A stretch of DNA of 47,510 bases from an uncultured Anaerolineales bacterium (lineage in GTDB: Bacteria > Chloroflexota > Anaerolineae > Aggregatilineales > Aggregatilineaceae): the NCBI GenBank assembly GCA_937135955.1, contig CAKZOB010000023.1:1-47510 (forward strand), given 5' to 3'. Of the stretch, positions 1 to 47,510 are shown piece by piece. The position numbers and the translations under genes were made by a program. Numbering within the stretch: position 1 is the first letter of the stretch; each line of letters starts with the position of its first letter. The notes beneath the pieces are model-generated. The model did not search any database and was not told the origin of the DNA. It saw nothing but the letters and a program-made list of their open reading frames with translations.

Positions 1-1616
1 TAGTAGTAATCGTAGCCGTAGCCGTAGCCTTCGTCGCGACGGCGCACCGCGTTGAGCACCAGACCCTTAATGTCTATCTCCAGCGAGGCCAGGCGTTCCT
101 TGGCCCGCAGCGCGCCCGCCGGGCGAGTCTTGCCCGCCTCGATCACCATCACCGCGGGCACGCCCAGGTTCGACGCCAGCACCGCGCTGTCGGCGGCGAT
201 GAGCACCGGCGGCGTGTCAATCAGGATGATGTCAATATCCGGCGAAGAGCGGAAGAGCTTAAACCACTGCTGCATATTGGCCGAGCCGAGCACCTCCGCC
301 GGGTTGAGCGGAAGATAGCCGCAGGGGATCAGGTACAGGCCGGGGATTTCTGTCTCGTGGATGCACTCGGCATAGGTGTCGGGCAGCCGATACAGCGAGA
401 AACTGCTACCGCTCAGTTCGCCGGGATCGAGCGCCAGCAGGGTGGTCAGGCCGACGCGACTGTCCACATTGAAGATCTCGTGCAGGCGCGGGCGACGCAG
501 GTCGGCATCAATCAGCAGCACGCGCCAGCCAGCCATGGCCATCGTCACCGCCAGGTTGGCCACGGTGATCGTCTTGCCGTCGCCAGGGCCAGGGCTGGTG
601 ACCAGGAACACCGCCTTGCCCCCATTGGCGGAGAACATCAGGTTGGTGCGCAGGGTGCGGTATTCTTCGGCGATGGGCGAATCCGGCTGCCGGTAGGCGA
701 TCAGCCGCTCCGAATAGCTATCGCGCGCTTTGCCGAACTTGGGGATGACGGCCAGCGTAGGCAGGCCCAGCGCCTGTGTGGCCTGGTCTACGGTGCGGAT
801 GGTGTCGTCGAGATATTCCAGTAACAGCACCAGGCCAAAAGCCAGCGCCGCACCCACCATCGCGCCCAGAACGGTCGTCTGGAACGTGTCGCGCGGCTGC
901 TTGCCCAGCGAATGCGCCGGTTCGACAATCTCCAGCGCGTTGGTGCGTTGCTGCAGGCGAGTGACAGTGTCGCTGAACTGAGCGATATTTGCGGACGTTT
1001 CGTTGATCTGGGTGATGAGCGTGTTGTATTGCTCGTTCAGCCGTTCCAGTTCGGATGGATTGGTGGTTTGCGCGATCTGCGCCTGCAGCGCCGTCAGACG
1101 CTGGCGCGACTGTTCGAGTTGCTGAGTCAGGCGGGCGATCTCCTGGGTGGCCAGGTCTACCTGGGCCTGTTGTTCGGGCGTCAGGTTGGTGGGGCTTTGC
1201 AAGATAAGTTGTTTGGCCACCTCGTCCACCATCTGCACCACCAGGATCGGGTCGGTGTGTGTGGCTGTCAGGCGGATGAAGGTGGTGCCTTCGATGACGC
1301 TTGCTGAGAGCGAGCCGCTGAGCGCGCCAACGGAAACGGGCAGGTCGCCTTCCTCAATAGCCGCTTCCAAGACAGAGCGGCTCTTGGCGAGCACGACGTA
1401 GTTCTGCGCCAGTTGCTGGCCGGTGTAAATCTCGCCCGCGGTAGGGTTCGGAGCCTGGAAGTATGACCCAACGGAGATGGTCGCACTGGCCCGATAAACG
1501 TCTATCTGTCGGCTGGCCTGCAGGTAGGCCGCGCCTCCGGCCAGGAAGGCCGCGAGCACGAGCAACCAGAGCCACCTGCGGATAAGCCGTATATACTGGG
1601 CGAGTTCTGTTTCCAT
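1..1616 (-). CDS. Polysaccharide biosynthesis tyrosine autokinase (Wzc/CpsCD type), 3' end cut by window
   Basis: Membrane chain-length regulator fused to a bacterial tyrosine kinase, which would control polymerisation and export of capsule or exopolysaccharide at the cytoplasmic membrane. The reading frame is open from ATG at 1616 to the window edge, about 538 codons. Order of parts: N-terminal Wzz domain with a membrane helix near residues 15-35, a Gln-rich coiled coil near 160-225, a second helix near 243-265, then the kinase. The kinase shows Walker A SPGPGDGKT (Lys348), Walker A' LLIDADLRRP near 376 and Walker B IILIDTPP near 460. The last visible residues are a Tyr cluster, GYGYGYDYY, the autophosphorylation tail expected of this family. 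AAAGGA lies a few bases before the ATG. A fused Wzz and kinase is the usual Gram-negative layout but is also common in Chloroflexota. The family call is firm; the polysaccharide is unknown. Confidence 0.93.
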   Translation of the reverse strand, partial: METELAQYIRLIRRWLWLLVLAAFLAGGAAYLQASRQIDVYRASATISVGSYFQAPNPTAGEIYTGQQLAQNYVVLAKSRSVLEAAIEEGDLPVSVGALSGSLSASVIEGTTFIRLTATHTDPILVVQMVDEVAKQLILQSPTNLTPEQQAQVDLATQEIARLTQQLEQSRQRLTALQAQIAQTTNPSELERLNEQYNTLITQINETSANIAQFSDTVTRLQQRTNALEIVEPAHSLGKQPRDTFQTTVLGAMVGAALAFGLVLLLEYLDDTIRTVDQATQALGLPTLAVIPKFGKARDSYSERLIAYRQPDSPIAEEYRTLRTNLMFSANGGKAVFLVTSPGPGDGKTITVANLAVTMAMAGWRVLLIDADLRRPRLHEIFNVDSRVGLTTLLALDPGELSGSSFSLYRLPDTYAECIHETEIPGLYLIPCGYLPLNPAEVLGSANMQQWFKLFRSSPDIDIILIDTPPVLIAADSAVLASNLGVPAVMVIEAGKTRPAGALRAKERLASLEIDIKGLVLNAVRRRDEGYGYGYDYY

Positions 1617-1759
1617 CTCCAGTTCCTTTAAGCGGGGAGCCAGAAAGTCAGAAAAAACCGGCAGCTAAGGAGATGGGCAGTGTCTGTGTGCAGTGTCCCC
1701 CACCGGTCAGCGCTGAACCGTTGTTTCCCCCAACATCCCGCCAGCTTAGATCAATCGTG

Positions 1760-1765
1760 ATTATA
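1760..1765 (-). promoter_or_regulatory. Possible -10 element for the tyrosine autokinase
   Basis: Read on the minus strand this is TATAAT, in an AT-rich patch about 145 bases before the autokinase ATG. No good -35 lies at the right distance, so this is a weak call. The gene-free stretch 1617-1965 holds this site, the forward promoter candidate at 1893-1920, and nothing else I recognise. Confidence 0.3.
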
Positions 1766-1892
1766 ACGTGAGTGAGGCCAGTGCAAAAGCGGGTTTCCCG
1801 TGGGGATGCATACACTGGCTGTCAGCGGCTGCGCTCGATGGCCCGCAGCAAAGCTGCTGACAACCGGTGCTCGCGCCCCGAATCCAAATTCC

Positions 1893-1920
1893 TTGTCTGT
1901 CGGTCAAATCGGTGTACACT
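1893..1920 (+). promoter_or_regulatory. Possible promoter of the 1966-6546 gene set
   Basis: TTGTCT (1893-1898) and TACACT (1915-1920) are separated by 16 bases and lie 45 bases before the ATG at 1966. Each hexamer matches four of six consensus positions. Confidence 0.35.
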
Positions 1921-1965
1921 CAGAGCGTGATACAGAGCGTTGCTAAGAAGAAAGCGACAGGGTAG

Positions 1966-3729
1966 ATGAGCGAGCAGGACCGGACGATTCTGGACACATT
2001 GCTGAGCAATTACCGCTTCGAGTGTCAGCCGCAACCTGTACAGGTGAGTGCCTTAGAACTGACGCACGTCTTCGGCACCCAGGAGCCGGTGCGTTCTCAG
2101 CCCGACGGACGCGCGCAGTCACTGCGGGTCTTGGGCTGGCTGCACGTCGAATACATAGACGCCGCGGTGCCGCTCGACAAGCGGGGCGAGATGGTGGTGG
2201 CTATTCAGCAGCGCGCGCGGGAGCGGCTTGCCCAGAACCCGGCGCTGTCGCCGGAAGAGCATCTGCAGGTGAGCTGGTTTTTCGAAAGGACGCGCTCAGC
2301 CGAAAGCCCGCAACAACTGAGCCAACGGGTGTGGCTGGCGACAGTGCTCTACAACCTGGGACTGCGCGGGCTGGCCTTCAACGAAGAGGGAGAAATCCTG
2401 TACGAGGGGGGCCGGACGCCCCGCATCGGCGGCGCACCCGATATGGCCCTTGAGCTGGCCTGGCAATGCGCGTCGCCAGTGCTCTACACGGCCAGCTATC
2501 GCCAGGCGGATGGCGTTGTCTGGCGCGGCAAGGGGCGTCAGCGCTGGCACATCTACCGCATCACCCTCGACCCGGTGGCGCGCGTGCTGTTCGAGCGCGA
2601 AAAACCGCAGGTCTGGGAAAAAGTGGCGCTCATCGTGGCCAGCGACACTCACGCCAAGCGCCCGCAGCTACCGCGCGACTTCTACGGCGGAGACGCCTTT
2701 CAGCAGGCGTGCATAGACGCGCAGGATCAGCAGTTCGATCATATCCTGGTGCTCTCGCCCAGGCATGGCGTGCTGTCGCTGGACGACATAGTCACCTCCG
2801 ATGATTCCTGGCAAAAGGTGGCCAAAAGCTGGTCCCGGACATGGGAGGCCAAGGCCCTGCAGCGCCTGGGCCTCTACCTCTATGGGACGCCGCCCACCGA
2901 GATCAAAGATCCGCACGAAGTCAACTGGTGGGCCTGGCTCAACCCGCGGTCGAGCTACGAATTGTTCTTCTTCGGCAGCGGGTTTCCGGTCGCTGCGCTG
3001 GCCAGCTTTGTTCAGGATGAGCGTTCCCGCGCTCCCATGTCTTTCCCCAAGGTGTTGCTCCACTCGCCGCGTCCGGGCTATCAGGCGGTGCAGTCCGACC
3101 TATACGACGAGTTCGAAGTATTTGACGACTTTGATGATGAGTTCGAGGCGTTCGACTTCCAGGGCCTGCCAGACCTGGACGAGCAATTGCAGCAAGACCT
3201 GGAAGAACTGTTCGCCTGGTCTGCCAGGTTCGCCGAGAGCGTCAACGTGTCGTTCCCGCCCACCGGCGACGAATGGTCTCTGACGCCCCACGAGACGATC
3301 GTCCCGGCGCGCCTGCTGGCCCTCAATACCGAGGACATAGACGAGGTGCTCGATCTGCTGAGCGATGTCGCCTTCACCCTGGAGCGTCCGCTCTCCATTC
3401 ATCTGCTGCTCAACGCGCGCGCTGGCCTGCACAACCTGCTGGAGGTTGCGCACAACGTCGTGCACGACGATCGCGAGGGCATTCGCGATGTGCTCAAGCG
3501 GGTGCCTGAGCCTTCGTTGGCACGGTATATCGAGACGGCGCTCCAGCAACCCAATCGCGAAGATCGGCTGTGCAGCCTGCTGACGCTCGCCGAGCCGTTG
3601 TCTCTGCTGTCCATCCACATCTCCGAGTCGCTCAACCAGCAATTGATGGTGTGGCTGCAAACCTATCTGGCTAGTGCGTTGCAACAGCATATGCGCAAGC
3701 AGGCTGATGGCAACGGCGATCAGCCCTGA
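1966..3729 (+). CDS. Uncharacterised 587-residue protein with a DUF6884-like region
   Basis: I do not recognise the whole protein. Residues about 220-290 read like the DUF6884/YaaA-like fold: a hydrophobic strand (VALIVASD), then a basic stretch with RDFYGGDAFQQA, then HILVLSPRHGVLSLDDIV. That order (strand, R-D-x-Y, strand, S-x-x-H-G) is what I associate with that family. The flanks are unassigned: the N-terminal 200 residues are mixed alpha/beta, residues about 379-415 form a very acidic Asp/Glu/Phe-rich linker, and the rest is helical. There is no signal peptide or membrane helix, so it is probably cytoplasmic. An in-frame TAG directly before the ATG fixes the start. The next gene begins 51 bases downstream on the same strand with its own GGAGG, so cotranscription is possible. 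Function unknown. Confidence 0.8.
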   Translation: MSEQDRTILDTLLSNYRFECQPQPVQVSALELTHVFGTQEPVRSQPDGRAQSLRVLGWLHVEYIDAAVPLDKRGEMVVAIQQRARERLAQNPALSPEEHLQVSWFFERTRSAESPQQLSQRVWLATVLYNLGLRGLAFNEEGEILYEGGRTPRIGGAPDMALELAWQCASPVLYTASYRQADGVVWRGKGRQRWHIYRITLDPVARVLFEREKPQVWEKVALIVASDTHAKRPQLPRDFYGGDAFQQACIDAQDQQFDHILVLSPRHGVLSLDDIVTSDDSWQKVAKSWSRTWEAKALQRLGLYLYGTPPTEIKDPHEVNWWAWLNPRSSYELFFFGSGFPVAALASFVQDERSRAPMSFPKVLLHSPRPGYQAVQSDLYDEFEVFDDFDDEFEAFDFQGLPDLDEQLQQDLEELFAWSARFAESVNVSFPPTGDEWSLTPHETIVPARLLALNTEDIDEVLDLLSDVAFTLERPLSIHLLLNARAGLHNLLEVAHNVVHDDREGIRDVLKRVPEPSLARYIETALQQPNREDRLCSLLTLAEPLSLLSIHISESLNQQLMVWLQTYLASALQQHMRKQADGNGDQP

Positions 3730-3780
3730 AGAGGATAACCGTTTGCGCACGGTGCGCCCGCGCCTGGAGGAAACCGACCC

Positions 3781-5799
<2,019 letters not shown>

Positions 5800-5823
5800 C
5801 GATGGCGTCAGGGGGGCAGGGGG

Positions 5824-6546
5824 ATGACCGAACTGCTCTATCAGCAGGATAGCTATCTGCAGACGTTCTCTGCCGAAGTGGTTGCCGTGGACGAAGAACG
5901 GCATGGCCTGGTGCTCGACCGGACGGCGTTCTATCCGGGCGGGGGTGGGCAACCGCCCGATACCGGCACGCTGGAGTATAACGGCGGCGTCTACCGCGTC
6001 GAGTGCGCTTATTCGGCGCAGAGGCAGGTGATACACATCCTCGACCTGACCGCCCCGCTCCCGCCGGTGGGGGCCGCGGTGCTGGGCAAACTGGACTGGG
6101 AACGCCGCTATCAGTTGATGCGCACGCATACCGCCATGCATATCCTGTGCGGGGTGGTCTTCCGCGACTACGGCGCGCTGGTCACCGGCGGCGACATGGA
6201 GCCGCTGAAGGGGCGCATGGATTTCGAATTCGAGACCATGCACAAAGAGCTGGTGACGACCATCGAGGAAGCCGTCAATCGCGAGGTGGCCAACGCTCGC
6301 CAGGTGCGCGTCGCCATCCTGCCCCGCGAAGAAGCCTTCCAGATTCCCGACCTGATCCGCACCAAGATCAACCTGCTGCCGGCGGGCATTCGCCAGGTGC
6401 GCGTGGTGGAGATCGTGGGGCTGGACATGCAGGCCGACGGAGGCGCACACGTCCGCAATACGTCCGAGGTCGGGCATATCCGCGTGGTGGACTACAAGAG
6501 CAAGGGGCGGATCAACAAGCGCATCTATATCGAACTGGAGCCGTGA
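5824..6546 (+). CDS. alaX: AlaX-type alanyl-tRNA editing protein
   Basis: Free-standing editing domain that hydrolyses mischarged Ser- or Gly-tRNA(Ala). The N-terminal part is AlaRS-like, with the FYPGGGGQPPDTG stretch at about 38-50. The zinc site begins with His102 and His106 (HTAMH). The second half of the site, normally CxxxH, reads D205-G-G-A-H209, so the usual Cys is Asp here. The following RNTSEVGHIRVV stretch is typical of the SAD domain. There is no catalytic or C-Ala domain; 240 residues fits the mid-sized AlaX class. It starts 24 bases after the oxidoreductase stop, with a G-rich Shine-Dalgarno (GGGGGCAGGGGG), and is probably in the same transcript. The oxidoreductase neighbour does not suggest a functional link. 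Confidence 0.9.
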   Translation: MTELLYQQDSYLQTFSAEVVAVDEERHGLVLDRTAFYPGGGGQPPDTGTLEYNGGVYRVECAYSAQRQVIHILDLTAPLPPVGAAVLGKLDWERRYQLMRTHTAMHILCGVVFRDYGALVTGGDMEPLKGRMDFEFETMHKELVTTIEEAVNREVANARQVRVAILPREEAFQIPDLIRTKINLLPAGIRQVRVVEIVGLDMQADGGAHVRNTSEVGHIRVVDYKSKGRINKRIYIELEP

Positions 6547-6550
6547 GGGG

Positions 6551-6670
6551 GCATTTCAGTTCAGTGCACGAGCGCAAGCGAACTGAGGCGGATTTCTGAA
6601 TGCGAGCAGCGCTGACCTCACCCCCGCGCCGGGCACATCGCTGACACCCCTTGCCCGCACCCCCTGCGAG
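6551..6670 (+). repeat. Intergenic repeat, copy 1 (module E plus right end of R)
   Basis: Lies between the convergent alaX and VWA genes. Bases 6551-6610 (GCATTTCAGTT... ACTGAGGCGGAT) recur inverted at 17440-17488. Bases 6609-6669 carry CCTCACCCCC, GGGCACATCGCTGA and TTGCCCGCACCCCCT, the right part of the R family. The palindrome core is deleted in this copy. Confidence 0.75.
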
Positions 6671-6687
6671 AGTCCGCTCGAAGCCTC

Positions 6688-8079
6688 TCACAACAGGATG
6701 CGATCCACCGCGGCGGCCAGTTGAGCCAGGTTGCGCACCTGATATAGCTCGCTGCACAGCGGCGCATAGATCAGCATATCGCTGTCGCCGGTGCCCCACT
6801 GCGCCGGATATTCCGGGTTCAGCCAGATCAGGCGGCGCGCGCGGCGGCTCAGGCGACCGAGCACGTCCAGGGCCGGATCATTGTAGTTGTTGCGCCCGTC
6901 GCCCAGGACAATCAGGGTGGTGCGGTGATCGACTGTGTCCAGATAGCGCGCCTCGAACTGCCGCAGGCTGGTTCCCAGGTCGGTGTTGTAGTAACCGGGC
7001 GGTAACTTGGTCAACACCACGTGAACAGCCTGATCGATGGGGTGCGCTGCCAGGTCGGGCGTCACGTCTTCCAGGTGATCAATGTAGGCGAAGCTGCGCG
7101 TCTTCTGCACCTGATCCTGCAGCTCGTAGAGCAGGCGCAGGAAGAATTCGGCGACCGGCCTCATGGAGGTGCTCACGTCGAGCAAAACGACCAGCTTGGG
7201 CTTGAGGCGGCGCTGACGGAAGCGCATTTCGAACGGCACGCCGCTATAGCGCAGGTTGGCGCGTAGCGTCGCCTTGGGGTCGAGCTTGCCCCGCTTGCCC
7301 CGTTTCTGACGCAGGGCCGCCCGCGTGCGCAGACGGGCCGCCAGCCGACGCACCTGCTCGCGCAACTGCTCCATCTCCGCCGGTGACAGGCTGCTGAAGG
7401 GGCGTTCGAGCAGGTCGTGACGGGGTGGGCGACGCTGCGCCTGCTCAACGCGCCGATCTTCCAGGCGCTGCCCGGCGAAGTCGGCCAATTGCTGTTGCAG
7501 GCGCGCCTGGTTTTCGGCCACCTGCTGCCGCAGTTGCTCGATGGTTTCCGGATCCATGCCCGCTACGGCCAGCATTTCCCACAGTTGCTCCAGCAATTCC
7601 TGGAGTTGCTGCCAGTCCAGCAGGGCCAGCAGGCGGCGCGCGGCGCGTTGCACCTGACCGGGCGACTGCGGCGACATCTGATCCAGCCCGGCCTGTTCGG
7701 CCAGTGCCTCCAGGTCTTCCTGAGAGGGCTGCTGACCGCTGAGCAACCATTGCAGCAGACGTTGCAGGTCGCGGGCCAGTTCGCGCAGCAGTTCTTGCAG
7801 CGCCTCCTGCAACTGCTGTTGCTGCTCTGGCGACAGGCCGCTCTGCGGGTCGAGCAAAGGAGGCGCAAACGCGCCGAAATAGCGCTCGAATAGCTCCTCG
7901 AAGGTGGGGAACGCCTCAGCCTCTTTGATCAGCGTCGAGCGCAGGCTCAGGCGGAAGGTATCGCGGTCGCGCACGCCGAGTTGCTCGATGGCCCGCCAGG
8001 CATCCTGACTTTCGGCCAGGGAGACGCGCACACCCGCCGCCCGCAGCGCCGCGATGAACCTAGCGATACGGTCTTCCAT
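6688..8079 (-). CDS. VWA-domain protein (CoxE-like), partner of the MoxR ATPase
   Basis: Cytoplasmic von Willebrand A protein thought to act with a MoxR ATPase in assembling or activating metalloenzymes or other complexes. The C-terminal VWA domain has a complete MIDAS: Asp301-x-Ser303-x-Ser305 (DVSTSM), Thr370 (DLGTS) and Asp394 (LGDGRNN). Residues about 84-240 are extremely Gln/Leu/Glu-rich helices, probably a long coiled coil. I place the start at ATG 8079, 17 codons inside the longest frame, because AAGGAGG sits eight bases before it; it then overlaps the moxR stop by 20 bases, which implies translational coupling. Length is 463 residues. No carbon-monoxide dehydrogenase or other client gene is visible nearby, so the substrate complex is unknown. 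Confidence 0.9.
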   Translation of the reverse strand: MEDRIARFIAALRAAGVRVSLAESQDAWRAIEQLGVRDRDTFRLSLRSTLIKEAEAFPTFEELFERYFGAFAPPLLDPQSGLSPEQQQQLQEALQELLRELARDLQRLLQWLLSGQQPSQEDLEALAEQAGLDQMSPQSPGQVQRAARRLLALLDWQQLQELLEQLWEMLAVAGMDPETIEQLRQQVAENQARLQQQLADFAGQRLEDRRVEQAQRRPPRHDLLERPFSSLSPAEMEQLREQVRRLAARLRTRAALRQKRGKRGKLDPKATLRANLRYSGVPFEMRFRQRRLKPKLVVLLDVSTSMRPVAEFFLRLLYELQDQVQKTRSFAYIDHLEDVTPDLAAHPIDQAVHVVLTKLPPGYYNTDLGTSLRQFEARYLDTVDHRTTLIVLGDGRNNYNDPALDVLGRLSRRARRLIWLNPEYPAQWGTGDSDMLIYAPLCSELYQVRNLAQLAAAVDRILL

Positions 8080-8992
8080 TGCCACTGCCTCCTTCGCTGC
8101 GCCGCAGCATCCGGCGTGCCCGTTCGACATCCGCCTCGTACTTCAGCAGCACGGTGAGCGTGTTGTCCAGTACGTCGGGGTCAAGCGCCTGTGCGTTGAG
8201 GGCGACCAGCGCGCGCGCCCAGTCGAGCGTCTCGCTGACGCTGGGGTTCTTCTTGAGATCAAGCTGTCGCAGCGACTGCACCACCTCGACCGCCTGTTGC
8301 GCCAGGCGGGGGGCCAGTTCGGGCACTTTCAGCCGCACGATCTGCAATTCCTGGGCGGTGTCGGGGTAGTCAATGTAGAGATACAGGCAGCGCCGCTTGA
8401 GCGCTTCGCTCAGCTCGCGGGTGTTGTTGCTGGTGAGGAAGACCGCCGGGTGCTGCCGCGCGGCAATCGTGCCGATCTCCGGAATGCTCACCTGAAAGTC
8501 GCTGAGCACTTCCAGCAAGAAGGCTTCGAACTCAGCATCGGCGCGGTCAATCTCGTCAATCAGCAGGGCGGTCGGGTGCTCGTTTTGGATCGCTCGCAAC
8601 AGGGGGCGCGCCAGCAGGAAACGGTCGGAAAAGAAGACGTCTTCCTCGCGGGCCAGCCGATCGGCGGCCTCGCCCAGTGAGCTGGCGTCGGCCAGCAGAT
8701 CGGCCAGCTTGTCGCGCAGCAACTGCGTATAGAGCATCTGCTTGGCGTACTCCCATTCATAGAGCGCCTTGCTCTCGTCCAGCCCCTCATAACATTGCAG
8801 GCGCACCAGTTCGCGCCCGCTGGCGGCGGCCCACGCCTTGCTCAGTTCGGTCTTGCCGACACCGGCAGGGCCTTCGGCCAGGATGGGCTTGCCCAGCTTT
8901 TCGGCCAGAAAGACAACAGTGGCGATCTCGTCGTTGGCGATGTACTGCTGCCCCGCGAGCGCCTGACGGACTTCCTCTACTGTGGCGAACAT
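8060..8992 (-). CDS. MoxR-family AAA+ ATPase
   Basis: AAA+ chaperone-like ATPase that works with the VWA protein encoded immediately downstream. Walker A GPAGVGKT is at residues 41-48, Walker B LLIDEID at 143-149, sensor-1 TSNN at 187-190 and a basic KRR at about 199-201 in the arginine-finger region. At 310 residues it is a normal MoxR length. GAGGAAGGA precedes the ATG. The minus-strand promoter at 9112-9141 lies 120 bases upstream, so moxR is the first gene of a two-gene operon. Confidence 0.94.
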   Translation of the reverse strand: MFATVEEVRQALAGQQYIANDEIATVVFLAEKLGKPILAEGPAGVGKTELSKAWAAASGRELVRLQCYEGLDESKALYEWEYAKQMLYTQLLRDKLADLLADASSLGEAADRLAREEDVFFSDRFLLARPLLRAIQNEHPTALLIDEIDRADAEFEAFLLEVLSDFQVSIPEIGTIAARQHPAVFLTSNNTRELSEALKRRCLYLYIDYPDTAQELQIVRLKVPELAPRLAQQAVEVVQSLRQLDLKKNPSVSETLDWARALVALNAQALDPDVLDNTLTVLLKYEADVERARRMLRRSEGGSGNGRPYR

Positions 8993-9111
8993 CGCGTTTT
9001 TTCCTTCCTCAACCCCGATTCCACTACGTTGCAGACCCGGCGCTGGCCAGACCCTGCTTGCTCAGCCCGCTGGAGCGGGGGCGCTAACAAGACTGGGCGC
9101 ACCCTCTCAAT

Positions 9112-9141
9112 ATTTTACGATATTATTGTGATTTATATCAA
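9112..9141 (-). promoter_or_regulatory. Promoter of the moxR-VWA operon
   Basis: On the minus strand TTGATA (9141-9136) and TAAAAT (9117-9112) are 18 bases apart; each matches five of six consensus bases. They sit in a clearly AT-rich island in an otherwise GC-rich intergenic stretch. The transcript would start near 9105, leaving about 110 bases of leader. Confidence 0.55.
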
Positions 9142-9224
9142 TTAAGCGTCTGATGAGAAAAAGATACATTTTACGAAAGTTCACGTTCGGCTGATAATGC
9201 AGCAGACAAGGCGCTTAATTTGAG
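9138..9224. repeat. AT-rich segment bounded by an imperfect inverted repeat
   Basis: TCAATTAAGCG at the left end faces CGCTTAATTTGA at the right end, with an inner TCTG/CAGA pair after a short bulge. The segment between is AT-rich and has no reading frame. It could be a remnant of a small transposable element or a leader structure; the right arm touches repeat copy 2. Confidence 0.4.
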
Positions 9225-9366
9225 GGCGCGCGCAACATATGACGGGCCGTGTGCTGGGCTGTGATTGACCTCACCCCCAGCCTCGCTGCGCTCGGCTTGG
9301 AGGCGCGTCAGCGCCGAGCGGGGGTGAGGTAAGTTCCCGCACCGGGCACATCGCTGACAACCCCCG
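9217..9366 (+). repeat. Intergenic repeat R, copy 2 (complete)
   Basis: A full copy: left module with GGGCCGTGTGCTGGGCTGTG, palindrome arms CCTCACCCCC (about 9269-9278) and GGGGGTGAGG (9320-9329) around a GCTCGGC/GCCGAGC inner stem, then GGGCACATCGCTGA and a C-run ending one base before the permease stop codon. It lies between the permease 3' end and the moxR promoter. The gene-free stretch 8993-9366 holds this repeat, the inverted repeat at 9138-9224 and the promoter. Confidence 0.88.
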
Positions 9367-10215
9367 CTATATCACCACGCGCGGGTACATCTTCGCGCCG
9401 ATCAGGAGCAGCCCGGCGCTCACCAGCACCAACACCCCGAAGTCTACCAGCAGCCCGGTCGCGCTGCTCTGCCCGATCATCAGGGCGCGCAGCATATCTA
9501 CTTCGTAGGACAGGGGGTTGATGCGCGCCAGCACTTTGAGCCAGTCTGGCATGATGTCAATGGGGTAAATGGCGTTGCTGGCGAAGAACAGCGGCATGGT
9601 CAGCACCTGCCCGATGCCCATGAAGCGCTCGCGGGTCTTGACCAGGCAGGCAATGATCAGCGAAAACGTCGAAAACAGGATTGCCCCCAGGATCACCGCC
9701 GTCAGCACGCCGAGCAACGCCAGCGGGTGCAGGTTGAGGTTGACGCCCAGCAGCAGCGCCAGCAAGTAGATGAAGGTCGCCTGTGTCAGCGCCCGCACGC
9801 CCGCCGAAAGCGCCTTGCCGAGCACTAGCGCCGCGCGCGGCGTAGGACTGGCCAGGAACTTGTGTACGATCCCCAGGTCGCGCTCCCAGATGATGGCGAT
9901 GCCGCTGAAAATGGCGATGAACAGCACGCTCTGGGCCAGAATGCCGGGAGCCATGAAGTCGAGATAGGGCACGTCGCCCGTGGGGATGGCCCGCGTGCGG
10001 GTGAAAACCTGCCCGAAGACCAGCAGCCATAGTGCCGGTTGCACCGCCCGCGTGATCAACTCAGTGGGGTCGTGCCGCAGCTTGCGCGCCTCCAGCTCGG
10101 CGATGACCAGAGTCTTGCGCAGGAAGTTGACGAAGGTGTGCAGACCGGTCAGCGGGCGCAGCAGGCGTTGGCTAGCCAAGCCGCCGCGCGGTACGCCGTG
10201 CTCTTGCAGCGTCAC
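9367..10215 (-). CDS. ABC-2 type transporter permease (DrrB-like)
   Basis: Membrane subunit of an exporter of the daunorubicin-resistance type; it pairs with the ATPase encoded just upstream. About six hydrophobic helices follow a cytoplasmic N-terminus of about 45 residues. The conserved ABC-2 stretch FFASNAIYPIDIMPDWLKVLARINPLSY, with the typical P-x-W and NP, lies in the second half (about 200-230). The longest frame begins at 10359, but GGAGGG followed seven bases later by GTG at 10215 gives a better start (282 residues) that overlaps the ATPase gene by 44 bases. The substrate is unknown; the MarR gene heading the operon suggests a toxic or drug-like compound. Confidence 0.88.
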   Translation of the reverse strand: MTLQEHGVPRGGLASQRLLRPLTGLHTFVNFLRKTLVIAELEARKLRHDPTELITRAVQPALWLLVFGQVFTRTRAIPTGDVPYLDFMAPGILAQSVLFIAIFSGIAIIWERDLGIVHKFLASPTPRAALVLGKALSAGVRALTQATFIYLLALLLGVNLNLHPLALLGVLTAVILGAILFSTFSLIIACLVKTRERFMGIGQVLTMPLFFASNAIYPIDIMPDWLKVLARINPLSYEVDMLRALMIGQSSATGLLVDFGVLVLVSAGLLLIGAKMYPRVVI

Positions 10216-10969
10216 GGTAAGTCCCTCCGGATTCCAAAGCACTGCCCGAATAGTGAATGAATACATCGTCCAGCGTCGCGCCTTCTTTGGCCAGCGACGC
10301 TTTGAGGGCAGCGGGTGTGCCCATCGCCGCCACGTTGCCCAGGTGCATGATCGCCACATGATCGCACAGCGCGTCGGCTTCTTCCATCAGGTGCGTGGTC
10401 AGGAAGATCGTCATGCCGTAGTCGGCACGGAGCTGCTGCACGTGCTCCCACACCAGGCGGCGCGCCGCCGGGTCCAGCCCCACCGTCGGCTCATCCAGGA
10501 ACAGCACGGCAGGTCGGTGCAACATGGATTGCGCGATCTCCAGCCGCCGGATCATGCCGCCGGAGTAGGTGCGCACCAGTTGATCGGCGGCGTCGGCCAG
10601 GCCCATGAAGGCCAGCGCGTCGCGCACGCGCTTTTCGCGCTCGCGGCGCGGGACGTCGTAGAGCTTGGCGAAGATCAACAGGTTCTCGTAGCCGGACAGC
10701 GTGCCGTCGGCGGACACCATCTGCGGCACATAGCCGATCAGCCGCCGCACCTGACCGGCGTGACGGGTCACGCTATAGCCGGCGATCTGCGCGTCACCCG
10801 AAGTGGGCGGCAGCAGCGTGGTCATCATCTTGATCGCGGTGCTCTTGCCCGCCCCATTCGGCCCCAGCAGCCCGAAGATTTCGCCCTGCTCGACGGACAT
10901 CGTCAGGCGGTTCACAGCAACCAGCGTCCCGAATTGTCGCGTGAGTTCTCGTGTTTCCAGGATGGGCAC
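10172..10969 (-). CDS. ABC transporter ATP-binding protein (DrrA-like)
   Basis: ATPase that powers the adjacent ABC-2 permease. It shows Walker A GPNGAGKST, signature YSGGMIRRLEIAQ, Walker B VLFLDEPTVGLD and the switch His in TTHLMEEADALCD. The start is placed at GTG 10969: GAGAGGTGA lies five bases before it and contains the stop of the MarR gene, so the two genes are five bases apart. Starting there gives 265 residues beginning VPILETREL, a normal beginning for this family. The unusual Arg/Ala-rich C-terminus overlaps the permease start. Confidence 0.92.
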   Translation of the reverse strand: MPILETRELTRQFGTLVAVNRLTMSVEQGEIFGLLGPNGAGKSTAIKMMTTLLPPTSGDAQIAGYSVTRHAGQVRRLIGYVPQMVSADGTLSGYENLLIFAKLYDVPRREREKRVRDALAFMGLADAADQLVRTYSGGMIRRLEIAQSMLHRPAVLFLDEPTVGLDPAARRLVWEHVQQLRADYGMTIFLTTHLMEEADALCDHVAIMHLGNVAAMGTPAALKASLAKEGATLDDVFIHYSGSALESGGTYRDAARARRTARRLG

Positions 10970-10974
10970 TCGGT

Positions 10975-11427
10975 TCACCTCTCTTGCGGCTCGATGGCCG
11001 TGTCCAGCGCGCAGACCCGCTGCAACAGGTGCATGGCGGCGATCACCGTCTCGCATTCCTCAGGCGAAAGCGTCGCCAGGCGCTCCATCAACCGCGCTCG
11101 CGTGGCCCCGGCTGCCGCGTCCAGCACCGTTTGCCCGTCCGACGTGATGCCCAGGATCATCCGGCGGCGGTCGTCGGGGGCGCTCGCCCGCACGAGCAGG
11201 TTGCGTTCCACCAGCCGGTTGACCAGTCTGGAGGTCGAGGGGAGCGTCAGGCCCAGATGCTCGGCTACGTCCGAAAGCGAGGCTCCGGCGCGGCGACTCA
11301 CGTAGAGCAGAGCGCGGAACTGCGGCACCGACAGATCGGGCGAGCGATGACTGCGCATCTCGGCACGGATCAGCCGCATCACCAGGGGGACAGTCTCCAT
11401 GACCGCCCCGGCACATTGCTCGGTCAT
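10975..11427 (-). CDS. MarR-family transcriptional regulator
   Basis: Winged-helix repressor, probably controlling its own operon with the ABC exporter downstream. The recognition-helix region reads ASLSDVAEHLGLTLPSTSRLVNRLVERNLLVRASAPDDRR, with the wing Asp-Asp-Arg-Arg typical of MarR. I use the ATG at 11427 (MTEQ..., 150 residues) because GGAAAG precedes it and because -10-like hexamers TATACT and TAGAAT lie directly against the upstream ATG at 11460, which would therefore be at or before the transcript start. If the transcript is leaderless, the 11460 start (161 residues) would be right. Confidence 0.88.
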   Translation of the reverse strand: MTEQCAGAVMETVPLVMRLIRAEMRSHRSPDLSVPQFRALLYVSRRAGASLSDVAEHLGLTLPSTSRLVNRLVERNLLVRASAPDDRRRMILGITSDGQTVLDAAAGATRARLMERLATLSPEECETVIAAMHLLQRVCALDTAIEPQER

Positions 11428-11444
11428 CAGCGGATCACTTTCCT

Positions 11445-11475
11445 TTTCTAATAGTTGCATATTCTAAGTATAGGC
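11445..11475 (-). promoter_or_regulatory. Candidate promoter and operator region of the MarR-ABC operon
   Basis: The minus strand holds TATACT and TAGAAT in tandem; the plus strand shows a direct repeat TTCTAA spaced 15 bases apart (TTCTAATAGTTGCA, then TTCTAAGTATAGGCA). No convincing -35. The AT content stands out from both flanks. Confidence 0.35.
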
Positions 11476-11614
11476 AATGGCGGGAGATTTGACCAGGGTG
11501 AAAAGGGCGAGGGTCGGCGACTGTTTGAGGGGATTTGGGGAGCGGATCGCTTATGAGAATGATTGTTCTCGTCAGTCATCAAATCAAGGGCTGCCAGCGT
11601 GACGGCAACCGCCC

Positions 11615-13513
11615 CTACTCCAGCGACATCTCGGTATCCACGCAGTCCAGCAGGGGCAGCAGGTCGGCGCGCGCCTTGGGTTGGCGCTTCTTGCCGTAGT
11701 AGAAGGTGTCCGCCTGGCAGACGTGACGTACCCAGGCGAAAGGGTTGTCCCACTTCGACCCCGCCTGCTGCACCTCGTAGCGCGTACGGCGCACCAGCGC
11801 CAGCGCCGACTTGAGGTGATACAGCGGGTCTTTGCGGGCCAGCAGAGGGTCTGGCTCTGGAGACTGGCGCAGGAACTGCAACGGCCCCGGATACAGCAGG
11901 CGACGAAACACCAGCCGCAGCCATAGCCCCGGCCCGCCCGGCCAAGCTTCGGGGTGCTCCTTGAGAATCCAGGCCCACATGGTGTAAATCGGCGTGTGCG
12001 CGCTGCGAGGGAAGCACCCTTCGCGCTGCAGATTCCTGGGCCGCAGTGGTTTGAGGGCGGCGCTCAGTTCGGGGATGGCGTGTTCGGAGTCCCAGCGCAC
12101 CTGGCCGAGCGTCAGCAATGCCCGCTCAAGGCGCGTCTCCAGCACGGCCAGTTGATGGATTTCGGCGCGTTCGCGGGCGCGCCGCTGCGGATCGCGCCCC
12201 TTGGGACCCTGCGCGCCGGGCAACGGCGATTCCTGCCCCCACTGCACGCCATATTCGTGCACCATCTCCAGCCAGAACAGATCGTCTGTCTCCAGATGAT
12301 AGGTCGCGTCGTCCAGACCGGCGTCGGGGGCCGTGGAGGGGATGCGTCGCACGCCCCGGCAGGGAGGCGGTACCAGCCGCTCCAGCCAGTTGTCGGGGCC
12401 GGAGGGGTGCCGGTCGTGCGCCAGCGGATCGGCGGCCACCCAGTCCACATTCTTAGGGTCCTGGCCGGTGACGCGAGCCGAGAAGCGCGCGTCCCAGCGT
12501 CGCCCGAAGATGCGTCGTCCGCGCACCAGTTTTCCGGGGAGCGAGAAAACCTTCTCCACCAGGCTCACCCGCGCCGAGGCGGGATAACCCTCGATCTCCC
12601 AGGCGAAGTAGGACGCCGACGATCCCCGCGCCACATAGACCAGGGGCCGACCGGCGGCGGTCTTCTGGACATCCGTCCACAGGCGGCGGTAGCCGTCTTC
12701 GTGCGTGGCATAGCCCACGTCGAGCACCTGCACGCCTGTCAATAGGGTCAACTCGTCCAGGGGGCGCGTTTCGGCGAAAACCTGCTCGCCGAGTTCCAGC
12801 AGAATAGTGATCACTTCCCAGTCGCCCTCATGACGGTTGGCCCAGTCGTCGTAGTAGTAGTGAAACCAGTATTGCAGCGCCACCCGCGAACGCCGCACAT
12901 CGTATGGCCCCTGCGCCAACCCCCGGCGCAGCAACGCTTCGGTGGCCGAAAGCCGCGCGTCGAGGGGAGCGCGCCCCTGGACCAGGCGTCCGTAGACCAC
13001 ACACCGCCGCACGTCCGGCGCGGACTCCGCCAGCAGTTTGAAGTAGCGCCGCCAGAAAGCGATGTTGTCGCCGCGCCCCAACGGTAAATCGAACCCCTGC
13101 AGGCGCTGACTGAGTTCCTGCTGGATCAGGCGCGTGCGCATGGCCCGCCGCAATTCCTCTGCGGTCAGCCCGGCATAGCGCGGGTCGTCGCCATATGCCT
13201 GCACCGCCTCTTCGACCTGCGCCTCGCTGATGGCCAGGCTGACCGCGGCGATCTCCTCTTGCAGGCTCCGTCGGCGGAACCAGCGTTGCGGATGGCTCAG
13301 CCGGTAGAGAGGACGATAGCGGGGCCGCGCTTCCTGCAGGAAGAACTCGACCGCGCGAGGATGGTAGGAGCCGCGCATGGTGTAGATGGCGTCGCCTTCG
13401 TCCGGGTAGGGGGCCTGTCGCTCAAGCTCTGGGAAGAGCACCAGCACCGGCGCGTAGCGCTGGAGCAAAATCTGGCGCTCGGCAGGCAGTAGATATCCGC
13501 GCGAATCGGGCAT
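11615..13513 (-). CDS. Vps62-like protein of unknown function
   Basis: A 632-residue soluble protein. Three stretches match the Vps62/DUF946-like fold as I know it: RYAPVLVLFPELE at 19-31 (the Y-A-P-x and acidic motif), QYWFHYYYDDW followed by HEGDWE at about 213-232 (the family hallmark aromatic run plus H-E-G-D-W-E), and VYVARGSSASYF at about 300. The C-terminal 200 residues are unassigned and Arg-rich. There is no signal peptide or membrane helix. The family occurs in plants, fungi and scattered bacteria, mostly without known function. It stands alone between two other units, with AGGAG before the ATG and a TATAAT at 13563-13558. The fold call is from motif memory. Confidence 0.75.
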   Translation of the reverse strand: MPDSRGYLLPAERQILLQRYAPVLVLFPELERQAPYPDEGDAIYTMRGSYHPRAVEFFLQEARPRYRPLYRLSHPQRWFRRRSLQEEIAAVSLAISEAQVEEAVQAYGDDPRYAGLTAEELRRAMRTRLIQQELSQRLQGFDLPLGRGDNIAFWRRYFKLLAESAPDVRRCVVYGRLVQGRAPLDARLSATEALLRRGLAQGPYDVRRSRVALQYWFHYYYDDWANRHEGDWEVITILLELGEQVFAETRPLDELTLLTGVQVLDVGYATHEDGYRRLWTDVQKTAAGRPLVYVARGSSASYFAWEIEGYPASARVSLVEKVFSLPGKLVRGRRIFGRRWDARFSARVTGQDPKNVDWVAADPLAHDRHPSGPDNWLERLVPPPCRGVRRIPSTAPDAGLDDATYHLETDDLFWLEMVHEYGVQWGQESPLPGAQGPKGRDPQRRARERAEIHQLAVLETRLERALLTLGQVRWDSEHAIPELSAALKPLRPRNLQREGCFPRSAHTPIYTMWAWILKEHPEAWPGGPGLWLRLVFRRLLYPGPLQFLRQSPEPDPLLARKDPLYHLKSALALVRRTRYEVQQAGSKWDNPFAWVRHVCQADTFYYGKKRQPKARADLLPLLDCVDTEMSLE

Positions 13514-13557
13514 GGCAGGCTCCTGAGGGAAGATAGTGGCGCAGCGCGCTTGAGTTC

Positions 13558-13563
13558 ATTATA
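13558..13563 (-). promoter_or_regulatory. Possible -10 element for the Vps62-like gene
   Basis: TATAAT on the minus strand, 45 bases before the ATG at 13513. No recognisable -35 at 16-18 bases. Confidence 0.35.
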
Positions 13564-13599
13564 AGTCCTTCCTGGCCGGAACACAGCAAGGGGCATACT

Positions 13600-13759
13600 T
13601 TGAGAGGCGCGCGAACTGTGACAGGCCGTGTGCTGGGCTGTGATTGACCTCACCCCCGGCCTCGCTTCGCTCGGCTTGGAGGCGCGCCAGCGCCGAGCGG
13701 GGGTGAAGTGAGCGCCTCCGCATCAAGCACATCGCTGAGAAGCTTTGCACGCACCCCCT
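13600..13759 (+). repeat. Intergenic repeat R, copy 3 (complete)
   Basis: Complete copy with left module GACAGGCCGTGTGCTGGGCT, both palindrome arms (the right one with one mismatch, GGGGGTGAAG), and right end GCACATCGCTGAGAA... GCACCCCCT. Together with the terminator just after it, it fills the gene-free stretch 13514-13852. Confidence 0.88.
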
Positions 13760-13777
13760 GACATCAGGCCCACACCT

Positions 13778-13818
13778 GAAAAACAGGCCAGTTCCTGCCG
13801 AAAAACGGAACTGGCCTG
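13778..13818 (-). terminator. Rho-independent terminator of the SH3/SGNH-like gene
   Basis: A 12-base perfect stem, CAGGCCAGTTCC / GGAACTGGCCTG, with an 11-base loop. On the minus strand it is followed directly by TTTTT. It starts 35 bases after the stop at 13853. A textbook intrinsic terminator. Confidence 0.88.
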
Positions 13819-13852
13819 CAGGGCCGGGAGGGTAGGGTTTTTCAGGCGGTCT

Positions 13853-15301
13853 CTAATACATCGCCCCGCGCCAGACCGCATCCAGCGTTTGCAGCGTCAC
13901 CAGGTTACGCATGGTGTAGCCCGTCGAGAGATAGGGTGCAGTCAGGTAACAGGACGTGCCATAGGGCGGCTCGCCCAGGTGAAAACCGTCCGGCTCCAGC
14001 CCATGATTGGGCAGCGATTCCAGCGCCAGCCACAGGTTGATCAGCGGGATGTTGTAGTCCAGAGCGATACGCACCACGATCTGATTGTAGAGGATGGTGC
14101 GATCCCAGAAGCCCCGGTTGCCGGGAAATGTGCTGAGGATAGGGATCACGCCAGCCTCGATGGTCTTGTCCACTATCTCCCGCATGTAGTGATCGAACTC
14201 ACCGGGCGTCATCACCAGCAGGTCGCTGGTGCCGAACATGATGATCGCCACGCTGGGCCGGTGAATACGGAATTCGCACTCCAGGGGCGATTCGCCCGGC
14301 TGACATACCGCGGGGTTGGCCCACTCTGGCGCGATCACGGCGTTGGCGTTGAAGCCGTTGTGCGTCGCCTCGCTATCGTAGGCCAGCGACTCGCCGAAAT
14401 GATTGATCACCGCCTGCAGGTAGCCGTAGCCGCCCAGATTGTATTGGCCCCAGGCGAACGGGTTGAGGAAATACCAGTGCTCGGACGAGCAGTCACCCAC
14501 CTTGGCCACCACATGGGGGTTGTTGCCCCTGGCCCGTCCGTCCAGGAAAATCTGGCGTGCGCGGCCCGTCGCCCGCCCCACCACCGGGTAGGCGGTCAGG
14601 TCTATGCCCGCCACCGTAGAAAGGTCAAAGCCGCCGAGGGGAATACCTGCGTAGGACGCTTCGGCAGCAGGCGCGGCGGGTGCTGCCCTCGCACCGGCGG
14701 GCAAAATCTCGTCGCTCAGCGGCAGGCTGAAGGCGCTCCCTCCGCTGAACTTCAAGTACAGGCTCGCCAGCCAGCCGCGCAGCGCCCCATCCTGCGTATG
14801 CGCCAGCACCCACGAGGCATCGCCATTGCGAGCTTCCGGGATCAGCACCGTGCCCGGTCTCACCTGACCCAGCACGCTATGTCCCGTGCCCGGCCCGGCC
14901 CGCACGTTCATCTGATAGCGGGGCGTGGCCGTTAGCCCCTCCGGCGCGGGCGCGGCGGCCTGCGGCGCGGCAGGCGCGGCCCCGCCGATGATCTCTTCGC
15001 TAATGGGCAGCAGCGCCGCGCTAACTCCCGGCGCATATTTCAGGTACAGGCTGGCCACCCAGCCGCGCTGCGCCCCGTCCAGAGTATGTGCCAGCAGCCA
15101 GGACGTATCGGCGTTACGGGCCTCCAGGGTCAGCGCGGTGCCAGCGGGCAGGGTGACGATCACCGCGAAGCCCGTGCCGGGGCCGGTGCGCATGTTCAAC
15201 TGGTAGGCAGTGCTGGCGTCGCCCCCCTGGGCATGGGCCAGCGGGCCGATCGGCGCGATCAACAGCAGGGCGAGCGCCAGAATTGCAATTCGACGAAGCA
15301 T
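13853..15301 (-). CDS. Secreted protein: two SH3 domains plus a degenerate SGNH-hydrolase domain
   Basis: Exported by a Sec signal peptide (residues 1-24, ending AHA). Two bacterial SH3 repeats follow at about 31-90 (LNMRTGPGTG ... GWVASLYLKY) and 127-185 (MNVRAGPGTG ... GWLASLYLKF), which usually bind cell-wall glycan. From about 245 comes an SGNH/GDSL domain: block I reads G269-D-C-S-S, block III FGTSD, block V DGFH. The paralogue at 36633-38459 has GDSIS, FGTND and DGVH at the same places, so here the nucleophile Ser is Cys and the block III Asn is Ser. It may be inactive or altered. Start is ATG 15301, seven bases after AGGAGG; a GTG two codons upstream would touch that sequence. Length 482. 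Confidence 0.88.
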   Translation of the reverse strand: MLRRIAILALALLLIAPIGPLAHAQGGDASTAYQLNMRTGPGTGFAVIVTLPAGTALTLEARNADTSWLLAHTLDGAQRGWVASLYLKYAPGVSAALLPISEEIIGGAAPAAPQAAAPAPEGLTATPRYQMNVRAGPGTGHSVLGQVRPGTVLIPEARNGDASWVLAHTQDGALRGWLASLYLKFSGGSAFSLPLSDEILPAGARAAPAAPAAEASYAGIPLGGFDLSTVAGIDLTAYPVVGRATGRARQIFLDGRARGNNPHVVAKVGDCSSEHWYFLNPFAWGQYNLGGYGYLQAVINHFGESLAYDSEATHNGFNANAVIAPEWANPAVCQPGESPLECEFRIHRPSVAIIMFGTSDLLVMTPGEFDHYMREIVDKTIEAGVIPILSTFPGNRGFWDRTILYNQIVVRIALDYNIPLINLWLALESLPNHGLEPDGFHLGEPPYGTSCYLTAPYLSTGYTMRNLVTLQTLDAVWRGAMY

Positions 15302-15367
15302 TCGCACACCTCCTCTCGGCCAGTGTCCGCGATACCCGCCAGAAAGGGATGGGCTGGCCTGATCATC

Positions 15368-15396
15368 ACTGTACCTGATGTGCTGCTCGCTGTAAA
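15368..15396 (-). promoter_or_regulatory. Promoter of the SH3/SGNH-like gene
   Basis: On the minus strand TTTACA (15396-15391) and TACAGT (15373-15368) are exactly 17 bases apart, 67 bases before the ATG at 15301. The hexamers match five and four of six consensus bases. Confidence 0.5.
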
Positions 15397-15436
15397 CAGC
15401 CCTTTGGTAGGCGTTTTGCAGACGGCAGCGCTTTTT

Positions 15437-15525
15437 CCCTCACCCCTCAATCCCCTCTCCTTCGCGACGGCGTCGCAGGGCGAGGGGACTTACTTTCTTT
15501 CGCCCAGGCACTCCCCTTCGCCCGC
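15437..15525 (-). repeat. Repeat D, truncated copy
   Basis: Begins CCCTCACCCCTCAATCCCC and runs through GGCGAGGGGACTTACTTTCT to CTCCCCTTCGCCCGC. This is the reverse complement of most of the complete copy at 38599-38722. It abuts R copy 4. Confidence 0.75.
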
Positions 15526-15531
15526 CCGCTG

Positions 15532-15646
15532 GCGCTGACCTCACCCCCGCTCGACGCTGGCGCGCCTCCAAGCCGAGCGTAGCGAGGCTGGGGGTGAGAT
15601 CAATCACAGCGCTGCACACGGCCTGACACAGTTCGCGCGCGCCCCC
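15532..15646 (-). repeat. Intergenic repeat R, copy 4 (inverted)
   Basis: Inverted relative to copies 2 and 3: palindrome first, then the reverse complement of the left module (GCACACGGCCTGACACAGTT). It sits between two divergent genes, next to the forward promoter at 15661. The gene-free stretch 15302-15741 holds two promoters, a D repeat and this copy. Confidence 0.85.
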
Positions 15647-15660
15647 TCATATCGCCCCCT

Positions 15661-15688
15661 TGGACAGCTCCCGGCGGGCGGCTATAAT
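15661..15688 (+). promoter_or_regulatory. Promoter of the GT-C-like membrane protein gene
   Basis: TGGACA (15661-15666) and a perfect TATAAT (15683-15688) are 16 bases apart, 54 bases before the TTG start at 15742. It is one of the best promoter matches in the window. Confidence 0.65.
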
Positions 15689-15741
15689 AGCGCCGCCCGT
15701 GTCGCTGACGGGCGACCCGATGCACAGAAAGGGGCAGGGGG

Positions 15742-17307
15742 TTGCAAGGCTTCGCTCAGGCAGTTCTACGCAGTTCGACGTTGCGCGCTCCGGCGCTGCT
15801 GACCTGGTACCGGCGGCTGCGCCCGCTCTTCGATTCTCGCTATACCTGGTGGCTGCTGCTGGCGCTGGGGGTGGCGCGGGCGGCCATTTTTCTGATCGCC
15901 TATCCGCCAGCGCACGGGGCGGACTCCACCGACTATTTTCTCTACGCCGCGCAGTTCGAGGGACTGGATGCGCCGATCGTCTTCGAGCTGATCTACCCGT
16001 TCTATCCCCTGCTGATCTACCTGACGCACTATGTGTTGGGCAGCATCTACTGGCTGATTCTGCTGCAGGTAGCCCTGTCCGCCCTGCAGGGGGTGATCTT
16101 CTACTGGGGCATCCGCCCCTACAGCCCGGCGCTGGCCTTCGGCACGGCCTTGCTGGTGTTGGCCGACCCGCAGACCGGCATCCTCTATAATTTCACCTCC
16201 ACCGAGCCGCTTTACATGTTCACGCTGAGCCTGGCCTTCAGCGTCTTTCTGATCCAGGTGCGGCGGCCCAGCGGACGGCGTCTGCAAGCGGGCGACGTGG
16301 CGCTGGGGGTATTGCTGGCGCTGGTGCTGCTGATTCGCCCGGTGGGGCGCTACCTGATCGTGCCCTTCGGCCTGCTCTTCCTGCTGAGCACGCGCTCGCT
16401 CTGGCGAACGGCGGCCCTGGGGGGCAGCTTTGCCCTGGCGCTGGGATTGTTCATGCTCTTCAATCGGGTCGTCTTCGACCGGCTGGAACTCAATGGCGGG
16501 GGCAGCTTCATGCTGGGGCGACCGCTCAAGCTATCTGGCCTGCTGGAAGCCGACAACGGCCCGGCCTCGGCGGAACTGATCGCGCTGCAAACCGCCTGTC
16601 CTGAAGGGGAAAGCCTCAACCTGTGCTTGGTGCGGCAGAAAGGTGACTGGCCGACCGTGCGCAGCCTGTACGCACGTGCCTACCGCGAGATGCTGCAGGC
16701 GCATCCGGTGGAGTTCGGTCGGCAGGTCCTGGACGCTTTCACGGACTATCTGCGGCAGCATGGTCTGCAGTATAGCGGCAAATTGTTGCCCAGCGACGTG
16801 CAGTGCGCCGACGTGGAAGAACGGACAGCTCGCCTGACGCGCGAATACCTGGAGAAAGACTGGATACTCTACGGGGCCAACCAGGTCAGCGCGGAGACAC
16901 TGCGCCCCATCATGCGCGACATCACCGCAGCCATGTGCCCGCCCTGGCCCGATAGCTGGGCAGTGCGCCGGTTGGTGGATCGCGTCGCGCTGCGCTATCG
17001 CTCGTTGAGCCGCCCACACCCTTATCAGTGGTATGCGGCGGTGGGGGCGGTTGTCTTGCTGGTGCCCTGGGCGCGACGTGCTCTGCCCCTGGTGCTGAGC
17101 GCGGGCGCGGTGGTGGCCAATCACGCGGCGGCCAGCGCGGTGGTGCTCAATGTGCAGCCGCGCTATGTCGCTGTGGCCAACCCGTACAAGGGGGTGTTGC
17201 TGCTGGCCCTGGCCTGGGTGCTGGGAACGCTGGCGCTGCGCCTGCTGGACGAATGGCTGGCCCGCCGCACAGGCGTATCGCCTCAGAGACCATTTCAGAA
17301 ATCCTGA
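15742..17307 (+). CDS. GT-C-like integral membrane protein, probable glycosyltransferase
   Basis: A 521-residue protein with about nine or ten membrane helices, likely adding a sugar from a lipid-phosphate donor on the outer face of the cytoplasmic membrane. The first extracytoplasmic loop after helix 1 carries HGADSTDYFLYAAQF, where acidic residues resemble the catalytic loop of GT39-like enzymes. A soluble region at about 250-410 holds several Cys and charged residues; two or three helices close the protein. The start is TTG at 15742 behind GGGGCAGGGGG; a nearby ATG at 15720 is out of frame. It is divergent from the SH3/SGNH-like gene. The donor and acceptor are unknown. Confidence 0.78.
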   Translation: MQGFAQAVLRSSTLRAPALLTWYRRLRPLFDSRYTWWLLLALGVARAAIFLIAYPPAHGADSTDYFLYAAQFEGLDAPIVFELIYPFYPLLIYLTHYVLGSIYWLILLQVALSALQGVIFYWGIRPYSPALAFGTALLVLADPQTGILYNFTSTEPLYMFTLSLAFSVFLIQVRRPSGRRLQAGDVALGVLLALVLLIRPVGRYLIVPFGLLFLLSTRSLWRTAALGGSFALALGLFMLFNRVVFDRLELNGGGSFMLGRPLKLSGLLEADNGPASAELIALQTACPEGESLNLCLVRQKGDWPTVRSLYARAYREMLQAHPVEFGRQVLDAFTDYLRQHGLQYSGKLLPSDVQCADVEERTARLTREYLEKDWILYGANQVSAETLRPIMRDITAAMCPPWPDSWAVRRLVDRVALRYRSLSRPHPYQWYAAVGAVVLLVPWARRALPLVLSAGAVVANHAAASAVVLNVQPRYVAVANPYKGVLLLALAWVLGTLALRLLDEWLARRTGVSPQRPFQKS

Positions 17308-17316
17308 ACGGCTGGG

Positions 17317-17488
17317 CTACCTCACCCCCAGCCTCGCTTCGCTCGGCTTGTCCCCTCTCCGACGCGGGGAGGTCAACGCTGCTCGCACTCAGTTTGAGGG
17401 TGCATTTCACAAAGGTTCACCCCAGAACACGGCTGCAGCGATCCGCCTCAGTGCGCTTGCACTCGTGAACTCAACTGAAATGCACCCG
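17317..17488 (+). repeat. Intergenic repeat R, copy 5, with modules F and inverted E
   Basis: Begins in the left palindrome arm (CCTCACCCCC AGCCTCGCTTCGCTCGGCTTG); the right arm is replaced by a CCCCTCTCC... GGGGAGG hairpin. Then comes module F (GCTCGCACTCAGTTTGAGGG) and, to 17488, the reverse complement of module E of copy 1. It lies between the convergent GT-C-like and cytochrome c genes. Confidence 0.75.
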
Positions 17489-17571
17489 CTGCCGCCTGCA
17501 CGCTCGTACCAGGACCAGTGCCGCTCTAACGGTCTTGGCGTCCGCTCATCGCCTTGGCCTTGACCGGGCCA

Positions 17572-18435
17572 TCAAGGTAGAGTGAAGAGAGTGTCCGTGC
17601 GAGGTTGGCTATCGGGATGAAACGATAGCACATAGTCAATCAACGTGTTGAGTTGGCGATCGGGGATATCCTCATGGGTGAAAGCATCCATATCTTCCGG
17701 GCCATCGCGCACGGTCTTGGCAATCTTTATGGCGTTCAACGCCTCTAGAGCCGGGGCGTCTTCAGTTCCCCTCCCTCGTTGACCGTGGCACTCTTCGCAG
17801 AATTGTTTGTAAAGCTGTCGCCCACTCATGCCGTCGGTGGGGTGGGGACTCGGTGGATCATAGGGGAATTCGGAACCCGTCAACACCATCACTGTCTCTG
17901 GGCCCTGCTGCTCAGCCGAACCCGCCAGCGACTCAGTGTCATCGGCTATCGGCTGGTGATCCGCCGGGTTCTCCTGGAGAGCAGATGCCGCCGCCAAGGT
18001 CATCTCTTCTTCCGGAATCATATCCAGGGCCTCTACGCGGACTGCAACCTCATCCCAGGAGCCAACCTTGAGGACTGCGATCAGGCTTTCGATTTGCTGC
18101 CGGTTCAAAGACCCTCCCTCGTCGAGATGAAAGGCTCTCATATCGGTATTGTCTCGTCCACGCGCAATCACTTTGTATAACCAGCTTTCATCCTGGCCAC
18201 GGATGTACTCCTGGTCGAGCTTGCTGGCCCCCTCCTGAATCTCACCCTGCCCACGCGAACCATGACATTCTGCACAATGGAGAGCGTACAGGTCCATGCC
18301 GCGCATTAGGGCTTGTTTTTGTTGTCTGGCCCTGGCTTCTGTCTGTCGTGCTGGTTCCCTGAGCGCGATGATGGTCACTATCAATATGACTACAACGTTG
18401 AGGATAATCCCAACCCGAGCTATTCGCTGTGTCAT
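17572..18435 (-). CDS. Membrane-anchored dihaem cytochrome c of a bc-type complex
   Basis: Electron acceptor subunit of the quinol-oxidising complex encoded upstream. One helix at about 10-26 anchors it; the rest is outside the membrane. Haem sites are C54-A-E-C-H58 and C213-E-E-C-H217, each in a small cytochrome-c domain (about 45-125 and 205-280) with Met candidates for the sixth ligand (Met99, and the Met in PEDMDAF). An acidic linker of about 70 residues joins the domains. The start is ATG 18435, five bases after the Rieske stop; a TTG 21 bases upstream would overlap the Rieske gene. Length 287. Third and last gene of the b-Rieske-c set. Base composition is lower in GC than in most of the window. 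Confidence 0.9.
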   Translation of the reverse strand: MTQRIARVGIILNVVVILIVTIIALREPARQTEARARQQKQALMRGMDLYALHCAECHGSRGQGEIQEGASKLDQEYIRGQDESWLYKVIARGRDNTDMRAFHLDEGGSLNRQQIESLIAVLKVGSWDEVAVRVEALDMIPEEEMTLAAASALQENPADHQPIADDTESLAGSAEQQGPETVMVLTGSEFPYDPPSPHPTDGMSGRQLYKQFCEECHGQRGRGTEDAPALEALNAIKIAKTVRDGPEDMDAFTHEDIPDRQLNTLIDYVLSFHPDSQPRTDTLFTLP

Positions 18436-18440
18436 ATCGC

Positions 18441-18965
18441 TCACTCGCCAGACCAATACGTGACATCATCAGGGCTAACGTGGATACGTTCAACCAAATG
18501 ACCTGTGTCAACTTCAATCTCGGTGGCGCTTATGTTGAGGTGAAACCGTCCCAGGGGACGTAACGCAGGTGTATTCAGCACAGCGCCGGTTCGATCGAAC
18601 CGCGAGCCATGACAGGGGCACACAAAGCTGCCCTCCTCATCATCCCAGGACACTACACAGGCCAGATGGGTGCACTTGAGGTGCAGCGCCAGAAAACCGC
18701 CATCGTCCAGGCGCACTAAAGCCAAACGCGCTTCGGGAAACAAGGTGAGCGTGCCTGGGGAAAAATCATCTGGCCGTCCGACAGCAATAGTTGTGCCAGC
18801 TGGGTTATCTGCTCTGCGCGATCCCCAATAACGGAGTGCCACCAGTATCCCCTCGCCTGCGGTGAGCACTCCCAGTCCCAACCATATCTTCCTCAGAAAG
18901 CTTCTCCGTGAGAACTTACTGTCTGCTGAAAGCTCCTGCTCTGCCAGTTGAGGCTTACTGATCAT
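18441..18965 (-). CDS. Rieske 2Fe-2S protein of a bc-type complex
   Basis: Takes the first electron from quinol in the cytochrome bc complex. The twin Arg-Arg-Ser-Phe-Leu at 20-24 followed by a hydrophobic helix (about 27-46) is a Tat-type membrane anchor, as usual for Rieske proteins. Cluster ligands are Cys98 and His100 in CTHLAC and Cys116 and His119 in CPCHGSRFD, with Cys103 and Cys118 placed for the disulphide. The ATG follows the cytochrome b stop with no gap, and GGGAGG lies five bases ahead of it. Length 174 residues, typical. Confidence 0.95.
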   Translation of the reverse strand: MISKPQLAEQELSADSKFSRRSFLRKIWLGLGVLTAGEGILVALRYWGSRRADNPAGTTIAVGRPDDFSPGTLTLFPEARLALVRLDDGGFLALHLKCTHLACVVSWDDEEGSFVCPCHGSRFDRTGAVLNTPALRPLGRFHLNISATEIEVDTGHLVERIHVSPDDVTYWSGE

Positions 18966-20336
18966 CTATACCTCCCAAGGCCACATTAGAGCCATGTTCT
19001 GGCCTCGAAAGAAAAGGCCGATCGCAGTCAGCGTGACGAAAGCCGCGAACAGCAGCGAAAACAGCGCCATGTTGCTCTCGCTGGCAGTAGCACCATGTGC
19101 CCGTAATGCGAGCCGGAAAATAAACAATCCCAGTAAAGTAGCGAGCAGCGGGATGAGACCGGTGCTGATGCTGTTTGGCAAGAAAGATAGCAGGCTGGGT
19201 AGATCAAGCCAGTATTCGTCTATTACTACCATCAGTGTCGTCCAAACAGTGCCAACCAGCAGGCCCAGCCCAGCCAACCGACGCCCACGCGCCGATCGAA
19301 ACCAGATTCCGGTCACGTTCGGGTCTCGGTCGGGGTCGAAGTCGAGGTAGGGCAACAGCACCAGCGCAAGCAGTGTGAGCGCGGGGATCACAAACGAAGC
19401 GTAAACGGGGTGAAAGTGCAGTAGCAATTCCTGGAAACCTACAAAATACCAGGCAGCTTTGGCCGGGTTGGGTGGGTGATGCGGATCCGCACTCTCAAGT
19501 AGCGGCGCATTAACTGTGCCTGACCATAACAGCAGCAGTGCCAGAACTATCAATCCACCGGTAACCTCCAGCACTACCAGATGGGGAACCGTCGTCACGT
19601 ACTTGAGCTGCCGCTTAGTGGGGGGATCCTCGTCCACTGCGCGGGGAATGCTGATCGTATCTTTGCGGACGCGCCAGATATGGAAGGCAACGATGACGAA
19701 TATGCTGAAGGGCAGGACAGATATATGAAACGCAAAGAAATTGCGCAGCGTGCTTGCACCCACTTCCGGTCCACCCAGCACAGCTCGCCTGATGGCTGGC
19801 CCTGCAAGAGGAATATAATCGAGCATGCTTGTGACGATGGTGACCGCCCAATATGAGAGCTGATCCCAGGGCAGCAAGTAGCCAGAGAAATTTGCCCCGG
19901 CCACCAGCAGCAATAGAGCTAGGCCAAGCACCCAGTTGAACTCACGGGGATGGTGGAAAGCGGCTGTATAAAAGACGCGCAGCATATGCAAAACAACCAG
20001 GATCAACAGCAGATTGGCGCTCCAATGGTGCAAATTGCGCACAAACTGTCCCAACCATATTTCGGTCTGGAGAGTCTCAATACTCTTGTGTGCCTGATCG
20101 GGCGTAGGGGTATAAGCGAACAGCAACAGCGCCCCTGTGATCGCCAACACACCTAACAGCAGGATACTCAGACCGCCCAGCCCAAAGGTGTAGGTCACTT
20201 TGAGCGCGCGGAGTGGAACCGTGGTTGGATGCAAATGTAGCAGCAGATCATTAAGCACCAGTTTCATTCGACCCTGATCGTCGGTTGGCCAGGTCATACG
20301 CCAGATAGAACGGCGAATTCTATTCAAGAGGTTCAT
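18966..20336 (-). CDS. Cytochrome b of a bc-type complex (b6 and subunit IV fused)
   Basis: Quinol-oxidising, proton-translocating core of the complex. Helix B carries His103 and His117; helix D carries His204 and His219. The helix D pair is 15 apart, the b6f-like spacing, against 14 in mitochondrial-type bc1. The PWD stretch (LPWDQLSYWA) is at about 155-164. The Qo motif PEWY is replaced by PAKAAWYF (291-298), a form related to the PAKAPWYF of many menaquinol enzymes. The C-terminal helices of subunit IV are fused, giving 456 residues. I start at ATG 20336 (MNLLNRIRR); the longer frame adds 26 residues with no family resemblance, running into the upstream hairpin. First of the b, Rieske, c set. 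Confidence 0.93.
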   Translation of the reverse strand: MNLLNRIRRSIWRMTWPTDDQGRMKLVLNDLLLHLHPTTVPLRALKVTYTFGLGGLSILLLGVLAITGALLLFAYTPTPDQAHKSIETLQTEIWLGQFVRNLHHWSANLLLILVVLHMLRVFYTAAFHHPREFNWVLGLALLLLVAGANFSGYLLPWDQLSYWAVTIVTSMLDYIPLAGPAIRRAVLGGPEVGASTLRNFFAFHISVLPFSIFVIVAFHIWRVRKDTISIPRAVDEDPPTKRQLKYVTTVPHLVVLEVTGGLIVLALLLLWSGTVNAPLLESADPHHPPNPAKAAWYFVGFQELLLHFHPVYASFVIPALTLLALVLLPYLDFDPDRDPNVTGIWFRSARGRRLAGLGLLVGTVWTTLMVVIDEYWLDLPSLLSFLPNSISTGLIPLLATLLGLFIFRLALRAHGATASESNMALFSLLFAAFVTLTAIGLFFRGQNMALMWPWEV

Positions 20337-20400
20337 AGGCAACCACCGGTCTTGAGAGTAACTAGACGCAATGATGATGGGATGCAAACCAACACGAGGA

Positions 20401-20434
20401 GAACAGCCCGGCATGACTCGCTGCCGGGCTGTTC
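20401..20434 (-). terminator. Strong hairpin between phoX-like gene and cytochrome b
   Basis: A 13-base perfect stem, GAACAGCCCGGCA / TGCCGGGCTGTTC, with an 8-base loop, 17 bases after the phoX-like stop. No T-run follows on the minus strand, so it may be a partial terminator or an RNA-stabilising element separating phoX from the bc genes. Confidence 0.65.
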
Positions 20435-20450
20435 TTAGGTCGGAGTGAAC

Positions 20451-21962
20451 TTAGCCAGCGAATACGGCGTCGAACGAACGGATCGCTTCCCAGATCTCCT
20501 GGCTATCACCGACACCCAGTTCGATCCATGCGATGTTGAAGCTTTCATCCGCGTTCTGGGTCACTTTCGCGGCGTAGAGCGTGCCATAGCTCAGGTCTCC
20601 CGCGTCCTCGGCGACGAACTTGTACAGAATGCGGTTCGTGCCGTCGTCGCCATAGTAAGCGGTCTTGCCATCGGGCATTACTAGCGCCATCTCCATGCTA
20701 AAGCGGCCCATTGCGTAGTGCTTGACCACCTGGGTACCCACGCCAGGAGCCGGGATCAGCTCGACGATGTAGCCATAGTCGTAGGGGTTGGCCGGATGTC
20801 CCAGATATTCGGACATGGCACCCTGCGCCTGACCAGTCTGCCAATCTTCCACCGTTTCGGCTGGATATTCTTCGCTGGTCAAACCGGTATTCCAGGGGGT
20901 CACGCTGGCATTGCAGTTGTTCCATGTGCCCCTTACCGCGTCAAAGACCACCCGTTCGCCCTCAATGGCCTGCCACATCCCGCTGGCATCGCGACGGAGG
21001 TAAAGCTTGCTGACCGCTCCTGGGCGGCACTCAAAGTTGGTGTAGAGATAGCCCTCGTTGGCGGTAATCGGCAGCCACATGTTCCCGTCTGGATCGTTGC
21101 AGAAGAACTGTGTGGAACCATCCACTCTGCGCACTTCACCAAACGCTGCACCGTCAGGGGCATTGGGGATCGGCTCGCCAACGCGGCCTAGCTGGACGTA
21201 GGTTGCACCAGCCGGGACCTGTACAACCAGCTTCTGGTCGCCCTGGGGTACAGGGACTGGCTCAAAATCGTCGTTGGCTGTCAAGCCTACGACCACACCG
21301 ACAACACCGCGGTTGTAAGGATAAATAGCCCGTGGGCTGGGGTGTTGCACGTTGAAGAAGATGGTGCCGTCGTCGGTGATCCGCAGACCGGTAACCTCTG
21401 CGCCGAGCGGCACTGTGGCAAAGCGCTTGAGCGAACCGTCAGCCGGATCATACACGAAGAGGGCGTTATTCTCATGATTGTCGGTGTCTTCGCCAATCCA
21501 TATCCGGCCACGCGCATCTACTTCCAACCCATCAGGATTAGCAATGTTGTTGACGTCACAGGGATTCGCCGGATCGTCGGTTGTCGGGCCGCCAACCACA
21601 AGGGGTTTCAGGGTGCTGATGTTGTAGGTAGCATCGAGCGACGCCTGATAGACGATACCGCACTTGTTCTGGGGGACGTTGATATCGCCCTCTCCGTCCG
21701 ACATCCCCTTTGAGATTTCGCTCATAGCGATGTAAAGGTAACCGTTCGTTTCGTCAATGGCGAGGCCTTCCATCTTGCGCCATTCAGCAGTGGCACCTGC
21801 TGCCATAGCGTAAGCTTGGGTCTCGATGAAGGGAGCGGCTGGATGATCCAGCGGAATAGGGAAAACACCACTTCCACTTTGCGCAGAAGTCAGCGATGGC
21901 GCAGTGGCAATCACCAGGGCTATGCCTACGAGGATGGGGAAGAACAGCTTGGACGGTTTCAT
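20451..21962 (-). CDS. Secreted PhoX/DUF839-family protein (putative alkaline phosphatase)
   Basis: Likely a calcium/iron phosphatase of beta-propeller fold acting outside the membrane. It begins with a Sec signal peptide (1-27, ...SLTSAQS), not the Tat signal common in PhoX. Family features: MEGLAIDETNGYLYIAMSE, NPDGLEVDARGRIWIGED, TGLRITDDGTIFFNVQHP and, near the end, YYGDDGTNRILYKFV. The stretch usually reading GRF-x-HE is G419-R-F-S-M-E424, so the His is Met while the Glu is kept. Length is 503 residues. GGGAGG precedes the ATG by nine bases. It is upstream of the bc genes on the same strand and shares their lower GC. Phosphatase activity is inferred from family only. Confidence 0.82.
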   Translation of the reverse strand: MKPSKLFFPILVGIALVIATAPSLTSAQSGSGVFPIPLDHPAAPFIETQAYAMAAGATAEWRKMEGLAIDETNGYLYIAMSEISKGMSDGEGDINVPQNKCGIVYQASLDATYNISTLKPLVVGGPTTDDPANPCDVNNIANPDGLEVDARGRIWIGEDTDNHENNALFVYDPADGSLKRFATVPLGAEVTGLRITDDGTIFFNVQHPSPRAIYPYNRGVVGVVVGLTANDDFEPVPVPQGDQKLVVQVPAGATYVQLGRVGEPIPNAPDGAAFGEVRRVDGSTQFFCNDPDGNMWLPITANEGYLYTNFECRPGAVSKLYLRRDASGMWQAIEGERVVFDAVRGTWNNCNASVTPWNTGLTSEEYPAETVEDWQTGQAQGAMSEYLGHPANPYDYGYIVELIPAPGVGTQVVKHYAMGRFSMEMALVMPDGKTAYYGDDGTNRILYKFVAEDAGDLSYGTLYAAKVTQNADESFNIAWIELGVGDSQEIWEAIRSFDAVFAG

Positions 21963-22042
21963 GTTCGTATACCTCCCAATGGCTATGTTGCCATCAATCA
22001 GGAAACTACGCCATAAAACCTAGTGGGAGAGTCCGAAAAAGC

Positions 22043-22076
22043 GGTTAATAGACTATTAAATCTTTGAGAATTAACC
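22043..22076. promoter_or_regulatory. AT-rich dyads upstream of the phoX-like gene
   Basis: A perfect palindrome TTAATAG-A-CTATTAA (22045-22059) lies inside a larger pair GGTTAAT (22043-22049) / ATTAACC (22070-22076). TTAATA and TTAAAT also repeat at 11-base spacing, as PhoP half-sites do in Bacillus. It lies about 80 bases before the phoX-like ATG: a plausible operator, protein unknown. Confidence 0.45.
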
Positions 22077-22150
22077 TTGGTTGCTCGTTAGTCGCCAGCG
22101 GGGGATGTCGCGGGCGTTGCCCGAAAGTCCTGGCTTCGCTCAGCGCCGTG

Positions 22151-22260
22151 AAACGCACCCCTCAAACTGAGTGCGAGCAGGGGGTCTCAGCGATGTGCCC
22201 GCTGCGGAGGCGCTGATCTCCCCCCCGCTCGGCGCTGGCGCGAGGCTGGGAGTGAGGTAA
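22151..22260 (-). repeat. Intergenic repeat R, copy 6 (inverted, with module F)
   Basis: Inverted module F (CCCCTCAAACTGAGTGCGAG), inverted right end (GTCTCAGCGATGTGCCCGCT), and a shortened palindrome (CTCCCCCCGCTCGGCGCTGG... GAGTGAGG). It lies between the divergent phoX-like and fumarase genes. The gene-free stretch 21963-22397 holds the dyads, this repeat and the fumarase promoter. Confidence 0.8.
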
Positions 22261-22305
22261 AGCGGCAAGCGGTTTGATGCAATCCCCCTGCCCCCGCCGG
22301 TCGAG

Positions 22306-22335
22306 TTGGCATCTGCCCGGCAAGACGATTATGAT
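22306..22335 (+). promoter_or_regulatory. Promoter of the fumarase genes
   Basis: TTGGCA (22306-22311) and TATGAT (22330-22335), 18 bases apart; each matches five of six consensus bases. It lies 62 bases before the ATG at 22398. Confidence 0.55.
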
Positions 22336-22397
22336 GAGTAGTAGGAGTGAGCGTGACGCTTACCCTGTTCCGGATAGCGAGTGAAAAGGATTCTCTG

Positions 22398-23267
22398 ATG
22401 CAAGATTTGACCGAGGCATTTGTGGAACTGATCCGGCGCGCTTCCACGCAGTTGCCCGCCGACATGGAACGCGCCCTGCGCAAGGCCCGCGACCAGGAAG
22501 AACCCGGCTCGGCGGCGCAGAAGGCGCTCGACACCATCTTGAAAAACGTGGAGATGTCCCGCGCCCGCTCCAGCGCCATCTGCCAGGACACGGGCACGCC
22601 CATTTTCACCATCCACTATCCGCTGGGCGTCTCGACGCGCGCCCTGGCCGATCAGATTCGCCGCGCCTGCGCCATCGCCACCGAGCGGTCGTTTCTGCGT
22701 CCGAACGCTGTAGATAGCCTGACGGGCAAAAACAGCGGCAACAATACGGGCGTGGACTTCCCCACCGTGCACTTCGAGGAATGGGACGAGGAAGGGATCA
22801 AGGTTGATCTCATCCTGAAAGGCGGTGGCTGCGAAAACGTCAGCACGCAGTACGAATTGCCCAACTCTGAGCTGGGCGCGGGCCGCGACCTGGAAGGCGT
22901 GCGGCGCGTGGTGCTCGACGCCGTGCACAAGGCCCAGGGGCTGGGATGTTCACCCGGCGTACTGGGGATCGCCATCGGCGGCGACCGCGGCACCTCCTAC
23001 CTCAAGAGCAAGCAACTGCTGCTGCGTCCGGTAGACGATGCCAACGAGCAGCCCGAATTGGCCGCGCTTGAGCAGCGCCTGCTGGAGGAAACCAATCAAC
23101 TGGGCATCGGGCCGATGGGCTTCGGCGGCAAGACGACAGTGCTGGGCGTCAAGATCGGCACCCTGCACCGGCTACCCGCTTCCTTCTTCGTTTCCGTGGC
23201 CTATATGTGCTGGGCCAATCGTCGCGCCAGTATGCGTGTCATCGGGCAGGAGATCACCTATGCGTAA
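22398..23267 (+). CDS. Class I fumarate hydratase, alpha subunit (two-subunit type)
   Basis: Iron-sulphur half of a fumarase interconverting fumarate and malate in the TCA cycle; L-tartrate dehydratase shares this architecture. Three Cys expected to hold the 4Fe-4S cluster are visible: Cys62 (AICQDTGTP), Cys145 (GGGCENVS) and Cys184 (GLGCSPGVLG). Conserved stretches GKNSGNNTG and GPMGFGGKTTVLGV are also present. I start at ATG 22398 behind AAAGGA; the longer frame starts at a GTG-like codon 51 bases upstream without a ribosome site. Length 289, usual for the split form. It overlaps the beta gene by eight bases. Confidence 0.93.
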   Translation: MQDLTEAFVELIRRASTQLPADMERALRKARDQEEPGSAAQKALDTILKNVEMSRARSSAICQDTGTPIFTIHYPLGVSTRALADQIRRACAIATERSFLRPNAVDSLTGKNSGNNTGVDFPTVHFEEWDEEGIKVDLILKGGGCENVSTQYELPNSELGAGRDLEGVRRVVLDAVHKAQGLGCSPGVLGIAIGGDRGTSYLKSKQLLLRPVDDANEQPELAALEQRLLEETNQLGIGPMGFGGKTTVLGVKIGTLHRLPASFFVSVAYMCWANRRASMRVIGQEITYA

Positions 23268-23877
23268 GCTGACCGTCCCCATCAGCGAGGCAGACATCCG
23301 CGCGCTGCGGGTGGGCGAAGCCGTGAGCCTCAACGGCGTGATCGTCACCGCGCGCGACGCCGCGCACAAGTACATGATCGAGAACTTCGTCAAGACGGGC
23401 GGCAATCCCCCCGCTGCCGAAGCGGCGCTCTACCAGGAACTCAAGAAGGTGCTGGCCGACGGCGTGATCTATCACTGCGGGCCGGTGGTGCAGCAGACTG
23501 ATGGCAAGTGGTCGTTTGTCGCTGCCGGGCCGACGACCAGCATCCGCGAAGAACCCTATCAGGCGGACGTGATCGCTCATTTCGGCGTGCGGGCGGTGAT
23601 CGGCAAGGGCGGCATGGGGGCGCAGACGCTCAAAGCGTGCCAGGACTACGGCGCGGTCTACCTGCACGCCATCGGCGGAGCGGCCACCTTCATTGCCGAG
23701 AGCGTCAAAGAAGTGCTGACTGTCTACAAGCTGGACTTTGGCGTGCCAGAAGCCTTCTGGGTGATCCGTGTCGAAGACTTCCCGGCAGTGGTTACCATGG
23801 ACAGTCACGGGGGCAGCCTGCACGAGCTGATCAAGGAGCAGTCCGCCCAGAAGCTGACCGAATTGATCCGCGGCTGA
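23260..23877 (+). CDS. Class I fumarate hydratase, beta subunit
   Basis: C-terminal partner of the split class I fumarase. Family landmarks: LRVGEAVSLNGVIVTARDAAHK near the N-terminus, YHCGPVV, AGPTTSIREE, GKGGMGAQT and DFPAVVTMDSHG. The start is ATG 23260, inside the last codons of the alpha gene and behind CAGGAG, so translation is probably coupled. Length is 205 residues. A longer open frame to 23038 exists, but the upstream part is only the shifted alpha sequence. Fumarase and L-tartrate dehydratase cannot be told apart from sequence by eye; fumarase is the more likely in a genome of this kind. Confidence 0.92.
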   Translation: MRKLTVPISEADIRALRVGEAVSLNGVIVTARDAAHKYMIENFVKTGGNPPAAEAALYQELKKVLADGVIYHCGPVVQQTDGKWSFVAAGPTTSIREEPYQADVIAHFGVRAVIGKGGMGAQTLKACQDYGAVYLHAIGGAATFIAESVKEVLTVYKLDFGVPEAFWVIRVEDFPAVVTMDSHGGSLHELIKEQSAQKLTELIRG

Positions 23878-23896
23878 CAGCAAGATGACGGCGTCT

Positions 23897-23989
23897 TACC
23901 TCACCCCCGCTCGGCGCTGGCGCGCGAGGCTGGGGGTGAGGTCAACACCTCCGCAGCGGGCAAATCGCTAAGAGTCCTTGCCCGCACCC
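23897..23989 (+). repeat. Intergenic repeat R, copy 7
   Basis: CCTCACCCCCGCTCGGCGCTGG ... GGGGGTGAGG palindrome, then CTCCGCAGCGGGCAAATCGC and CTTGCCCGCACCCC. The last C of the repeat is the first base of the CTA that encodes the transaldolase stop on the other strand. It separates two convergent genes. Confidence 0.82.
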
Positions 23990-25087
23990 CTATGCGCGCA
24001 CGTCCGGATTGGGCAGCATGAACTGCTCGCGGATGAGCGCGATCAGCTCGTAGTAGGAGGCGATGAAGCCGCGCAGCGTGCGCACCGTCGCCCCGTAGGT
24101 GTCGAATTCCTGGATGGTCAGGCCGTCTTCGTCGTAGGCCCGCCGGAAGTCCGGGAAGTGCCGGTACAGCGTGTCCACGATCTCCGGATCAACTGGCTCG
24201 TCAATGCGCTCTTTGACTTCCAGGTCGGAGGCGTTGAAGCGGCGCTGCCACTCGTAGGGGATGCTGACGATCATGTCCCCACCGATGAATTCCGTCCAGT
24301 GCAGGTGATGGCGATAGGCCGCGGCCAGTAGGCGCGCCCGATAACCGCGCTCCTGGAAGATGCGGTAGGCCTTCTTCATGACGGCCACGCCCGCCCAGGG
24401 CAGATAACTGGGGTGCACGGTGATGTGGTCGCGGTTGACCAGCACGTTGATCCAGTCGTCCACGCGCCCAACCATGATCGTGCACACCGGACTCATGGTC
24501 GAGATGTCGTGCCCTTCTGCTGCGCGGCGATCCAGGCCGCGCTCGATCGCCTCGGCAACAGCAATTGCCTGAGGCACGGTGAAGTTGACCGTGGCGTTGA
24601 TGTTCACGCCCCGATAGGTCGCCTCTTCGATGGCCGGAATGCCCGCCGAAGTCACGGGAATCTTGACCTGAATGTTGGGGGCCAGGCGGTGAAGGTGTAC
24701 CGCCTGTTCGACGATGGCTTTCGTGTCGCGGTAGAACGTGGGGTTGGACTGGATGGAAAGCCGCCCCTTCTTGCCGCCTTCGCGTTCGAACACCGGCTGC
24801 AATAGCTTCGCCCCGTTGACGCCCACCTCTTCGAAGATTTTCCAGGCCACCTGCGCATCAGTCCAGGTGGGGTTTTCGGCGATCACCTGCTGAACGCGCT
24901 CGCGCCACAGGTGCATTTCTTTCTTGAGGACGGACACGGTGATGGTGGGGTTGCTGGTGGCCCCCACTGCCCCGTGTTCGATGGCGTAAGTCAGTTCTTC
25001 GACCGAAGACGAGTCGTTCCAGTAGTCGGTTTTGGTCGTGCAGACCATCTGATGCAGAGGACTTTTGTAAGTCGTCAGTGTGGTCAT
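23990..25087 (-). CDS. tal: Transaldolase-family protein
   Basis: Schiff-base enzyme of the transaldolase/fructose-6-phosphate aldolase class, moving a three-carbon unit between sugar phosphates in the cytoplasm. The N-terminal GATSNPTIT (42-50), the active-site Lys142 in IQVKIPVTSAGI and the NATVNFTVPQAIA stretch fit. At 365 residues it is longer than E. coli TalB. The start is ATG 25087 behind GAGGAAAGGA; the longest frame adds eight residues without a site. It follows a sugar ABC transporter ATPase by 114 bases on the same strand, so it is likely the last gene of the operon beginning at 29328 and may process the imported sugar. Confidence 0.88.
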   Translation of the reverse strand: MTTLTTYKSPLHQMVCTTKTDYWNDSSSVEELTYAIEHGAVGATSNPTITVSVLKKEMHLWRERVQQVIAENPTWTDAQVAWKIFEEVGVNGAKLLQPVFEREGGKKGRLSIQSNPTFYRDTKAIVEQAVHLHRLAPNIQVKIPVTSAGIPAIEEATYRGVNINATVNFTVPQAIAVAEAIERGLDRRAAEGHDISTMSPVCTIMVGRVDDWINVLVNRDHITVHPSYLPWAGVAVMKKAYRIFQERGYRARLLAAAYRHHLHWTEFIGGDMIVSIPYEWQRRFNASDLEVKERIDEPVDPEIVDTLYRHFPDFRRAYDEDGLTIQEFDTYGATVRTLRGFIASYYELIALIREQFMLPNPDVRA

Positions 25088-25201
25088 GATCCTTTCCTCA
25101 ACTATCCTCACCCGCTCTTGCAGCGGTTTACAAAACAGATCATCCTAAACTTCGGGCCGAACAGACAACCCCGGCCTGCGTTATTCTCTCGCCTCTGCGC
25201 G

Positions 25202-26002
<801 letters not shown>

Positions 26003-26003
26003 G

Positions 26004-27080
26004 TCACCGTGCCTCCGCTGCCCGTCTGCGAATATAGTTATTGACCAGCACGGCCACAATCAACATCGCCCCCAGAAATACCATGAACCAGTCAGAGTCC
26101 ACCCCTGTATAGATGATCCCCTGCTGTACCATGCCTACCGTCAGCGCGCCGAAGACCGCGCCGATCACCGACCCATAGCCGCCGGTGAGCAGCGTCCCGC
26201 CGATCACCACCGCGATGATGGCGTAGAATTCGCGCTGTTCGCCGCGCAATGTATCCGCGCCGCCCGCCGAGAGCACCTGAATGGTCCCCACCAGCCAGGC
26301 CGAGGTCGCCGTGACCATGAACAGGATCACCTTCATGCGACCGACCGGCACGCCGACGTTGCGGGCGGCGTTGGCGTCGCCGCCGATGCCAAAAATCCAG
26401 TTGCCAGGACGGGTGCGCAGCAAGACATAAGTACCTATGGCGGCAAGACCCAGCCACCACAGGATCGAGACGGGGAACTCCGCCGGCAAGCCGCGCTTGG
26501 AGGCCGGATCGGTGATCTCGATGGCGCTGGCAAAGAACCTCGACGCTGAGTCGTAGGCCGTGGTCGCCTTGATCCCGCCTACCTGCGTGCGGCCCGTGAT
26601 CAGGCGCGTCAGCCCGATGGTCATGCCGCGGATGATGAACAGGCTGCCCAGGGTGATGATGAACGAGGGAAGCCTGGTGCGCACCACCAGAATGCCGTTG
26701 ATGGCCCCCACGACCAGCGAGAACAGCAGCGCCACGCCGATGGCAGCCCACAGGTTCCACTGATATTCTACGCTGAGGATGGCGATGGTCATGCCCGCGC
26801 CACCGATGATCGAGCCGATGGACAGATCGAATTCCCCGCCGATCATCAACAGCGCCACAGCCACCGCCAGAATGCCCAGTTCGGAGGCCACTTCCATAAA
26901 GTTAGCCGTTGCCCGCAGGCTGACAAAGCCGCGATCGCCAGCGATCAGGGCAAACAACACCCATACCAACGCCGCCCCGCTGATCGCTCCCAATTCTGGG
27001 CGGCGGAATAATTTCTTGGCCAGGCTCTCCTGCAACAATCTTTCGTCGGGGGAAGTTCTGGTTTTCACCTCAACCGACAT
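26004..27080 (-). CDS. Sugar ABC transporter permease (RbsC-like)
   Basis: Membrane subunit of the importer, with about nine or ten helices in 358 residues. The family signature region is seen as [17 protein letters not shown] at about 81-97 and, in the second half, [16 protein letters not shown] and [29 protein letters not shown] precedes the ATG. It lies 132 bases after the binding-protein stop; that gap contains a 14-base perfect hairpin, which may lower expression of the permease relative to the binding protein. Confidence 0.93.
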
Positions 27081-27132
27081 GACGACCTTCCATTAGATAT
27101 GCGGGCGGATTCCGTGATCACAGGGATATGGG

Positions 27133-27162
27133 AGTAGGGGCGTATGGTCATACGCCCCTACT
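27133..27162. repeat. Perfect hairpin of the GTAGGGGCG type
   Basis: AGTAGGGGCGTATG and CATACGCCCCTACT are exact reverse complements (14 bases) separated by GT. It lies between the binding protein and permease genes. Similar short GTAGGGGCG... hairpins are scattered through cyanobacterial and Chloroflexota genomes as I recall. It may act as an intra-operon attenuator or an mRNA 3' stabiliser. Confidence 0.85.
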
Positions 27163-27212
27163 GACCGATCCCACAGCAGATAGACAAACCTGACCTGACC
27201 GGAGCCAGCCCG

Positions 27213-28172
27213 CTAACGAGTACCGCGCGCCGCGTACTCGATCACCTGGGCGGCGGTCTCCTGAGTCACGAAGCCGGGGCCAGTCGGCACCAGGATCGCG
27301 CCAGGGGTGTTGAGGTTCTCCAGGTACAGCGTCAGGTACACGATCGGCAGGTAGCCCTGCAGATATTGCTGCTGGTCAATGGCGAACAGCATGTTGCCGT
27401 CGCGGATCGCTTCCAGCACTTCGGGCGAGAGGTCGAAGGTCGCCAGCAACACCTTGCCCAGCAGTTGCTCGTCCTGCAGTGCCTGCAGCGCGGGGAGCGC
27501 GCTACCGGGGCCAAGCGTCAGCATGGCGTTGATAGACTCATCGGCGGTCAGCGCGGCGGCAATGCGGTTGGCGCTGCCGGTCGGGTCGGCCAGGTCAACG
27601 GCGAGCACTTCCACCGTGCCGCCCGCCTCGGCCAGAGCATCGGCGAAGCCCTGGCAACGCAGGTCGAGCGCCACATTGCCCACCTCGTGATTGACGCACA
27701 GGGCCTTGGTCGCGCCAGCGGCAGCCATGCGCTGCCCGCCGCCATAGCCCGCCTCGTACTCGGTCTGCCCGATATGCGCCAGCACGCCGAATTCCTCGGC
27801 CACATCGCTACCGGAGTTGATCGAGATGACCGGAATACCGGCGGCCACCGCAGCCTTGATCGAAGGGCCGAGCGCGTCCGGATCGGGGATGGAGACCACC
27901 AGGCCGTCGGGGTTGGAGGCCACCACTGCGTCAATCAACTGCGACATGGCGACCATGTCGAAGGTAGCAGGGGCCTGGTACTCAACCGTCACGCGCATAT
28001 CCTTACCGGCCTGATCCACGCCGTTCTTGACCACCGACCAGAAGGGGTCAGCGGCCTGCCCGTGCGTGACCACGACGATACGATAGGGGCGCATCCCTTC
28101 CTGGGCCGCCGCGCTACCCACGAAAGCCGCCATTGCCAACAGCACTACCAGGACAGTAATCAGGCGTTTCAT
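27213..28172 (-). CDS. Sugar ABC transporter substrate-binding protein (RbsB-like)
   Basis: Extracytoplasmic type I binding protein. The Sec signal is at 1-23 ([20 protein letters not shown], cleavage near AAAQ); there is no lipobox Cys, which is unusual if the organism has a single membrane. The mature part shows the pentose/inositol-binding pattern: [32 protein letters not shown] and [12 protein letters not shown], then [13 protein letters not shown] and [18 protein letters not shown]. Length 319. AGGAGG precedes the ATG. It lies 133 bases after the dehydrogenase. The neighbouring Gfo/Idh enzyme suggests a polyol or modified sugar. Confidence 0.93.
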
Positions 28173-28305
28173 TTCCTACCTCCTAAAACTTCTGTAAAAG
28201 CTGGCGAAAAGAGAGACTCTGGTCTACTGAACATGATACTGGATCGTGGTCTGTGTGGTATACCTCCTTTCCCTGTGTTCCCACCTGCTCATCGAAGCCT
28301 TTCCG

Positions 28306-29328
28306 TCAGCCGGCATTCACTTCGTCCAGATAGACCACCCGCCCCTCGTGCTGCGAACGGGTCGCCGCCAGGCAGGCCAGCAGCGCGGCTCGCGCGTCGG
28401 CGGCGGTGACAGCAGGCTGCTGGTCGTGCAGCAGGCATTCGACGAAGTGCTCAAGCTGCGCGGTATAGGCCGCGCCGAAGCGCTGCGGGAAGTGTGGCAC
28501 CACATCGTGCGTCACACCCTCTTTGGTCAGCACCAGAATGGGCGTCTCGCGCAGGTAGCCGATCTCGATCGTCCCTTTGGCCCCCACGACCTCGCAGCGG
28601 ATATCGTAGCCGTAGATGGCTGTGCGGCTAACCTCGACATGGCCCAGCCCGCCACCGTTGAAGCGCACGTTGATCTGCGCATTGTCCACATCGCCCACGT
28701 CGAGCAGTTCGGGGTAGACCAGCGCTGCCACTTCGGTATACACGCGCTGAATATTGTCGTCCATCAGCCAGCGCAGGCAGTCGAAGTCGTGAATGGCCAT
28801 ATCCACGATCAGGCCGCCGCTGACGGCTGGATTGGCGAATTCCAGGCTGGTGCGGTGCGGGTCGCGCCCGACGGAGCGCACCACCACCGGCTGACCGATC
28901 ACGCCCGCCTCGATCTTGCGCTTCGCTTCGGCATAACCCCGGTCGAAGCGGCGCATGAAGCCCACCTGCAAGGGCACGCCCGCCAGGCGCACCGCCTCGA
29001 TGATCTCGTCGGTAGCCCGCAGAGTGAGCGCCAGAGGCTTTTCGCAGAAGATGGCCTTGCCCGCCTGCGCGGCGGCGATCACCACATCGCGGTGTGTGCT
29101 GGTGGGGCTGGCGACGATGACGCCCTGTAGCCGAGGGTCAGCGAGCAGGTCGTGATAGTCGCTGAAGGTCTTGACCTGCGGCAGTTGCGCGGCGAAGCGG
29201 GCGAGCACTTCGTCGTCGGGGTCGGCCACCGCGACTAGGTCGGCCCCTTCGATCTGACGCGCCGTATGGGTGGCATAGACCTGCCCCATGCGCCCCAGAC
29301 CGATCACTCCAATACCAATTCTGGCCAT
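28306..29328 (-). CDS. Gfo/Idh/MocA-family oxidoreductase (inositol dehydrogenase-like)
   Basis: NAD(P)-dependent dehydrogenase of a sugar or polyol. The Rossmann motif is G10-x-G12-x-x-G15, the family Cys-Glu-Lys-Pro is at 95-98, and the catalytic Asp176 and His180 are in DMAIHDFD. The sequence resembles inositol 2-dehydrogenases in length (340) and in the FMRRFDRGY stretch, but substrate cannot be fixed by eye. AGGAG lies 11 bases before the ATG. It is the first gene after the promoter and LacI-type operator at 29387-29458, and is followed by the binding protein, permease, ATPase and transaldolase. Confidence 0.92.
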   Translation of the reverse strand: MARIGIGVIGLGRMGQVYATHTARQIEGADLVAVADPDDEVLARFAAQLPQVKTFSDYHDLLADPRLQGVIVASPTSTHRDVVIAAAQAGKAIFCEKPLALTLRATDEIIEAVRLAGVPLQVGFMRRFDRGYAEAKRKIEAGVIGQPVVVRSVGRDPHRTSLEFANPAVSGGLIVDMAIHDFDCLRWLMDDNIQRVYTEVAALVYPELLDVGDVDNAQINVRFNGGGLGHVEVSRTAIYGYDIRCEVVGAKGTIEIGYLRETPILVLTKEGVTHDVVPHFPQRFGAAYTAQLEHFVECLLHDQQPAVTAADARAALLACLAATRSQHEGRVVYLDEVNAG

Positions 29329-29386
29329 TCAAAAAAATCTCCTGTTGGGCCGCCGAACGGAACGGCCCCAGGGTACAGTAAGCATA

Positions 29387-29402
29387 GTGGAAACGTTCAC
29401 AC
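29387..29402. promoter_or_regulatory. LacI-family operator upstream of the sugar operon
   Basis: GTGGAAACGTTCACAC: a 16-base dyad GTGnnAACGTTnnCAC centred on CG, the layout bound by LacI/GalR regulators. It lies 28 bases downstream of the -10, so a bound protein would block elongation. No lacI-type gene is in the window. Confidence 0.65.
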
Positions 29403-29429
29403 TTGCTCAGGTACTTTTAGTTAGTATTT

Positions 29430-29458
29430 ATGGTACGCTGACTATACCACACTGTCAA
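29430..29458 (-). promoter_or_regulatory. Promoter of the sugar operon
   Basis: A perfect TTGACA (29458-29453) and TACCAT (29435-29430), 17 bases apart, on the minus strand, about 100 bases before the dehydrogenase ATG. The flanks are AT-rich. Confidence 0.65.
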
Positions 29459-29578
29459 CAATCAGCACCATTTTCTGGCACAGCGTGCTGAATGGGACAC
29501 GAAGTGCACCGAAGCGAGGATGGAGACAGGCAGGCCCGGCGCGGGATGGGCGGAAGGGGAAATTCGCCGCGGAAGTCG

Positions 29579-29707
29579 CAGGGGGTGCGGGCAAGGGTTG
29601 TCAGCGATGTGCCCGGCGCGGGGGTGAGGTCAGCGCTGGCGGGCGACACGACGGACAGCAAGTCCCCTCGCCCAACGCTGTGGGCGAGAGGATAGAGGGG
29701 TGAGGGG
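29579..29707 (-). repeat. Intergenic repeat R, copy 8 (inverted), joined to half of repeat D
   Basis: GGGGGTGCGGGCAAGGGTTG, TCAGCGATGTGCCCGG and GGGGGTGAGG (inverted right end of R), then GCGGGCGA... CAAGTCCCCTCGCCC... GAGGGGTGAGGGG (right half of D). The gene-free stretch 29329-29785 holds the sugar operon's operator and promoter, about 100 bases (29459-29578) in which I see nothing, and this mosaic. Confidence 0.78.
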
Positions 29708-29785
29708 CAGCTCTTGCTGGCGAGGCGCGGCCCTTGCCTGTAGAATGGCTCGCGTCCGGTATCTGCGAGTACGTCTCTGGCGCTC

Positions 29786-31204
29786 ATGTCCCTGACGCAT
29801 ATCCTGGTCTTCGCCGTCCTCATCCTGCTGACCACGATCACACTGCCGGTGCGCTGGCGGCAATGGGCGCTGTTCGTTGGCAGTGTGCTGGCCATCTACT
29901 GGTTGCAGCCCGCCCTGACCATCCGCCGCCTGGACTTCCTCTTCCCCACCGCCACGCTGGCCCTGGTGGTCGCAGGCTGGCTGGCGACGCGCGCGCCCGG
30001 TCAAGCCGTGACCCGCGCTGATCGCCTGGCTGCCCTGCTGATCGCCGCCCTGGTGCTGGTGCTCTCGTTCGGGCGCTACCTGGTGCCCGCCTACCGCCTG
30101 ACGCCTTCGGCTCCGCCGCCTGTCCTTCCGGTGGCGTTGGGGCTGGCTGGCGCGGGAGTGGTGCTGCTGGCGCTGAGCCGAGTGCGCGACAACTGGCTGA
30201 GGCTGGCGCTGACCGTGGGCGTGTTGGCGCTCTTCGCTGTGCTCAAGACAGAGGCGCTGGGCACAGCGGCCAGCCGCCTGTTGCGAAGCTGGCAGGGCCA
30301 GACGACGCAACTCGCCCGCGCCGATGAACTCTCGTGGCTGGGCTTTTCGTATGTGGTGTTTCGGCTGCTGCACACCCTGCGCGACCGGCAGACCGGTCAA
30401 CTGCCCGCCCTGACGCTGCGCGAATACATCACCTATGCCATCTTCTTCCCGGCCTTCACCGCCGGGCCGATTGACCGGGCCGAGCGCTTCCTGAACGACC
30501 TGCGCGCGCTGCCCCCGCTGGACGCGACGCGCTTTGTACACGGGGGGATGCGCCTGGCAGTGGGCATCGGCAAGAAATTCGTCATCGCCGATAGCCTGGC
30601 GCTGCTGGCGCTCAACGTCACCAACGCGCAACAGGCGCAGTCGGCGGCGGGGCTGTGGGTGCTGCTCTACGCCTACGCCTTCCAGCTCTACTTTGACTTC
30701 AGCGGCTACACCGACATCGCCATCGGCCTGGGGCAGTGGTGCGGCATCCGCCTGCCGGAGAACTTCAGTCAACCCTATCTCAAGCGCAATATCACCGTCT
30801 TCTGGCAAAGCTGGCATATCACGCTCAGTCAGTGGGTGCGCTCCTACGTCTTCCTGCCGCTCAGCCGCACTCTGCTCACCCGCCCGCGTAAGCCTTCGCC
30901 GACCGTCCTGGCGCTGATCGGCCAACTGGCAACCATGTTGGCCATCGGGCTGTGGCACGGCGTGACCTGGGGCTTCGTCGTGTGGGGGCTGTGGCATGGC
31001 GTGGGGCTATTCGTCCACAAAGTCTACAGCGACCGCACCCGTCCCTATTACCTGCGCCTGCGCCAGCATCCCCGCCTGGGGCGGGCGGTAGAAGTCGCCG
31101 GTATCGCCCTTACTTTCCATTTCGTGGTGCTGGGGTGGGTGTGGTTCGCCCTGCCCGACCTGGCGATCAGTTGGGACGTATTCGTCCGGCTGTGGAGGTG
31201 GTGA
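29786..31204 (+). CDS. MBOAT-family membrane O-acyltransferase (DltB/AlgI-like)
   Basis: Membrane enzyme that carries acyl (usually acetyl) groups across the membrane for transfer to an extracellular polymer. It has about ten to twelve helices in 472 residues. MBOAT landmarks: FPAFTAGPIDRAERF (about 217-231), YFDFSGYTDIAIGLG, LPENFSQPYLKRNITVFWQSWHITLSQWVRSYVF in pieces, and the active-site His391 in GLWHGVTWGF. It is followed after three bases by an SGNH-type protein, the arrangement seen in AlgI/AlgJ and DltB/DltD pairs. No strong ribosome site precedes the ATG; a TAGAAT at 29741-29746 may be its -10. The acceptor is probably an exopolysaccharide made with the window's GT-C-like enzymes. 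Confidence 0.9.
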   Translation: MSLTHILVFAVLILLTTITLPVRWRQWALFVGSVLAIYWLQPALTIRRLDFLFPTATLALVVAGWLATRAPGQAVTRADRLAALLIAALVLVLSFGRYLVPAYRLTPSAPPPVLPVALGLAGAGVVLLALSRVRDNWLRLALTVGVLALFAVLKTEALGTAASRLLRSWQGQTTQLARADELSWLGFSYVVFRLLHTLRDRQTGQLPALTLREYITYAIFFPAFTAGPIDRAERFLNDLRALPPLDATRFVHGGMRLAVGIGKKFVIADSLALLALNVTNAQQAQSAAGLWVLLYAYAFQLYFDFSGYTDIAIGLGQWCGIRLPENFSQPYLKRNITVFWQSWHITLSQWVRSYVFLPLSRTLLTRPRKPSPTVLALIGQLATMLAIGLWHGVTWGFVVWGLWHGVGLFVHKVYSDRTRPYYLRLRQHPRLGRAVEVAGIALTFHFVVLGWVWFALPDLAISWDVFVRLWRW

Positions 31205-31207
31205 GCG

Positions 31208-32398
31208 GTGACAACCTGGCACTGGCTCTACGCCGCCGCTCCGCCCTACCGCTGGCGCTTCGTCGCCCGCGTGCTGTTCAAGACGGCGCTGCTGTTCGTG
31301 GCGCTCAACCTGCTGTGTGTGGCGGTGAATCCGCTGCCCACCCTGGGCAGGCTCTCGGCCTACAATCGCCTTTTTGCCGGGCGACCGCGCCTGCCCTATG
31401 GCGAAAACCCCGCTGTGGCCTACAACCTGAGCCTGTTCCAGCTCGAAGCCATGTTCGCCGCGCACGAGGTGGCCCGTCCACCGCGCGGGGACGAATTCCG
31501 CGTGGTGCTGATCGGCGATTCGTCGGTGTGGGGCATCCTGCTACGGCCAGAGGAGACGCTCGCCGGGCAACTCAACGCGGCGGGGCTGCGCACTGCCGAT
31601 GGGCGACGGGTGCGCATCTACAACCTGGGCTACCCCACCATGTCGCTGACCAAAGACCTGCTGCTGCTCGACTACGCGCGGCGCTACCAGCCCGACCTGA
31701 TCGTCTGGTTGTTCACCCTGGAGTCGTTCGATCAGCGCGCGCAGCTCGATCCGGCGTTGCTGCAACACAATCCGGAGCCGGTGCGCCGCCTGATCGTCCG
31801 CTATGGCCTGGCCCAGCGGACAGACGACCCGCGTTTTGTCTCGCTCTCCTGGCGGGACAAGACCCTCATCGGGCGACGGCGCGCGCTGGCCGACCTGCTG
31901 CGCCTGCAACTCTACGGCGTGCCCTGGGCGGTGACAGGGATTGACCAGGAATACCGCGACGACTACACGCCGCGCGCCGTAGACCTGCCCGCCGACCGTA
32001 CCTGGCACGGCCTGACGGAAGACCTCTTCACCCCCGCCGACCTGGTCTTCGACGTGTTGCGGGCCGGGGTGACGCTGGCGGGCGATACGCCGATCCTGCT
32101 GGTCAACGAGCCGATGCTGATCAGCCGGGGCGCGAACAGCGACATCCGCTACAACTCGTTCTACCCGCGCTGGGCCTACGACGCCTATCGGCAGTGGCTG
32201 CATCAGGAGAGCGAGCGCCAGGGCTGGGCGCTGCTCGATCTGTGGGACGCGCTGCCCGACGCGGCCTGCTACACCGACAGCGCGGTGCACCTGACGCCTG
32301 TCTGTGCGGGGCAGTTGGCGGCGTCGCTGGGGCCGGAGATCGTGCGTCTGGCGAGCAGCGCTGCGGGCGAAGGGGAGCGCTCGCACGGGAGACAGTAA
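31208..32398 (+). CDS. SGNH-hydrolase-type acyltransferase partner of MBOAT
   Basis: Likely the extracytoplasmic protein that transfers the acyl group to the polymer, like AlgX/AlgJ or DltD. One N-terminal helix (about 22-42) anchors it outside. Block I is G103-D104-S105 in LIGDSSVWG, and the block V pair is Asp357/His361 in DSAVHLTP. The start is GTG 31208 behind GGAGGTG, which overlaps the MBOAT stop. The last about 12 residues (AAGEGERSHGRQ) and the TAA are encoded by a copy of repeat D, so the natural C-terminus was probably replaced or extended. Length 396. Confidence 0.87.
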   Translation: MTTWHWLYAAAPPYRWRFVARVLFKTALLFVALNLLCVAVNPLPTLGRLSAYNRLFAGRPRLPYGENPAVAYNLSLFQLEAMFAAHEVARPPRGDEFRVVLIGDSSVWGILLRPEETLAGQLNAAGLRTADGRRVRIYNLGYPTMSLTKDLLLLDYARRYQPDLIVWLFTLESFDQRAQLDPALLQHNPEPVRRLIVRYGLAQRTDDPRFVSLSWRDKTLIGRRRALADLLRLQLYGVPWAVTGIDQEYRDDYTPRAVDLPADRTWHGLTEDLFTPADLVFDVLRAGVTLAGDTPILLVNEPMLISRGANSDIRYNSFYPRWAYDAYRQWLHQESERQGWALLDLWDALPDAACYTDSAVHLTPVCAGQLAASLGPEIVRLASSAAGEGERSHGRQ

Positions 32399-32445
32399 GT
32401 CCCCTCGCCCACAGCGTTGGGAGAGGGGATGCAGGGGTGAGGGGG
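32358..32445 (+). repeat. Repeat D copy overlapping the 3' end of the SGNH gene
   Basis: GCGCTGCGGGCGAAGGGGA, GAGACAGTAAGTCCCCTCGCC and GGGAGAGGGGA... GGGGTGAGGGG match 38630-38722 closely. Bases 32358-32398 are translated in the SGNH gene and supply its stop. Confidence 0.82.
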
Positions 32446-32478
32446 AACTTGGGGATAATGCCCAGGCACATCAACGCC

Positions 32479-32503
32479 GAGCGGGGGTGAGGCACCCCCG
32501 CTC
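32479..32503. terminator. Hairpin between convergent genes (R-family remnant)
   Basis: GAGCGGGGGTG / CACCCCCGCTC is an 11-base perfect stem with a 3-base loop. It lies between the convergent SGNH and LysM genes and includes the R arm GGGGGTGAGG; the preceding GGCACATCAACGCC also looks R-derived. It has no T-run on either side. It could end transcription in both directions. Confidence 0.6.
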
Positions 32504-32542
32504 TGTGCTAATGCGTTGATCGGCGTCGCGAACCCGCGCCGA

Positions 32543-34033
32543 CTATTGCGCCTCGATCAGGCTGAACGCCTGCCAGTTGCCCTCGGCGTCGAACTGATAG
32601 ACGCGACCCTCTGGGCCGTTGAAGACGATCGTGCCGCCCTGCCGCACGACCAGCGCTGTATAGGGCGTGGTGCGGTCAATGGCCCAGCCGAGCGCATCCT
32701 TCACCCCCGCGTACGTGCGCCACGCCTGGCCAAAGCGTCGCGTGGGCTGGCTGAAGCCCGCGGGTACCTGCGCTTCCAGGTTGGGGTCAATCTCCGGCAT
32801 CCCTTCCATCCAGGTATTCTGGTAGGCTTTGTAGGTGCCGCTGAGATCGTCCACCCCGTAGGTCAGCACGAATATTTGATTGGTATCCTGCAGCCAGAAC
32901 ATCGCGCCGCGTTCCAGCGGGACGAATTCCGCCTGCACCGCCCCGTAGGTCACGGGCGGCTCAGCAGGGGTCGCCTGTGGGGCGGGCTGTGGCGGGGTCG
33001 TCTCGCCCTCGCCGCCGAGCGGTGTCGGCGTGGGCACCGGCGTAGGCACCAGGGTCGGCTGAGCGGCAGCCGCCGCCCCACCGCCGGAAATGATCTTGCC
33101 GGTCACCGGATCCACCGAGCCGGGCGGCAGGATGACCAGCTCTTGCCCGATCTGCAGGAAGCGGGCGTTGGGCTTGAGGTTGTTCAGGGCGGCGATGCTC
33201 TCGATGGTCACGCCGTACTCGAAATAGGCGTAGGCGATGCTGGAGAGCGTGTCGCCGGACTGCACCACGTGGATAATGCTGCCATCGGGCCGCACGCCCT
33301 GCGGGGTGACAAAGGGCACTTCGGCGGGAGCAGGCCTGGTCACAGCCCCACCTGTCGCGCGCACCAGCGACACCTTGTCCCAGTAGACGTTATTGAGCGC
33401 CAGGCCCGCGCTTTGCGTGGCATAGAGAAAGACGGTGACGCTATCGCCCCGCGCCTGCACGGTCACGGTCAGTTCGGCCCACTGATCGTAGGGCGCGGCG
33501 CTGCCCGACCAGACCACATTGGGCGAGAGCGGGTCGGTGCCGCCGGTGGGATCGATCCCCACCTTGAGCGAAGCGCCCGCCGCCGTGTCAGAGCGCCGAT
33601 AGGGGAAATCGGGGATGATGCACGAGGTAGTGGTATCGTTGCAGGTATACACCCAGCCATAGGCGGTCAGCTTCACCGACTCACCAGGGGTCAGGCCGCT
33701 GACGCGCTGATACCCCGCAACGGTGAAGACTGCGTACCCTTGCTTAATATTCCACGACACCTCGCCGTCGAGCACCTGCACCTTGTCGGTGTGTGGGAAG
33801 GCTTCTGGCGCGCCCGCGCCCACCCACAGGCTCCAGCCGTTGGGAGCGGTGCGGGTCGGCGCGCCCTGCCCATAGTAGGGGTTCTCCAGCCCGCCGTTGA
33901 CCAGCAGATTCGTCGTATCCTGGGCGTGCGCGGGCTGTCCGGCGCTCAGCAGTGCGCCCAGGGCGACCAGAGCCGCCAGCCCCACGCTCAACCAGATACG
34001 GGCTTTTGCCATCGTGATCCGCTCTTTCACCAC
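32543..34033 (-). CDS. Secreted LysM-domain protein
   Basis: Exported wall-associated protein with a Sec signal ending QPAHA. A jelly-roll-like region with two Cys in VYTCNDTTTSCIIP follows (about 40-240), resembling carbohydrate-binding modules (LVNGGLENPYYGQG... YWDKVSLVRA is the common pattern). A LysM domain is next: IHVVQSGDTLSSIAYAYF... IESIAALNNL... IGQELVIL. Then come a Pro/Thr-rich linker and a C-terminal domain of about 130 residues I do not recognise. I start at GTG 34033, seven bases after GGGGAGG; ATG 34012 is an alternative that shortens the signal N-region. Length 496. A promoter and a leader hairpin lie upstream. Confidence 0.87.
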   Translation of the reverse strand: MVKERITMAKARIWLSVGLAALVALGALLSAGQPAHAQDTTNLLVNGGLENPYYGQGAPTRTAPNGWSLWVGAGAPEAFPHTDKVQVLDGEVSWNIKQGYAVFTVAGYQRVSGLTPGESVKLTAYGWVYTCNDTTTSCIIPDFPYRRSDTAAGASLKVGIDPTGGTDPLSPNVVWSGSAAPYDQWAELTVTVQARGDSVTVFLYATQSAGLALNNVYWDKVSLVRATGGAVTRPAPAEVPFVTPQGVRPDGSIIHVVQSGDTLSSIAYAYFEYGVTIESIAALNNLKPNARFLQIGQELVILPPGSVDPVTGKIISGGGAAAAAQPTLVPTPVPTPTPLGGEGETTPPQPAPQATPAEPPVTYGAVQAEFVPLERGAMFWLQDTNQIFVLTYGVDDLSGTYKAYQNTWMEGMPEIDPNLEAQVPAGFSQPTRRFGQAWRTYAGVKDALGWAIDRTTPYTALVVRQGGTIVFNGPEGRVYQFDAEGNWQAFSLIEAQ

Positions 34034-34055
34034 AGTCATTCCTCCCCAACAAAAT

Positions 34056-34086
34056 CCCCTGGCTCGAACGACTGCTGTGCCAGGGG
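34056..34086 (-). promoter_or_regulatory. Leader hairpin with T-run upstream of the LysM gene
   Basis: On the minus strand CCCCTGGC and GCCAGGGG form an 8-base perfect stem followed by ATTTTG, between the promoter and the Shine-Dalgarno. It looks like an attenuator or an RNA switch platform. Confidence 0.45.
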
Positions 34087-34137
34087 TGCGTTTGCCGTTC
34101 CGTTGTCCCCCGGTGATCAACCCCCAGGACGGGGCGG

Positions 34138-34166
34138 ATTATAGCCCGCCCCCCTGCGCGTTGCAA
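34138..34166 (-). promoter_or_regulatory. Promoter of the LysM gene
   Basis: On the minus strand TTGCAA (34166-34161) and a perfect TATAAT (34143-34138), 17 bases apart. The leader would be about 100 bases. Confidence 0.6.
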
Positions 34167-34270
34167 TCGTGGAGTCCGGCGGTCTCTCGCCCTCTGCCCT
34201 ACTCTTGCACGACGGTGGCACCGGACAGCCATTGAACCGCCGAGACGCGAAGCGCCCACAACAGCCCCGC

Positions 34271-34470
34271 CAATTTGAGAGATGCGCGCAAACTGTGACA
34301 GGCCGTGTGCTGTGGTTTACCTCACCCCCAGCCTCGCTTCGCTCGGCTTGGAGGCGCGCCAGCGCCCAGCGGGGGTGAGGTCAGCGCCTCCGCACTGGGC
34401 AAGTCGCTGAGAACCTTTGCACGCACTCAGTTTGAGGGGTGCATTTCAGTTGTGAAATGCACCCCCCCGC
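34271..34470 (+). repeat. Intergenic repeat R, copy 10, with module F and a terminal hairpin
   Basis: Complete R: left module AAACTGTGACAGGCCGTGTG, palindrome arms around CTCGGC/GCC-AGC (the right arm has CAGC for CGAGC), right end to about 34425. Then module F and the hairpin GGGGTGCATTTCA / TGAAATGCACCCC (34436-34465, 13-base stem, 4-base loop). The gene-free stretch 34034-34517 holds this, the LysM promoter and leader; 34471-34517 shows nothing further. Confidence 0.88.
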
Positions 34471-34517
34471 CGCCCAGGGCTGCTCGCCTGCGCTCTCAGC
34501 CTCCCCCCGTCCGGCTG

Positions 34518-36236
34518 CTACCAGTTGCGCGTGCCGGTGTAGTAGTAGACGTGCTGACAGTTCGGCTCGCTGGCCAGCACCAGCCGCATGACCATGTTGA
34601 TCGTCGTCTCGCTGGTGAAGGTCAGCGTCATCGAGACGGTGCCCGTGCCCAGCACATTCGGCCCGCTGTAGGCGTAGACGTTGGGCTGAATGCGCGTCAG
34701 GTAGTAGGGGCTGGCTTCCATCCCTTTCCACGAGATGCCGCCCGCGACGGGCGCGATCGCCGCCAGGTGATCGCAGAAGTTGATAGCGGGCGCGCCCGAA
34801 CACTCGCCGGTCATGTTGTCGCTGCCGGGGCGCATCTGCCAGACGGAATTGCCCGCCGGCGCGAAGTCCACCCCCGTTTCAGGCGCAGCGCCCCCCTCAG
34901 CGGGAGCGGCGGGCGGAGCGAAGACCAGCGGCGGCGGTTCGACCTGGGCCACCGCCTGGCACGCGCCGATGGCTCGCACGTCTGCCTGCGCCACCCACGA
35001 TGGTTGTGTGCCTGTGTCCAGTTGCCACCAGGGCGCGCCGTCGGGATCGCTGGCCCAGCCCAGCACGCTGTAGCTGGCCGTCGGTGACATGCTGGCCAGC
35101 ACGCCGCGTTGCATCCCCGGCCCCACGCGCAGGGTCACCGAAGCGGGCGTGACCAGCCCCACCGTACACGCCACCTCCTGCGGTAACAAGGCCAGCGGCG
35201 CGTAGGCCACCTCGGCAAAGGGGTAGGAGCGCTCTACAGAGGGGATGGCGGTGGGCGTCAGGCCGTCGTCGCCGCCCAAGGGCACGCGCGCCGCCTGTCC
35301 TGTGCTCACCTCCTGGGCGATGCCGCGCGCTGTCACCATCACCGAACCGGCCAGGGCGCGTACGCGCAACGCCTCGCCCGGCGTCGCCGTGACCAGCAGC
35401 GTCGCCCCGGAGAATTCCAACCCGGTCTGGTTGATCTGCAGTTGCGCGGGCTGCTCGCCGCTGTATTGCAGCAGCAGGCCAGACGGTGTCTCGGCGCAGG
35501 CCGCCTCGCCAGTCGAGAGCGTCAGGGCGGCGAATGGCGCAGCGGGTGGCTCGACGGGAGTGACATCACTGGGTAGCAATACGGTCAGCGCATCGGGTGC
35601 ACCCTGATCGCCCTCCCAGCCGATCAAGGGGGTGAAGACCCAGGCGATCCCGCCCGCGTACTGCAGGCGCAGCCAGTCGCCCTGCTCGTTGCGCCCGTCG
35701 GCCAGCGCGGCTTCGCCCGGCGCGAGCTGCCCCACCACCTGATAGGTAATGCCCGCGCCGTTGCGCAGGTTGATCGGCGCATTCCCCCGGTTGAACACTG
35801 GCAGCGTGGGCCGTTCGGCGACTGTCACAGGCGGGCGGGCAACCGTCGCCTGGCCAAAGAGGGCGGCGGTGACCATACCCCCTTCGCCAGCGGGCAGCGC
35901 CAGCACTGCCAGTCCCCACGCTCCGCCTGCGGGATCGGCGGCGGTCATCACCGCGTCGAGCGCTTCCAGCGTGCCGCGGTCGCCAGCCTGGACGGACAGC
36001 GCGTCGCTCGCACCAACGGGTCGGACGGACACCTGATCATAGCCGTAGCACACTTCACCGGCGGTCAGACCGCTGCAGAATACTGTAGCTTCGGCCAGGG
36101 CCTGTTCGGCAAGCTGTGCGCAGCTCTGATCGCCCTGCGCGTGTGCCCGCCACGACACCGGCCACATGCCCGCCAGCCCGACCGCAGCCAGGCTCATCAG
36201 CAACCATCCCGCGTGAATCCAACGCTTACGACCCAT
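34518..36236 (-). CDS. Secreted SH3-domain protein of unknown function
   Basis: A 572-residue exported protein. The start is ATG 36236 behind AGGAGGG; the longest frame adds 28 unlikely residues. A signal sequence follows (MGRKRWIHAGWLLMSLAAVG ... RAHAQG). Two SH3-like segments are seen: NLRNGAGITYQVVGQLAPGE... WVFTPLIGW (about 168-220) and VTLRVGPGMQRGVLASMSPT... WVAQADVRAIG (about 400-455). Between them is a FecR-like stretch (LEFSGATLLVTATPGEALRVRAL... GSVMVTARG). The C-terminal about 110 residues form an unassigned beta-rich domain with several Cys. It is in line with the SH3/SGNH lipoprotein upstream but separated by repeats, so not clearly one operon. Confidence 0.83.
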   Translation of the reverse strand: MGRKRWIHAGWLLMSLAAVGLAGMWPVSWRAHAQGDQSCAQLAEQALAEATVFCSGLTAGEVCYGYDQVSVRPVGASDALSVQAGDRGTLEALDAVMTAADPAGGAWGLAVLALPAGEGGMVTAALFGQATVARPPVTVAERPTLPVFNRGNAPINLRNGAGITYQVVGQLAPGEAALADGRNEQGDWLRLQYAGGIAWVFTPLIGWEGDQGAPDALTVLLPSDVTPVEPPAAPFAALTLSTGEAACAETPSGLLLQYSGEQPAQLQINQTGLEFSGATLLVTATPGEALRVRALAGSVMVTARGIAQEVSTGQAARVPLGGDDGLTPTAIPSVERSYPFAEVAYAPLALLPQEVACTVGLVTPASVTLRVGPGMQRGVLASMSPTASYSVLGWASDPDGAPWWQLDTGTQPSWVAQADVRAIGACQAVAQVEPPPLVFAPPAAPAEGGAAPETGVDFAPAGNSVWQMRPGSDNMTGECSGAPAINFCDHLAAIAPVAGGISWKGMEASPYYLTRIQPNVYAYSGPNVLGTGTVSMTLTFTSETTINMVMRLVLASEPNCQHVYYYTGTRNW

Positions 36237-36319
36237 CGCTCGCCCTCCTGTCTTTGCTCTCAAAACCTTGTTCGGTAAGTTTCTCCGACCAGCCGCGCCC
36301 GGCAAAGTCTCACGATCCA

Positions 36320-36347
36320 ATCATAACGGTTTCGCTCTGTCCGTCCA
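36320..36347 (-). promoter_or_regulatory. Possible promoter of the secreted SH3 protein gene
   Basis: On the minus strand TGGACG (36347-36342) and TATGAT (36325-36320) are 16 bases apart, 84 bases before the ATG at 36236. Confidence 0.4.
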
Positions 36348-36364
36348 CCTTTGCGTCTCACATG

Positions 36365-36502
36365 AGCGCGCGCAAACTGTGTCAGGCCGTGTGCAGCGCT
36401 GGGATTGACCTCACCCCCAGCCTCGCTACGCTCGGCTTGGAGGCGCGTCAGCGCCGAGCGGGGGTGAGGTAAGCGCCTGCGGGTGAGCGCATCGCTGAGA
36501 AT
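36365..36502 (+). repeat. Intergenic repeat R, copy 11
   Basis: Left module CAAACTGTGTCAGGCCGTGT, complete palindrome (arms at about 36408-36417 and 36459-36469) and the start of the right end (CGCATCGCTGAGAA), where a D repeat takes over. The gene-free stretch 36237-36632 holds a promoter candidate, this copy and the D copy. Confidence 0.87.
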
Positions 36503-36505
36503 CCT

Positions 36506-36602
36506 CCCTCGCGACGGCGTCGCGGGGCGAGGGGACTTATTGTCTCTCGCGCGAGTGCTCCCCTTCGCCCGCAGCGCAGGCGAAGGGGCCGGGGGTTGAG
36601 GG
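36506..36602 (-). repeat. Repeat D, near-complete inverted copy
   Basis: CCCTCGCGACGGCGTCGCGG, GGCGAGGGGACTTATTGTCT, CTCGCGCGAGTGCTCCCCTT and GGCGAAGGGGCCGGGGGTTG: the reverse complement of the D copy at 38599-38722 with one end trimmed. It lies within 31 bases of the lipoprotein stop. Confidence 0.82.
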
Positions 36603-36632
36603 TCACCGGCCCAAGATGTGGGTAACGCCAGC

Positions 36633-38459
36633 CTACGGGTAGGGCACGACCCAGTCTTCGCTGCTCGTGCCGCTGGCTGTCCAGCCGATCAGCCCGTTGT
36701 AGTTGACCTGCCACCACAGATAGCCGTCGGCACAGCGTGGCCCGCCAATCACCGCGAAGACGGCGTCACCGGGGATGCTGCCGATGGCCGCCGCGCTGGT
36801 CGAAGGGGCGCTGCGCACCTTGTTGGGCAGGCCGGGCGTCACGCGCCCCTGCCCGCCGACCGTCAGACGCGGCGGCGGCACCCCCAGGCAGGCCGGATCG
36901 TTGAGATCGCCGGGCGCGCCGCCTGCCGGTGAGGTTGGCGGCAGGGCGGTGGCTGGCCGCACCTGATCGGCGTCGTAGAGCACTTGTTGCCAGAGGGTGT
37001 AGAGCACCTGCAGAGCGGTCAGGTTGCGCACTGTGTAACCATAGCGCAGGTGCTCGGCGTCGAAGATGGTCGTCAGACCGTCCGGCGGGGCAGAGGGGTG
37101 CACGCCGTCGGGGGCCAGGCCGTTGTTGGGCAGGGCGACCATCGCCTGGTAGTAGTCCCACAGAGGGATGTCGTAGGCGCGGGCCGTGGCGATGATCACC
37201 TGGTTGAATTCGGCCACGCGGCCATCGGTGGCCGGATTGTAGCGCTTGGGCGGGATGGTGCTCAGGACGGGGATCACACCCATGCTGATCGAAGTCTGCA
37301 CGATGGCCTGCAGGTTGGCCTGGAAGGTCGCCGTCGGCATCCCCCCGGAATCGTTGGTGCCGAACATGATCAGCGCCACCGCGGGGCGGGTCAGGCGATA
37401 TTCGCAGGCGAGCGGCGTTTCGCCCGCCCGGCAGACACTGGGATCAGCATTGGCCGGGTCGAGCACGCTCGCGGTGCTCCAGCCATTGCGCGCTGCCAGC
37501 GACGCCGCGGAGAAGGGGTTGGCTCCGCGCCCGTTGGGGCCGGAGAAGAAGCTGATCGCCGTGCTCAGGTAGCCGTAGTCGCCCAGCCGATAGGTGCCGC
37601 TGCCAATAGGCGTCAGAAATTGCGGCGCAGCGCTGATGCTGTCCCCCACCCTGGTGAAGCTGTGCGGTAGATTGCCTTTGGCCAGGCCGTCGAGCAGGAT
37701 GCGCCGCGCGTTGGCGGATACGCCCGATACCACGCCCGCTGTGTTGGCGACGGCAGTCGGGGCATCCTGCGCCGCGCCGGTCACGCTGAGCACGTTCAGA
37801 TCAATGCGCAGCGTCAGGTATTGCGCGGCTACCCAACCGCTAGAGCCGTCGGGCAGCACCACCTGCACCCAGGCGTTGTCCGCCGTGCGCCCGATGACCG
37901 ACAGCGGCAGATCGGCGGGCAGCAGGGTGAGCACCTGCCCCGCCGTGCCCGGACTGGCGCGCAGCCGCAGATTGGCGCATGTGGAACAGACCTGTGCCGC
38001 CGGTAGCGCGGTGGGCAGAGGCGTGTTGGTGGCGGCCATGGCTGGCGTGAACGACGGCGGCGGGGTCATGGTGGGCGGTGGGACGGTCAGCGTGGGCGCG
38101 GCGGTCAGCGTCGGGAAGACAACTACCGCAGGGGTCAGCGTCGGCGCGACGATGGGCGAAGGGATGGTGAACGGCGTCCGCGTCGTCGTGGGCGAGAGAG
38201 TCGGCGGGGCCTGCTTGGTCGGCGCGGCGACGAGCGCCGTCACCGTGGGAGAGGGAGCAGGCCGCGTCGGCCGCAGGGTCGCGGTGACCACCAGCACGAA
38301 GGGGGTCTCTGTGGGGCGGGCAGTGGCCCAGGGGATGGGCGGGCCGAGCGTGGGACGGCGCGCGGCTTCTTCCTCGCCGCCCAGGCTGAAGTTGCAACCG
38401 GTCAGCACCAGGCTGATCAAGACCGCGATCAGGGCCGTCAGCCCTCTGTTCCCCGTCAT
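36633..38459 (-). CDS. Lipoprotein with SH3 and SGNH-hydrolase domains
   Basis: Surface lipoprotein: lipobox L-T-G-C22 after a short hydrophobic signal. A Pro/Thr-rich stalk (about 35-165) follows, then an SH3 domain (CANLRLRASPGTAGQVLTLL ... GWVAAQYLTL), then an SGNH domain with block I VGDSIS, block III FGTNDSG and block V DGVHPS, all catalytic residues kept. A second SH3-like domain closes the protein (SAPSTSAAAIGSIPGD... GLIGWTASG). Probably an esterase or acetylesterase acting on cell-wall or exopolysaccharide substrate. It is a paralogue of the product of 13853-15301, which lacks the nucleophile. The start is ATG 38459 behind GGGAGGG; a TACAAT at 38515-38510 may be its -10. Length 608. 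Confidence 0.9.
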   Translation of the reverse strand: MTGNRGLTALIAVLISLVLTGCNFSLGGEEEAARRPTLGPPIPWATARPTETPFVLVVTATLRPTRPAPSPTVTALVAAPTKQAPPTLSPTTTRTPFTIPSPIVAPTLTPAVVVFPTLTAAPTLTVPPPTMTPPPSFTPAMAATNTPLPTALPAAQVCSTCANLRLRASPGTAGQVLTLLPADLPLSVIGRTADNAWVQVVLPDGSSGWVAAQYLTLRIDLNVLSVTGAAQDAPTAVANTAGVVSGVSANARRILLDGLAKGNLPHSFTRVGDSISAAPQFLTPIGSGTYRLGDYGYLSTAISFFSGPNGRGANPFSAASLAARNGWSTASVLDPANADPSVCRAGETPLACEYRLTRPAVALIMFGTNDSGGMPTATFQANLQAIVQTSISMGVIPVLSTIPPKRYNPATDGRVAEFNQVIIATARAYDIPLWDYYQAMVALPNNGLAPDGVHPSAPPDGLTTIFDAEHLRYGYTVRNLTALQVLYTLWQQVLYDADQVRPATALPPTSPAGGAPGDLNDPACLGVPPPRLTVGGQGRVTPGLPNKVRSAPSTSAAAIGSIPGDAVFAVIGGPRCADGYLWWQVNYNGLIGWTASGTSSEDWVVPYP

Positions 38460-38553
38460 ACATGCCCTCCCAGCGTCCGTGTGGGCCTGTCGGTATGTGG
38501 TGCAGGGGTATTGTAGCCCAGCTTGGGAAGGGGCACATCTCAGGGGAGCCGCG

Positions 38554-38598
38554 GGGGGCGAGTGCAAGTGTTGTCAGCGCCCTTGCCGCGCTCGGTGA
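38554..38598 (-). repeat. Repeat R fragment (copy 12, right-end part)
   Basis: GGGGGGCGAGTGCAAGTGTTGTCAGCG resembles the inverted right end of R and runs into the complete D copy. Confidence 0.5.
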
Positions 38599-38722
38599 CC
38601 CTCATCCATCCCCCGGCCCCTTCTCCCGCGCTGCGGGCGAAGGGGAACGCTCGCGCGAGAGACAATAAGTCCCCTCGCCCCACGACGCCGTCGCGAGGGA
38701 GAGGGGATTAGGGGTGAGGGGC
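38599..38722 (+). repeat. Repeat D, complete copy (about 124 bp, inverted ends)
   Basis: Starts CCCTCATCCATCCCCCGGCC and ends GGGGATTAGGGGTGAGGGG, so the termini are imperfect inverted repeats. Inside are CCCCTTCTCCCGCG / GGGCGAAGGGG and CCCCTCGCC / GGGAGAGGGG hairpins around CTCGCGCGAGAGACAATAAG. It has no coding capacity: the size and shape of a MITE-like or REP-like element. Confidence 0.82.
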
Positions 38723-38766
38723 GGCAGACGGCGGCACACGGCCCGTCACAGTTCGCGCGCGCCCCC
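38723..38766 (-). repeat. Repeat R fragment (copy 12, inverted left module)
   Basis: GGCACACGGCCCGTCACAGTT then CGCGCGCGCCCCC is the reverse complement of the R left module. The order R fragment, D, R fragment suggests that D replaced or inserted into the R core. With the flanking fragments and D copy it fills most of the gene-free stretch 38460-38798. Confidence 0.72.
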
Positions 38767-38798
38767 AAAAAGACGGCGAAGCCCAGGAAACCAGCGGG

Positions 38799-40739
38799 CT
38801 AGTCCTCGACGTGCACCGGCCCAATGCCCACTTGAGCGGACACGGTGCCGTCGGGCAGGGTAACTTGCATCGGCTCGCGGCTGAAGGCATCCAGGATCGA
38901 CAGGCTGAACAACCAGTCGCCGGGGATTGGCCGGTCGCCCAGGCGCACCGTCACCGTGTCCACGAACTCCCGCCCCGGTGTCCAGCACGACGGCGGGTAA
39001 TTCCAGCCCTGGGGGTTCCAGGTGAGGCTGGCGGGGGGCGATCCATCGGGGGGGACGCTGACCAGCGCCAGCACATAAGGGCGGTTGATGCGCGTGTCCG
39101 CCCGCCAGTGCAGGTGCAGCGTGACAGTGGTGGGGGTGGTGTCTACACTCAGGCCGACCAGAGTCGCCCGGTCTTCGCCTCTGGCGAAGCGCGCGTTGAC
39201 GGAGAACGTGGCCCCCTGCGCGACTGCGGCAGGGCGCGGCGGCTCGGTGAGAGCGGTGAAGTTGGCGCGCAGCACTGCGGCCATGGATAGCAGGCACAGA
39301 GCCTGCAGGCCCAGAAAGCCCAGGCGCTCGCGCGAGTTGAGCAGGGCGAGCCTGTCGGCGGCCAGCAGCAGCCAGACCGGCGCGAAGAACAGCCAGACGC
39401 GCCCCGTCTCGCCGCGGGCGGTCCCGCTCAACGTCACCAGTGCCAGGGTGAGCGCCGCTGCTCCGGCGAACACGTCCGCGGGGAGGATAGCTGTGCCCTT
39501 GCGCCGGAGTCGGCGTAGCTGCGCGATCCGCCCCAGGGCCAGGATCATCACGGGTATTCCGGTGAAGATCGCCATGTCGTAGGGATGCAGCAATAGCCAG
39601 GGCAGATAGGGGCGATATAGCTTGTAATGTGTCCCCAGGGTTTTGTTGGCAATGGCCAGGGGCGAGACGCCCGACAACACCCAGTAGATGGCCCAGGCGG
39701 AAGCGCAGCCGATCCCGAATAGCGCCAGGTCGCGCAGCGCCAGGCGCAACTCAGGCGGGCCTGTCAACAGGCGGTAGCCCAGGATGGTCAGGCCAGCCAG
39801 CAGGCCGAGCGGCATCAGCGACAGGTTGAACAGCAGCCCCACCGAGAGCACGAAACCGCTGCCCGCGATCCAGGGCGGGCGCTCGCGCAGCAGCCCGCGC
39901 CACAGCCCCAGCAGCATCACCAGCGCGATCAGCGCGAAAAAGACGTTGAAACGCGGCGTGAAGATCGTCAGCCCCGGCACAAGCGCCCACAGGGTCACTG
40001 CCAGCCGCGCTCGTTGCCGGTCGAACAGCAGCGCGCCCAGCCGATACAGGGGTGCAACGGCCAGCGCAGCCCACAGCGGCATGTACATCTGGAGCCAGGC
40101 GCTGGCCATCACCGCATCGCTCCAGGTCATCATGTCCAGGTTCTGGCACTGCAACGGGCGCACGATCGATCCCATCTGCCCGGCGATGGGAGGTGCCGCC
40201 TTCAAAAGCTGCTCGACGCCCTCATACAGGGCCAGCAGCCCCGGCGGACTGAGCATCACCCCACCGGGCGGCTCGGCGTGGGTTTTCTGGCGTATGGCGG
40301 CGATGAATTCCGGCCAGTGGCGCAGCGTATCGCCCAGGTCGGGGCTGACGGCGGCGGCGTAGTGATAGCCGCTGGTGACGACCGACGCCGAGCGGGTGAA
40401 GAGCAGGAAGATGGGGCGGCCTTCGAGTGTCAGCAGCAGTAACGGCAGCAGCGCCGCCCCAACAAAAGTCCACAGGAGCAAGGGAAGGGGGAAGGAGACG
40501 CGGCGAGTATGCGCACTCCGCACCAGCAAACGCCAGGCTCCTCCCACATAGAGCGCCACGCCCAGCGCCGACCCTACCAGCCAGGGCCAGCGCGGATGTC
40601 CGTAGGGCCAGCGCCAGCGACCCAACAGCGGTATCCAGGGGACATCTCCGCGCAGCCAGGGCAGCGCATCGGTGACCAGCAGGCCGCAGAATATCGCCGT
40701 TACCAGGGCGGTCAGGGTGAAAGGGCGGGAAAGGCGCAT
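38799..40739 (-). CDS. Large GT-C-like membrane protein with C-terminal beta domain
   Basis: A 646-residue protein with about eleven or twelve hydrophobic segments in the first 470 residues and a soluble extracytoplasmic domain of about 150 residues at the end (TVTLHLHWRADTRINRPYVL ... PDGTVSAQVGI). A loop carrying KTHAEPPGGVMLSPPG at about 190-205 resembles the H-x-P-P-G loop of Chloroflexota glycosyltransferase-like membrane proteins. The C-terminal pattern is common in those proteins. Substrate unknown. The start is ATG 40739 (MRLSRPFTL); the longer frame adds 22 residues with no ribosome site. A function in envelope glycan synthesis is inferred from neighbours. Confidence 0.78.
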   Translation of the reverse strand: MRLSRPFTLTALVTAIFCGLLVTDALPWLRGDVPWIPLLGRWRWPYGHPRWPWLVGSALGVALYVGGAWRLLVRSAHTRRVSFPLPLLLWTFVGAALLPLLLLTLEGRPIFLLFTRSASVVTSGYHYAAAVSPDLGDTLRHWPEFIAAIRQKTHAEPPGGVMLSPPGLLALYEGVEQLLKAAPPIAGQMGSIVRPLQCQNLDMMTWSDAVMASAWLQMYMPLWAALAVAPLYRLGALLFDRQRARLAVTLWALVPGLTIFTPRFNVFFALIALVMLLGLWRGLLRERPPWIAGSGFVLSVGLLFNLSLMPLGLLAGLTILGYRLLTGPPELRLALRDLALFGIGCASAWAIYWVLSGVSPLAIANKTLGTHYKLYRPYLPWLLLHPYDMAIFTGIPVMILALGRIAQLRRLRRKGTAILPADVFAGAAALTLALVTLSGTARGETGRVWLFFAPVWLLLAADRLALLNSRERLGFLGLQALCLLSMAAVLRANFTALTEPPRPAAVAQGATFSVNARFARGEDRATLVGLSVDTTPTTVTLHLHWRADTRINRPYVLALVSVPPDGSPPASLTWNPQGWNYPPSCWTPGREFVDTVTVRLGDRPIPGDWLFSLSILDAFSREPMQVTLPDGTVSAQVGIGPVHVED

Positions 40740-40820
40740 GGCTTCTTTCCGGATTTGTGCCGTGAGCAACAGGGCAAATATAGCCTCAAAGCGGCTCTGG
40801 CTCAACCGCAGGGGAAGCGG

Positions 40821-41002
40821 AGCGCGCGCGAGCTGTGACAGGCCGTGTGCCCCGCTGTGGTTTACCTCACCCCCGGCCTCGCTTCGCTCGGCTTGCCCCC
40901 TCTCCGTGTCGGAGAGGGGGCGCTCGGCGCTCGCGCGCCGAGCGGGGGTGAGGTAAGCGTCCCCGCGCCGGGCACATCGCTGAGACCCTTTGCTCGCGCC
41001 CC
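40821..41002 (+). repeat. Intergenic repeat R, copy 13, with inner hairpin insertion
   Basis: Left module GAGCTGTGACAGGCCGTGTG, left arm, then CCCCCTCTCC-gtgtc-GGAGAGGGGG as an extra 10-base-stem hairpin, then CGCTCGGCGCTCGCGCGCCGAGCG, right arm and right end GGGCACATCGCTGAGACCC. It lies between the divergent GT-C-like and MarR genes and, with the MarR promoter, fills the gene-free stretch 40740-41064. Confidence 0.87.
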
Positions 41003-41005
41003 TTT

Positions 41006-41034
41006 TTGGCGATGACAGTTCGGTGGCGTATAAT
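41006..41034 (+). promoter_or_regulatory. Promoter of the MarR-ABC exporter operon
   Basis: TTGGCG (41006-41011) and a perfect TATAAT (41029-41034), 17 bases apart, 30 bases before the ATG at 41065. Confidence 0.68.
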
Positions 41035-41049
41035 TCTATATGGAACTAT
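41030..41049. promoter_or_regulatory. Candidate MarR operator overlapping the -10
   Basis: ATAATTC-TATATG-GAACTAT: 7-base inverted arms with one mismatch and a 6-base centre, about 20 bases in all, the usual size of a MarR site. It covers the -10 and the transcript start, so binding would block transcription. Confidence 0.55.
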
Positions 41050-41064
41050 TTATAGGAGAAACGC

Positions 41065-41622
41065 ATGAGGCCGCAATGCATACCCCCGCCTCCCCCACTT
41101 GACGAGCATCTGGCTGCAGCGATCTTCGGCGCTTCGGATGTGCGCGGAATGGCGCTCTTTTTTCGCCTGAAGCTGGCCACACACCTGATCGGTCAACACC
41201 TGAGCGCTCAACTCAAAGAGGATGCGCTCTCGCACGCACGGATGCGCTTGCTGATTCTGCTGATGGTTGAAAAGCATCACGGCAACGAGACAGGTCTGCT
41301 GCCCAGTGAACTGAGCCATCGTCTGGGCGTCAGCCGCAACACTGTCAGCACGCTGCTCAACGGGCTGGAAGCCCAGGGGCTGATCGTCCGTCAGCTTCAC
41401 CCCGACGACCGGCGACAATGGCTGATCCGCCTGACGCCAGAGGGTGAGGCCCTGGTACGTCAGCGCGCGCCGGAATTCGCAACATTTGTCAACACCCTGT
41501 TTCAGGGGCTGAGCGAGCAGGAGCAACAGACTCTGATCGCGCTGCTCGATAAGCTCCGCGAAGACCTGGCACAGCGGATCGCTGAGCTGGCGTCCTCTGC
41601 ACAGACGCCACCAGCGCCCTGA
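41065..41622 (+). CDS. MarR-family transcriptional regulator of the ABC exporter
   Basis: Winged-helix regulator of 185 residues, probably repressing its own operon. The DNA-binding part reads LLPSELSHRLGVSRNTVSTLLNGLEAQGLIVRQLHPDDRR with the wing Asp-Asp-Arg-Arg. A Pro-rich N-terminus and a Pro-rich tail (SSAQTPPAP) are extra. AGGAG lies seven bases before the ATG. A dyad overlaps the -10. Two exporter genes follow after 54 bases, with no terminator in between. Confidence 0.92.
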   Translation: MRPQCIPPPPPLDEHLAAAIFGASDVRGMALFFRLKLATHLIGQHLSAQLKEDALSHARMRLLILLMVEKHHGNETGLLPSELSHRLGVSRNTVSTLLNGLEAQGLIVRQLHPDDRRQWLIRLTPEGEALVRQRAPEFATFVNTLFQGLSEQEQQTLIALLDKLREDLAQRIAELASSAQTPPAP

Positions 41623-41676
41623 GCACAGCACTGAGCACATGGAACTTCAGTTTGGCAGAACGGAAAGGAACAAAGG

Positions 41677-43613
<1,937 letters not shown>

Positions 43614-43617
<4 letters not shown>

Positions 43618-45560
43618 TGGATCGCCGCCATATCTTCGAGACCGAGGCCCGCAAGGCCCGCAGCGTCCGCCCTACCCTGAGCCGCCTGTGGAAGGAGTTT
43701 CGCGGACGGCGCTTCGTGCTGGTGATCGTGCTGGGGCTGGCGATCTTCAGCGCCTGGTCGCAGGTGATCACCCCCGACCTGATCGGGCAGACAGTGGACT
43801 GCTACCTGACCCCCTATGGGCAGCAGCAACTGGGCGGGCCGCAGAACATGGCGCAGGCCGCCGAGCAAAACTGCTGGTTCGACCGGCAAACAGGGCCGCT
43901 CTCGCGCGACGACGCGGTAGCGGGCATTCGTCACATTGTGTTGTTGCTGGTGGCGCTCTTCCTGGGCGGCGCGGTGACGACTGGCCTGCAATTCTACCTG
44001 ACCCGCTGGGCCGGGCTGCGCGTGCTGCGCGACCTGCGCGTCCGGGTCTTCGAGCACATTCACTGCCTCTCGCTCTCCTACTATGGCCAGCACGAGGCGG
44101 GCGAGATCATGAGCCGCATCACCAACGACACCGACACCCTGCAACAGGCGATCAGCTTCGCCCTGGTGCAGGTGGTGCGCGGCGTGTTGCTGATCCTGTG
44201 GCTGATCTACGCCATGTTCAGCCGCAGCGTCCCCTTTGCCCTGATCAGCATGGTCACAGTGCCCTTCATGGTGTGGGCCACGGTGTGGTTTTCGGATCAG
44301 GCGCGCAGGGCCTTCCGGCGGGCGCGGCGCGAGATCGGCGAGGTGAACGCCGACCTGCAGGAGAACATCGCCGGTGTGCGCGAAGCTCAGGCGTTCCTGC
44401 GCGAGGAAGAGAACATCGCCCGCTTCCGCCAGGCCAACGCCGCCAACCGCGACGCCAACATCCGCGCGGTGGCCTTCACCAGCGCCCTGGCCCCCACCCT
44501 GGACGCGCTGGGCTATCTCTCGGTGGTGGTCGTGGCGGGCGTGGGGGGCATCCTCATGCTGCGCAACCAGGACCTGCTGGGGACGACTATCTCGCTGGGG
44601 CTGATCGTCACCTTTGTCTCGTATACGCAGCAGTTCAACCAGCCAATCCAGCTCATCGCCACCCTGTGGACGAACATCCAGAGCGCCATCGCCGGAGCCG
44701 AACGTATCTTCGAATTCCTCGATATGCAGCCAGACGTGACCGACAAGCCCGGCGCGATCGAGATGCCGCCCATCCGCGGGCATGTCGAGCTGCGGCACGT
44801 CACGATGAGCTACCTGCCCGGCGAACCTGTGCTGCGCGATGTCAGCCTGGAGGCGCAGCCGGGGCAGACGATCGCCCTGGTGGGTCCGACGGGCGCGGGC
44901 AAGACGACCATCATCAACCTGATCCCGCGCTTCTTCGACGTAGAAGATGGGGCGGTGCTGGTGGACGGCTACGACGTGCGCGACGTGACGCAGGCCAGCC
45001 TGCGCCGTCAGATCGGCATCGTGCTGCAGGATACCTTCCTGTTCAGCGACACGGTGATGAATAACATCCGCTACGGTCGGCTGGACGCCAGCGACGAGGA
45101 AGTGATCGCCGCGGCCAAACTGGCCTATGCGCACGACTTCATCATGGCCCTGCCGCAGGGCTATCAGACCGTGCTGGGCGAGCGCGGGACGGGTCTCAGC
45201 CAGGGGCAGCGCCAACTGCTGGCCATCGCCCGCGCTGTGCTGGCCGACCCGCGCCTGCTGATCTTGGACGAAGCGACCAGCAGCGTAGACACGCGCACCG
45301 AGCGCCTGATCCAGGCCGCGCTGGAAGTGCTGCTCAAGGGGCGCACCAGTTTCGTCATCGCGCACCGGCTGAGCACCATCCGCAATGCCGACCGGGTGTA
45401 TGTCATTGACGACGGGCGCATCGTTGAGCAGGGCACGCACGACGAACTACTCGCAGCCAAAGGCTTCTACTACGATCTGTACATGAGCCAGTTTCGGCGC
45501 GAAGCGCGCGCCCCGTCCAATGGGCGCGGGGCGCGCGAGGCGCTGGGAGCGAAGGGATGA
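43614..45560 (+). CDS. Heterodimeric ABC exporter subunit with consensus ATP site (TM288-like)
   Basis: Catalytic half-transporter. Six helices are followed by an ATPase domain with Walker A GPTGAGKT, Walker [11 protein letters not shown] and switch VIAHRLST, all canonical. The signature is LSQGQRQ (Gln for the second Gly); it faces the degenerate Walker site of the partner, so all deviations fall in one composite site. The loop between helices 1 and 2 is long and holds two Cys ([17 protein letters not shown]) that could form a disulphide outside the membrane. GGAGG precedes the ATG. Length 648; the last about 15 residues are a basic tail. Probably exports drugs or lipids; the substrate is not visible. 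Confidence 0.95.
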
Positions 45561-45576
45561 GGGGCAGCCTCGCCGA

Positions 45577-45635
45577 TTAGCGGGGGCGGGTTTGCAAACT
45601 GCCCACACGCCCCTTCGCCTGCCGTACTTCAAGGG
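45577..45635 (+). repeat. Degenerate GTAGGGGCG-type hairpin
   Basis: GGGGGCGGGTTTGCAAACTG then CCCACACGCCCC: a perfect 10-base palindrome GTTTGCAAAC in a weaker G/C stem. It looks like a decayed relative of the hairpin at 27133-27162. It directly follows the exporter gene and may serve as its terminator. Confidence 0.45.
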
Positions 45636-45670
45636 CAGACAGGGATGTATACAGGTTGGCTCGCTCAGTG

Positions 45671-45862
45671 TACCTCACCCCCAGCCTCGCTGCGCTCGGC
45701 TTGCTCCCTCTCCGACGCGGAGCTGAGGCGCGAGGCGCGCCAGCGCTGAGCGGGGATGAGGTAAGCGCCTGCGGGCGAGCGCGCAAACGGCGTCAGGCCG
45801 TGTGCTGGGCTGTGGTTGACCTCACCCACAGCCTCGCGCCAGCGCCGAGCGGGAGTGAGGTA
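45671..45862 (+). repeat. Intergenic repeat R, two tandem copies (copies 14a and 14b)
   Basis: First copy 45671-45762: CCTCACCCCC AGCCTCGCTGCGCTCGGC, an inner CCCTCTCC insertion, then GATGAGGTAAGCGCCTGCGG. Second copy 45777-45862: left module GCGTCAGGCCGTGTGCTGGG and a shortened palindrome CCTCACCCAC ... GGGAGTGAGG. The gene-free stretch 45561-45940 holds these, the degenerate hairpin and no clear promoter. Confidence 0.85.
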
Positions 45863-45940
45863 AAGATGCCTGTCCGCCCCTTCACCCGCGGTGCAAGGGG
45901 TTGAGAGCCGGAAGACCAGGTGACCACAGAGGAGATCGTT

Positions 45941-47458
45941 ATGAAGAGACACGCCCAACGGAGATGGTTCCCGGCGGCCATGGCGATCGCGCTGCTGCTG
46001 GCGAGCGCGTTAGCCGTCGGCGCGCAGGGGGACGACTTCACCTACACCGTCGTCGGCGGGAAGGACGAAGCGCAAAACTACCCCGACCAGCAGGTGAACG
46101 GCTATACGTTCACGGGCATGACCTACCGCTCGCGCTACCCCGCCGGTCTGGAGTTCCGCGCCATCATCACCCCGCCGGAAGGGGTCACCATCGAGCGGGT
46201 GATCCTCTATTACACGTTTGCCACGGGCAAAGGGGGGCGCATCACCGCCCGCCCCGGCGACGCGCCGAATGAGTGGATCGCCATTCCCTACGAGGGGCGC
46301 GGGCTACCGCCCTGGCACGAGGTAGACGCCCGCTGGGTGGTGCGCGGCAACCCCACCGACGCCGAGACCGCGCCCGTACACGCCGTCTACTACGATCCCA
46401 CGCGCGAATGGTATCGCGCCGAAAGCGCAGACATCCTGGTCTACTGGTATGGGATGCCGGTCGAGCTGGGGCGCTACGTGCTGGACGCCATGGCCCAGAA
46501 CCGCGCCCGCTACCTGGAAGGCTTCGGCGCGCCCTTGCCCTACCGTCCGCTGGCGGTGATCTTCCCGCCCGGCCCGGCCTGGCTGGAATATCACACCGAC
46601 TCCGGCCTGGACGATACACAACTGGGGTATACGGGCACCACCATTCAGGAGGCGGGCAGCACCATTCAGCGCGTGCGCACGCTCGAACCGGCGGAAATTC
46701 GCAAGAATTGCATCTGGAATCCCAAGAACCCAACGGTTGAATTTCAGATGCAGCAGGCTGCCTCCACCACCACGCACGAGGTCGCGCACCTCTATCAGCA
46801 AGAACTGGGCGTGCTGCGCGGCCCGGATTGGTGGGTGGAGGGGCAGGCGATGTTCTTCGAGACGTTCGAGGAATACCCTGTGCACGAGCGGCTGAGCACA
46901 CTGGCCGAACTGCGCGGCGGCGACTTCCCCACCTTGCAGGGCACCGGCCCCGGCGGTGGCGCGCTGACCGCGGCTGAAGACGGCTGCACACACCTGATCT
47001 ACGACATGGGCGCGTCGTTCATGACCTGGCTCGTAGACACGCACGGCGGCATGGACACCTACCGCGCCATAGTCGAAGCCATGCGAGGCGGGCATACGGT
47101 CGCCGAGGCGCTGGAGATAGCCACCGGTCAGCCCTTCCTGGAACTGGAAAATCAGTGGCGGGCTTTCCTGGGCATTGGCCCCGTCCCCGCCGAGGTGCTC
47201 GACCCGGCGCTGAGCCTGGGCGAACCGGCAGAGCCGTACTTCAAAGTGGGCGAACAGGTGATCCTGCCGCCGACGCCGCTCACCCGTCCGCTCTACACGC
47301 AGCCCAAAGAGCGCTCGCTTTCTACCAGCGTCTGTTTTGCCAACGCGCCCGTCACCATTCTGCGGGTGGGCAACGATGGCGTCACCAACTGGTATGAGGT
47401 GGACTGCCTGGGGCTGAAAGGCTGGATCAGCCAGGCTCAACTGGCCGGAACACAGTAG
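45941..47458 (+). CDS. Secreted gluzincin metallopeptidase (peptidase-MA-like) with C-terminal SH3 domain
   Basis: Exported zinc peptidase. The Sec signal is at 1-29 (RRWFPAAMAIALLLASALAV, then GAQ). A beta-rich domain fills about 30-150. The catalytic zinc motif is H279-E280-V-A-H283, and the third ligand is probably Glu300 in DWWVEGQAMFFE, the spacing of peptidase-MA gluzincins. A helical region with YDMGASFMTWLVDTHGG follows, and an SH3-like domain (SVCFANAPVTILRVGNDG... GLKGWISQAQL) closes the protein. The start is ATG 45941 behind AGAGGAG; the longest frame adds seven residues. Length 505. It is likely bound to the cell wall and acts on wall-associated proteins. Confidence 0.88.
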   Translation: MKRHAQRRWFPAAMAIALLLASALAVGAQGDDFTYTVVGGKDEAQNYPDQQVNGYTFTGMTYRSRYPAGLEFRAIITPPEGVTIERVILYYTFATGKGGRITARPGDAPNEWIAIPYEGRGLPPWHEVDARWVVRGNPTDAETAPVHAVYYDPTREWYRAESADILVYWYGMPVELGRYVLDAMAQNRARYLEGFGAPLPYRPLAVIFPPGPAWLEYHTDSGLDDTQLGYTGTTIQEAGSTIQRVRTLEPAEIRKNCIWNPKNPTVEFQMQQAASTTTHEVAHLYQQELGVLRGPDWWVEGQAMFFETFEEYPVHERLSTLAELRGGDFPTLQGTGPGGGALTAAEDGCTHLIYDMGASFMTWLVDTHGGMDTYRAIVEAMRGGHTVAEALEIATGQPFLELENQWRAFLGIGPVPAEVLDPALSLGEPAEPYFKVGEQVILPPTPLTRPLYTQPKERSLSTSVCFANAPVTILRVGNDGVTNWYEVDCLGLKGWISQAQLAGTQ

Positions 47459-47482
47459 CGCGAACAGCCAGCGGCGGTCAAC

Positions 47483-47510
47483 GGTTAGCCGTCAGCGGTT
47501 AGCCGTCAGC
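47483..47510 (+). repeat. Tandem GGTTAGCCGTCAGC repeat, running off the window
   Basis: Two exact 14-base units, GGTTAGCCGTCAGC, at 47483-47496 and 47497-47510, preceded by a related GCGGCGGTCAAC. It begins 24 bases after the peptidase stop. Similar GTTAGCCGTCAGC arrays are scattered in other bacterial genomes as I recall; the full length is not visible. Confidence 0.75.

Follow-up and report, generated by a model that had tools for sequence, protein, structure and literature searches.

The window, as we call the 47,510-nucleotide stretch of DNA from an uncultured Anaerolineales bacterium analysed here, encodes a protein with cysteine at the position where SGNH enzymes carry the serine that defines them. 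The reading we favor, with a probability of about 0.57, is that this protein is an extracytoplasmic SGNH acyltransferase with a Cys nucleophile, that it acts in a Dlt-like pathway, and that it comes from a clade made by a Ser-to-Cys switch with several later reversions. The Dlt system decorates Gram-positive cell walls, using DltA, DltB, DltC, DltD and DltX for the D-alanylation of teichoic acids. Several computed observations carry the argument: the site is restricted to Cys or Ser, the active-site histidine is retained, the domain has the SGNH fold, C271 has no conserved disulfide partner, and the genes of the family are linked to Dlt-like genes.

The gene occupies 13853..15301 on the minus strand and encodes 482 amino acids from an ATG start, on which our residue numbering is based; a GTG start two codons further upstream could also be used. 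A hydrophobic N-terminus is followed by two SH3_3 domains, the better scorer at residues 132-184 (14750..14908, minus strand), and by an SGNH domain that reaches 30.9 bits against Pfam PF13472, below the gathering cut-off of 32.9. With SGNH/GDSL hydrolases (PF13472; TesA, acetyl xylan esterases, CE3) this domain has in common the fold and the positions of blocks I, II and V. The block II Gly is present as G316, and the Asp-x-x-His of block V is kept as D438-G-F-H441 (DGFH; 13979..13990, minus strand, placed by alignment). Unlike those hydrolases, it has C271 in place of the block I nucleophile Ser (GDC; TGC codon at 14489..14491, minus strand, placed by alignment and structure offsets) and S359 in place of the block III oxyanion Asn of canonical members (FGTSD; codon at 14225..14227, minus strand, placed by alignment). 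A paralogue at 36633..38459 on the minus strand, by eye a putative lipoprotein, reads GDS, FGTND and DGVH. The original prediction had described these two SH3/SGNH proteins as sharing an architecture and differing in the motifs just listed, and this is correct on both counts, as each combines two SH3_3 domains with SGNH motifs. It had also considered that another Ser, at 272 or 273, might be the true nucleophile. The alignment offers no such alternative; residue 272 is variously Met, Asn, Gln, Ser and others among Cys members.

The domain is matched seven times in the source genome: the window's Cys protein and Ser paralogue, three further GDC copies (contigs C4, C86 and C44), and two degenerate copies, one reading GDD (C60) and one with a deletion (C62). 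In the degenerate copies (G000:C60:51247-52029 and G000:C62:341-1078; loci L055 and L007) the nucleophile is gone, together with the block II Gly and DxxH, and in the C60 copy the oxyanion motif as well. When added to a FastTree phylogeny, both attach to the Cys clade, where local support is weak.

Modeling of both window proteins, which the original prediction had proposed, gave confident results. The AlphaFold2 model of residues 215-482 (13856..14659, minus strand), built with 106 sequences, has a mean pLDDT of 96.1 and a pTM of 0.93 and adopts the SGNH fold; the model of the Ser paralogue reaches 92.4 and 0.87. Compared with known structures by VIA-align, the Cys-protein model gave Z scores of 15.3-18.1 among the 50 matches listed, and the SGNH structures matched include 1yzf (18.1), an acetyl xylan esterase (17.9), TesA entries (about 16) and the acetyltransferase PatB (8tlb, 15.6). 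By the printed range offsets, model residue 57, which is C271, pairs with E. coli TesA residue 10, the nucleophile Ser10 of that enzyme; in 5b5l, whose title names the mutant S10A, the corresponding position is 10, and in 4jko, whose title names the catalytic mutant Axe2_S15A, it is 15. Read in this way from alignment ranges, on the assumption of no gap in the first ten residues, C271 would sit at the nucleophile position of TesA, TcAE206 and Axe2.

Whether the Cys is conserved among homologues had been posed as a check, and it proved to be no one-off. At E 1e-10 the family matches in 69 of 101 genomes, comprising the source genome and its relatives; 142 places were retrieved among the matches listed, and the set yielded 148 non-redundant domains, of which 109 have Cys, 37 Ser and 2 another state. 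Of 400 genomes searched across the phylum, 28 have a match: besides the source genome, one is from the same order, 25 further ones belong to its class and one lies beyond the class. A scan of named genomes added 76 loci, mostly titled Anaerolineae or Chloroflexi, with a few from Myxococcales, Archangium, Deltaproteobacteria, Actinobacteria, Patescibacteria and Auribacterota; these outsiders have Ser wherever the motif is readable, and the new rows as a whole comprise 51 Cys, 51 Ser and one gap. The final alignment holds 242 family domains, mostly from Anaerolineae-type Chloroflexota, selected for Cys (158) or Ser (84) at column 271, a ratio that is not a natural frequency because the family was sought mainly with Cys queries. 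Rows shorter than 195 letters, duplicates, the two degenerate copies of the source genome and fragments gapped at column 271 were left out. The Cys clade is seen so far in Anaerolineae-type Chloroflexota.

We built trees by a quick search method with the nucleophile columns excluded. A first tree of 146 rows needs five state changes between Cys and Ser, at least three of them forced by starred branches; the larger tree of 242 rows needs eight, with at least six so forced. Rooted on the Myxococcales, Archangium and Deltaproteobacteria rows, the larger tree has Ser as the ancestral state and gathers all 158 Cys domains, together with 32 Ser domains, into a single clade of 190 rows (SH-aLRT 99), whose immediate sister is Ser. 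Cys gains without any loss would require 19 changes. On the aligned sequences, the 32 Ser members of the clade are most simply reversions from Cys, the count of which is made uncertain by the quick search, several weak deep branches and some long rows. Cys is encoded by TGC or TGT and Ser mostly by AGC or AGT, so that a single base lies between the two states. Within the clade, column 271 is among 13 columns with at most two residue types, of 225 columns filled in at least 170 rows. Residue N/D422 seemed to covary with the Cys/Ser state, and independent pairs gave no support for this.

In relatives, Cys-SGNH genes lie in operons that resemble dlt. Among 20 loci, chosen after shorter versions had revealed operon genes in several of them, eight (L268-L273, L277 and L278) carry on one strand a small lipoprotein gene followed by genes for a DltX-like microprotein, an MBOAT protein, a DltD-like protein, a Cys-SGNH, an acyl carrier protein (ACP) and a ligase, with a second Cys-SGNH ahead of the ligase in L278. 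The MBOAT was not detected in L274. Three loci (L275, L276 and L286) have MBOAT, DltD-like and Cys-SGNH without ACP and ligase, L287 has the Cys-SGNH between MBOAT and DltD-like, and the remaining seven (L279-L285) showed none of MBOAT, ACP and ligase. A locus from the window's own order (L264) reads MBOAT, DltD-like, Cys-SGNH, ACP and ligase, and L039, in which the subclade of the window protein occurs, has a same-strand run of three Cys-SGNH genes (GDCISDN, GDCSTEH and GDCNSTE), MBOAT and DltD-like. The carriers show the motif G[LM][IV]DSF in 15 of the 18 listed, and three of the four tested reach the PF00550 cut-off. The L043 ligase, the only ligase run against NCBIfam, matches acyl-CoA and fatty-acyl-AMP ligase models best, all below their cut-offs. 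The DltD-like neighbors keep Ser in 25 of 27 distinct copies, which are all those with a readable motif, and serve as a fold control.

The search for the DltX-like component, for which a hydrophobic segment and then [WFY]xYxxF at the C-terminus were required, covered 2.32 Mb of sequence (288 loci and the window). All 25 distinct matches lie less than 200 bases from an MBOAT gene (24, including L176 and L215, in which the match is the end of the MBOAT itself) or a ligase gene (one, in the source genome). Microproteins ending in W-[IL]-Y-Q-G-F stand directly upstream of the MBOAT gene in L268-L273, L275-L278, L286, L287, L264, L226, L021, L255 and others.

Across the wider set the linkage is to the family. 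A gene for MBOAT, DltD-like, ACP or ligase lies within 1.5 kb of 30 of the 123 Cys genes with enough flank to be counted and of 12 of 60 Ser genes; since Ser genes have such neighbors too, the link to the pathway is not specific to Cys, and the ratio between the two groups is biased by loci having been picked partly for their operons. For ACP or ligase the counts are 16 of 123 and 4 of 60. The ligase (E 1e-120) is matched in 59 genomes, once in 56 of them and twice in G019, G044 and G055; given this near single-copy state, we estimate chance neighbors at well under one. Proximity to MBOAT genes, taken alone, is modest: of the 105 such genes listed, 14 have one of the 144 family places no more than 20 kb away. 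Family and ligase occur together in 56 of the 101 genomes, the family alone in 13 and the ligase alone in 3 (72 with either), a co-occurrence that is confounded by shared ancestry.

The window has part of this set. A DltB-like MBOAT gene (PF03062) at 29786..31204 and a DltD-like SGNH gene with Ser (GDSSVW ... TDSAVH) at 31208..32398, both on the plus strand, form an MBOAT-SGNH pair (29786-32398) as in Dlt. The sole NCBIfam match of the MBOAT is TIGR04091 DltB, at 226.2 bits against a cut-off of 375. An SH3_3 protein gene at 34518..36320 on the minus strand, given as a stop-to-stop frame, has homologues that adjoin Cys-SGNH genes in relatives, and a LysM protein gene also lies in the window. 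The Cys-SGNH gene is 15.6 kb from the MBOAT gene, and the ACP (C41:25285-25500) and the ligase (C68:19003-20676, with a DltX-like microprotein beside it) are on other contigs. The source genome has all the Dlt-like parts, but scattered, and the window protein would work with them at a distance.

From these parts the following route can be proposed. The acyl-AMP ligase would load an acyl group onto the carrier protein, and the DltB-like MBOAT would carry it through the membrane and hand it to the DltX-like microprotein, on its Tyr. Next to receive it would be the DltD-like SGNH, the Cys-SGNH or both. With its own His as activator, the Cys-SGNH would keep the acyl group as a thioester and pass it on to an acceptor at the cell surface, probably a glycan to which the SH3 modules bind; a role in glycan binding may be read from the SH3_3 domains. 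A thioester would favor transfer over loss to water.

The active-site residues bear on whether the protein is an enzyme at all. His441 is kept in 149 of the 158 Cys members and in all 84 Ser members. Cys members keep the block II Gly in 151 cases, Asp438 in 123 (35 have lost it) and the oxyanion Asn in 84 (74 have lost it). Ser members outside the clade have Asn, Asp and His in 52 of 52 each and Gly in 49, and those inside it have His in 32 of 32, Asp in 31 and Asn in 16. In one studied SGNH lipase, replacing Ser, Asn or His by Ala leaves the enzyme inactive (PMC10779480). The drift of Asn and Asp in Cys members would fit a pseudoenzyme, in which the SGNH domain has become a glycan-binding or scaffold module, the Ser paralogue beside it is the active one and the Cys is a leftover that does no harm; the SH3_3 modules suggest surface binding, and a Ser family gene often neighbors a Cys gene (24 of 123, within 1.5 kb). 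A relaxed site, however, should admit Ala, Gly, Thr and other residues, and the 190 clade rows hold only Cys or Ser. The His is retained, the exchange between Cys and Ser has been repeated, and the two degenerate copies in the source genome lost their nucleophile, block II Gly and DxxH together. We therefore regard a pseudoenzyme as unlikely, though well worth keeping in view. A thiolate may depend less on such help than an alkoxide, in which case Cys and His lacking a strict Asp or Asn would be expected. As the pathway would already have spent ATP on loading the acyl group, of which a thioester would waste less on water, we prefer a thiol acyltransferase. The original prediction had left a Cys nucleophile with a modified oxyanion hole and a pseudoenzyme side by side; the Cys/Ser-only site, the retained His, the exchanges (at least six) and the Dlt-like neighbors now favor the former. 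Where it had seen a single odd protein, the family shows a large class to which that protein belongs and in which loss of the oxyanion Asn is common. Counting against a thiol enzyme are the drifting Asn and Asp, the nine members that have lost the His, the inactive Ala variants of the lipase, the distance of the window gene from the other Dlt-like parts, the majority of tested Cys genes that have no Dlt-like neighbor, the Ser genes that do have one, the seven loci without MBOAT, ACP or ligase, the genomes with family or ligase alone, the two degenerate paralogues and the risk of oxidation that an extracellular free thiol runs.

Two further roles for the Cys were weighed. C271 might be structural, redox-active or metal-binding, in a disulfide, an intermolecular bridge or a metal site: it is a highly conserved Cys in an exported protein (a loose test finds a hydrophobic N-terminal stretch in 152 of 158 Cys members), and the fourth Cys of the window protein, C452, lies shortly past DGFH and might pair with it. 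Yet a Cys occurs at the C452 column in just 13 of 109 Cys members in the smaller set and 13 of 158 in the larger, and a conserved partner for C271, sought in alignments of the Cys members, was not found. C333 and C342 are invariant in the 158 Cys members and in the 32 clade Ser members as well, and so presumably pair with each other without C271. After the N-terminal 35 residues, an odd number of Cys is found in 77% of the 158 Cys members and 18% of the 84 Ser members, and this, with the repeated exchange for Ser, makes a structural role the most improbable of those considered. Alternatively, the Cys could be acylated by the DltB-like system and hold the chain as an extracellular shuttle or lipid anchor with no onward catalysis, a close cousin of the thiol acyltransferase reading. 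The place of the gene in the operon, between those for the DltD-like protein and the ACP, speaks for such a carrier, as does the loss of the block III G-x-N-D in operon members (L158-L160, L163, L165 and L167, for example), and the part of a study that treats DltX provides a precedent for a covalent shuttle residue in such systems (PMC12148441). A mere carrier would not need the His that most members keep, and we give this alternative only a slim chance.

As a thiol acyltransferase, the protein would extend known systems. Like Dlt, the operons of relatives hold an adenylating ligase, a carrier, a DltB-like MBOAT, a WIYQGF DltX-like microprotein and a DltD-like SGNH; unlike Dlt, they contain an extra Cys-SGNH, and the L043 ligase resembles fatty-acyl ligases, if below cut-offs. 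The DltX Tyr, in an F-x-Y-x-x-F end where the WIYQGF microproteins have W for the first F, ferries the acyl group between DltB and DltD, according to the sections of that study on such motifs (PMC12148441). PatAB and AlgI/J/X O-acyltransferases likewise join an MBOAT to an extracytoplasmic SGNH, and PatB is among the structural matches above; in PatAB/AlgI-type systems, the same sections state, the donor is acyl-CoA and a Tyr motif is fused to the C-terminal end of the MBOAT (PMC12148441), whereas the window MBOAT has no C-terminal FxYxxF and ends in ...WDVFVRLWRW. Thiol-subtilisin and subtiligase carry the same Ser-to-Cys swap in a serine hydrolase of another fold; there the swap is engineered, and here it is natural and the transfer putative. 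The acyl-enzyme thioester of thiol-subtilisin is described, in the passages concerned, as relatively more prone to attack by amine than by water (PMC7921005).

The SGNH superfamily and the logic of Dlt are already known. We found no description of a Cys-nucleophile SGNH or a natural Cys clade, of a Dlt-like set with an acyl-AMP ligase, or of Anaerolineae MBOAT/SGNH systems in the open-access literature searched, and the 'cysteine' and 'Cys' passages of a 2022 SGNH review hold no Cys-nucleophile SGNH (PMC9487903). More broadly, and at somewhat less than even odds, natural thiol SGNH acyltransferases, born of one ancestral Ser-to-Cys switch and several reversions, might add an extracellular step to a complete Dlt-like pathway of Anaerolineae-type Chloroflexota, through which surface glycans would receive fatty or other carboxylic acyl groups rather than D-alanine. 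If the thiol acyltransferase reading is true, the protein is a natural counterpart, in the SGNH fold, of the subtiligase trick. A large clade that lives with Cys and repeatedly returns to Ser would amount to an experiment of nature in exchanging nucleophiles and in turning a hydrolase into a transferase. The Dlt-like operons suggest a Chloroflexota cell-surface acylation not found described in the literature searched, and the full gene set is named here for rebuilding.

Some smaller observations accompany these. A scan of viral contigs gave no confirmed relative and phage records gave none; plasmid records gave one, from Leptolinea sp. HRD-7 (L288; AP024711.1, 29674-30372), a distant homologue of 36% identity, annotated as hypothetical and near glycosyltransferase genes. 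In the window, a cytochrome b, a Rieske-type protein and a c-type cytochrome, recognized by eye, stand in a row on the minus strand at 17572-20414. An N-terminal S-x-Y-N-x-x-x-x-G-R motif occurs in 23 of the 28 DltD-like frames listed (31208-32398 of the window and its homologues). A small, conserved lipoprotein-like gene of about 129 amino acids adjoins GDCM-type Cys-SGNH genes (L037, L038, L041, L043, L047, L150-L153, L199, L210 and others) and also stands upstream of the MBOAT gene in operons; the two copies tested have no Pfam match. In L199, L203, L207, L208, L210 and L221, a GDCMTEN or GDCMTDN Cys-SGNH is paired with a GDSNSQH or GDSNSAS Ser-SGNH, and the lipoprotein gene lies between or overlaps the two on the other strand.
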